Source: Cytophagaceae bacterium (GTDB lineage: Bacteria > Bacteroidota > Bacteroidia > Cytophagales > Spirosomataceae). Taken from it: 41,263 nucleotides of DNA. Where the stretch lies: NCBI GenBank assembly GCA_947494535.1, contig CANLVU010000008.1, positions 1 to 41,263 on the forward strand. Reading direction: 5' to 3'. The translations under genes and the position numbers were made by a program. Below, in pieces: positions 1 through 41,263 of this stretch (within the stretch, counting starts at the first letter, position 1; each line of letters opens with the position of its first letter). A model generated the notes under the pieces. That model saw only the letters and a list, made by a program, of their open reading frames with translations. It was not told the origin of the DNA and ran no database searches.

Positions 1-1353
1 AGACTTATCAATAATCAGAGACCAGTTTTTCCCATCCTTGCTTCCTAGCACCTGGTACTGGTGGTAAATACCATTGATCTTTCCGAGGAAACTCGAATCA
101 ACATCCTGATCCGCATAATTAATCTGTAGCGCTTTCAGCGTAGAAACCTCTCCTAAATCGGTCTCAATCCATTCCCCTTTTTTCGAAGAGGCCGCTGACC
201 AATAGGTTTTCATTTGCTCATCCACCGCAAAATTTGCCGAATAACCCGGTAAACTGGATGAAACACGGACTGGCTTATTGTAATTCAGCAACATCCAACC
301 TGTAAATAATTCAGACGGTTGATCTACTTTTTTCGTAGGCATATGGTGCGGATAATCTCCATAGGCCGTATTCGTGTACATAATTCCGTCTTTATCAAAA
401 TACGTAGGCCAAAGTCCTAACCGACGCTCAAAACTATTCTTCACCGCAATCGTAATCGTCGTCACATGCCACCAATTGCCATATTGTCCTTCAAAAGTAG
501 CCCCGTGACCCGCACCGCGTGTAAATCCACCCGGCTTGAACGAAAACGGATTGTGCGCTTGATACGTAAATGGACCCATCGGAAGTTCTGATGTATACAC
601 TCCATCCCCATAAGCAGAAAATTCTGTCCCTGGCGCCCCGTATTGCAAATAATACTTGCCCTTGTATTTATTCATCCAAGCCCCTTCCATAAAGGGCTTC
701 AGGAAGGTGTTGTCTTGGTACTCTCCAAAACGCTCCCATCCATGTAACTCATCATTCAGTTTAATCAAATCTTTGCGTTCTCCGATCGGTTGCAAGGTTT
801 TACGATCCAATTCTTGTCCGTACATCGGGTAAAAATTACTGGATCCGTGATATAAATAGAGGCGATTGTCATCATCCAAAAAGAAAGCGGGATCCCAGGC
901 TCCAGCCGTAAAGGCATGGACCGCTTCTTTCCAGGTATCCGTCTCCGGTTTTTGGGAATACCAAAGGGTAAAATCCTTCGCATAGGTAGAACCTATCACT
1001 AACAAACTATCCCCTAAAACAATAGTCGCAGGCGCACACAATTCATCATATACTTTGTGGTAAGGCTGTAAGAATCGACGGGACACGAAGTTCCATTTCA
1101 GCATATCCGAACTCCACCAATAGCCCCATTGATTCGTGGAAAACAAGTAATATTTGTCTTTAAAATACGAAATAACGGGATCTGCCGTGGCCCTGTGACG
1201 CCCTTGTTCTGAAAAATTAGGGATGGGTGTAAAACCGTAATCCAAGTTCATCGGATTACAATAGGTGGACAAAGCGGAAGAGGAATTACTTTGCGCGCCG
1301 GCAAAAAATGTAAAAGACAAAATAAAAAGCAGCAATGCTGGAACAATTTTCAT
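1..1353 (-). CDS. Secreted glycoside hydrolase, GH43-like, with C-terminal discoidin-type domain (3' end outside window)
   Basis: Reading leftward from an ATG at 1353, an open frame of 451 codons runs off the left edge, so the C-terminus is missing. Residues 1-21 form a signal peptide ending near Ala-Gln, so the enzyme is exported. Residues about 50-310 read as a five-bladed beta-propeller glycosidase of the GH43 type: an early Asp in an 'ATADPVI' context (likely general base), an Asp in 'AWDPAFF' followed by 'YLYHG', and a Glu in 'MEGAW' followed by 'KYYLQYG' (likely general acid). The last 100 or so residues resemble an F5/8 type C carbohydrate-binding domain ('PVRVSSSLPGYSANFAVDE', then 'TYWSA' and 'GEWIETDLGE'). 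Substrate cannot be told; GH43 members cut arabinan, xylan or galactan side chains. No SusC/SusD pair is visible beside it. The family call is by recognition only. Confidence 0.8.
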   Translation of the reverse strand, partial: MKIVPALLLFILSFTFFAGAQSNSSSALSTYCNPMNLDYGFTPIPNFSEQGRHRATADPVISYFKDKYYLFSTNQWGYWWSSDMLKWNFVSRRFLQPYHKVYDELCAPATIVLGDSLLVIGSTYAKDFTLWYSQKPETDTWKEAVHAFTAGAWDPAFFLDDDNRLYLYHGSSNFYPMYGQELDRKTLQPIGERKDLIKLNDELHGWERFGEYQDNTFLKPFMEGAWMNKYKGKYYLQYGAPGTEFSAYGDGVYTSELPMGPFTYQAHNPFSFKPGGFTRGAGHGATFEGQYGNWWHVTTITIAVKNSFERRLGLWPTYFDKDGIMYTNTAYGDYPHHMPTKKVDQPSELFTGWMLLNYNKPVRVSSSLPGYSANFAVDEQMKTYWSAASSKKGEWIETDLGEVSTLKALQINYADQDVDSSFLGKINGIYHQYQVLGSKDGKNWSLIIDKS

Positions 1354-1360
1354 AGTTTTG
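1353..1360 (+). promoter_or_regulatory. Candidate -7 element for crtW
   Basis: TAGTTTTG matches the Bacteroidota -7 consensus TAnnTTTG exactly and lies 35 bases before the crtW ATG, starting at the last base of the divergent GH43 start codon. I see no TTG at the expected -33 distance, so this is a partial match only. Confidence 0.3.
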
Positions 1361-1395
1361 AGGTCATATAGGTGCTAGAATAAACTAGCTAATTT

Positions 1396-2091
1396 ATGAG
1401 CAAAGTAAATAAATTTCAGGGAATTATTTGGGCTGCGGTGTTGATCACCCTTTGGAGTGCGAATTTAGCCTATTGGATACACGCTGATTTCAGCTGGTCA
1501 GATCCTTGGATTTATATTGCCATTCTGCTTCAGACCCATTTGTATACAGGCCTATTTATCACGTCTCACGATGCCATCCATGGAGTTGTTTATGCGGAAA
1601 ATCCCCGTCTAAATCACGCAATTGGCCGTTTTTGTACCATCCTTTTTGCCTTTAATGATTATAATACTTTACGGTCAAAACACCATTTACACCACGCTCA
1701 CGTAAACACAAATAACGACCCAGATGTACATCAAGGTCCTTTTTTATTTTGGTGGTTCAAATTTATTTGGCAATATGTCACTTGGAAACAGGTACTCGCG
1801 ATGGCGATTACCTATAACATTTTGAAAATCTGGTTTCCCATGTGGAATTTGATTCTGTTTTGGGAACTGCCCGCCATCTTGAGTACGCTACAATTATTTA
1901 TTTTCGGGACGTATCTACCGCACCGGGGAGAACATAGTTCTGAAAATAAACAACAATCTAGAAGCCAAGGTAAAAACCACGTATGGGCGTTTATTTCGTG
2001 CTACTTTTTTGGCTATCATTATGAACACCACGCGCATCCTTATTTGCCCTGGTATAAATTACCTAAAGCGAAAGACGAAAGCCTTGCCTAG
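1396..2091 (+). CDS. crtW: Beta-carotene ketolase (CrtW-type, fatty-acid-hydroxylase superfamily)
   Basis: This 231-residue integral membrane di-iron oxygenase should add keto groups at C4 of beta-ionone rings, giving canthaxanthin- or flexixanthin-type pigments. The three histidine clusters are visible: HDAIH at 58-62, HHLHHAH at 96-102, and HYEHHAH at 208-214. The family's C-terminal block follows ('HPYLPWYKLP'), as does 'FGTYLPHR' around 170-177. Four hydrophobic stretches (about 8-28, 38-58, 132-150, 152-172) fit the fold. Length is typical for CrtW; the related hydroxylase CrtZ is shorter and lacks the 'GTYLPHR' block. It stands alone: no crtB, crtI, crtY or crtZ is in the window. The next gene, pyrH, has its own promoter whose -33 box lies inside the end of crtW. 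Confidence 0.88.
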   Translation: MSKVNKFQGIIWAAVLITLWSANLAYWIHADFSWSDPWIYIAILLQTHLYTGLFITSHDAIHGVVYAENPRLNHAIGRFCTILFAFNDYNTLRSKHHLHHAHVNTNNDPDVHQGPFLFWWFKFIWQYVTWKQVLAMAITYNILKIWFPMWNLILFWELPAILSTLQLFIFGTYLPHRGEHSSENKQQSRSQGKNHVWAFISCYFFGYHYEHHAHPYLPWYKLPKAKDESLA

Positions 2092-2113
2092 ACCTAGATT
2101 TTTTCTAAATTTG
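2084..2113 (+). promoter_or_regulatory. Promoter of pyrH-frr
   Basis: A TTG at 2084-2086 and TAAATTTG at 2106-2113 are separated by 19 bases. They match the Bacteroidota -33/-7 pattern (TTTG-N19/20-TAnnTTTG). The -33 element is inside the last codons of crtW. The transcript would start about 30 bases before the pyrH ATG. Confidence 0.6.
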
Positions 2114-2145
2114 CATCGCACAAAATCTTCATAAACGAGCTCCTC

Positions 2146-2856
2146 ATGAAAGAACCTAAATACAAACGCATTTTATTGAAACTTTCAGGCGAATCTCTTT
2201 CGACAGATGGAGAAGTGATTGATCCTAACATTTTAGGTCAATATGCAGCTGAGATTAAAAAAGTGCATGATTTAGGCGTTGAAGTAGCCATCGTTATTGG
2301 TGGAGGAAATATTTTCCGCGGTGCCAGCGCAGCAAAAGCTGGCATAGACCGTGTTCAAGGCGATTACATGGGCATGTTAGCGACCGTAATTAACGGAATG
2401 GCGGTACAGGCATCTTTGGAAAAACAAGGATTGTACACGCGCATGATGACAGCCATCAAAGTAGAAGCGGTTTGCGAACCTTTCATCCGTCGCCGTGCCA
2501 TGCGTCACTTAGAAAAAGGTCGTATTGTGATTTTTGGTGCAGGAACTGGTAACCCGTATTTCACGACGGATTCTACTGCCTCCCTACGAGCGATTGAAAT
2601 CGAAGCAGATGTGGTGTTAAAAGGAACCCGCGTAGATGGCGTTTACACAGCCGATCCAGAAAAAGATCCCTCAGCAACGCGCTATGCAAACTTGAGCTTT
2701 GGTGAAGCTATCTCTAAAGGTTTAAAAATTATGGATACCACGGCATTTACCTTATGCCAAGAAAATAACGTTCCCATCATCGTATTCGATATGAACAAAG
2801 AAGGGAATTTAGCCGCCTTAGTATCGGGTGAGGATGTAGGAACATTAATTAGTTAA
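2146..2856 (+). CDS. pyrH: UMP kinase
   Basis: This amino-acid-kinase-fold enzyme phosphorylates UMP to UDP with ATP in the cytoplasm, a step toward UTP and CTP. The 236 residues match the usual bacterial length. Recognisable blocks are the N-terminal '[12 protein letters not shown]', the glycine loop '[10 protein letters not shown]' near 50-59, the UMP-binding region '[15 protein letters not shown]' near 72-86, and '[15 protein letters not shown]' near 131-145 with the following '[14 protein letters not shown]'. No Shine-Dalgarno sequence precedes the ATG, as is usual in this phylum. The frr gene starts 8 bases after the stop, and the two form the conserved pyrH-frr operon. The usual rpsB-tsf genes are not upstream. 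Confidence 0.97.
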
Positions 2857-2864
2857 TTGATAAA

Positions 2865-3425
2865 ATGGAAGAAATCGAATTCTATATTGACGCAACCGTC
2901 GAAACCATGGATGGGGCGATCAAGCACTTAAGTATTGAATTATCGAAAATCAGAGCAGGAAAAGCAAGCACCTCCATGCTGGATGGTTTGACTATCGATT
3001 ATTATGGTATGCAAACGCCTATTTCAGGTGCTGCATCGATTACCACTCCGGATGCGCGTACGATTGCGATTAAGCCTTTTGAAAAAGGAATTTTCGCAGA
3101 AATCGAGAAGTCTATTCGTAATTCCAGCTTGGGATTAAATCCGATGAATGATGGTGAAATCATCCGTTTATCGATTCCACCTTTGACAGAGGACCGTCGC
3201 CGTGATTTAGTCAAGCGTTGTAAGCAAGAAATCGAGGTGGCTAAGATCAATATCCGCAATGCACGTCAAGACGGCAACAATAGCATCAAGAAGTTAAAAG
3301 GAGATGGCGTATCCGAGGATGCGATCAAAGAGGCAGAAGAAAAGATCCAAAAGAAAACAGATGCCTACATCGCGAAGATCGACCAGGTTTTCAATGAAAA
3401 GGAAAAAGACATTATGTCGGTATAA
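2865..3425 (+). CDS. frr: Ribosome recycling factor
   Basis: This protein splits post-termination ribosomes together with EF-G. The 186 residues match the standard size. Visible hallmarks are the N-terminal helix with 'LSKIRAGKASTSMLDGLTIDYYG', the central beta domain with 'ISTP-like' strand ('SITTPDARTIAIKPF'), and the long C-terminal helices with 'LTEDRRRDLVKRCKQEIEVAKINIRNARQD' in two parts. It follows pyrH by 8 bases and is closed by a strong terminator at 3431-3456, so pyrH-frr is a complete two-gene unit. Confidence 0.97.
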   Translation: MEEIEFYIDATVETMDGAIKHLSIELSKIRAGKASTSMLDGLTIDYYGMQTPISGAASITTPDARTIAIKPFEKGIFAEIEKSIRNSSLGLNPMNDGEIIRLSIPPLTEDRRRDLVKRCKQEIEVAKINIRNARQDGNNSIKKLKGDGVSEDAIKEAEEKIQKKTDAYIAKIDQVFNEKEKDIMSV

Positions 3426-3430
3426 ATAGA

Positions 3431-3456
3431 AAGCCTCGAAATTCGAGGCTTTTTTT
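3431..3456 (+). terminator. Rho-independent terminator of pyrH-frr
   Basis: AAGCCTCG (3431-3438) pairs with CGAGGCTT (3444-3451) around a five-base loop, followed by a run of seven T on the plus strand. It overlaps the stop codon of the convergent patatin-like gene, whose transcript would form the same hairpin but with a poor U-tract. Confidence 0.9.
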
Positions 3457-4315
3457 ATTCACTCATTTCTAGCGCATAACCTGTTTCTAGCATTCGACGA
3501 ATATCCATTTTTGTAAAGTGCTGAATATCGATACTCAAAGGTTGTTTTGGACGAATAATGGTCAATTTCACTTCTGATCGAGACATTTTTAAATCCGCAT
3601 TCAAAATCTCATTGACAGCGATATCCATCACCCGATCAACTAAAGCTAACAGATCCCCTGAATCAAAATCCCCTCCCTCTATCATCTCCGTATGGCAGGC
3701 GATCACCACTACTTCTGTTGCGCCATCTTGGATGGCTTTGTGTAAAGGCGCCACGTCACGCAATCCTCCATCAAGGTATGATTTCCGCTTATCGCCCTCA
3801 ATCTTCACCACGGGCATCAAAATAGGCACAGCCGAAGAAGCCATTAAATAGTCCAGAAAATTTTCAAAACTAGGGTCCACATAATGCATAGCCCCTTCCA
3901 TTATATTAACAGCCCCTACCTTAAGTGTTATTGGACTTGCGTTTAAGTTACGCAAATGAAGTACATCCATCAATAACTCACGTAATGGTGTTGTGTCCAC
4001 TAGTCCTTTGAACTTCTTAGTCAAAGCAGTCCATCCTAATTGAAAAATTGAAAAGGGCTTTGATAAGCATTCTGGGTGAGTAATTCGTTGCTCCCAAAAA
4101 TCCCACAAATCTTGTGCCGCTTGTGGATAAGAAATAGGTAAACCTTCATTGAGTTGCTTCCCAAACTGATTCACTAAATAGGAGGCATTTAAACTCCCTG
4201 CAGACACACCATAGATGGCATCAGGCTGGTATCCTTTTTCAAAAAGGGCCTTGATTACACCGGCTTGAAAGGCTCCCTTTACTGACCCACCCGCTAAGAC
4301 TAAAATCTTACTCAT
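3455..4315 (-). CDS. Patatin-like phospholipase family protein
   Basis: This 286-residue predicted serine acyl hydrolase probably acts on phospholipid or lysophospholipid. The patatin hallmarks are present in order: the oxyanion glycine loop 'GGSVKGA' at 9-15, the nucleophile elbow GVSAG with Ser38, and the dyad Asp182 in 'DGGLRD'. No signal peptide or membrane segment is evident, so it is likely cytosolic or peripheral rather than a secreted RssA/PlpD-type autotransporter. It has no same-strand partner: it is convergent with frr and divergent from the polyprenyl synthase gene (61 bases between starts). The natural substrate cannot be deduced. Confidence 0.88.
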   Translation of the reverse strand: MSKILVLAGGSVKGAFQAGVIKALFEKGYQPDAIYGVSAGSLNASYLVNQFGKQLNEGLPISYPQAAQDLWDFWEQRITHPECLSKPFSIFQLGWTALTKKFKGLVDTTPLRELLMDVLHLRNLNASPITLKVGAVNIMEGAMHYVDPSFENFLDYLMASSAVPILMPVVKIEGDKRKSYLDGGLRDVAPLHKAIQDGATEVVVIACHTEMIEGGDFDSGDLLALVDRVMDIAVNEILNADLKMSRSEVKLTIIRPKQPLSIDIQHFTKMDIRRMLETGYALEMSE

Positions 4316-4376
4316 ATTACCCTTTTATCCACAAATCTGATTAAATTTACGCAATTTACTGATTCAAACAATCCGC

Positions 4377-5351
4377 ATGTCCTACTCCATCTCTTCCATT
4401 CAAGCTCCCATCGATGATTCGATGAAAGCATTCGAAGGGAAGTTCAAAACTTTCATGAAGACAAAAGTGATGTTGCTCGACACCATCATGCATTATATTG
4501 TCCAGAGAAAGGGAAAACAGATGCGTCCGATGTTCGTTTTTTTGACGGCAGGCTGTGTAGGTGAAATAACAGAAAAAACCTTCAGAGGCGCCGCTCTAAT
4601 CGAATTATTGCACACCGCGACTTTAGTTCATGACGATGTCGTAGATGACTCGAATTACAGAAGAGGATTCTTTTCCATTAATGCCATATGGAAGAATAAA
4701 ATTGCCGTCTTAGTAGGAGACTATTTACTTTCTAAAGGCTTATTGCTTTCTGTTGAACATGAAGATTTCGATCTGTTAAAATCCGTATCTACCGCTGTTA
4801 GAGAGATGGCTGAGGGGGAATTATTGCAAATTGAAAAAGCAAGAAAACTCGATATCACGGAAGACGTCTATTTTGATATTATCACAAAGAAAACTGCCAC
4901 CCTGATCGCAGCTTGCTGCGCTGTTGGATTTCAATCTGCTGGTGCTAACGCGGAAATGGTAGAGAAGGCCCGTTTATTCGGAGAAAAAGTAGGAATTGCC
5001 TTTCAAATCAAGGACGATTTGTTTGACTACGGAGATGCCGAAATAGGGAAACCATTGGGAATTGACATCAAAGAAAAAAAGATGACCTTGCCACTGATTT
5101 ATGCCCTTCAAAATACCGACAACTCGACTAAAAAGCACATCATTCAATTGATCAAAAAAGAATCAGAGGATTCCAATAAAGTAAGAGAGGTCATTGACTT
5201 CGTCAAATCAACAGGAGGCCTTTCATACGCTAATAAAAAGATGAATGAAGTCGCTGAAGAAGCGAGAGCTATCCTAGCCACCTTCCCTGCTTCAGAGTAC
5301 CGGAACTCATTAGGAGACCTCATCAGCTTTACCATAGAGCGCAATAAATAG
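4377..5351 (+). CDS. Trans-polyprenyl diphosphate synthase (IspB/HepT-type)
   Basis: This enzyme chains isopentenyl diphosphate units onto an allylic starter, most likely to make the menaquinone side chain. At 324 residues it has both Asp-rich motifs: the first at 86-91 (DDVVDD, preceded by His85 and followed by 'YRRG') and the second at 213-217 (DDLFD, with 'GKPLGIDIKEKKMTLPLIYAL' after it, written here in family order). The residues before the first motif are small or aliphatic (Ala81, Thr82, Leu83), which suits long-chain synthases rather than a farnesyl-chain stop, but chain length is not certain. It fits functionally with menG at 19951. A bidirectional terminator follows at 5377-5405. 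Confidence 0.9.
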   Translation: MSYSISSIQAPIDDSMKAFEGKFKTFMKTKVMLLDTIMHYIVQRKGKQMRPMFVFLTAGCVGEITEKTFRGAALIELLHTATLVHDDVVDDSNYRRGFFSINAIWKNKIAVLVGDYLLSKGLLLSVEHEDFDLLKSVSTAVREMAEGELLQIEKARKLDITEDVYFDIITKKTATLIAACCAVGFQSAGANAEMVEKARLFGEKVGIAFQIKDDLFDYGDAEIGKPLGIDIKEKKMTLPLIYALQNTDNSTKKHIIQLIKKESEDSNKVREVIDFVKSTGGLSYANKKMNEVAEEARAILATFPASEYRNSLGDLISFTIERNK

Positions 5352-5376
5352 GCGAACGCACTAATTAAGTCATAAA

Positions 5377-5405
5377 AAAAGGGAACCCATAACAGGTTCC
5401 CTTTT
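5377..5405. terminator. Bidirectional terminator between two convergent genes
   Basis: An 11-base arm (5377-5387, AAAAGGGAACC) pairs perfectly with 5395-5405 around a seven-base loop. A/T runs on both sides mean it can end the polyprenyl synthase transcript rightward and the outer-membrane protein transcript leftward. Confidence 0.92.
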
Positions 5406-5423
5406 CTATTTGCTATGGACAGA

Positions 5424-8030
5424 TTAACGTGGGCCTCCGCCGCCACCGAAGCCGCCTCCGCCGCCACCCATGCGCATGCCAGGCATACCCATTGGTTGAG
5501 CTGGCGCCGCTGGTGCATCGCTATCTCCTTTCGTATCATCATTATTAACCGATTTCTTCTTTTTCGTAGGACCGAAAGACATCTTACCGATTCGGTAAGA
5601 GAAATTGATTTTAAAGTTCATGTTTCTCAACGTATTCTCACTTATAGAATTGATGATAGGAGTTTGTGTTTCGCTACGAATTACAAAACCTTCCGGAGTA
5701 AAGAAATTCTCCGCACCGAATCCGATACTTCCCATTTTGTTCTTGAAGTCCTTTTTAAAGCTTAAACTATAGATTCCAAAGCCACCTTGAGACCCTTGCA
5801 ATTGAACTTGATTAACCCGGTAGAACGAGAAGATTTGTGCTCCCCATCCACTTCCCATATTGTAATTACCATAGATACGGAAGTTAGACTGAAGACCCTT
5901 GTTCTTCGCATTCAACAAAGGATCAGGTACATTATTAGCTAATACAAGATAGGAAAGATCTCCCCCACCACCGATCATTAACTTATTGGATAAATTCACA
6001 TTTAAGTTAATATTCACACCATAAGCATCTTCATTACCAATATTTTGAGAGGTTGTTTTTACTGTGTCCCCAAATACTTCTCTGATTTGATTAATCGCAC
6101 CTGTCGTATTTCTCACGAAGAATGAGGTGGAAATATAGGTTTGCTTAATGAATTTGCTGTAAGACACCTCGTAGTTGTTCGTGAATTCAGGAGCTAGGGT
6201 AGGATTACCTGTCGAAATATTCAATGGATTAGTTGCGTTTACGTTCGGATTTAAGTTCTGAATACCTGGACGCTGAAGACGGCGGTTATAGCTAAATCTC
6301 CAAGTCCCAGATTTAAAGGTCTTCGACATGTTAAAGCTAGGTACTAATACACCGTAGGCCGGAATAACCGTATTTTGACCTTCTTTTTTCAAGAAACTGG
6401 CTGAAATATCGGTGTATTCATAACGAAGACCCGTTTTGATACTCCACTTGTTTTTCGTAGTTAACGTATAGGAACCATATGAACTGTAAATATATTGGTT
6501 ATAATCAAAGACGTTAGAAGGCAAAATCGCTGAATTAACTTGTGAGTAAATTCCACTTGATCCAGCTAAAAACGATTTATAATCCGAGGTTACATTACGG
6601 ATGATAGCTTTAGAGCCAAACTCTAACATTTGATTTTTAGAAATGGGGGTTTGGTAATCTAGCTGGAAAGTCGCTTCTTCATTATAAGATGTATTCTCGT
6701 TCTTGATCGAACTCATAATCTCTGACATAGTAGATTTAGGATTCATAATCAAGTTATAGAAATCGTTGGCCCGATTATTTCTACTGTACATAGATAAGAT
6801 GGAGAACTCCTTTTGAGGTTTGGAGAAAGTATGTGTATAATCCACATTGATATCAACATTAGCCGAGTTATCTAAGGAATTAGTATTACGAAGTGATGAG
6901 ATAACCCCGTTTCTAATTTGCTGCAAACCATCTTGCCAGTTATTTCCGTTACGCAATCCAAAACGTGAACTAGCAGTAATTGAATTGAATTTATTGATGT
7001 CCCAATCAAAACCTAATTGGTAGTTTCCAAATATTCCCTCACGTCGAGTTTCTGCAGTCTGTGCATTACTAGTCAACAATCCATTGTTTTGAGTGATTTG
7101 TAAACTCTCAAACTTACCATTCACATTATACTCTGAACGGCCAAAACCACCTAATGACATTCCCCAGTTTTTATTTCTAAAGTTTCCGTTCAATGATAAA
7201 TTTGAACCACGGACACCTGCAGAAGAATCAAATGACAAGGTTAAACCTTGTAAAGTATTCTTTTTCGTAACGATATTAATAATACCAGCACTACCCTCCG
7301 CATCATATCTAGCCGAAGGTGAAGTAATTACCTCTACCGTCTTAATCATATCAGCAGGAATTTGTCTCAAGGCATCCGCAATACTAGAAGCCATAATAGT
7401 AGATGGCTTGTTATTAATTAGCACCTTCACGCTAGTAGAACCACGCAAAGAAGGGTTACCATCTAAGTCGACAGAAAGCATAGGAACTTTTTTCAATACA
7501 TCCGTTGCATCTCCACCCCGATTCGAAGCATCTTTTTCTGCATTATATACGGTGCGATCCACACGCTCTTCGATTAGTGCGCGTTGGCCTTCGACCGTCA
7601 CCTCCGAAAGCATTTTAGAGCTTTGTGCTAATTTGATCACACCTAAATCCTGGTCATCATTCTTTTCAGTCACATTCACAAAAAGTGTTTTGCTATCGTA
7701 TCCGATGAAAGATACCACAATTTTATACGATCCTACTGCCACCTTATTTAGCGTAAATTTACCTACACCGTCAGCCACGGTACCATCGACTGGTTTATTT
7801 GTCTTTGTATTAATGAGGGCCAAAGTTGCGAATTCAACTGGCTTGGAATCTGTCGAATCTAAAAGGAATCCGATGATTTTTGCACTTCCCTTAGTCCCTG
7901 ATTGCGCAGTACCGGGAATCACTGTTTCTTTTTTAGGCGCTGCACCGAAACCACCAAATCCACCAGGAATTTGCGAAATAGCGGAGAATGATAAGCTCAT
8001 CAGTGCGAATAACGTGATAATTTGTTTCAT
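5424..8030 (-). CDS. Outer-membrane beta-barrel receptor (TonB-dependent-like, CarboxypepD_reg + plug + barrel) with Gly/Met-rich tail
   Basis: The 868-residue protein starts with a signal peptide (1-19, cleavage after 'SAISQ') and a short Gly/Phe-rich mature N-terminus. Next comes a carboxypeptidase-regulatory-like beta-sandwich (about 50-135), a TonB-plug-like segment (about 150-260, including 'PSLRGSTSVKVLINNKPS' and 'AEGSAGIINIVTKK'), and a barrel of the OMP_b-brl_3 type to about 820. The barrel is followed by a Lys-rich linker, an acidic stretch, Pro/Ala, and a terminal block that is nearly all Gly with Met and Phe. Most barrels end in an aromatic residue, so a 45-residue tail is unusual. 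Substrate unknown. It is monocistronic, with a terminator at 5377-5405, and has no SusD-like or DUF4249 partner, unlike the receptor at 22307. Confidence 0.88.
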   Translation of the reverse strand: MKQIITLFALMSLSFSAISQIPGGFGGFGAAPKKETVIPGTAQSGTKGSAKIIGFLLDSTDSKPVEFATLALINTKTNKPVDGTVADGVGKFTLNKVAVGSYKIVVSFIGYDSKTLFVNVTEKNDDQDLGVIKLAQSSKMLSEVTVEGQRALIEERVDRTVYNAEKDASNRGGDATDVLKKVPMLSVDLDGNPSLRGSTSVKVLINNKPSTIMASSIADALRQIPADMIKTVEVITSPSARYDAEGSAGIINIVTKKNTLQGLTLSFDSSAGVRGSNLSLNGNFRNKNWGMSLGGFGRSEYNVNGKFESLQITQNNGLLTSNAQTAETRREGIFGNYQLGFDWDINKFNSITASSRFGLRNGNNWQDGLQQIRNGVISSLRNTNSLDNSANVDINVDYTHTFSKPQKEFSILSMYSRNNRANDFYNLIMNPKSTMSEIMSSIKNENTSYNEEATFQLDYQTPISKNQMLEFGSKAIIRNVTSDYKSFLAGSSGIYSQVNSAILPSNVFDYNQYIYSSYGSYTLTTKNKWSIKTGLRYEYTDISASFLKKEGQNTVIPAYGVLVPSFNMSKTFKSGTWRFSYNRRLQRPGIQNLNPNVNATNPLNISTGNPTLAPEFTNNYEVSYSKFIKQTYISTSFFVRNTTGAINQIREVFGDTVKTTSQNIGNEDAYGVNINLNVNLSNKLMIGGGGDLSYLVLANNVPDPLLNAKNKGLQSNFRIYGNYNMGSGWGAQIFSFYRVNQVQLQGSQGGFGIYSLSFKKDFKNKMGSIGFGAENFFTPEGFVIRSETQTPIINSISENTLRNMNFKINFSYRIGKMSFGPTKKKKSVNNDDTKGDSDAPAAPAQPMGMPGMRMGGGGGGFGGGGGPR

Positions 8031-8132
8031 TATGTGTTGTTTAAAATCGTATTTAACGAATGCAAAATTTGAACATTCTATTTAAAGGCCTTCTTTTTTG
8101 CGACCAAAATGGGTAATTTGTAGTCCAATATC

Positions 8133-8681
8133 ATGATCAAACTTCAAACGCCTCGTCTTACTTTAATCCCATTGAACCACGAGCTCTTGCTAGTTTGGCA
8201 GCAATCAGGGCGCAAAGATCTAGAAAAAATGCTAGATCTTCAACCTAACCCCTGGAAATTAGAATTGTTTTACGAACAAGAAACCCGCCAGGCTTTAAGC
8301 GATTATTGGATTCCTCAGACAGCAAAATTTCCGTTGGATTATTACTGGTACACAAATTGGGAAATAATCCTCAACTCCTCGTCCTGCTCTGTGGGGGGCA
8401 TCGGCTTTGCGGGCTTACCAGACAACGAAGGAGCCACCGAGATTGGCTATGCGCTAGACCAGAAATTCAGAGGTCAGGGAATTGCCACGGAAGCAGTGCA
8501 AGCATTAAGCGAATGGGCCTTCCAAGATGCTGGCTTACAGGTCATACGGGCAGAAACACCGGTAGATAATGAAGGGTCGCAACGGGTTTTAGAGAAAAAT
8601 CAATTCCAAAAAACCGGGGAGAAAAATCTCCCACTCGAACTCCCCCTACAAGTTTTCACCTGGGAACGCCTTCGATACTGA
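8133..8681 (+). CDS. GNAT-family N-acetyltransferase (RimJ/RimL-like)
   Basis: The 182-residue protein carries the acetyl-CoA loop 'RGQGIATEAV' near 112-121, with 'EIGYALD' just before it and 'ETPVDNEGSQRVLEKNQF' after it. This is the layout of RimJ/RimL-type GNAT enzymes that acetylate amines on proteins or small molecules. The N-terminus 'LQTPRLTLIPL' is typical of that subgroup. It sits 48 bases before argF' on the same strand, separated by an AT-rich palindrome. An acyl-transfer role in arginine synthesis is possible because no argA or argJ is visible, but nothing in the sequence shows it. The acceptor is unknown. Confidence 0.85.
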   Translation: MIKLQTPRLTLIPLNHELLLVWQQSGRKDLEKMLDLQPNPWKLELFYEQETRQALSDYWIPQTAKFPLDYYWYTNWEIILNSSSCSVGGIGFAGLPDNEGATEIGYALDQKFRGQGIATEAVQALSEWAFQDAGLQVIRAETPVDNEGSQRVLEKNQFQKTGEKNLPLELPLQVFTWERLRY

Positions 8682-8686
8682 TCTTT

Positions 8687-8704
8687 TTCAGTAATTTTAC
8701 TGAA
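8687..8704. promoter_or_regulatory. Palindrome upstream of argF' (candidate operator or weak hairpin)
   Basis: TTCAGTAA and TTACTGAA form perfect eight-base arms around TT, 25 bases before the argF' ATG. The 3' arm also contains TAATTTTA (8692-8699), a seven-of-eight match to the -7 element. It could be a regulator site for the arg cluster or a weak AT-rich terminator of the GNAT gene. It does not match the classic ArgR box well. Confidence 0.4.
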
Positions 8705-8729
8705 TTGCCAATGTTAGACAGCTAAAAGC

Positions 8730-9704
8730 ATGCATAATTTTACTTCCGTTAAAGACGCTTATAATATTCAAAACTTAGTTAATGAGGCTTTGTTAATGAA
8801 GAAGACTCCTTTTGCTGACAAGCATATTGGAAAAAACCGAACACTCGGTTTATTATTCTTCAATTCGAGCCTAAGAACGCGTTTATCAACCCAAAAAGCA
8901 GCTCAAAATCTCGGAATGGAGGTAATGATCATGAATGTGGGGACGGATTCGTGGCAACTAGAAATGAATGAAGGCGTCATCATGAGTGGCGACAAAGCGG
9001 AGCATATTTCAGAAGCTGCGGCTGTAGTAGGCTCCTATTGTGACATCGTAGGTGTGCGTAGTTTCCCTGGTTTAGTAGACCGCGAGCTCGATTATAGCGA
9101 GCAGGTTTTAAATCAATTTTTAAAATATACTGGGCGTCCATTCCTCAGCTTGGAATCAGCAACGCGCCATCCTTTGCAATCCTTAACGGACTTAATTACG
9201 ATTAACGAGTATAAAACGGTGGAGCGCCCTAAGGTGGTTTTAACCTGGGCTCCCCATGTGAAAGCCCTACCGCAATGCGTGCCTAATTCCTTCTCTGAAT
9301 GGATGAATCATGCCGATGTAGATTTCACTATTGCGCACCCGAAAGGATATGAATTAGCACCAGAATTCGCTGGAAACGCGAAGATTTGCTATGATCCGAA
9401 GGAGGCTTATGAAGGTGCTGACTTTATTTATGCTAAAAACTGGTCATCCTACCAAGACTACGGAAAGATCCTTTCCTCTGATCCTGCTTGGATGGTGGAT
9501 GCGGCTAAAATGAGTTTAACAAATAATGCCAAATTCATGCACTGCCTTCCTGTAAGACGGAATTTAGTCGTAGCTGATGAGGTGATTGATTCCCCTAATT
9601 CGATTGTGATTCCACAAGCGGGTAACCGTGTTTGGGCGGCACAGGCTGTTTTAAAGGAGATGATTTTAACCTTAATGAGAACGGAAAGTCCTTATTTATT
9701 CTAA
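8730..9704 (+). CDS. argF': N-acyl-ornithine carbamoyltransferase, probably N-succinylornithine type
   Basis: This enzyme transfers the carbamoyl group from carbamoyl phosphate to N-acylated ornithine to give N-acyl-citrulline. The 324 residues have the carbamoyl-phosphate loop 'SSLRTR' (46-51), the 'HPLQSLTDL' block and 'HCLPVRR' near the C-terminus. The region around 'CDIVGVRSF' and 'SATRHPLQS' matches the Bacteroidota SOTCase/Xanthomonas AOTCase branch rather than standard OTCase. Residue 90, in 'GDKAEH', is Ala. In the characterised enzymes this site is Pro90 in the Bacteroides fragilis SOTCase and Glu92 in the Xanthomonas AOTCase, and replacing Glu by Ala, Ser or Pro converts AOTCase to SOTCase. 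Succinylornithine is therefore the predicted substrate. Its stop overlaps the argB start (TAATG). Confidence 0.92.
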   Translation: MHNFTSVKDAYNIQNLVNEALLMKKTPFADKHIGKNRTLGLLFFNSSLRTRLSTQKAAQNLGMEVMIMNVGTDSWQLEMNEGVIMSGDKAEHISEAAAVVGSYCDIVGVRSFPGLVDRELDYSEQVLNQFLKYTGRPFLSLESATRHPLQSLTDLITINEYKTVERPKVVLTWAPHVKALPQCVPNSFSEWMNHADVDFTIAHPKGYELAPEFAGNAKICYDPKEAYEGADFIYAKNWSSYQDYGKILSSDPAWMVDAAKMSLTNNAKFMHCLPVRRNLVVADEVIDSPNSIVIPQAGNRVWAAQAVLKEMILTLMRTESPYLF

Positions 9705-10486
9705 TGTCTAAAATGCCCAACCTTCAAGTAGTTAAAATAGGCGGAAATGTCATCGACAATCCTTCCGCACTAGCTAGCTTTTTGCAGGATTTTGCGTCTT
9801 TAACTGGCCCTAAACTACTTGTTCACGGAGGTGGCAAAATTGCCACGCAGATGGCGGCCTCGATGGGTATTGAGAGTGAAATGATCGAAGGCAGACGCGT
9901 GACAGACGAAGAAAGTCTGCGCATCGTGACGATGGTCTATGCGGGTTGGATTAATAAATCCATTGTGGCAGACTTACAGGCTTCATCATGTAACGCATTG
10001 GGATTAACTGGGCCTGATGGTGGGGTGGTGCTTTCGAAAAAAAGACCGGCAGAACCCATTGATTATGGTTTTGTAGGAGATATCGTTTCGGTCAATGCAG
10101 CTTCGCTGGAGGGTTTAATCGCGGCTGGATTTTCACCAGTCTTCGCTCCTATTACGGCTGATGATTCAGGTCAATTATTGAATACGAATGCAGATACGAT
10201 GGCGCAGGCTTTGGCTATCGCACTCAGTTCGACATATGACGTGACTTTAACGTATTGCTTTGAGAAAAAAGGCGTTTTAAAGGATCCTTCTGACGATGAT
10301 TCGGTCATTAACTCTATCAATCCAGCTTCGTTTAAAGACTTAAAAGAAAAAGGTATTGTCTCCGCGGGGATGATTCCTAAATTAGAGAATGCCTTAAAGG
10401 CGATTTCTGCGGGGGTTTCGGTGGTACGTTTGTGCCACGCGGATAATTGGCAGAATACCAACATTGGAACAACAATTAGTGCCTAA
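9704..10486 (+). CDS. argB: N-acetyl(acyl)glutamate kinase
   Basis: This enzyme phosphorylates the gamma-carboxyl of N-acyl-glutamate, the second step of arginine synthesis. The start at 9704 gives 260 residues and overlaps the argF' stop by one base; a longer frame from 9632 would add 24 residues inside argF' and is unlikely. Amino-acid-kinase features are visible: 'VKIGGNVID' at the N-terminus, 'LVHGGGKIATQMA' near 43-55, 'EGRRVTDEESL' near 65-75, and 'GLTGPDGGVV' near 105. If ArgF' uses succinylornithine, this kinase should act on N-succinylglutamate. That is an inference from the neighbour; no substrate-selective residue was read here. Confidence 0.93.
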   Translation: MSKMPNLQVVKIGGNVIDNPSALASFLQDFASLTGPKLLVHGGGKIATQMAASMGIESEMIEGRRVTDEESLRIVTMVYAGWINKSIVADLQASSCNALGLTGPDGGVVLSKKRPAEPIDYGFVGDIVSVNAASLEGLIAAGFSPVFAPITADDSGQLLNTNADTMAQALAIALSSTYDVTLTYCFEKKGVLKDPSDDDSVINSINPASFKDLKEKGIVSAGMIPKLENALKAISAGVSVVRLCHADNWQNTNIGTTISA

Positions 10487-10487
10487 T

Positions 10488-11558
10488 ATGTACCAGGAAA
10501 GTCAATTTCTAGCAGCAAAAGACCTATTAGCCCAGCTAATAGCCTGCCCTTCTTTGAGTCAGGAGGAGCAAGGGACGGCGCAGATTTTGGTAGACTTTTT
10601 CGCGGCGCAGGGTATTCCTTCTAATCGTTTAGGCAATAATGTGTGGGCTACGAATTTACATTTCGATGCGTCTAAGCCAACCATTCTATTGAACTCACAC
10701 CACGATACGGTGAAGGCAAATGCATCCTGGACTTTTGATCCCTTAGTAGCCACAGAGCAGGAGGGGAAATTAATCGGTTTAGGTTCAAATGATGCTGGAG
10801 CTAGTTTAGTTTGTTTAATTATAACTTTCGTTTCCTTCTATAAGGTCGAAAACCTAGGATTTAACCTAGTCATGGCGGCTACCGCAGAAGAGGAAATATC
10901 TGGCACCGGTGGTATTGTAGCTTTATTAAAATCGGGGGATTTACCTCCAATCGATTATGCCATCGTGGGTGAACCGACAGATTGTGCGATGGCGATTGCA
11001 GAAAAAGGTTTGATGGTGGTGGATGCACAGGTGAAAGGAATTGCAGGACATGCGGCTAGAAATGAGGGAGTAAACGCGATTTATTTGGCTTTAGAAGATA
11101 TACAAAATATTCAAAATCATACATTTGCGCGCGTTTCCGAGCTTTTAGGACCGGTAAAAACCACAGTGACTGTCATCAATGCAGGCAAACAACATAATGT
11201 GGTTCCAGATACCTGCGACTATGTGATTGATTGCCGGGTGAATGAATGTTATTCGCTAGAAGAAGTTTTGGCAGAATTAAAAACCATCGTTCAGGCAGAA
11301 TTAACACCGCGGTCGATTCGATTAAATTCCAGTAAAATGGAGGAATCGCATCCCATTGTGAAGGCGGCAAAGGATGTAGGCATTACCCTATTCGGATCGC
11401 CTACCCTTTCCGATCAAGCATTATTATCCGTACCTTCCGTTAAAATCGGTCCTGGACATTCGGGAAGATCGCATACGGCAGATGAATTTATATTCTTGGA
11501 TGAGTTGAGACAAGGAATCCAAACGTATCAAAATCTACTACTTGAAGTAAACAAATAA
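10488..11558 (+). CDS. argE: M20-family deacylase (ArgE/DapE-like; N-acyl-citrulline/ornithine deacylase)
   Basis: The 356-residue zinc hydrolase removes the N-acyl group late in the pathway. M20 metal-site motifs are present: HxD at 71-73 (in 'NSHHDTVK'), 'GSNDAGAS' with the bridging Asp near 104, the 'EEE' catalytic/bridging glutamates near 135, and 'GEPTD' near 160. The lid-domain His is seen in 'GIAGHAARN'. The start at 10488, one base after the argB stop, is preferred; an in-frame upstream ATG at 10464 would overlap argB. In a pathway through N-acyl-citrulline this protein would release citrulline for ArgG, which is not in the window. DapE is the main alternative, but the arg context favours ArgE. 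Confidence 0.85.
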   Translation: MYQESQFLAAKDLLAQLIACPSLSQEEQGTAQILVDFFAAQGIPSNRLGNNVWATNLHFDASKPTILLNSHHDTVKANASWTFDPLVATEQEGKLIGLGSNDAGASLVCLIITFVSFYKVENLGFNLVMAATAEEEISGTGGIVALLKSGDLPPIDYAIVGEPTDCAMAIAEKGLMVVDAQVKGIAGHAARNEGVNAIYLALEDIQNIQNHTFARVSELLGPVKTTVTVINAGKQHNVVPDTCDYVIDCRVNECYSLEEVLAELKTIVQAELTPRSIRLNSSKMEESHPIVKAAKDVGITLFGSPTLSDQALLSVPSVKIGPGHSGRSHTADEFIFLDELRQGIQTYQNLLLEVNK

Positions 11559-11562
11559 GATT

Positions 11563-12903
11563 GTGGCAAAACTTTGGCAAAAAGAAAATCAGACAACAGA
11601 CGCTAAAATCGAGAAATTCACGATTGGGAATGACCCCGTGTATGACTTGCAATTAGCGCGCTATGATGTGCTGGGTTCCCTGGCTCACATCACGATGTTA
11701 GAAAAGGTAGGACTTTTAGGGGCGGATGAATTAACTCCTCTTTGTGCTGAATTGAAGTCTATTTATGCCAAAATCGAAGCGGGCGATTTCACTATCGAAG
11801 ACGGAATGGAAGATGTCCACTCGCAAATCGAATACTTATTAACCCAAAAATTAGGCGATCAAGGCAAGAAAATCCATGCTGGACGTTCCAGAAATGATCA
11901 AGTTTTAGTGGATTTGAAATTATTTATGCGGGCGGAAATTCAGCACATCGCCGATGCAGTCGAGCGTTTATTTGATTTACTCATCGCTAAAAGCGAAACA
12001 CATAAAAACGATTTATTACCCGGTTACACGCACTTGCAAATTGCGATGCCCTCGTCTTTTGGACTTTGGTTCGGTGCCTATGCAGAGAGCCTGGTAGAAG
12101 ATATCGAGTTATTAGAGGCGGCCTTCCGTTTAGCGAACAAGAATCCACTGGGTTCTGGCGCGGGATATGGATCGTCCTTTCCTTTGGATAGAAAATATAC
12201 CACCGAATTATTAGGCTTCGAATCGCCACACGTCAATGTGATAAATGCACAATTATCACGTGGAAAGACCGAATTATATGTCTTAACCGCTATCGCGCAG
12301 ATCGCCACGACGCTAAGCAAATTAGCGATGGATGTGTGTTTATACAATTCCCAAAACTTCGGATTCATCGAACTCCCTAGCTCTTTAACGACAGGAAGTT
12401 CCATCATGCCACACAAGAAGAATCCGGATGTGGCTGAATTATTACGAGGGAAAGCCAACAAGTTGAAAGCTTTACCCAATCAACTGCAACTATTGACGAG
12501 CAACTTGCCTTCAGGCTACCACCGCGAATTCCAATTAACGAAGGAATTATTGATGCCTGCAATTGAAGAAATTTTAGACGAATTAGAGATCACACACTAT
12601 ATGGTGAGCCATATGAAAGTGAAGAAAGACCTCCTGCTGGACTCTAAATACGATTTATTGTTCTCTGTGGAAGAAGTCAATAAATTAGTGGTACAGGGAG
12701 TTCCTTTCAGAGAGGCTTATCAAATCGTAGGTAAAAAGATCGAGGACGGTGCATTCGACGGAAGCACGCGTGACATCAACCACACGCATTTAGGCAGTAT
12801 TGGTAATTTAGGTTTGGCAGAAATTCAAGGCCAAAAAGAAATTGCTTGGAAGCGTTTTGGCTTTGAAAAAGTGAACAAAGCTATCGCTGCATTAATTTCT
12901 TAA
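11563..12903 (+). CDS. argH: Argininosuccinate lyase
   Basis: This enzyme cleaves argininosuccinate to arginine and fumarate, the last step of the pathway. The start codon is GTG, four bases after argE. The 446 residues contain the superfamily signature 'GSSIMPHKKNP' near 281-291, with the catalytic Ser loop, 'HAGRSRNDQV' near 105-114 and 'TPLSSGAGYG-like' text ('NPLGSGAGYGSSFPLDR') near 194-210. The 3' end overlaps the convergent riboflavin synthase gene by 23 bases, and no terminator lies between them. argG, argC, argD and an acyl-transfer gene (argA/argJ) are absent here and must lie elsewhere. Confidence 0.95.
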   Translation: MAKLWQKENQTTDAKIEKFTIGNDPVYDLQLARYDVLGSLAHITMLEKVGLLGADELTPLCAELKSIYAKIEAGDFTIEDGMEDVHSQIEYLLTQKLGDQGKKIHAGRSRNDQVLVDLKLFMRAEIQHIADAVERLFDLLIAKSETHKNDLLPGYTHLQIAMPSSFGLWFGAYAESLVEDIELLEAAFRLANKNPLGSGAGYGSSFPLDRKYTTELLGFESPHVNVINAQLSRGKTELYVLTAIAQIATTLSKLAMDVCLYNSQNFGFIELPSSLTTGSSIMPHKKNPDVAELLRGKANKLKALPNQLQLLTSNLPSGYHREFQLTKELLMPAIEEILDELEITHYMVSHMKVKKDLLLDSKYDLLFSVEEVNKLVVQGVPFREAYQIVGKKIEDGAFDGSTRDINHTHLGSIGNLGLAEIQGQKEIAWKRFGFEKVNKAIAALIS

Positions 12904-13465
12904 TATACTTTCCTAGAATATCGAATTCTAAGTTTACGCGATCCCCTACACGTAGTTGATGAAAAACGGTGTGTTCGTAGGTATATGGTATAATGCAAAT
13001 GGTAAAGGAGTCATCTTGAGAATCTACGACGGTTAAGCTAGTACCATTCACACAAATCGAACCCTTTTCAACGGTCACGTGGCCGCTACTCGCGGGATAG
13101 CTAAATCGGTATTCCCAACTACCTTGTTGATCTTTTATTTCCGTACAAATGCCTGTTAAATCTACGTGACCTTGTACAATATGTCCATCGAAGCGAGCAT
13201 TTGCAGACATGCAGCGTTCTAGATTGACTTTTTGGCCTATCGCCACATCGCCCATATTCGTCTTCTGTAAAGTCTCATCGATAGCCGTTACGCGGTATTG
13301 ATCACCCAGGATTTCCACCACAGTCAAACAGACCCCATTGTGCGCGAGCGACTGATCCACCTTTAATTCCTGCGTAAAGGGTGATGTGAACCAAAATTCT
13401 ACATTCGTTCCTTTTGCTTCTTTCCTTACCAGCGATCCCATCGCCTCCACAATACCTGTAAACAT
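12881..13465 (-). CDS. ribE: Riboflavin synthase, alpha chain
   Basis: This enzyme dismutates two 6,7-dimethyl-8-ribityllumazine molecules to riboflavin and an aminouracil. The 194 residues show the duplicated lumazine-binding fold: 'MFTGIVEAMG' starts the first half with 'NGVCLTV' near 43-49, and 'ARFDGHIVQGHVDLTG' with 'CVNGTSLTV' form the second half. Length is normal for the family despite the 23-base overlap with argH at the 3' end. A good promoter lies at 13493-13522 on the minus strand, in the 46-base gap to the divergent DUF1684 gene. No other rib genes are in the window. Confidence 0.94.
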   Translation of the reverse strand: MFTGIVEAMGSLVRKEAKGTNVEFWFTSPFTQELKVDQSLAHNGVCLTVVEILGDQYRVTAIDETLQKTNMGDVAIGQKVNLERCMSANARFDGHIVQGHVDLTGICTEIKDQQGSWEYRFSYPASSGHVTVEKGSICVNGTSLTVVDSQDDSFTICIIPYTYEHTVFHQLRVGDRVNLEFDILGKYIKKLMQR

Positions 13466-13478
13466 CTGAATTAATTGT

Positions 13479-13486
13479 TATTTTTG
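13479..13486 (+). promoter_or_regulatory. Candidate -7 element for the DUF1684 gene
   Basis: TATTTTTG matches TAnnTTTG and lies 25 bases before the ATG at 13512. No convincing -33 box is present upstream, inside the ribE start region. It faces the opposing ribE -7 box only six bases away. Confidence 0.4.
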
Positions 13487-13492
13487 CGTACC

Positions 13493-13522
13493 CAAAATTA
13501 CACGCATTCCTATGAAATTCAA
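13493..13522 (-). promoter_or_regulatory. Promoter of ribE
   Basis: On the minus strand, TTG (13520-13522) is followed after exactly 19 bases by TAATTTTG (13493-13500), a full match to the Bacteroidota -33/-7 spacing. It ends 27 bases before the ribE start codon. The -33 part overlaps the first codons of the divergent gene. Confidence 0.6.
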
Positions 13523-14111
13523 CAAATGGTTCCTCTTTCTGATTCCTATCATCGCACTACTAGCCTATTTTAGTATTCCCACGGCAAAACCAGTTGAAGA
13601 AACAGGTGCCAATGTGTTGAAAATTCGCAACGACAAAGACGCCGCATTCAAGGGGGGAGAAGAGTCCCCTATCAAAGATAAAGCTTCCTTCAAGAGCTTG
13701 AAATACTATCCATTTAATAAAGATTACATCGTGGACTTCGTGCTAGAAAAAGCAGAAAAAGCGGAAACGGTAGAATTGAAAATGACGGATGGGACAACGG
13801 AAAAACTGATTTTTTTCGGATTCATAAAGGCTGATTTCAAGAGTTTTACACTGAAATTAAAACTATATCAACACGAGGACGGCAATTTCTTCCTACCCTT
13901 TAAAGATAAATCCGCCCCCACAGAAACCTATGGAGGCGGACGCTATCTAGATTTACCCCTAACAACTGTAAAAAACAATCGATTGCGAGTGGACTTTAAT
14001 CTCGCATATAATCCCTATTGTGCTTACAATGAAGAATTCGCCTGTCCTATTCCTCCCGCGGAAAATACCCTCCCGATTCGCATCGAGGCAGGTGAAAAAC
14101 TTTTTAATTAA
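13512..14111 (+). CDS. DUF1684 domain protein, membrane-anchored or exported
   Basis: A single N-terminal hydrophobic segment (about 5-24) acts as a signal anchor or signal peptide. The rest matches the DUF1684 pattern: the 'GGGRYLDL' block near 139-146, and the conserved end 'DFNLAYNPYCAYNEEFACPIPP' (given here in family order) followed by 'ENTLPIRIEAGEKLF'. The two Cys of 'PYCAYNEEFACP' are about nine residues apart and could form a disulphide or bind metal outside the cytoplasm. Function is unknown; the family is widespread in Bacteroidota and Actinobacteria. It overlaps the convergent GIN-protein gene by eight bases and is not in an operon. Confidence 0.85.
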   Translation: MKFNKWFLFLIPIIALLAYFSIPTAKPVEETGANVLKIRNDKDAAFKGGEESPIKDKASFKSLKYYPFNKDYIVDFVLEKAEKAETVELKMTDGTTEKLIFFGFIKADFKSFTLKLKLYQHEDGNFFLPFKDKSAPTETYGGGRYLDLPLTTVKNNRLRVDFNLAYNPYCAYNEEFACPIPPAENTLPIRIEAGEKLFN

Positions 14112-14808
14112 CCTGGTGTAGCGATGCGGCACCTGAAAGATCTTTCTTGATTAATGGACTTCCTTTGTATTTCACATGGGAAGCACCAGAAGCATCTACT
14201 TGCAAAGTTTTCTGAACATGTATAGAAGCGCTACTGGCACCTGAAGCTTCCACATCCACATTACGAGACAAAAATTCCAATGCTTTCAGGCTACTAGCTC
14301 CGGAGGCATCGACCTTCAAATAATCAGATTGACCGCTCATCTTAAAGTCTGAAGCACCACTTATTTCTATGCGCAATTTATCAGTTCTTAGTCCTTCAGC
14401 TACTCCCTTTGCTGCTCCAGAGAACAGCAAACGCATTTCCTCTTCATTTGTAAAGCCTTGTAAATCTACTTTACAAGCACCCGTAAATTCCCCACTTTCA
14501 AGTCGAGGAAGGGTAATATTTACGACTACTTTAGATCGATTGTTATTCCAACCCCAATTCCAGGTTGACTCATATCCAATTTGCAGTTTTCCACTAGATG
14601 AAGTAACCTCTATATCTTCCAAATCTTTTTCCCTACCTGTGATGGAAACGGCATAGACATTCCCTTTGTGAACATGCACTTCGAAGGCACTCCCTAACTC
14701 GATGGATTTAAAATTAGCTACTTTGAATTTTTTAGTAATTACGGCAGGATCTGCGAATGAACTAAAAACGACTAAAAAGGCGGCGAATAAAGACACGGTT
14801 TTTTTCAT
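14104..14808 (-). CDS. Secreted GIN-domain (DUF2807) protein
   Basis: This 234-residue protein has a signal peptide (1-19, ending 'FSSFA') and one DUF2807 'putative auto-transporter adhesin, head GIN' domain. That family folds as a short right-handed beta-helix. Rungs are visible as repeated 'SGAS'-type turns at intervals of about 19-20 residues in the second half ('EISGASDF', 'DASGASSL', 'EASGASSA', 'DASGASHV', 'DLSGAASL'). It is the last gene of the PadR-PspC operon, 49 bases after the PspC gene, whose product has its own C-terminal GIN-like domain. The molecular role is not established; a periplasmic or surface structural or adhesion role is only suggested by the family name. Confidence 0.88.
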   Translation of the reverse strand: MKKTVSLFAAFLVVFSSFADPAVITKKFKVANFKSIELGSAFEVHVHKGNVYAVSITGREKDLEDIEVTSSSGKLQIGYESTWNWGWNNNRSKVVVNITLPRLESGEFTGACKVDLQGFTNEEEMRLLFSGAAKGVAEGLRTDKLRIEISGASDFKMSGQSDYLKVDASGASSLKALEFLSRNVDVEASGASSASIHVQKTLQVDASGASHVKYKGSPLIKKDLSGAASLHQVN

Positions 14809-14857
14809 ATTATTTTAATTTGTTGCTAGATGCTTTGATTGCAAAATGGGTTGCATG

Positions 14858-17254
14858 TTATTTTACAATACTCCATTTATAATTTACTCCACTGCTCGAT
14901 TTATTTGAAAATTTAGAACTATCGAATTTTTTCCCTTGAACTAGATAAGATGCGTTAAGTTCTATTTTTGAGTATTTATCGATAGAAACATAGGCTTTTT
15001 CTACCGAGAAATCAGTCGCCAATAATTCTGCTGAATCAAATACACTAGCGTTCAATTGTTTTCCACTACCCTTTAATGTAAGTGAATGAAAACCGCGCAA
15101 AATAACATCGACAGTAGAAGATGTGAAGCCTTCTATTTCTGTGCTAGCATTACCTCCTAATTCTACTTTAGTTAATTCAGGAACGACAATTTCCACCTGG
15201 ATACCAGGCTGAATTTTATCTAATACTAACACCTTATTTTCTACATGTGCTGAACTCTCTAAAGCTTCATTACCACGGTAGGTAATTTTAGGAAGATCTC
15301 CTCTCGTTATTTTGATTTGAGAAGACTCGGTGTTTAAACCCGATATGGAGCTAAAATTAGCCAGGTCTTTCGTAATCGTAAAACCTACCTTTTCATCCGA
15401 AAAATCTTCATTCTTAGATTCCTCCTCGTTATGAGGAGTTCTATTTAGACATATCAAACCTTTGTCAGCAGAGAAGCTCCAAAGTGACCCGATAAACAAA
15501 TCCTGTCCCTCTTCGTGGAAATAGCCTGATTCTAGCACATTGTCCATGTAGTAAGCGAAATCACGCGTCATACTAAAGGATTTGCCATAAGGAATCATAA
15601 TTTTAACCTTCATGCGTTGTGCTCTAAATCGAGAGTCCGCTAAACTGAAGTGCGTGTCAAAACGAATGTCATTACCTTTTTGCAAATACTTATACTGAAC
15701 CTTTTTAGCATTAGCCTCGGCTTCTTTACGTGTCAAACCCTGCGATTTAGCATAGGTAATTACCTGAATGGTCTTCCCATCATAACCTTCGATTTCGATA
15801 TTCGCACGATTAAAGCGTTCTTCGTTATAATCATGATTATCATCCTCGTCATCAAAATCAAAGGCAAATTCCTCTACTTTCTCTCCTAACATCATTTGCC
15901 AGATCGTTTCATTATCCTTCTTATCGATGTCTAACACATAGGTCGTCGAATCTGAGACTACTACATCTTTCACCTCATTATAAGATGCAGAACGCTGAAA
16001 GTTCCGGCCGTAAAAAGCTGCCGCGGCAAATAAGCCTACCCATCCCACGATAATCATGGTAGTGGAAGCAATCTTATAGGTCTTATTGTAGAATTTACGA
16101 TTCGCTAATAGGGATACTCCCGCGATGACAATCGATACGAAGATGGGTAAGAAGGCCATCACCAAAGCCGGAACAGCCCAGAACGGAAAATCTTTCGCGA
16201 TTAAATAAAGTGGCAATGGGCCCATATGAACAAGCTGGCCTTGGTCAATACCCGTAAATCCAACCGTACACAAAGCACCCAAAACAATAATAAAGGCAAT
16301 ACCCAAAATCAATAAAATGATTCCTAAGAAGATTTGAATGATCCATCGAATCACATTCAATGGCCCTTTCAAGGCAGAGAAAACGGTGGCAAAAATGCGG
16401 AAAGGGAATAACAACACTTTTGTTAAGCCATTTTCTTCGGTTTCGTTAGGCTGAATACTCTTCTTAATATTGTTCTCAATATTTTCTAAAGTAATCGGCT
16501 CCCCCGTCATCTCCATCTTATCCTTCATTGTCTTAGCCTCTGGAGTAATGACTAAAATAACCAAATAAGCAATCACTCCAGATCCAAATAATCCAACCGA
16601 CAAAACGGCTAACACGCGCAATAAACCCACATCCCAGCCTGTATAGGCTGCAATACCAGCCATCACACCACCGATCACTTTTTTCTCTGGATCGCGGTAG
16701 AACTTGCGATACGATTTATCATCATCCGGATTCATTTCTCCTGGAATAGCTGCCCAAAAAATGATATAAGCCCAGAAAACAACATTTCCTAGATGGAACA
16801 AGGGGAAACTTGCACTCAGCAATACTAATAAAATCAACCGAACCCAGATCGGGTCTACTTGAAAATAGCGTGCAATACCAGCGGCTACTCCACCCAGTTG
16901 CTTGCGGGTGATATCACGACGGAATACCTTAGGACCGGCTTCTGATGTAGGTGCCGTATATCCTTCCCGCTTGTCTTCCTCTTCTTCTACTTGCTTGAAA
17001 TCTGCAATGGTTCCTAAAGAGGCGATTAAGGCATCTACGTGAGCTTGCGAAATGGCTTCTACTTTCTCTGTTTCTCGGATGTTCCAAAATTTCTCCGCAA
17101 TACTCGATTCGATATCTGCAATGATCTCTTTAGATCCTTCGAAAGAAGCAAAATAAGCATGTATCGATTTTAAATAAGCATCCAAGGTTGCATAGGCATC
17201 CTCTTCGATGTGGAAGACAAATCCAGCGATGTTGATTGATAAAGTCTTTTTCAT
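14858..17254 (-). CDS. Multi-pass membrane protein with two PspC domains and a C-terminal GIN-like domain
   Basis: The 798-residue protein has a soluble N-terminal region (1-108) and then two PspC-type segments, about 110-172 ('KQLGGVAAGIARYFQVDP') and 182-240 ('KKVIGGVMAGIAAYTGWD'), each with a following membrane helix. Further membrane helices lie at about 300-335, 358-385 and 398-416. A long extracytoplasmic part follows, rich in acidic 'DFDDEDDNHD' text near 468, and ends in a DUF2807-like beta-helix (about 640-790). PspC proteins sense or stabilise stressed membranes in enterobacteria; here the partner PspA/PspB is absent. The gene begins 11 bases after PadR, a recurrent pairing in Bacteroidota, so PadR probably controls it. 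Confidence 0.88.
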   Translation of the reverse strand: MKKTLSINIAGFVFHIEEDAYATLDAYLKSIHAYFASFEGSKEIIADIESSIAEKFWNIRETEKVEAISQAHVDALIASLGTIADFKQVEEEEDKREGYTAPTSEAGPKVFRRDITRKQLGGVAAGIARYFQVDPIWVRLILLVLLSASFPLFHLGNVVFWAYIIFWAAIPGEMNPDDDKSYRKFYRDPEKKVIGGVMAGIAAYTGWDVGLLRVLAVLSVGLFGSGVIAYLVILVITPEAKTMKDKMEMTGEPITLENIENNIKKSIQPNETEENGLTKVLLFPFRIFATVFSALKGPLNVIRWIIQIFLGIILLILGIAFIIVLGALCTVGFTGIDQGQLVHMGPLPLYLIAKDFPFWAVPALVMAFLPIFVSIVIAGVSLLANRKFYNKTYKIASTTMIIVGWVGLFAAAAFYGRNFQRSASYNEVKDVVVSDSTTYVLDIDKKDNETIWQMMLGEKVEEFAFDFDDEDDNHDYNEERFNRANIEIEGYDGKTIQVITYAKSQGLTRKEAEANAKKVQYKYLQKGNDIRFDTHFSLADSRFRAQRMKVKIMIPYGKSFSMTRDFAYYMDNVLESGYFHEEGQDLFIGSLWSFSADKGLICLNRTPHNEEESKNEDFSDEKVGFTITKDLANFSSISGLNTESSQIKITRGDLPKITYRGNEALESSAHVENKVLVLDKIQPGIQVEIVVPELTKVELGGNASTEIEGFTSSTVDVILRGFHSLTLKGSGKQLNASVFDSAELLATDFSVEKAYVSIDKYSKIELNASYLVQGKKFDSSKFSNKSSSGVNYKWSIVK

Positions 17255-17265
17255 ATATTTTTTGG

Positions 17266-17604
17266 TTAAGCCTTCGGTGAAGCGTTCGAAATTTGATTAA
17301 CGGATGCTTGTAATTCTTCCCATGTCGAGGACATTTCTGCTAGGAACTCTTGACCTGTTGAGGTTAATAAATAATATTTTCGAGGTGGCCCAGACGCAGA
17401 TTCGACCCAGCGATAATCTAAAAAACCCGCATTTTTAAGACGGGTTAACAAAGGATATAAAGTCCCTTCGACTACCATAATTTTTGCAGAGGTTAATTCC
17501 GCTAGCATCGTCGAGGCATATACCTCGTCTTTTGAAATAATTTTTAGAATACAAAATTCTAGTATCCCTTTTCTCATTTGCACCTTGGCATTTTCAATAT
17601 CCAT
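17266..17604 (-). CDS. PadR-family transcriptional regulator
   Basis: This 112-residue winged-helix repressor has the PadR core: 'RKGILEFCILKIISKDEVYAS' at the N-terminus, the recognition-helix region 'KIMVVEGTLYPLLTRLKNAGFLDYRW', and the wing 'GPPRKYYLLTSTGQEFL'. The C-terminal dimerisation helix is short, as in the small PadR-s2 group that includes LmrR. It is first in a three-gene leftward operon with the PspC and GIN genes. An inverted repeat overlapping its promoter (17641-17667) makes autoregulation likely. The inducing signal is unknown; small PadR proteins often bind hydrophobic compounds between the subunits. Confidence 0.92.
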   Translation of the reverse strand: MDIENAKVQMRKGILEFCILKIISKDEVYASTMLAELTSAKIMVVEGTLYPLLTRLKNAGFLDYRWVESASGPPRKYYLLTSTGQEFLAEMSSTWEELQASVNQISNASPKA

Positions 17605-17629
17605 CGGTTATTTGTTTAATTTAACAATG

Positions 17630-17660
17630 CAAATATAGACAAGGTACTATGTAATGCAAA
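17630..17660 (-). promoter_or_regulatory. Promoter of the padR-pspC-GIN operon
   Basis: On the minus strand, TTTG (17657-17660) and TATATTTG (17630-17637) are 19 bases apart, an exact match to both elements and the spacing of the Bacteroidota housekeeping promoter. It lies 26 bases before the padR start codon. The -33 box is embedded in the inverted repeat at 17641-17667. Confidence 0.75.
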
Positions 17661-17667
17661 GTACCTT
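17641..17667. promoter_or_regulatory. Inverted repeat, probable PadR operator
   Basis: AAGGTACT (17641-17648) and AGTACCTT (17660-17667) are perfect eight-base arms separated by 11 bases. The repeat covers the -33 element and most of the -33/-7 spacer of the padR promoter, the position expected for a repressor that blocks RNA polymerase. The GTAC-cored arms and one-turn spacing resemble known PadR sites. Confidence 0.7.
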
Positions 17668-17740
17668 AGAAAATTAATTTGTGATTTTGGATAAACGGTT
17701 GGTAATTTGTGATGAACGTACCCTTTTAAGGGTAAGAATT

Positions 17741-18949
17741 ATGAAACTAGTAAAAGATTTTTCCTTGCCTCTAGCCTTTTACAACCGAGATACTTGGTTG
17801 AAGGTGGCCTTTTTTGCGGTTAGTAGTTTGATGGCGGGATTCTCCCTTTATTTTACAGATGGATTAGTCTCTAAATTAGAGGAGCGAGAAAAACAGCAAA
17901 TTGAGTTGTACGCTGAAACCATCCGGTATGCCCTGACTAGTGATAATAATGCGGATATTAATTTCTTTTTTGAACGTATTAAAAAAGTAAACGAGAATAA
18001 TACGATACCCGTGATTTGGAAAGATGGTTCAGGGCATTTGAATTCCATTAACATCCCCTTAACTGAAACACTAAGTACGGAACAGAAGCAAGAAATTTTA
18101 CAACAGAAACTAGCCGAAATTATTGCTGAGAACAACAAACCCATCGAGATGGACATGGGTTTCCAGAAAGAATACATCTATTATGGGAATTCTAAATTGT
18201 TGAAATTATTACGCTATTATCCACTCTCACAATTATTAGTGGTATTGATCATTGGATTTTTAGGTTACATCTTTCTTTCCTATTCGCGTAGAGCGGAGCA
18301 AAATCGGGTTTGGGTAGGATTAGCTAAAGAAACAGCCCATCAATTAGGAACACCCCTTTCTTCTCTAACTGCCTGGGTAGAATTATTAAAAAATGAACCT
18401 CACATTAATCCAGATATCGTGTTGGAATTATCGAAAGATATCCAAAGATTAGAAACGATCACCACCCGTTTCTCTAATATTGGATCTGCTCCTATATTAA
18501 AATTAGAGGATATCGAATCTGTGATTCAAGGATTTATCAACTATTTAAAGATTCGCATTTCATCTAAAGTCACCATTGAAATCCATTCCTCGTTAGCAGC
18601 TAATCAATTAGCGAATATCAATAAGTACCTGTTTGAATGGGTGATTGAAAATATATGCAAAAATGGAGTAGATGCCATGAGCGGGAATGGTCATTTGAGA
18701 ATTGAATTAAAAGAGGGTAAGAATAATCAAATCCATATTGACATTTCTGACACAGGCAAAGGTATCTTGGCTAGTAATACCTCCAAAATCTTCTCCCCCG
18801 GCTTTTCTACCAAGAAACGCGGTTGGGGACTGGGGCTAACTTTGGCAAAACGGATCATCGAAAATTACCACCAAGGGAAATTGATTTTAAAGTCCACTGA
18901 AATAAGTAAAGGATCTACTTTCCGTATTTCTCTTCCTAAACCCGTGTAA
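17741..18949 (+). CDS. Membrane-bound sensor histidine kinase (orphan)
   Basis: Starting at the ATG at 17741 (402 residues), the protein has a membrane helix at about 20-38, an extracytoplasmic sensor region of about 115 residues, and a second helix at about 163-181. It then goes directly into the dimerisation domain without an obvious HAMP. The phosphoacceptor is His200 in 'KETAHQLGTPLSSL'. The ATPase domain shows the N box ('NICKNGVDAM', near 304-313), G1 'DTGKGI' (337-342) and G2 'GWGLGLTLAK' (361-370). No response regulator is nearby. Its stop codon directly abuts the start of the AEC permease gene, so the two are co-transcribed. The signal is unknown. Confidence 0.9.
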   Translation: MKLVKDFSLPLAFYNRDTWLKVAFFAVSSLMAGFSLYFTDGLVSKLEEREKQQIELYAETIRYALTSDNNADINFFFERIKKVNENNTIPVIWKDGSGHLNSINIPLTETLSTEQKQEILQQKLAEIIAENNKPIEMDMGFQKEYIYYGNSKLLKLLRYYPLSQLLVVLIIGFLGYIFLSYSRRAEQNRVWVGLAKETAHQLGTPLSSLTAWVELLKNEPHINPDIVLELSKDIQRLETITTRFSNIGSAPILKLEDIESVIQGFINYLKIRISSKVTIEIHSSLAANQLANINKYLFEWVIENICKNGVDAMSGNGHLRIELKEGKNNQIHIDISDTGKGILASNTSKIFSPGFSTKKRGWGLGLTLAKRIIENYHQGKLILKSTEISKGSTFRISLPKPV

Positions 18950-19876
18950 ATGACTGATCCTAATATCGTTTTTGGTTCTGCTCTCTGTATTATTGCCATC
19001 GGTTATGCGTTAAAAAGCGCTGGATTTATTCAGGAACACGATGGGAAATCGATATCGAAATTCCTGATGCATACCACTTTTCCTGCATTAGTATTCTCCA
19101 CCATGATTCGAGTGAACATCACGTGGGACCTCATCTACCTTCCGTTGATTGCGATGTTTTTTGGGATGTTTTTATCCTTTACCGCTTTTCACCTATTTAA
19201 AAATACAGAACCCGAAAACCGAGGTGTTATGACCATCGGAAGTGCTGGATTTAATTTAGGAATCTTTGCTTATCCGTTGATTGAAGGAATTTTTGGAATT
19301 CAGGGTTTGACCTATGCCATTATGTTTGACCTCGGAAACTCGGTGATCAATTTCTTTGTGAATTATGGAATGGGTAATTATTTTAGTCGAGGACCCAAGA
19401 ATGATAATTTAGCGCTACATATTTTCAAGAGAGTTGTTTCTCTCCCCCCCTTGCAAGCGATGGTAATAGGTGTTGTGGTCAATGTAGTAGGCATAAAATT
19501 CCCCTCCTTTGCTTTGGATCTAATTGCAACCATAGCCTCCGGAAACAAACCGATTGTTCTATTATTAATGGGAATCTATTTTAGTGTTCGCCTGTCTAAA
19601 AAATCCTATTATAGAGTGTTTCAAGTCCTTTCTTTGCGCTATTTCATGGGATTTCTAGTAGGTGGCCTCTGCTTTTACCTACTACCATTTGACCTTGGTT
19701 TTCGCAATTTGTTACTTCTCTGCCTCATATTACCTGTGGGAATGACGGTGATTACCTATTCAGATGAATTAAATCTAAATACACCACTTGCCGCTTCTTT
19801 AGTGAACATTTCCCTTGTTATCAGCTTTGCCATCATGTGGATCATGGTGACAGTTTTCCATATGAGCGCGCTTTAA
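18950..19876 (+). CDS. AEC-family permease (auxin efflux carrier superfamily)
   Basis: This 308-residue integral membrane protein has about ten hydrophobic segments arranged as two five-helix halves, as in AEC/MdcF-type transporters. 'SKFLMHTTFPALVFSTMIRV' near 27-46 and 'SAGFNLGIFAYPLIEGIFG' near 97-115 are the conserved crossover-type segments with Asn and Pro. Bacterial members move organic acids such as malonate or malate; the substrate here cannot be told. The ATG follows the kinase stop with no spacer, which suggests coupled translation and a kinase-permease functional pair. No biosynthetic or catabolic gene is adjacent to name the substrate. Confidence 0.85.
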   Translation: MTDPNIVFGSALCIIAIGYALKSAGFIQEHDGKSISKFLMHTTFPALVFSTMIRVNITWDLIYLPLIAMFFGMFLSFTAFHLFKNTEPENRGVMTIGSAGFNLGIFAYPLIEGIFGIQGLTYAIMFDLGNSVINFFVNYGMGNYFSRGPKNDNLALHIFKRVVSLPPLQAMVIGVVVNVVGIKFPSFALDLIATIASGNKPIVLLLMGIYFSVRLSKKSYYRVFQVLSLRYFMGFLVGGLCFYLLPFDLGFRNLLLLCLILPVGMTVITYSDELNLNTPLAASLVNISLVISFAIMWIMVTVFHMSAL

Positions 19877-19914
19877 ACGATTTTTTTTGGTAATTTTATG
19901 AAACATTGGCTTAT

Positions 19915-19942
19915 GGAACTGGTTAAGTTCGTAACCAATTCC
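19915..19942 (+). promoter_or_regulatory. Imperfect inverted repeat in the menG leader
   Basis: GGAACTGGTTA (19915-19925) and TAACCAATTCC (19932-19942) pair over 11 positions with one mismatch, around a six-base loop, ending eight bases before the menG ATG. It has no U-tract and is not a terminator. It may be an operator or an RNA hairpin limiting translation. Confidence 0.45.
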
Positions 19943-19950
19943 CTATAATT

Positions 19951-20685
19951 ATGGTAGTCCCTTACAAGAATCAGTCCAAAGGAAAAAAAGAACAGGTCGC
20001 TGACATGTTTAATTCCATCTCACATAAATATGATTTTCTGAATCATCTATTAAGTGGCGGTATTGATATTATTTGGCGCAAAAAAGCGATCAAATTATTA
20101 CAAAATAAGGGAATCAAATCCGTTTTAGATATTGCTACTGGTACTGGAGATTTCGCTATCGAAGCCTTAAAAATTAAACCAGAAAAAATCGTAGGAATTG
20201 ACATTTCTGAGGGGATGTTATCCTTTGGAGTGGAAAAAATCAAGAAAATGGGATTAAATAACATCATTTCTTTGCAAAAAGGAGATTCCGAAAAAATTCC
20301 TTTCTCAGACAATAGTTTCGATGCAATTACCGTTAGTTTTGGCGTAAGAAACTATGAAACCTTAGATAAGGGTTTGAAAGAGATGTACCGTGTATTAAAA
20401 CCAGGTGGACATTGTTTAATTTTAGAATTTTCGAATCCTAAAAATTTCCCAATGAAGCAGCTTTACAGCTTCTATTCAAAATTTTGTTTGCCGGTATTAG
20501 GTAAATTGATATCCAAAGACCCGGCTGCTTATACCTACCTTCCTGAATCCGTTCAAGCCTTTCCAGATGGAAAAGATTTCTTGAAAATTTACGGGGAATG
20601 TGGATTTATGAATACCCAGTGGATCCCGATGACGGGAGGAATTTGTTCTATTTACTTAGGACATAAAAAAGCAAAAAACGCGTGA
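19951..20685 (+). CDS. menG: Demethylmenaquinone methyltransferase
   Basis: This SAM-dependent C-methyltransferase performs the last step of menaquinone synthesis (the UbiE/MenG family). The 244 residues have the family N-terminus 'VADMFNSISHKYDFLNHLLSGGIDIIWR' (in two parts), SAM motif I 'VLDIATGTGDF' at 58-68, 'GIDISEGML' near 83-91, 'FDAITVSFGVRNYE' near 122-135, and the C-terminal 'MTGGICSIYLGHK'. Cytophagales use menaquinone, so the menG role is preferred over ubiE. The stop overlaps the GTG start of the next gene (GTGA), a conserved-looking coupling with the PorT-like gene. Confidence 0.93.
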   Translation: MVVPYKNQSKGKKEQVADMFNSISHKYDFLNHLLSGGIDIIWRKKAIKLLQNKGIKSVLDIATGTGDFAIEALKIKPEKIVGIDISEGMLSFGVEKIKKMGLNNIISLQKGDSEKIPFSDNSFDAITVSFGVRNYETLDKGLKEMYRVLKPGGHCLILEFSNPKNFPMKQLYSFYSKFCLPVLGKLISKDPAAYTYLPESVQAFPDGKDFLKIYGECGFMNTQWIPMTGGICSIYLGHKKAKNA

Positions 20686-21395
20686 AAAAAAGCACCTTCC
20701 TCGGATTAATTATAGCCCTTTGCCTCACTTTTTCCCTAAAAAGCCAGGTACACAAATACGTTCAATTACACGATGAATATTATGACACTAAACCCGTGCA
20801 TTTTGGGTTTATGATTAGTCATGCATCTACTAATTTTCTTTTAGATGCTACTCCTAAAAACCTATCCAATGTTGCGCCTTCATTAGCCTTAAATGCAAGC
20901 TCACCTAAGACATCAGGATTCCAAATTGGTGGCACTGTTAATTATGCGTATGATAAACATTATGAGGTTCGTTCTGGATTAAATATAGCTTTGTATGAGC
21001 GCCAAATAGAGTTTAATGAAGTGACACCCACGGGAATAAATCCAACAAAAACCTATTTTAGAGAATCTACTTGGTTAGAAATACCGGTAAATCTGAAGTA
21101 CCGATCACTTAGAAGAAAAAACCACCGAATTTATATATTGGGTGGATTTAAACTTGGTATTGAAGCGAATGTTAAAAGGACAGGGGAACAAATTCAAGCG
21201 AAAACCACAGATGTATCCTTAGAATATGGCTTCGGATTCGAAAAATTTTATAAATTTTTTAAATTCAATCCTGAATTGAAATTTTCTCACGGTGTGAATA
21301 ACTTGTATCTTAGCCCATTAGGTGGTTCTTCCCCATTCTCTAGGCTAAATCAATATAATTCACATACGATCAGTCTGCTATTTTATTTCGAATAA
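20682..21395 (+). CDS. porT: PorT-like outer-membrane beta-barrel protein (type IX secretion)
   Basis: The gene starts with GTG overlapping the menG stop. The 237-residue product has a signal peptide (1-21, ending 'LKSQ') and alternating beta-strand text that ends in an aromatic 'LLFYFE', as expected for a small eight-stranded barrel. 'YYDTKPVHFGFMISHASTNF' near the N-terminus and the general layout match the PorT family, which is needed for type IX secretion in Bacteroidota. The gene next to menG/ubiE in related genomes is commonly porT, as I recall it. Family assignment rests on this pattern and context; a generic PF13568-type barrel protein is the alternative. Confidence 0.68.
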   Translation: MKKSTFLGLIIALCLTFSLKSQVHKYVQLHDEYYDTKPVHFGFMISHASTNFLLDATPKNLSNVAPSLALNASSPKTSGFQIGGTVNYAYDKHYEVRSGLNIALYERQIEFNEVTPTGINPTKTYFRESTWLEIPVNLKYRSLRRKNHRIYILGGFKLGIEANVKRTGEQIQAKTTDVSLEYGFGFEKFYKFFKFNPELKFSHGVNNLYLSPLGGSSPFSRLNQYNSHTISLLFYFE

Positions 21396-21396
21396 C

Positions 21397-22305
21397 TTAT
21401 TTCAGACCCTTCCGCGCTTTTTTAGGATCAACTACTGTTTCTAACATACTGACAGCAGAAACACCAAACCAACCCGTTCCTTTTAGTTTAGACGCAGCGT
21501 TTACGTTTTTTATGTTCGTAGGGATATTAGCCGCGGGACGCGAAAATAATCCTGCATTATTTAGCTCTAATCGAGCTTGTGAAAAGAAATTGAATTGGTC
21601 TTCAGAAATGGACCAGAGTTCCACTTTAATCTTATCATTTTCCAAGTAAAGCTGGGGAGAAATAGAGCGACGAATGGGTAAAATAAATGGTAGACCATCA
21701 GTCATGGCCCCTTTTTGAAAGCCCGCATCATAAACTAGGGTTAAATTATTCGGGTCATTCAATAATTTTCCATTCATGTAAGTCTTTACCCGATAGCAAT
21801 CCCCTGATCCACGTAAATCACGCGCATAAAACTGAGCGTCATATCCATTCTTAGGACCATCGTTCGCTCCTTGACGGCCAGTTGCCTCGTCAAATTGATA
21901 CAGTATTGAATCAATGGGTGGGACACGATTCATCTTAGCTTTCGCTGTAATCAATTCGTTCTGCCACTTCACATTTAACGTATAGGAGGTCCCCACTTTC
22001 CCTAAGGTAGGTTGCTGAGCACTCGGCTCCCATACATAAATACCACTTAGGGCTACTTTCTCCTTAAAATTAAACGTATTCCCTAGGGTATCTGTTACGA
22101 GCACTTCAGCTCCATTCAATTTAGGTGCACTCGACTGATCAAAGTAATCTTGAGAGCGAGATAAGATAATCTCTTGAGCTGAACTTTGATTAGTCAGATT
22201 TGCTTCCACTACAAAGTAATTATCAGAAACAGGACTAGGCAGGTTTACAATCTCCTCACAAGATGTTAAAACAAGTAGCAAAACAACTAGGTAATAAGGC
22301 TTCAT
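21397..22305 (-). CDS. DUF4249 lipoprotein paired with a TonB-dependent receptor
   Basis: From the ATG at 22305 (302 residues), a lipoprotein signal 'LVVLLLVLTSCEE' places the lipidated Cys at about residue 16, followed by Glu-Glu. An acidic stretch just after the Cys is typical of lipoproteins sent to the cell surface in this phylum. The body matches DUF4249: 'YFVVEANLTNQ' early, 'GAEVLVTDTLGN', then 'GTSYTLNVKW' and 'MNRVPPIDSI', and 'KGTGWFGVSAVS' near the end. It starts one base after the receptor stop (22307), so they are translated as a pair. The role is unknown; by analogy with SusCD it may be a surface lid or substrate-capture subunit. The longer frame from 22341 overlaps the receptor and breaks the signal peptide. 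Confidence 0.87.
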   Translation of the reverse strand: MKPYYLVVLLLVLTSCEEIVNLPSPVSDNYFVVEANLTNQSSAQEIILSRSQDYFDQSSAPKLNGAEVLVTDTLGNTFNFKEKVALSGIYVWEPSAQQPTLGKVGTSYTLNVKWQNELITAKAKMNRVPPIDSILYQFDEATGRQGANDGPKNGYDAQFYARDLRGSGDCYRVKTYMNGKLLNDPNNLTLVYDAGFQKGAMTDGLPFILPIRRSISPQLYLENDKIKVELWSISEDQFNFFSQARLELNNAGLFSRPAANIPTNIKNVNAASKLKGTGWFGVSAVSMLETVVDPKKARKGLK

Positions 22306-22306
22306 C

Positions 22307-24676
22307 TTAAAAGGAAAAATTATAGGTGACGGCTGGAACAAAAGAACCTATGATGGATAATTGCACTGCTTCTGTTTGTATTGTATTATCCTCGTTAGGT
22401 CTAGTATAAATGGAGAAAGGATTTTTCCGGTTGTATAAATTATAAACAGAGAAAACCCACTCAGAACTACCTTTTCCAAATAAGGCTTTCTTATTTTTCT
22501 TAGTTGCAGAAACATCTAATCGATGATAATCTGGGACACGAATATTTCCACGCGTACCAGGTATTGTTTGAGGATAGGCTATACCATCAAAAACATATTT
22601 TTGGGCTGGAACCGTGTAAGGAACACCCGTAATATAGGCGAAATTTGCGCCAAATGACCATTTATCAGATAATGAATATTGACCTACTAAATTTAATGTA
22701 TGCGTCCGATCATATCGATTAGCATACCATTCATTATTATTTAGGCCCTCTATTTTACGTTCTGTTTTTGCTAAAGTATAACTTGCCCATCCCGTTAATT
22801 TTCCCACATTCTTTTTTAAGAAAAACTCGATTCCGTAAGCTCTACCATCGCCAAATAATAAGTCTTTTTCAAAAAAGGGATTTAGAAATAAATTAGCTCG
22901 ATCAGCATAATCAATCTGATTTTGCATGTCTTTGTAATACACTTCGATAGAGGATTCGTAATTATTCCCATCAGACCCGAAATTCTTAAAGAATCCTAAA
23001 GCTACCTGATCCACTACCTGAGGTTTTATATTATTGGTTGATGATGTCCAAACATCCAATGGCGTAGATGCAGCTGTATTTGACATTAAATGAATGTATT
23101 GAGCCAATCGATTATAACTTAATTTCAAGGAGGTTGTTTCATTGCCTGTTAAATTCAACGCAAATCTAGGTTCCCAATTGCCATAAGAAGCTACCACAGC
23201 ATCAGGATCTGTTTGATTAATTTTCAATACATAACCCGATGGATTTTCTGCGCTAACTGGAACTGGAGTTCGATCATAATATTCACCATTCAAGCTTTTA
23301 TAGTCATAATTCGAATAGCGAAGTCCATATTGAACTGTCAACCTTGAGTTGAGTTTCCAATCATGTCCAATGTAGGCAGATGCTTCAATCCCCCGTTTAT
23401 TTGCTTGTCCAAATTGTCTTTTCTCTCCATTCGAAGTGGCATTGGCTTTTCCAGGCGTAAAATCATACGAAAGCAATTGGCCACCAAAGCTGATGGTATT
23501 ATCCGGTCTTACATAATAGGTGAAATCCGGTTTGATACTTAGGTTCTCAATATTAGATGTCCATTTAAAGGAATCATTGGGTCGCTTATTTTCAATATCA
23601 GAATCTAACATGTAATCATAATTACTGTAGAAAGCTGTCGCATTTAAAAATAACTTGTTTGAGAATACGTGATTCCAGCGGGTAGTCAAAGTCGTATTTC
23701 CCCAGTCAAAACCAAACCCGGTTCCAAATACGTCGCGTCCAAAATAACCCGACATGAAAACCGTATTCTTCGAGTTGATGGTATAGTTAACTTTGGCCGT
23801 CAAGTCATAGAAATTAAAAGCCGCATTGGCATTATTTCCTGTCAAGAAGGGTTTTGCCAAAATATCAATATACGAACGTCGGGCAGCCACAATAAAAGAG
23901 GCTTTATCTTTCACAATGGGTGCTTCAATAGACAAGCGCGAGAAAATAACGCCAATTCCGCCATTAATCTCTAGCTTCTTCGCATTTCCCTCCTTCATTT
24001 TCACATCTAAAATCGAAGAAGCACGGCCACCATACATGGAAGGAATGCCCCCTTTAAATAACTTAACATCCTTTACTGCATCTGGATTAAATACAGAGAA
24101 GAACCCAAAGAGATGGGATGAGTTGTATACAGGGGCGTCATCTAATAAGACTAAATTTTGATCTACACCACCACCCCGAACATTAAATCCAGAAGCGCCC
24201 TCTCCCACCGTAGAAACCCCGGGCAATAATTGAATGGCACGAACTAAATCAACCTCACCCAAAAGGGCCGGAATTTTACGTATTGTTTTAATATCAACCT
24301 TATTAACGGACATCTCAATGCCCCTAACATTCTCATCGTTTGCGCGTGCTTTGACGATTACTTCGGCTAATTCTTGGGAGTCGGCTACCAGTTCAACGGA
24401 CAATTCTTGAGATTTAGCAGCTACGGTAATCTCCTGCTCACGCTTCTTAAAGCCAGAAGAGGAGAATACTAAGGTATACTTGCCTAAGGGAAGAGTTAAA
24501 CTATAAAACCCGTAGGTATTTGTTACGTTACCTGTCTTAAGATCTTTCACATAGACACTTGCTCCTATGAGCCCTTCTCCACTTGAGGCCTCCTTAACAT
24601 AGCCACTGATAGTAGATTTTTGAGCCAAAACAATTCCTGGAAAAACAAGAAAAACAAAAAGTATTAATGGTCGCAT
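22307..24676 (-). CDS. TonB-dependent receptor with N-terminal carboxypeptidase-regulatory-like domain
   Basis: From the ATG at 24676 the protein has 789 residues. A signal peptide (1-19, ending 'IVLAQ') is followed by a CarboxypepD_reg-like domain (about 23-100, 'ISGYVKEASSGEGLIGASVYV'). The plug domain (about 115-225) contains 'LLPGVSTVGEGASGFNVRGGG', 'NLVLLDDAPVYNSSHLFGFFS' and 'GGRASSILDVKMKEG'. A beta-barrel runs to the C-terminus, which ends in aromatic 'TYNFSF' as outer-membrane barrels should. It imports an unknown ligand using TonB energy. The DUF4249 lipoprotein follows after one base. An upstream TTG start at 24685 is in frame but less likely. A -7 box lies at 24690-24697. Confidence 0.93.
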   Translation of the reverse strand: MRPLILFVFLVFPGIVLAQKSTISGYVKEASSGEGLIGASVYVKDLKTGNVTNTYGFYSLTLPLGKYTLVFSSSGFKKREQEITVAAKSQELSVELVADSQELAEVIVKARANDENVRGIEMSVNKVDIKTIRKIPALLGEVDLVRAIQLLPGVSTVGEGASGFNVRGGGVDQNLVLLDDAPVYNSSHLFGFFSVFNPDAVKDVKLFKGGIPSMYGGRASSILDVKMKEGNAKKLEINGGIGVIFSRLSIEAPIVKDKASFIVAARRSYIDILAKPFLTGNNANAAFNFYDLTAKVNYTINSKNTVFMSGYFGRDVFGTGFGFDWGNTTLTTRWNHVFSNKLFLNATAFYSNYDYMLDSDIENKRPNDSFKWTSNIENLSIKPDFTYYVRPDNTISFGGQLLSYDFTPGKANATSNGEKRQFGQANKRGIEASAYIGHDWKLNSRLTVQYGLRYSNYDYKSLNGEYYDRTPVPVSAENPSGYVLKINQTDPDAVVASYGNWEPRFALNLTGNETTSLKLSYNRLAQYIHLMSNTAASTPLDVWTSSTNNIKPQVVDQVALGFFKNFGSDGNNYESSIEVYYKDMQNQIDYADRANLFLNPFFEKDLLFGDGRAYGIEFFLKKNVGKLTGWASYTLAKTERKIEGLNNNEWYANRYDRTHTLNLVGQYSLSDKWSFGANFAYITGVPYTVPAQKYVFDGIAYPQTIPGTRGNIRVPDYHRLDVSATKKNKKALFGKGSSEWVFSVYNLYNRKNPFSIYTRPNEDNTIQTEAVQLSIIGSFVPAVTYNFSF

Positions 24677-24689
24677 AGTGTTCAAAACC

Positions 24690-24697
24690 CAAAGATA
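24690..24697 (-). promoter_or_regulatory. -7 element for the TonB receptor/DUF4249 pair
   Basis: On the minus strand TATCTTTG matches TAnnTTTG exactly, 13 bases before the ATG at 24676. I find no TTG at -33, so the promoter may need an activator or an alternative sigma factor. Confidence 0.45.
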
Positions 24698-24805
24698 CGG
24701 GAATTGTTTTTGCCATGATGTTAAATTATGATAAAGGGAATATATGCATTATAAATAATAATCAGTAATATAATTCCGATATGTTTAAATTAATATATTT
24801 TTATT

Positions 24806-24813
24806 TACATTTG
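24806..24813 (+). promoter_or_regulatory. -7 element for the XRE regulator and nagB
   Basis: TACATTTG matches TAnnTTTG exactly and lies 18 bases before the ATG at 24832. This supports that start over the in-frame ATG at 24781. The -33 region holds only a weak TTTA at 24784. Confidence 0.5.
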
Positions 24814-24831
24814 TCCAAAACCTATCAACTT

Positions 24832-25047
24832 ATGGATCTAAAAGTATTTGGACAAATCATTCGCGAAAAAAGAAATACTATCGGCTTAAAACAAGAAGAA
24901 CTCAGTCAGCAAAGTGGTGTAGCTATTAAAACCATTCACAGTATTGAATTAGGCAAAGGCAATCCTGCATTAAAAACCATTTTACGTATTTTCGAAATAC
25001 TGGCTCTCGATTTAATAATCGTAGCTTCTAAAAACACCAAAAAATAA
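24832..25047 (+). CDS. Small XRE-family regulator, HipB/Y4mF antitoxin-like, without a toxin partner
   Basis: The 71-residue protein is almost entirely one helix-turn-helix domain: 'FGQIIREKRNTIGLKQEELSQ', the turn 'QSGVAIKTIHSIELGKGNPAL', and a C-terminal 'LRIFEILALDLIIVAS' strand. This closely follows the small HipB/Y4mF group of type II antitoxins, where the last beta-strand forms the dimer. No HipA-like kinase follows. Instead the gene is four bases upstream of nagB and surely co-transcribed with it. It may therefore be a local repressor of the operon rather than an antitoxin. The upstream in-frame ATG at 24781 would add 17 AT-rich-encoded residues spanning the promoter and was not chosen. 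Confidence 0.8.
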   Translation: MDLKVFGQIIREKRNTIGLKQEELSQQSGVAIKTIHSIELGKGNPALKTILRIFEILALDLIIVASKNTKK

Positions 25048-25051
25048 GATC

Positions 25052-26953
25052 ATGGAACAAGAAATTAGCTTTGAACGCATTCCAACACATATTTTTTCAG
25101 ATTCTGACTTAGCCTCTAAATCAGTTGCGAAAGAAATTGCGGATCTTATTCGCAAAAATAACCAAGCTGGCAAACCAAGTGTTTTAGGCCTCGCCACTGG
25201 CTCATCCCCTAAAAAAGTATACCAAGAATTAATTAGAATTCACCGAGAAGAAGGCTTGAGTTTCAAGGATGTCATCACTTTTAATTTGGACGAATACCAT
25301 CCGATGGAACCTGATTCTATCCAAAGTTATGTTCGATTTATGAAAGAACAACTCTTTGATCATGTTGACATACCGGTAACGAATTACCATTTGCCCGACG
25401 GAACTCTATCCCTAGAAAAGATCCCTGAGTTTTGCCGTGACTACGAATCAAAGATAGAGCGCCTAGGTGGTTTTGATTATTACTTATTAGGCATAGGTCG
25501 CAATGGACACATTGGTTTTAATGAACCTGGATCGACCATCAATTCAAAAACACGTTTAATGACGCTGGATATTGCGACAAAGATTGATGCGTCACCTGAT
25601 TTTGGAGGCCTCCAAAAGGTGCCTAAAAAAGCCATTACGCTAGGTATCGACAGCATTATGAAGTCGAAGAAGATTGTTCTGCTTGCTTGGGGAGAACATA
25701 AAGCAGAAAGTGTTGCAAAAGCCGTTGAAGGTACAGTAACCTCTGACATCCCTGCTTCTTACCTTCAATTACATCCGAATGCTTCATTCATTTTAGATGA
25801 AACAGCGGCATCTATGTTAACTCGGATCAAAACCCCCTGGTTAGTAGATACGGTCACATGGGATCGAAGTATGATTAAAAAGGCGGTCACACATCTTTCG
25901 TTAAGCTTACAGAAACCTGTCTTAAAACTAACATCGAAAGATTATAATGAACAAGGTTTATCCGAACTTCTCTCCTTGTATGGTCAAGCCTACGAGATTA
26001 ATATCGAAGTTTTCAATTATTTACAGCACACCATCACCGGCTGGCCAGGAGGAAAACCGAATGCCGATGACACCCATCGTCCTGAACGTGCCTTCCCTGC
26101 TAGGAAAAAAGTATTAATCTTTAGCCCACACCCGGATGACGATATCATCTCCATGGGTGGAACTTTCCAACGTCTGCACGATCAAGGACATGAGGTACAC
26201 GTAGCTTACCAAACGACCGGAAACATCGCTGTAGCAGATGACGAAGCGCTTCGTTTCGCAGAATTTGTCGTTGATTTTAACGAAAAATTTGAAAGTCCAA
26301 ACGCCAAAGCGAACCGGATCTACAAGGAAGCCATTAAATTTTTAAAGAATAAACCGGACTCAGAGATTGATATTCCATCCGTTCGGGAAATCAAAGGCCT
26401 AATTCGAAAAGGAGAAGCGAAGAATACCTGTCGCTTCGTGGGTATCAAAAAAGAAAACGCACACTTCCTCGAAATGCCGTTCTACGAAACAGGAACTATT
26501 CGCAAGAAACCCATCGGAGAAAAGGATATTAAAATCGTCATGGACCTCATTGAGGAAATTCAACCACACCAAATCTATGCTGCAGGAGACTTAGCTGACC
26601 CACATGGTACACATAAAGTATGCCTAGATGCGATTATAGAGGCTGTAACGCGTTTGAAGCACCGGGAATACATGAAGAATTGTTGGGTGTGGTTATATAA
26701 AGGAGCCTGGGCAGAATGGGATATCGATCAAATCGAAATGGCTGTACCCATGTCACCGGATCAAGTATTCAAAAAGAGAATGGGTATTTTCAAACACCAG
26801 TCACAAAAAGATGGCGTTGTCTTCCAGGGAGATGATTCAAGGGAGTTTTGGCAACGTGCTGAAGAGAGAAACCGAGCAACGGCTTCCATCTACAATGCAC
26901 TTGGCCTTGCGGAATACGAGGCTATGGAAGCCTTCGTACGCTGGAAATTCTAA
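25052..26953 (+). CDS. nagB: Glucosamine-6-phosphate deaminase fused to a PIG-L/LmbE-type deacetylase domain
   Basis: The 633-residue protein has two enzymes. Residues 1-270 are NagB: 'LGLATGSSPKKVY' (46-58) binds the sugar phosphate, Asp80 in 'NLDEYHPM' is the catalytic acid/base position, and 'NGHIGFNEPG' (151-160) is the family signature. It converts glucosamine-6-phosphate to fructose-6-phosphate and ammonia. After a linker, residues about 350-620 are a PIG-L domain with the zinc motif 'SPHPDDD' (358-364) and a second site 'ADPHGTHK' (about residue 514). PIG-L enzymes remove N-acetyl groups from GlcNAc compounds. Such fusions recur in Bacteroidota. The two activities could act in series on GlcNAc-6-P, but no nagA-like gene is beside it to test that. 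It ends with a four-base overlap with the convergent oxidoreductase gene. Confidence 0.93.
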   Translation: MEQEISFERIPTHIFSDSDLASKSVAKEIADLIRKNNQAGKPSVLGLATGSSPKKVYQELIRIHREEGLSFKDVITFNLDEYHPMEPDSIQSYVRFMKEQLFDHVDIPVTNYHLPDGTLSLEKIPEFCRDYESKIERLGGFDYYLLGIGRNGHIGFNEPGSTINSKTRLMTLDIATKIDASPDFGGLQKVPKKAITLGIDSIMKSKKIVLLAWGEHKAESVAKAVEGTVTSDIPASYLQLHPNASFILDETAASMLTRIKTPWLVDTVTWDRSMIKKAVTHLSLSLQKPVLKLTSKDYNEQGLSELLSLYGQAYEINIEVFNYLQHTITGWPGGKPNADDTHRPERAFPARKKVLIFSPHPDDDIISMGGTFQRLHDQGHEVHVAYQTTGNIAVADDEALRFAEFVVDFNEKFESPNAKANRIYKEAIKFLKNKPDSEIDIPSVREIKGLIRKGEAKNTCRFVGIKKENAHFLEMPFYETGTIRKKPIGEKDIKIVMDLIEEIQPHQIYAAGDLADPHGTHKVCLDAIIEAVTRLKHREYMKNCWVWLYKGAWAEWDIDQIEMAVPMSPDQVFKKRMGIFKHQSQKDGVVFQGDDSREFWQRAEERNRATASIYNALGLAEYEAMEAFVRWKF

Positions 26954-29874
26954 TCTTTTAAGGCAGCGTACAAGATCTCCGCGGCATGCTTCGCATGCCG
27001 CTTCGTGCCGTCATGAATTTGATGACGACAACTTGTTCCCGACGCGACGATATCGACCTCTTCCGGCTGTGACCGCACGGTCGGAAACAAAACTAATTCA
27101 CCGATTTGCATCGATAAATCGTAGTGCTCTTTCTCGTATCCAAAAGATCCAGCCATACCGCAACAGCCCGATGGAATTAACTGTACTTCAAAATTTTCTG
27201 GTAAGGATAGCGCCTTCTTCGCTGCCACCAGCGACGAAATCGCTTTTTGCTGGCAGTGACCATGCAATTTCATTAACTTTTTCTCAGAACTAAACGCGGC
27301 AGAAGTGATGCGTTTCGCATCCGCCTCGCGCGCAATAAACTCCTCTAATAAAAGCGTATGCTTGGCTAATTCTTGCGCCCTATCCACCCAATCATCTGAA
27401 ACTAAATCCGGATATTCGTCGCGGAAAGTTAAAATGGCAGATGGTTCTATACCCACTAAAGGGGTATTTTCTGAAACCAAAGACGACCACAAACGCACAT
27501 TTTGAACGGCTAAAACACGCGCTTCATCGAGCATTCCTTTGGACAAATAAGCTCTTCCAGAAATTGGATGAGGAATAGTTTTTACTTCATACCCTAATCG
27601 CTCCAGCAATAAAACGGTTGTACGACCAATTTCGGCATCGTTAAAATTTGTAAACTCATCTACAAACAAGTAAACCGATTTCTCTTGCACAGGGCTCGTG
27701 CGCGACTTTAACCAAGACCACAAAGTCTGCTTGGCCATCAAAGGCATCGTACGATCCGGGTGGAAGCCCACTACTGCATTCGAGATGCGGCGTATGGCCG
27801 GAGTGCCCATCACCATGTTGTATAGGAAAGGAACGTAAGAGGCAAGATTCGATATTTTGGCAAAATTTCCTACTAGCCAAGAACGCAGAGGAAGCCCCTT
27901 TTCTTTTTGGTATTGATATAAGAACTCCATCTTTAATTTCGCCACATCCACATTCGATGGACACTCTGACTTACAGCCCTTACAAGCTAGGCAAAGATCC
28001 ATTACTTCCTTAATCTCCTCATGAGCGAAACGATTCGGCTGCTGCGAATGAGTTAAAAACTCGCGTAGGATATTGGCACGAGCTCTCGTTGTTTCTTTTT
28101 CGTTGCGCGTTGCCATAAAAGATGGACACATCGTCCCACCTGAAATAGGCGTCTTGCGGCAATCGCCAGAGCCATTGCATTGTTCCGCATGTTGCAACAC
28201 ATCTTGATCCTGATACCTAAAAGCTGTATTAAATTCCGGCGTTTGCTGTCCGGCTTCGTAGCGCAAGAATGTATCCATGGGTGGGGTATCCACGATCTTG
28301 TTTGGGTTAAATATTCCCTTAGGATCCCACCAAGACTTCAAATCCCGCATTAATTGGTAATTCTCCTCTCCCACCATCCAAGGGATAAATTCCCCTCTCA
28401 AACGTCCATCACCGTGCTCCCCCGAAAGAGAACCCTTGTATTTTTTCACCAATCGAGCAATCTCTTCCGCAATGTGACGGAATTGTTGATGGCCTTCTTG
28501 GGTCTTTAAGTTAATAATAGGGCGCAAGTGTAATTCTCCTGAACCTGCGTGCGCATAATGCACACAGTACAAGTTATTTGCCTGCAAAATCTCATTAAAT
28601 TCAGCGATAAAGGCAGGCAAATCGTTCACATCTACCGCCGTATCTTCGATTACTGCCACTGCTTTTTCATCACCTGGAAGGTTAGATAATAACCCTAATC
28701 CCGCTTTTCGTAAATCCCACACCTTCTTCACATCGCCTCCCGTCACAAACGGAAAATGATATCCTAAACCTGCCGCGCGCATCGCCTCTTCACACGCCTT
28801 CGCCTGTAAAGCTAAATCCTCAGCTGAATCCGAACGTAATTCCACTACTAGGATCGCACCCGGATCGCCTTCTACAAAGAATCGATTCAAGCTTTGTGCT
28901 GGATTCGCTTTCGTACACTCTAATATATAGTGATCCATCAACTCAGAGGCTGACGGGTTGAATTGCAAAGCGATCAGATTAGCTCGTAAAGCTTCATCAA
29001 TGGTATTAAAATGACCACAAACCAACCCCAAATGAGCCGGAGGCAGCACATCCACATGTAATTTAATTCGTGTGGCAAAGCAAAGTGTTCCTTCCGATCC
29101 AGAAAGCAAAGAACAAAAATTAAACGGGGCATCTGTTGACTCAAAAGCCTTCGTATGCAATAACATATCTACCGCATAACCTGTATTTCGGCGACGAATA
29201 CTTGGTTTAGGGAATTCCTCCTTGATATTCTTTTGATTAGTAGGATCCGATAAAGCTGCTAAGGTGTTCTCATAGATACCATGCAATCGAGTCCCCTTTT
29301 TAAGCGATTTTATGGTCTCAAACGGGTCTTCTGCCTTAAAATGAATGGGTGATCCATCCGATAAAAAACCCTCTACTTCTAAAACATGATCTCTCGTAGA
29401 GCCATAGATAATCGAATTAGAGCCGCAAGCGTTATTTCCCATCATGCCACCGATCATCGCCCGATTAGCTGTCGATGTTTCTGGGCCAAAAAACAAACCT
29501 TGCTTTTTCAACTCTACATTCAACACATCACGAACCACACCTGGCTCTACCCAAACGTAGGATTCCTCCTTATTAATTTCTAAAATTCGATTAAAAAACT
29601 TCGATACGTCCACCACCAATGCCTTCCCTACCACTTGACCTGCTAGCGAAGTGCCTGCCGTACGCGGTATCATAGGAATGGAATGTTGATCTGCAAACAG
29701 AATAATTTTCTCTAAATCTTCTTTCGACTCCGGAATCGCCACCCCTAAAGGCATCTCTCGATAAGCAGATGCATCCGTTGCATACAAGGTCTTCATCACG
29801 GTATCCGTGTAAAGAGATCCCTGCAAAGTCAGGCCTAGAGTAGACAGGAGCGAATCGGATGTTTGCGTCGACAT
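26950..29874 (-). CDS. FAD-linked oxidoreductase fused to Fe-S and CCG domains (YdiJ/D-2-hydroxyacid dehydrogenase-like)
   Basis: The 974-residue protein joins three modules. The N-terminal FAD_binding_4 domain (about 40-230) shows 'IPRTAGTSLAGQVVG' and 'GGMMGNNACGSNS'. The FAD-oxidase C domain (about 270-530) ends in 'SGEHGDGRLRGEFIPWMVG'. An Fe-S region follows: cysteines in 'CNGSGDCRK' and 'GTMCPSF', and then 'CLACKGCKSECPSNVDV'. The C-terminus has one CCG cysteine-rich motif near 'PSGCCGMAGSFGYE' and a late 'SCRHQI'. This matches the large YdiJ-type enzymes that oxidise D-2-hydroxyglutarate or D-lactate and pass electrons to a quinone or other carrier. The exact substrate is unproven. It follows the YhhN-family gene by six bases. 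Confidence 0.9.
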   Translation of the reverse strand: MSTQTSDSLLSTLGLTLQGSLYTDTVMKTLYATDASAYREMPLGVAIPESKEDLEKIILFADQHSIPMIPRTAGTSLAGQVVGKALVVDVSKFFNRILEINKEESYVWVEPGVVRDVLNVELKKQGLFFGPETSTANRAMIGGMMGNNACGSNSIIYGSTRDHVLEVEGFLSDGSPIHFKAEDPFETIKSLKKGTRLHGIYENTLAALSDPTNQKNIKEEFPKPSIRRRNTGYAVDMLLHTKAFESTDAPFNFCSLLSGSEGTLCFATRIKLHVDVLPPAHLGLVCGHFNTIDEALRANLIALQFNPSASELMDHYILECTKANPAQSLNRFFVEGDPGAILVVELRSDSAEDLALQAKACEEAMRAAGLGYHFPFVTGGDVKKVWDLRKAGLGLLSNLPGDEKAVAVIEDTAVDVNDLPAFIAEFNEILQANNLYCVHYAHAGSGELHLRPIINLKTQEGHQQFRHIAEEIARLVKKYKGSLSGEHGDGRLRGEFIPWMVGEENYQLMRDLKSWWDPKGIFNPNKIVDTPPMDTFLRYEAGQQTPEFNTAFRYQDQDVLQHAEQCNGSGDCRKTPISGGTMCPSFMATRNEKETTRARANILREFLTHSQQPNRFAHEEIKEVMDLCLACKGCKSECPSNVDVAKLKMEFLYQYQKEKGLPLRSWLVGNFAKISNLASYVPFLYNMVMGTPAIRRISNAVVGFHPDRTMPLMAKQTLWSWLKSRTSPVQEKSVYLFVDEFTNFNDAEIGRTTVLLLERLGYEVKTIPHPISGRAYLSKGMLDEARVLAVQNVRLWSSLVSENTPLVGIEPSAILTFRDEYPDLVSDDWVDRAQELAKHTLLLEEFIAREADAKRITSAAFSSEKKLMKLHGHCQQKAISSLVAAKKALSLPENFEVQLIPSGCCGMAGSFGYEKEHYDLSMQIGELVLFPTVRSQPEEVDIVASGTSCRHQIHDGTKRHAKHAAEILYAALKD

Positions 29875-29880
29875 GGTTTA

Positions 29881-30522
29881 TTACTTAAGCTTAAATTTAC
29901 ACAAAGCACTCATTAGTAGCAACTGAGCTAGTATATAAGTTAGCATTACAACGGTAGAAATCCCCGGAAAGGAATAATAAAACTTACCAAAAGCTAAAAC
30001 ACTATCAGAAACCACAAATAAAAAGGCTCCCCATACAATTAATTGATTTTTCAGTCGAATCGCAAAATAAAGCATTGATCCTAGCGCAAAGGCATATAGG
30101 GTCACAGGGATTTTCATTCCATCTGATAAATTAGGATTCAAGAACGCTAAAAATAGAAACACGTAAATAATTACACCAGCTAATGGCTGGCGAGCGTAAG
30201 CTGGAACCCACGCCAGATCTGAGGCTTGTTTAGCAAAAAGGCGAATATAGCTCAACTGCATAATTAAAAAGGAACCTAATCCTAATTGAAAATACAAGGG
30301 ATTATCTCCAGGAATCAGTAAAAACACATCCCCCAACAAGGCAAAAATGGCGGTAAAAAAAAGCGCTGGCTTGGGGTTTTCCAAAGCGATGTGACCCATC
30401 AGCAAGATAAGCAGCAAGGGTTTAGTTACATATCTGATTTCAGGGCAATTCGGAAACAGCAAAGGGGAAAAAAGCTCTGCAAGCGCGTCGAACAAGAATA
30501 GTTTTAAGAATAGGTTTTTCAT
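29881..30522 (-). CDS. YhhN-family membrane protein (lysoplasmalogenase-like)
   Basis: Using the ATG at 30522 (213 residues), the protein is hydrophobic throughout with about seven or eight membrane helices. The YhhN/TMEM86 family pattern is visible: 'YVTKPLLLILL' near 32-42, 'LLGDVFLLIP' near 65-74, 'FQLGLGSFLIMQLSYI' near 79-94, and 'WGAFLFVVSDSVLAF' near 163-177. The paired acidic positions (Asp in 'LLGDV' and 'VSDS') are the likely catalytic sites. Characterised relatives hydrolyse lysoplasmalogens, but activity in Bacteroidota is not shown. A start at 30552 (GTG) would lie inside the nrdA terminator and is rejected. The oxidoreductase gene follows six bases downstream. Confidence 0.85.
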   Translation of the reverse strand: MKNLFLKLFLFDALAELFSPLLFPNCPEIRYVTKPLLLILLMGHIALENPKPALFFTAIFALLGDVFLLIPGDNPLYFQLGLGSFLIMQLSYIRLFAKQASDLAWVPAYARQPLAGVIIYVFLFLAFLNPNLSDGMKIPVTLYAFALGSMLYFAIRLKNQLIVWGAFLFVVSDSVLAFGKFYYSFPGISTVVMLTYILAQLLLMSALCKFKLK

Positions 30523-30542
30523 CCGTATCTTTTTAAAAAAGC

Positions 30543-30579
30543 AAAAAGTCACTCAACGGTAAGGGTCGAGTGACTTTTT
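30543..30579 (-). terminator. Rho-independent terminator of nrdA
   Basis: AAAAAGTCACTC (30543-30554) and GAGTGACTTTTT (30568-30579) form a perfect 12-base stem with a 13-base loop. Read leftward it lies 21 bases after the nrdA stop and is followed by a T-rich tract. It separates nrdA from the YhhN-family gene. Confidence 0.9.
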
Positions 30580-30600
30580 GTTTATTGATTCAGGTATGGA

Positions 30601-33051
30601 TCAAGATCCGCAAGCCTCACAATCCTCTGGATTATCCAAAGAACAAGTCATATCTGCTTTATTTTGATCAGCACTGTCATCAAAACTAGCCGCGGCTGCT
30701 TTCGCTGCTGCCTCTGAGTACACTAATTCAGTTTCGTTCACTAAATTGGTTTGCTCAATTGCTGGCTCTGCTTGCTTCTCCACGGTAAACTTAATCGCAT
30801 CTGTAGCCGCTTTCGTACGTAGGTAATACATACCCGTTTTCAAGCCTAGCTTCCAAGCATGGAAGTGCATCGATGTTAATTTACCGAAGTTCACATCTTG
30901 GATGTGGATATTTAAACTTTGTGATTGACAAATGTATGCTCCACGATCAGCAGCCATTTCTAGGATGGTCTTTTGCTTAATCTCCCAAACCGTTTTGTAC
31001 AACTCCTTCAAGTTTTGAGGAATTTCCGGAATGCTTTGAACAGATCCATTCGCGATGATCAATTTATTCTTCATGGAATCATTCCACAAGTTTAACTTGA
31101 TCAAATCTTTCAATAAGTGCTTGTTCACGATCGCAAATTCACCTGATAATACACGACGAGCGTAGATATTAGAAGTGTATGGCTCGAAACACTCGTTGTT
31201 TCCAAGGATTTGGCTAGTCGAAGCCGTCGGCATTGGTGCCACTAATAAGGAGTTACGCACACCGTGCTCTACTACTTTCGTGCGTAGATCTTCCCAATCC
31301 CAGTTTCCTGAAGATGGAGTCACATTCCACATATCAAATTGGAATACCCCTTTTGAGATAGGTGAACCTTCCCATGTTGAGTAAGGACCTTCTACTTTTG
31401 CTAATTCCATCGATGTTTCCATCGCTGCGAAATAGATTGTTTCGAAGATATCTTTGTTCAATTGTTGTGCCTCCTCTGATTCGAATGGCATACGTAACAA
31501 GATGAACACATCCGCTAAACCTTGAACACCTAAACCGATAGGGCGGTGACGCAAGTTTGAGTTTTCTGCCTCTTTTACTGGGTAATAATTTACATCGATG
31601 ATCTTGTTCAAATTGCGCGTCGCAATCTTCGTCACATCGTATAATTTCTTGTGATCGAAACGTAAAACACCGTTTTCGTCTACATTCACATATTTAGGCA
31701 AGGCTAAAGAAGCTAAGTTACAAACCGCTACTTCATCTTTCGCTGTGTACTCAATGATCTCCGTACATAAGTTCGAAGATTTGATTGTACCTAAGTTCTT
31801 TTGATTTGACTTGTTGTTTGCGTGATCTTTAAACAACATGTATGGCGTTCCCGTCTCTGTTTGAGATTCCAACACCTTAAACCATAATTCTTGTGCTTTA
31901 ACAACTGTACGCGCTTTACCCGCTAATTCGTATTTCTCATACAAGGCTTCGAATTCAGCTCCGTGCGTATCCGCTAAACCTGGACACTCGTGAGGGCAGA
32001 ATAGAGACCACTCTTCGTTATTCTCTACACGCTTCATGAATAAATCTGGAATCCAAAGGGCATAGAATAAATCACGCGCACGCATTTCTTCTTTACCGTG
32101 GTTCTTCTTCAATTCTAAAAATTCGAACACATCTGCATGCCAAGGCTCTAAATAGATTGCAAAGCTTCCTTTACGCTTTCCACCGCCTTGATCCACGTAA
32201 CGAGCTGTATCGTTGAATACGCGTAACATGGGGATAATACCATTCGAAGTACCATTTGTTCCCTTAATATAGGAGCCCGTTGCACGGATGTTGTGGATGC
32301 TTAATCCAATACCTCCTGCAGACTGTGAAATCTTCGCTGTTTGCTTCAAGGTATCGTAGATTCCTTCGATCGAATCATCTTGTATAGTTAGCAAGAAACA
32401 AGAGGATAATTGAGGCTTAGGAGTACCCGCATTAAATAGGGTCGGAGTCGCGTGAGTGAACCAACGCTCAGACAATAAATTATAGGTCTCAATAGCAGCT
32501 GCAATATCTTCTTTATGGATACCTACTGCAACACGCATCAACATGTGCTGAGGACGTTCTGCAATCTGACCATCTAGCTTTAATAGATAGGATTTCTCTA
32601 GGGTCTTAAATCCGAAATAGTCATAACCAAAGTCTCGGTCATAGATGATCGCCTCATCTAGTTCTACCGCATTGTTTTTGATAATGTCATATACTTCTTT
32701 CGATAGAAGAGCGGCATTTTGTCGAGTCTTGGGATCGATGTACGTAAACAAACGCTTCATCGTAGCCGAGAACGACTTCAATGTGTTTTTATGCAAGTTA
32801 GAAACTGCGATACGAGCTGCTAGAACTGCATAATCAGGATGTTTTGTCGTCAAAGAGGCAGCTGTTTCAGCCGCTAAATTATCTAATTCAGTAGTTTTAA
32901 CGCCATCAAACAAACCAGTGATCACTTTTCTGGCAACCTCTAAAGGCTGAACAAAAAATGGATCTAAGCTGTAACTCAGCTTTTCAATTCTGGCGGTGAT
33001 TTTGTCAAACTTTACTGATTCGCGACGACCGTCTCTTTTTACTACGTACAT
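30601..33051 (-). CDS. nrdA: Ribonucleoside-diphosphate reductase, alpha subunit (class I)
   Basis: This enzyme makes deoxyribonucleotides using a radical from a beta subunit. The 816 residues start with an ATP-cone ('[20 protein letters not shown]', given as the family N-terminus), so overall dATP feedback is likely. Catalytic features are all present: the first redox Cys218 in 'PQLSSCFLL', the 'NLCTEI' block with Asn, Cys and Glu, the second Cys in 'VAVCNLAS', and the Tyr-Tyr radical relay in 'GMYYLRT'. The C-terminal tail ends 'DCEACGS', the swinging CxxC pair that is re-reduced by thioredoxin. The nrdB partner is not adjacent on either side, which is unusual. It is monocistronic, closed by the terminator at 30543-30579. 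Confidence 0.95.
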
Positions 33052-33283
33052 GTGTATCTATCTATTATATTTTAAAACTCGAAATCTATGTAAATGTTTA
33101 AATCAACCAACAAATCAACCAGCAAAAAAGCAGACCATAGATTCCCTGCGTTAAGAGAATTTTTTTCTTAGCTTTTGGACTCTTTTTGCGCTAACAAATT
33201 GAGTGTGTGGCGGTTTTGTTTTTATGCTTTAATGAACCAAAAATTGAAGCATCTTTGGCTGATTGTGCTCTTGGTAAAATTAG

Positions 33284-33303
33284 AAAAAAAGCACGCTCCG
33301 TGC
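33284..33303 (-). terminator. Leftward terminator-like hairpin with no assigned upstream gene
   Basis: GCACG (33291-33295) and CGTGC (33299-33303) form a five-base GC-rich stem with a three-base loop, followed on the minus strand by seven T. The arrangement is right for a short intrinsic terminator reading leftward, toward nrdA, yet no leftward gene lies upstream. It could end a small RNA or attenuate an nrdA leader. Confidence 0.4.
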
Positions 33304-33485
33304 AAACTATTTTTGGTCCCAAAAGAAGAAAAAAAAAGGTCGTATTTGAAATGCCACATACAAACCCCCGTCACTCAATTCATTAGCCGTATTACTCCTT
33401 AGAAAAATACTATAAAAATATTTTTGTAAAAATTTAACGCCGAAAAAACGGATGAAATTCTCTGAAATTTAGTTAAAGAAAATAG

Positions 33486-33515
33486 TTGGAAAATAAAATA
33501 CATTATGTAATTTTG
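33486..33515 (+). promoter_or_regulatory. Promoter of rpmE
   Basis: TTG (33486-33488) and TAATTTTG (33508-33515) are 19 bases apart, a full match to the phylum's -33/-7 promoter. It predicts an rpmE leader of about 80 bases. Confidence 0.65.
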
Positions 33516-33532
33516 CATCCCTTATTGTAAGG

Positions 33533-33551
33533 TCCAAATATCCCCTTTGGA
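33533..33551 (+). promoter_or_regulatory. Hairpin in the rpmE leader
   Basis: TCCAAA (33533-33538) pairs with TTTGGA (33546-33551) around a C-rich seven-base loop, followed by A5 and T6. It sits in the predicted 5' leader of rpmE. It could be an L31 autoregulatory or attenuator element, but the stem is short. Confidence 0.35.
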
Positions 33552-33598
33552 AAAATTTTTTAAACAGGACGGCAGGGAATCGTCTATTATCCATTATC

Positions 33599-33838
33599 AT
33601 GAAAAAAGATATACACCCAGAATACAAAGAAGTTGTATTTCACGATCTATCAGCTGATTACAAGTTTTTAACTCGTTCATGTGTCGCTACTACAGAGACC
33701 ACTGAATTCGAAGGAGCTACCTACCCAGTATACAAATTAGAGGTTTCATCACAATCTCATCCATTCTATACAGGTAAGAACGTATTGTTAGATACAACAG
33801 GACGTGTGGACAAATTCAACAAGCGTTACGCGAAGTAA
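33599..33838 (+). CDS. rpmE: 50S ribosomal protein L31, type B (zinc-free)
   Basis: The 79-residue protein matches type B L31: '[16 protein letters not shown]' at the N-terminus, '[25 protein letters not shown]' (in two parts) at the C-terminus. The zinc-binding CxxC of type A is absent; only one Cys remains ('RSCVAT'). In organisms with both types, the B form replaces the zinc form during zinc starvation, but in Bacteroidota it is usually the main copy. It has its own promoter (33486-33515), a leader with a hairpin and a strong terminator (33858-33895), so it is monocistronic. Confidence 0.96.
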
Positions 33839-33857
33839 TTTTCCCTACATCCATACG

Positions 33858-33895
33858 AAAAGCCTTCTTCCATCTTTTGGGGGAAGGCTTTTTTT
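33858..33895 (+). terminator. Rho-independent terminator of rpmE
   Basis: AAAAGCCTTC (33858-33867) pairs with GAAGGCTTTT (33883-33892), extended inward by TCC/GGG pairing, and followed by a T-run to 33895. Its loop supplies the TTTG used as -33 box by the next gene's promoter. Confidence 0.92.
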
Positions 33896-33907
33896 ATCCT
33901 AGATTTG
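33876..33907 (+). promoter_or_regulatory. Promoter of the GlmU-like gene, nested in the rpmE terminator
   Basis: TTTG (33876-33879) and TAGATTTG (33900-33907) are exact matches to both promoter elements with a 20-base spacer. The -7 box ends only four bases before the ATG at 33912, so transcription should begin at or within a few bases of the start codon (leaderless mRNA). Confidence 0.65.
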
Positions 33908-33911
33908 TCCT

Positions 33912-34991
33912 ATGCAGCTTTCTGTTCATTTATTCGAGGACCAGGCTCTAAAGGCCGCTCTGCAACCGCTCACTCAGCACCGAAAAGTCGCTGAATTATG
34001 GATAGGCACGAGTACCCTGGAAAGCAAGTGGCACACACGAATTTTAACTGCTGAAAAGGCGGACATTCAGGTGATGAGTTCCGTACTTCCTTTGCCTAGC
34101 ACTTTCGAACTTTTAGAACAACTTCCGGCAGATAGTTCCTATGTATTTGAGGAGCGTGTTTTAGCCCAAAGAGGAAAAGGATCAAAACGCCTTGAACAAT
34201 ACCTTCCTTTCCTACAGCATCCTGAAGATTTACTGGCTTATCAAGCTGCGTTTTTACAAATGGAAATCCAGGGAAACAATCCTGGTCCCGGAAACAATAC
34301 GTTTATTTGTTCGGAAGACATCTACCTACATCCGTCCGCACAAATACAAGGAAGCATTTTAGATGCTAGTAAAGGCCCTATTTATATCGGCGAAGACGTC
34401 AACTTACAAATAGGAACGCTAATTCAGGGTCCAGCGGCGCTTCTAAAAGGTGCAACGACGAATATTGGAGCTAAGATCCGGCCGAATACCACCATCGGGC
34501 CAGGTTGCAAGGTAGGGGGTGAAATCAACCACTGCATCTTCTTTCCTTACAGTAATAAAGCGCATGAGGGTTATTTAGGCAACTCGATTGTAGGATCCTA
34601 TTCAAATTTAGGCGCTTTAACGAATGGCTCAAATCTGCGCAATGATATTCAGGCCGTTTCTTTATATGACTACACAATAAAGGGGCCACGAAATACCGGA
34701 GTGAAGTCTCTAGGCCAAATCATCGGCGACTTCGTCACCACCGGTGTGGGGACAAATCTGAATACGGGGACTGTTATTGGGAGTCATTGCAACCTATCAA
34801 GTATTGGATTTCCGCCGCGATATATCCCGTCCTTTAGTTTTGGAGAGTATCCATCATTAAAGCAATTTGATTTCGAAAAAGCGTTTGCCTCTGCCTGCGC
34901 TTGGATCGAATTGAAAAATCAGAAAATCCCCGAAAATCTACGCCAAAGCATGGAAGAAATTTGGAAAGCGGACACATCTTTCCGAAATTAG
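33912..34991 (+). CDS. GlmU-family protein: degenerate nucleotidyltransferase part plus left-handed beta-helix
   Basis: The 359-residue protein has a short N-terminal region (1-135) recalling sugar nucleotidyltransferases of the Bacteroidota GlmU family ('LTQHRKVAELWIGTSTLESKW'). It lacks the usual glycine-rich nucleotide loop at the very start. Residues about 140-310 are hexapeptide repeats of a left-handed beta-helix ('IYLHPSAQIQGSILD', 'IYIGEDVNLQIGTLIQGP', 'NIGAKIRPNTTIGPGCKVGG', 'VGTNLNTGTVIGSHCN'), the fold of acyl- and acetyltransferases. It is likely involved in sugar-nucleotide or amino-sugar metabolism of the envelope; the exact reaction is unknown. It heads a rightward run with holB, hemC and an rmlD-like gene. 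Confidence 0.78.
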   Translation: MQLSVHLFEDQALKAALQPLTQHRKVAELWIGTSTLESKWHTRILTAEKADIQVMSSVLPLPSTFELLEQLPADSSYVFEERVLAQRGKGSKRLEQYLPFLQHPEDLLAYQAAFLQMEIQGNNPGPGNNTFICSEDIYLHPSAQIQGSILDASKGPIYIGEDVNLQIGTLIQGPAALLKGATTNIGAKIRPNTTIGPGCKVGGEINHCIFFPYSNKAHEGYLGNSIVGSYSNLGALTNGSNLRNDIQAVSLYDYTIKGPRNTGVKSLGQIIGDFVTTGVGTNLNTGTVIGSHCNLSSIGFPPRYIPSFSFGEYPSLKQFDFEKAFASACAWIELKNQKIPENLRQSMEEIWKADTSFRN

Positions 34992-35017
34992 TTCTTTCTT
35001 TATAAAAAGCCCTTTGC

Positions 35018-36148
35018 ATGCGATTTCAAGACATTCCAGGTCTGAACAAAACCAAGAAAACTTTGTCGCTAGCGGTGCAAAATCAACACATCGCACACGC
35101 TCAATTATTCGTGGGACCTCCAGGTGGAGCTCAACTCGCAATGGCTCATGCATTTGTCACCTATTTATTTTGCACGGACCGCTCAGACAGCGATTCCTGT
35201 GGGGTTTGTCCTAGTTGCCAGAAATTGCAACGAGGCGTTCACCCGGATTTAGTCTACGTCTACCCTACCGTCATAACGAAGAAAATCAAGGAGGCGGAGT
35301 CGGATGCCTATTTGCCTGATTGGCGGAAATTTATTCAAGAATCTTACTTTAGAACCTTGCCCGAGTGGCTAGGCTATATGGGTGCAGAGGGAAATCGCCA
35401 GGGAAATATCCCCGTAGAAGAGACTCGAAAATTAGTGCAAAAAATTAGCTTAAAACCCTTTGAGGCACCATTTAAGGTGGTGATGCTTTGGAACCCTGAG
35501 ACGCTAAATGCGGCTGCAGGCAATGCCTTATTGAAGACCTTAGAGGAGCCGCCAAGTTCGACTTTATTTGTTTTAGTCTGTGCGGAACCGGATAAATTAT
35601 TGACCACCATTATCTCTAGAACCCAGCGCGTTAGTGTGGGAGCCGTGGATGTGGAGGATTTAGCGGATTATTTAGTCCAAAAAGCGGAAATTGATACCGA
35701 AAAGGCACACCAAATAGCGGTGAATTGCGAAGGAAATATTTCGGAAGCTTTGGAGAAATCAAACTCCGATAACCTCAGCACTACGACTTGGTTTGCCGAG
35801 TGGATGCGCGCGATTTATGCGCGAAATCTATCCAAATTAGTCCAATTAGCCGACCAATTCGACGGTTTAGCGAAGGAAAATCAAAAAGGAATCTTGAGTT
35901 ATAGCTTGCATATTTTCAGACAATGTCTGTACCAAATTTCGGATGCGAGTAGCTTAATTAAATCGCTTGAAAAGGAAAAGGCCTTTGTGGATAATTTCTC
36001 AAAAACGCTGAATACCGATAAGATCGCGGCAATGACGGAGAAAATCTCCGAAGTGCACTACCATTTAGAACGTAATGCACGGGCCAAAATGGTACACCTC
36101 GACCTCTCCCTTTACTTATTACGCGTATTCCACGCGAAAAACTCCTGA
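35018..36148 (+). CDS. holB: DNA polymerase III delta-prime subunit (HolB-like)
   Basis: This clamp-loader subunit has 376 residues. The AAA+ fold is seen at the N-terminus ('FQDIPGLNKTKKTLSLAV', 'HAQLFVGPPGGAQLAMAHAF'), with the P-loop position 'GPPGGAQL' (33-40) lacking the Lys, as expected for the non-ATP-hydrolysing delta-prime. A four-Cys zinc module lies at 52, 61, 64 and 67. Sensor text 'NAAAGNALLKTLEEPPSSTLFVLV' and 'ISRTQR' follow near 165-210. DnaX (tau/gamma) is the main relative, but it would keep the Walker A Lys. It lies 26 bases after the GlmU-like gene and one base before hemC, in an apparent operon of functionally unrelated genes. Confidence 0.88.
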   Translation: MRFQDIPGLNKTKKTLSLAVQNQHIAHAQLFVGPPGGAQLAMAHAFVTYLFCTDRSDSDSCGVCPSCQKLQRGVHPDLVYVYPTVITKKIKEAESDAYLPDWRKFIQESYFRTLPEWLGYMGAEGNRQGNIPVEETRKLVQKISLKPFEAPFKVVMLWNPETLNAAAGNALLKTLEEPPSSTLFVLVCAEPDKLLTTIISRTQRVSVGAVDVEDLADYLVQKAEIDTEKAHQIAVNCEGNISEALEKSNSDNLSTTTWFAEWMRAIYARNLSKLVQLADQFDGLAKENQKGILSYSLHIFRQCLYQISDASSLIKSLEKEKAFVDNFSKTLNTDKIAAMTEKISEVHYHLERNARAKMVHLDLSLYLLRVFHAKNS

Positions 36149-36149
36149 T

Positions 36150-37076
36150 ATGAAAACGGTTCGCATCGGTACTCGAAATTCGGCTTTGGCTTTGTGGCAA
36201 GCTCACTACGTGGGAGCTTTGCTCGAAAAAGAAGGCTTAGCTTATGAAATCGTAGCGATCTCCACAAAAGGGGATCAAATACTCGATCGTTCCTTATCTA
36301 AAATCGGATCTAAAGGAGTCTTCACCGAAGAATTAGAAACGATGCTGCGTGCAGGAGAAATTGACATCGCCCAGCATTCTGCGAAGGACCTTCCCTCCCA
36401 TTTGCCTGCAGAACTCGAATTAATCGCGTTTACAGAGCGCGAATCGGCGGAAGATGTTGTTTTAAGCCTTGATCCAGCGAAGACTTTGGCTTCTAGCGAG
36501 TCCTTGCGTATTGGCACATCTTCCACGCGCAGACGCGCCTTTTTGAGCCATTTTTATCCACAGCATACCGCCGTAGAGATGCGAGGCAATTTGCAGACGC
36601 GTTTGGAAAAATTAAAAAAGGGGGATTGCGATGCAATGCTATTGGCTTTTGCCGGCGTCCACCGAATGGAAATGGAATCCTATATAACGCAGCACTTAAG
36701 CATAGATCAATTCGTACCCGCTGTGGGCCAAGGATCGGTGGCGATTCAATGTGCAGTAACATTAGACGCTAGTATTAAAAACTTAGTACGCAAAGCTTGC
36801 AATCATTCTGAAACAGAGGCTACTATATTAGCTGAGCGCCATTTATTAGCGCATTTAGAAGGCGGATGTAGTGTTCCGGTGTATGGACATGCCGTCTTAA
36901 ATGGCGATAAAATAGCTTTGCATGCCGGCGTTCTTAGCTTAGATGGTGTAGAAAATATCTACCATTCTGCGGAGGGTTCAGATCCAGCTATACTCGGAAA
37001 AGAAGTCGCGATGGAGCTGATTCATTTAGGGGCACATCAATTATTAAGAAAAATCAGACAGCAATTAGGTTCATGA
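36150..37076 (+). CDS. hemC: Hydroxymethylbilane synthase (porphobilinogen deaminase)
   Basis: This enzyme polymerises four porphobilinogens to hydroxymethylbilane in haem synthesis. The ATG at 36150, one base after the holB stop, gives 308 residues, the family's normal length; a frame extension from 36075 would overlap holB and is rejected. Visible motifs: 'RIGTRNSALALWQA' (5-18), 'GVFTEELE' (56-63), the catalytic Asp in 'IDIAQHSAKDLP' (71-82), the Arg-rich 'GTSSTRRRA' (122-130), and the dipyrromethane-bearing Cys240 in 'EGGCSVP'. The stop overlaps the next gene's start (ATGA). No other hem gene is in the window. Confidence 0.96.
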   Translation: MKTVRIGTRNSALALWQAHYVGALLEKEGLAYEIVAISTKGDQILDRSLSKIGSKGVFTEELETMLRAGEIDIAQHSAKDLPSHLPAELELIAFTERESAEDVVLSLDPAKTLASSESLRIGTSSTRRRAFLSHFYPQHTAVEMRGNLQTRLEKLKKGDCDAMLLAFAGVHRMEMESYITQHLSIDQFVPAVGQGSVAIQCAVTLDASIKNLVRKACNHSETEATILAERHLLAHLEGGCSVPVYGHAVLNGDKIALHAGVLSLDGVENIYHSAEGSDPAILGKEVAMELIHLGAHQLLRKIRQQLGS

Positions 37077-37984
37077 AAAAACGCATTTTAATCACGGGAT
37101 CTAACGGTTTATTAGGCCAAAAACTAGTCGAACTTCTACGCGAACAAGCGCATGTCGAATTAATCGCCACCGCCCGAGGAGCTAATCGTTTACCGGTGAC
37201 CGAAGGATACACCTACGCCTCTTTAGATATTACCGTGGCAGAAGAAGTTAATGCAGTATTTGATCAATTCAAGCCCGAGGTGGTGATTCATACGGCTGCC
37301 ATGACTAACGTGGATACCTGCGAAACAGATCGTGCAGGTTGTGATTTGTTAAACGTAGATGCAGTTGCTTATATCATAGAGGCCTGCGAAAAACACGGAA
37401 CTTATTTATGTCACTTGTCGACTGACTTCATTTTTGATGGAGCAGCTGGTCCTTATAAAGAAGAGGATGTAGCAAATCCGATTTCTTATTATGGAGAAAG
37501 CAAATTAAAAGCAGAACACTTATTGTTTGATTCTCACATTCGTTGGAGCATCGCGCGCACTGTATTGGTCTATGGCATTGTGCCGGATATGAGCCGTTCT
37601 AATATTTTGCTGTGGGTGAAGAAATCCCTAGAAGACGGAAAAACGATCCAAGTAGTAACGGATCAGTTCCGCACGCCTACCCTAGCGGAAGATCTAGCGA
37701 TGGGCTGCTGGTTGCTTTCAAAAGACGAAGTGGAAGGCGTATTCAACATCTCCGGCTCTGATTTCTTAACTCCCTACGAAATGGCAGTGATGACGGCAGA
37801 TTATTATAGTTTGGACAAATCTTTATTGCAAAAAGCGGATTCATCTACCTTTCAACAGACGGCAAAAAGACCCGCTCGTACAGGTTTTGTGCTCGATAAA
37901 GCAAAAAAAGTCCTAGGCTATGCACCTAGAACTTTTCAAGAAGGTATCGCCTTGATGGCGCAGCAAGTAGCTGATTTAAGCTAA
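37073..37984 (+). CDS. SDR-family sugar-nucleotide reductase (RmlD/RfbD-like)
   Basis: The 303-residue extended short-chain dehydrogenase has an N-terminal Rossmann motif '[16 protein letters not shown]' (5-20), the '[12 protein letters not shown]' block (about 73-84), and the active-site pair Ser/Thr ('LSTDFIFDG') and YxxxK ('[10 protein letters not shown]', about 141-150). This fits RmlD (dTDP-4-dehydrorhamnose reductase) and its close relatives. No rmlA, rmlB or rmlC is nearby, so the sugar is not certain. It overlaps hemC by four bases and, at its 3' end, the convergent obg gene by nine bases. Confidence 0.83.
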
Positions 37985-39070
37985 AGCTTCTGGATCTTCC
38001 ATCATTTCATCCGCCATCGGATTAACTACCGGAAGATCTAACATAAGAGGTGTTTGTTTTAACTTATCAAAGTCTTTATTATCATCTAATAAGGTAGTCC
38101 AAAGCAAATCTTTCAATTCCTGAATTCCTTCTTGAGTCACAGATGAAATCAATAAAACGGGAATATCTTGTGGTAAACTTTCCCGCATTTCCGCTTCCAT
38201 TTCTGGAATTGACAAGTCCATTTTAGACACGACAATAACGCGACGCTTTCCTAATAATTCTGGGTTGTATTTTTCTAATTCTCCGGTCAAAATACGGTAT
38301 TCTTCTCCCCAATTTTCTGCTTCAGATGGAATCAAAAAGCACAAAATCGAATTCCGTTCAATATGACGTAAGAATCTCAATCCCAAACCTTTACCCTCCG
38401 ATGCACCTTCAATAATTCCCGGAATGTCGGCAACCACAAAGGACTTATCATCCCGGTATTCGACCACCCCTAATTGAGGCACTAAGGTAGTAAATGGATA
38501 ATCTGCAATTTCAGGAGTGGCCGCTGAAAGTACGGATAAAAGCGTTGACTTACCCGCATTCGGGAAACCCACTAAACCTACATCAGCTAATATTTTCAAT
38601 TCCATCACTACCCATACATCTTGACCCTCTTCGCCCGGTTGCGCATGGCGAGGAGATTGATTCGTCGAAGACTTGAAATTATGATTTCCTAAACCACCAC
38701 GACCGCCGGGTAGCAATAAAATCTTTTGCCCTTCTTCTGTAACTTCTGCCAGAAAATCATCCGTCTCCGCATCTTTCACAATCGTCCCTAAAGGCACTTG
38801 AATGAAGACATCTTCCCCTTCAGCACCGGAACGGCGTCCACCTTCTCCACCATTTCCACTATCCGCAATAATATGCTTCTGGTATTTCAAGTGAATCAAT
38901 GTCCAAAGTTGCGTACTTCCAACCAGGTAAATATGACCTCCACGACCGCCATCACCCCCATCTGGTCCACCCTTAGGCACGTGTTTTTCCCTCCGAAAGT
39001 GGGATGAACCGCTTCCTCCTCGGCCGGAACGTAGATTGATTTTGACGTAGTCAATGAAGTTAGATGTCAT
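37976..39070 (-). CDS. obgE: GTPase Obg/CgtA
   Basis: This essential ribosome-associated GTPase has 364 residues. The glycine-rich Obg fold is at the N-terminus (1-158, with '[29 protein letters not shown]' text in two parts and '[11 protein letters not shown]'). The G domain follows with G1 '[11 protein letters not shown]', G3 'DIPGIIEGA' and G4-like 'VSKMD'. The short acidic tail ('[10 protein letters not shown]') stands in for the longer OCT domain of other phyla. It follows adk by 13 bases in the same direction, a frequent pairing in Bacteroidota. It supports large-subunit assembly and the stringent response. Confidence 0.96.
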
Positions 39071-39083
39071 TCTATTTTGTTAA

Positions 39084-39653
39084 TTATGCTTCGATAATAG
39101 CTAAAATTTGAGAGAAAATTTCCTCAATTTCGCCAATACCATTAATTCCTGAGAATTTATTTTGAGCAGCGTAATAACCAGCTACCGGAGCCGTTTTTTC
39201 GCCGTATTCTTGCACGCGTTTACGTATTAATTCTTCGTTTTGATCATCAGGACGACCAGAAGTCTTGCCGCGCTCTAATAAACGCTGCGTTAGTTCCTCT
39301 TCACTCACCTCTAGCGCAATCATGTGATTAATCGCTAATTGATGACCTGCTAATAAGTTGTCCAAAGCTTGAGCTTGCGCCTCCGTTCTAGGAAAACCAT
39401 CAAAAATAAAACCCGCCGCCTCCTTATTCTCGTTCAATTTATTCTCAATCATTCCGATCACAACTGCATCTGGAACCAAAATTCCTTGATCCATTAATTT
39501 CTTCGCTTCTAAGCCCAAAGACGTACCTGCAGAAATTTCCGCACGTAATAAATCACCTGTAGACAAATGGATTAAACCGTATTTCGCAATTAATTTTGCA
39601 GACTGAGTGCCTTTGCCTGCCCCTGGGGGCCCAAATAAAACAAGATTAAGCAT
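39084..39653 (-). CDS. adk: Adenylate kinase
   Basis: This enzyme interconverts ATP, ADP and AMP. The 189 residues include the P-loop 'GPPGAGKGTQ' (8-17), 'HLSTGDLLRAEI' (about 33-44), the AMP-site 'GFIFDGFPRTEAQA' (about 81-94), and the short LID 'RGKTSGRPDDQNEELIRKR' (about 128-146) without zinc cysteines, as is normal for Bacteroidota. It is the first gene of the adk-obgE operon. A minus-strand -7 box lies at 39682-39689. Confidence 0.96.
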   Translation of the reverse strand: MLNLVLFGPPGAGKGTQSAKLIAKYGLIHLSTGDLLRAEISAGTSLGLEAKKLMDQGILVPDAVVIGMIENKLNENKEAAGFIFDGFPRTEAQAQALDNLLAGHQLAINHMIALEVSEEELTQRLLERGKTSGRPDDQNEELIRKRVQEYGEKTAPVAGYYAAQNKFSGINGIGEIEEIFSQILAIIEA

Positions 39654-39681
39654 ATAAATGTGGGTTAATATTTTCGAACCA

Positions 39682-39689
39682 CAAAGGTA
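39682..39689 (-). promoter_or_regulatory. -7 element for adk-obgE
   Basis: TACCTTTG on the minus strand matches TAnnTTTG, 28 bases before the adk ATG. No clear -33 box is seen. Confidence 0.45.
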
Positions 39690-39722
39690 ATCAAATCAGA
39701 GGCAAAAGCAGGGATTTTCTGC

Positions 39723-39730
39723 TATATTTG
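39723..39730 (+). promoter_or_regulatory. -7 element for the nitroreductase gene
   Basis: TATATTTG matches TAnnTTTG exactly and lies 16 bases before the ATG at 39747. A -33 TTG at proper distance is lacking. Confidence 0.45.
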
Positions 39731-39746
39731 GCATAAAAAAAGATAA

Positions 39747-40469
39747 ATGCTTTCAACCCAATTCGAAGAGATTATTCAGAAAAGACGTTCCAATAGACGC
39801 TATGACCCCACCGTAAAAGTGGACGATGCAGTCATCGAACGCAGCTTACAACGTTCCATTTTATCCCCTAATAGTAGTAATATGCAGCTATGGGAGTTTT
39901 ATTGGATTAAAAGTGAATCAGAAAAAAAGGCCTTTCTTCCCCTATGTTTAGGACAATCGGCAGCAAAAGATACCGCCCATATGGTCGTTTTCGTTACCCG
40001 CCAGGATCTTTGGAAACAAAGAGCAGCTTGGAACTTAAGCCGCGTAAAAGATTCCATTGAAGGTGAACCGACTAAAATGCAAAAAAGAGGTTTAGAGTAC
40101 TATGGGAAGCTCATTCCGCTATTATACCGCAACGATATTTTTGGTATTTCTACTTTCATCCGCTGGAACATTTGTTTCTGGATGGGATTGAAAAAACCGA
40201 TGATGCGTTTTGGGGGTAAAGCCGATCAGCGCGTGATGGTGCATAAATCGTGTGGATTAGCTGCGCAAACGTTTATGCTTTCCATTGCAGCGGAAGGTTT
40301 TGAGTCCTGCCCTATGGAAGGTTTTGATGCACAACGCGTGAAAAAACATTTAAAGCTGCCTGCTGGAGCGGAAATCAATATGATTGTTTCGGTGGGTAAA
40401 GGAACAGAAGAGGGAGTGTGGGGACCTCGTTTTAGAGTTCCTTACGAGGAAGTGGTGCACGTACGCTAA
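39747..40469 (+). CDS. Nitroreductase-family FMN oxidoreductase
   Basis: The 240-residue protein shows the family frame: 'FEEIIQKRRSNRRYDPT' at 6-22 with the Arg pair that binds FMN phosphate, 'SPNSSNMQLWEFYWI' near 40-54 with the FMN-contacting Ser/Asn, and 'GLAAQTFMLSIAAEGFESCPMEGFD' near 168-192. It probably reduces quinones, nitro groups or enones with NAD(P)H; the native substrate is unknown. A 45-residue insertion between about 100 and 150 is larger than in small NfnB-type enzymes and includes a hydrophobic stretch. Its stop overlaps the convergent priA end by four bases. Confidence 0.87.
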   Translation: MLSTQFEEIIQKRRSNRRYDPTVKVDDAVIERSLQRSILSPNSSNMQLWEFYWIKSESEKKAFLPLCLGQSAAKDTAHMVVFVTRQDLWKQRAAWNLSRVKDSIEGEPTKMQKRGLEYYGKLIPLLYRNDIFGISTFIRWNICFWMGLKKPMMRFGGKADQRVMVHKSCGLAAQTFMLSIAAEGFESCPMEGFDAQRVKKHLKLPAGAEINMIVSVGKGTEEGVWGPRFRVPYEEVVHVR

Positions 40470-41263
40470 TTGCAGTCTACATCTACAATAATTTGAACGC
40501 CTTTGAAAGCTGGCTTCGTGCTAAGGGTATCCAACTCTTGGCGAAGCTGCTTTTTAAAGGTGGCTAGTGCCACACCTTTCTCCAACTTAATCAGGATTTC
40601 CATCGCATATTGATTTCGAATGCGTTCGATTAAGGGCTTTTCAGGACCTAGGACGCGTCCATTGCCAAATTTGGCCTTCAATAAAACGCCTAAATCCTTC
40701 GCCGCCGTTTCCACATTGCGCGCCTCATAATGCCGCATGACGATCTTAATCAAACGAGTGAATGGAGGGTAATGATAGCCTTCGCGTTCAATCATTTCGT
40801 CCGCATACAATTGCTCGTAATTTCCTTCTTGGATATAGGTAAACAGGCGATGCGTGGGTTGATTCGTTTGAATGTACACTTGCCCTTGCACCTCGCGGCG
40901 ACCGGCACGACCTGCCACTTGAGTGATTAACTGGAATCCTCGTTCGTGTGCTCTGAAATCTGGAAAATTAATAATCTTATCTGCGTCAAAAATAGCTACT
41001 AACGATAGCCCCTCGAAATCGAGGCCTTTAGCTACCATTTGAGTACCTACTAAAACGTCTACCTGGCCTTTCTGAATCTCTGTAATCAAACTCGTAAAGG
41101 CAGTCTTCGAACGTGTGGTATCCAAATCCATTCGAGCCACACGCGCCTCAGGAAGATGTAATTGCAATTCCTCCTCTAATTTCTCTGTGCCATAGCCCAT
41201 GGTCTTCATTTGCGCGGAGCCGCAGGCTCCGCAGCGGTGAATTAATGACTCGTGGTGTCCGCA
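40466..41263 (-). CDS. priA: Primosomal protein N' (PriA helicase), C-terminal part; 5' end outside window
   Basis: The frame is open to the right edge, giving 265 residues of C-terminal sequence. It begins inside the zinc-binding insertion ('CGHHESLIHRCGACGS', a Cys-rich finger that binds the primosome and DNA). It continues through the second helicase lobe: 'VLVGTQMVAKGLDFEGLSLV' (motif V region) and 'QVAGRAGRREVQGQVYIQT' (motif VI with the arginine finger). The C-terminal domain follows to the end. PriA restarts stalled replication forks. The upstream part, including Walker A, lies beyond the window. The zinc finger begins at the last codon shown. Confidence 0.94.
   Translation of the reverse strand, partial: CGHHESLIHRCGACGSAQMKTMGYGTEKLEEELQLHLPEARVARMDLDTTRSKTAFTSLITEIQKGQVDVLVGTQMVAKGLDFEGLSLVAIFDADKIINFPDFRAHERGFQLITQVAGRAGRREVQGQVYIQTNQPTHRLFTYIQEGNYEQLYADEMIEREGYHYPPFTRLIKIVMRHYEARNVETAAKDLGVLLKAKFGNGRVLGPEKPLIERIRNQYAMEILIKLEKGVALATFKKQLRQELDTLSTKPAFKGVQIIVDVDCN

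Follow-up and report, generated by a model that had tools for sequence, protein, structure and literature searches.

The pairing of HAAS with PadR as a dyad was proposed from gene neighbourhoods, in which HAAS and PadR-like winged helix-turn-helix (wHTH) systems occur with PspC and Toastrack (Ravi et al., 2024, PMC11237479). Whereas the accessible part of that paper gives no operator or regulon, an operator and several predicted targets are defined here. In Listeria, the genes lltR (PadR), lmo0600 (DUF1700) and lmo0601 (DUF4097) are about 100- to 150-fold overexpressed in an lltR* mutant, in which liaIH is mildly upregulated (PMC6624303). Judged by gene order and description, that locus resembles the one analyzed here in its succession of a PadR regulator, a membrane protein and an exoprotein, and lltR may serve as a tested analogue of autorepression, as strong autorepression was experimentally shown there. 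However, a PspC domain of Lmo0600 is unmentioned in the available text, and the main target of LltR is its own operon (PMC6624303), whereas the box described below is predicted at a wider set of genes.

The PadR-2 repressors LmrR and LftR are, like the PadR analyzed here, small single-domain proteins. The site bound by LftR lies in the region of its own promoter and is partly palindromic, comparable to the operator predicted here, but in the sections of the source at hand LmrR is described as binding drugs and LftR as controlling a putative multidrug transporter (PMC6457526), unlike the PspC-linked padR. The classical Psp and Lia responses differ as well, since the operon has neither PspA, for which no match was found in a Pfam scan of the seven proteins encoded at 12881-19876, nor a LiaRS-type pair. 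To our knowledge, envelope-stress control in Bacteroidota has been little worked out. No description of the operator or regulon in Bacteroidota was found among titles and abstract openings, with few subscription papers covered, and no published binding, expression or phenotype results were found for the PadR/HAAS-PspC family in Bacteroidia.

Organization of the padR operon

The window, i.e., the whole stretch of 41,263 nucleotides that was analyzed, originates from a Cytophagaceae bacterium, a freshwater organism. Three genes on its minus strand form a leftward operon: padR (17266-17604; 112 amino acids), a PspC-Toastrack membrane protein gene (14858-17254; 798 amino acids) and a GIN/Toastrack protein gene (14104-14808; 234 amino acids), with gaps of 11 and 49 nt. 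The preliminary description had proposed such a tight PadR > PspC-GIN > GIN operon, and the open reading frames, lengths and gaps were confirmed. This layout holds in the window but not across its relatives, where GIN is a separate gene in some loci only. A PspC match lies downstream of padR in all 80 named Cytophagales loci, and the PspC gene is followed by a distinct GIN ORF in all 21 countable loci from the window's genus, compared with 11 of 42 others (32/63 in total, counting only loci with enough downstream room and not counting the C-terminus of the PspC protein as a GIN gene).

The regulator belongs to the PadR family (PF03551, 62 bits against a Pfam cut-off of 27). Its closest solved chain is 5h20_A (E 2.3e-38), which we take to be BF2549 of Bacteroides fragilis. 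The PadR behind 5h20 is reportedly the subject of a structure paper by Lee et al. from 2017, which may describe a binding site. Further solved relatives include 3f8b with 4zzd and 3f8c with 3f8f, chains named as LmrR in the part of the LftR paper available (PMC6457526). Across 14 orthologues, the tyrosines Y29 and Y50 do not vary; by their spacing only, they may correspond to Y28 and Y48 of LftR, which the same accessible text gives as signature tyrosines of the wHTH (PMC6457526).

In the 798-residue protein, Pfam identifies two PspC stretches (PF04024, 103.9 bits), the domain LiaI-LiaF-TM_PspC and the Toastrack domain Toast-rack_PspC-Cterm (PF22744, 52.1 bits against a cut-off of 27). This agrees with the two PspC segments and the C-terminal GIN-like beta-helix described before, although the DUF2807 match at residues 644-772 lies below its cut-off. 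The AlphaFold model has a mean pLDDT of 75, and its best Foldseek matches are the putative adhesins 3pet (E 7e-8) and 4opw (2.6e-7), which points to a Toastrack/beta-helix fold in the model. The third protein matches DUF2807 (PF10988) with 126.5 bits, and its N-terminus, judged by eye, resembles a signal peptide.

A palindrome in the padR promoter and its conservation

A 27-bp palindromic candidate operator is located at 17641-17667 and reads AAGGTACTTTGCATTACATAGTACCTT on the minus strand. It consists of the inverted repeat AAGGTACT-N11-AGTACCTT, which can be extended to arms of 11 nt, 91% matched, with 5 nt between them, and it includes a conserved 21-nt core (17644-17664). The repeat extends over the -33 box of a promoter that reads TTTG-N19-TATATTTG, with the -33 element TTTG (minus strand, 17660-17657) inside the operator and the -7 element TATATTTG (minus strand, 17637-17630) 19 nt after it. 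The pattern TTTG-N17-21-TAnnTTTG has a single match in the scanned stretch. Re-reading the sequence thus confirmed the eight-base arms over the -33 box. By itself the palindrome does not exceed chance, because arms of at least 8 nt with a loop of at most 15 nt also arose when the 136-nt intergenic region was dinucleotide-shuffled (83 of 1000 shuffles), and the window holds 25 perfect 8-bp inverted pairs with spacers of 3-15 nt.

The window alone is therefore insufficient, and it is the conservation that rules out a chance palindrome. With up to two mismatches allowed, 76 of the 80 named Cytophagales loci carry the core no more than 350 bp upstream of padR, compared with a single one of 1811 equally long control windows, so that the inverted repeat, for which conservation upstream of other PadR-PspC pairs had been proposed as a check, is indeed conserved there. 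It is present in 32/32 loci of the window's genus and in 44/48 other named loci; the loci are not independent, as 32 of the 80 come from that genus. Two of the four remaining loci have three mismatches, and the other two (L200, L181) carry the core with at most two mismatches at 595 and 615 bp upstream. The sequence TAnnTTTG begins 6 or 7 nt past the core in 65 of 78 named sites, and polymerase and PadR would therefore collide. Loci with G handles overlap with the named set, and the counts are kept apart and never summed. The site lies 169 bp upstream of padR in G038 (L037) and 565 bp upstream in G040, where it precedes a 157-aa secreted gene; for G041 (L044, L106) only 109 bp of the padR upstream sequence are covered.

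The presence of the site also follows that of PadR. Among 247 Bacteroidia genomes, searched at up to one mismatch, 119 have both site and PadR, 58 PadR only, 4 the site only and 66 neither, i.e., sites occur in 119/177 genomes with a PadR orthologue and in 4/70 without, while none was found at this threshold in 58 of the 177. The Fisher value for this association takes no account of kinship among the genomes. Where the places of both site and padR were listed (50 genomes), 38 genomes have the site at most 200 bp upstream of padR and eight have it 494-803 bp upstream, and in four it lies elsewhere. Sites were found in 144 of 150 Spirosomataceae genomes (525 in total, 2-8 per genome in 135), in which the backwards control pattern had no match at up to one mismatch. 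Outside this family there is often one site, at padR. Taken together, the conservation, the near-fixed distance to the -7 element and the co-occurrence give strong comparative support to the proposed autoregulation of PadR through an operator embedded in its promoter.

The predicted regulon

The assembled genome of the window holds two operator sites at up to three mismatches, one at padR and one at a gene for a 46-aa secreted peptide directly before lgt; at this threshold the backwards control pattern also has one match there. Across 18 genera, 41 of 47 non-padR sites were read (left out were G085 C231, G088 C15, two in G072 C18, G077 C5 and G083 2581890), with target genes chosen by eye and several sites lying between divergent genes. 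Fourteen precede small secreted proteins (class A), 14 exported proteins (class B), seven outer-membrane beta-barrels (class C), two PspC genes, two FtsX/MacB-type permeases and two other genes, so that the three exported families, together with PspC and permease genes, account for 39 of the 41. L283 was moved from class B to the other genes after failing a leave-one-out profile, and the profile test of class B left out one of two L285 frames. The names of L276 (PspC) and L301 (FtsX type) come from similarity to Pfam-named proteins; L301 is a weak case, 374 bp from its site and beside a second padR gene.

The tiny class A proteins share a G-x-[PST]-[HR] motif close to where the mature chain begins, and none of three submitted to Pfam and NCBIfam exceeded a cut-off. 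They are probably made under envelope damage. These comparisons suggest that the regulated set is wider than the padR operon and that the operator marks a regulon, and the envelope-type genes at its other sites favour the envelope or surface module suggested earlier. It is fairly probable that Bacteroidia hold an envelope-stress regulon, so far undescribed, under the control of PadR and a HAAS-PspC-Toastrack sensor, with often one padR site outside Spirosomataceae, grown to 2-8 sites within, and with an outer-membrane beta-barrel, extra PspC proteins and the new tiny secreted family among its outputs. Such an operator points to unnamed secreted proteins and provides an expression reporter, and the regulon suggests a function to seek in PspC-GIN fusions.

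The HAAS-like domain and alternative explanations

Residues 1-90 of the PspC protein (16985-17254, minus strand) appear to be a divergent HAAS-like domain, which the preliminary description did not contain. PF22564 (HAAS) matches 26 of 29 homologues at E<=10 (best 4.3e-7), and the window's own domain reaches E 0.02 and 15.7 bits against a cut-off of 27; SwrA also matches eight of the 29 members (best 5.6e-4). The model (pLDDT 89) predicts a hairpin plus helices, the third of which is broken at G81, a residue invariant in the 29 homologues. The P of the GxP motif at this kink is found in none of the 31 alignment rows reaching it, where V or I stands instead (T in L108, A in L116). Because of this absence, which sets the family apart from the HAAS described in the available part of Ravi et al. 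(2024, PMC11237479), the domain is termed HAAS-like and not canonical HAAS. Foldseek returned no match to the model at E<=0.001, and the best VIA-align score was a Z of 6.5, to RuvBL chains. The best solved-structure match of the HAAS-like alignment, to G-alpha-13 chains (E 0.02), was taken as chance.

In a HAAS scan of 81 genomes, ten of the 12 best matches (E<0.02) lie directly downstream of a listed padR, all ten below the cut-off, and the only two matches above it are not at a listed padR place. For the genome of the window, the scan gave no match at E<=10. Of 16 genomes picked for lacking a close PadR match, and scanned without a positive control genome, 15 yielded no HAAS-like domain, which suggests that PadR and the HAAS-PspC gene are lost together.

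An autorepressed PadR/HAAS-PspC envelope-stress switch, with further envelope genes under the same box, is considered the probable explanation. By binding to the 27-bp palindrome that overlaps the -33 box, a PadR dimer would repress its own operon together with a few further envelope genes. Upon envelope disturbance the PspC/LiaF-TM/Toastrack protein would change its state, and its HAAS-like N-terminus, offering a release signal other than the membrane-active ligand suggested in the preliminary description, would then pull PadR off the DNA or inhibit it. The operon, the small secreted proteins and the outer-membrane beta-barrel would be made until the envelope is repaired, in some genera joined by extra PspC proteins or transporters, and PadR from the same operon would end the response. 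As the operator is defined, the PadR-HAAS idea is directly testable.

It is possible, but rather unlikely, that PadR is a classical ligand-responsive PadR-2 repressor, which would take up a lipophilic compound in its dimer cavity like LmrR and LftR, with the PspC and GIN proteins as effectors only. Its size of a single domain, the LmrR chains among its solved relatives and a tryptophan (W95) invariant in the 14 aligned orthologues are consistent with this, as is the binding of ethidium by LftR, as given in the accessible text (PMC6457526). However, padR is tied to a PspC gene in every named locus and not to an efflux pump, and its apparent joint loss with the HAAS-PspC gene likewise speaks against such a repressor.

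Use of the box mainly by PadR as an activator, or by another regulator, is improbable. An operon that encodes another small protein resembling a regulator (L102, L103) has a related palindrome directly upstream, and G096 has three sites, yet gave no match to PadR or to the HAAS-like domain. Against this, site presence follows PadR in the 247 genomes, and at padR the core and the -33 element overlap; this overlap, together with two spacings from core to -7 element, 6-7 nt at padR and 11-13 nt at most class A and B sites, fits blocking better than contact activation. That the palindrome overlaps the promoter would also suit a sequence conserved without any regulator, as a promoter part or RNA hairpin, which is very improbable: being upstream of the -7 element, it lies outside the transcript, its backwards form is absent at up to one mismatch from the 150 Spirosomataceae genomes, and the palindrome itself also occurs at unrelated promoters of the same genomes.

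The padR operon and its operator

The preliminary description proposed a leftward operon of padR, a PspC-GIN gene and a GIN gene, which agrees with the ORF layout and the domain matches. From its N-terminus, the 798-aa PspC protein comprises a 90-residue HAAS-like domain, two PspC domains, a LiaI-LiaF-TM region, Toastrack and a GIN-like beta-helix. In its full model (mean pLDDT 75, pTM 0.40) the domain arrangement and membrane topology are tentative, and the top solved-structure matches of this model are putative adhesins from Bacteroides and Parabacteroides (3pet, E 7e-8; 4opw, 2.6e-7). A PspC match was found downstream of padR in all 80 Cytophagales padR loci compared (the named loci). Among loci whose PspC frame is complete and which extend 1.5 kb past its end, a separate GIN gene follows the PspC gene in all 21 from the window's genus and in 11 of the 42 others. 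The nearest named records of the window's padR belong to Aquirufa (including Aquirufa antheringensis, A. rosea and A. nivalisilvae) and other Cytophagales, and the source genome (2.03 Mb, 143 contigs, approximately 81% complete) contains one PadR match, above the family cut-off. A histidine kinase gene (17741-18949) diverges from padR and shares its intergenic region; L077, L079 and L081, further loci of the genus, have a similar protein at this place.

The padR promoter has its -33 element TTTG within the left arm of the 27-bp palindrome (17641-17667), and its -7 element TATATTTG starts six bases past the 21-nt core (17644-17664). Taken alone, the palindrome is unremarkable, being equalled in 83 of 1000 shuffles. 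The claim that it is an operator was to be dropped if it lacked conservation upstream of homologous operons; this conservation was found. Within 350 bp upstream of padR, the core occurs with 0, 1, 2 and 3 mismatches in 28, 29, 19 and 2 of the 80 named loci, and the two remaining loci carry it at ≤2 mismatches approximately 600 bp upstream. Of 1811 control windows from the same loci, 1 has a core at ≤2 mismatches. Among 12 order-level padR loci, the site has ≤2 mismatches in nine (one visible only in the longer stretch L037) and 3 mismatches in two; the upstream sequence of the remaining one is incomplete. In the 55 distinct core sequences the arm trinucleotides TAC and GTA, as well as TG and CA, are fixed or almost fixed; with a single exception, position 6 holds T or A, and all four pairings with position 16 occur.

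Co-occurrence of operator and PadR

Of 59 relatives, 49 contain core sites at ≤2 mismatches and 3 contain matches to the backwards pattern, used as control. Of 247 Bacteroidia genomes, 119 contain both site and PadR, 58 PadR only, 4 the site only and 66 neither. One site-only genome, G247, carries a short, apparently broken padR directly after the site and a HAAS-PspC gene. The operator before this frame (locus L303) is perfect and the HAAS-PspC gene comes next; the apparent break is either a sequencing error or a natural repressor loss. In the four genomes of other orders examined, site and padR are separated by one gene, whose product is a DUF4870 protein in L304, a GIN protein in L306 and a small exported protein in L305 and L307. 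The HAAS-like domain had no match in 15 of 16 genomes selected for absence of a close PadR match. Genome G096 of the family set (99% complete) has three operator sites and no PadR or HAAS-like match was found in it; these are orphan sites, or reflect a lost operon or an assembly gap.

A related palindrome (TAACTTTGTATTACAAAGTAC, TTACTTTGTATTTCAAAGTAC) is located at L102:3047-3067 and L103:3089-3109, directly upstream of an operon that encodes a membrane protein together with a small regulator-like protein distinct from PadR. A second regulator may thus use a box resembling the core. A similar motif is present in L054 and L055.

The HAAS-like domain and the proposed mechanism

The HAAS-like region (residues 1-90) is strongly conserved, with 18 invariant columns in 29 sequences. 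At E≤10, PF22564 matched 26 of these 29 sequences (best E 4.3e-7; only 0.02 for the window's own), and SwrA matched 8 (best 5.6e-4). When 81 genomes were scanned for HAAS, the 12 best matches included 10 directly downstream of a listed padR, all ten below the cut-off; the only two matches above it are not among these, and the scan of the window's genome gave no match. The P of the GxP motif is absent in all 31 rows covering this position. Because of these scores, the few matches above the cut-off and the missing P, the domain was named HAAS-like; it may work like HAAS. Its model (pLDDT 89) shows a beta-hairpin and three helices, the first two long and the third interrupted at the invariant G81.

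The analysis shows the genes, the promoter and the operator with its conservation and its predicted targets. PadR would bind the operator and repress the operon, with the PspC/Toastrack protein as putative sensor and the HAAS-like part as putative relay. In excerpts of the respective papers, a HAAS-PadR dyad is proposed to serve in place of two-component systems (PMC11237479), and Listeria lltR-lmo0600-lmo0601, which shares the gene order of the window's operon, is overexpressed approximately 100-150-fold in the repressor mutant (PMC6624303). Excerpts of PMC5613140 report a strong rise of the Zobellia PadR gene ZGAL_1768 and an unknown downstream gene on six polysaccharides; this pair may be an instance of the same operon. 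Operons of this type have already been predicted in published work. The literature searched yielded no description of the operator, of its spread across the class, or of an envelope regulon with unnamed secreted proteins.

Predicted targets in the genus, Spirosomataceae and beyond

At ≤3 mismatches the window's genome contains two core sites, both perfect, and one match to the backwards pattern. Besides the padR site, the core was found at C13:10302-10322, where it lies at the promoter region of an ORF of 46 aa with a signal-peptide-like start, MKKRQLLILFFVFCSFQAMSLGFPHRLYPAKFIKKTIQVFVKNSKK, located 31 nt upstream of lgt. A 46-49-aa version of this peptide is present in 13 of 13 examined genus genomes with a second site. 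In one sub-clade the operator has diverged (TATAACCAAG within the core); barring one contig-end copy, no site other than that of padR occurs there at ≤2 mismatches. In some species a third target encodes an 815-aa protein (L087, L090, L095), with OMP_b-brl_3 in the one scanned, L087.

Across Spirosomataceae, core sites at ≤1 mismatch occur in 144 of 150 genomes (525 in total; 2-8 sites in 135 genomes), and the backwards pattern had no match in these 150 at this threshold. Sampling 18 genera with a single genome each gave 64 sites, 17 of them at padR (one 791 bp upstream); the padR site of the 18th genome has two mismatches. For 41 of the 47 non-padR sites, the target was chosen by eye, also at several sites between divergent genes, as the gene starting after the site; if one strand had a -7 match, that strand was used. 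Class A (14 sites, one per genome) comprises proteins of 56-144 aa with G-x-[PST]-[HR] near the signal peptide end. Class B (14 sites) consists of exported proteins, mostly of 126-137 aa, of which the two scanned showed weak, below-cut-off likeness to DUF3244 and Por_Secre_tail. Class C (7 sites) is the OMP_b-brl_3 family of L087 and L092. The others are PspC genes (L276, L290), FtsX/MacB-type permeases (L279, L301), a DUF1361 gene (L267) and one target with no match (L283). Leave-one-out profiles recovered 18 of the 19 candidates for class B and all 11 for class C. Core and -7 element are 6-7 nt apart at padR; at those class A and B sites that have a -7 match, the distance is mostly 11-13 nt. 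Both spacings place the core over the -33 region, which fits simple polymerase blocking.

Outside Spirosomataceae, some second sites lie upstream of genes for a trypsin-PDZ protease (L316), an OMP_b-brl_3 protein (L313) or small exported proteins (L308-L312). In genome G078, genes directly after sites encode a PspC-like protein of 74 aa and a PspC-LiaF-TM protein. Finally, in L301 (G072:C19) a perfect core match is flanked by the FtsX-like permease gene and by a further padR gene, distinct from the first, perhaps another PadR pair using the same box.
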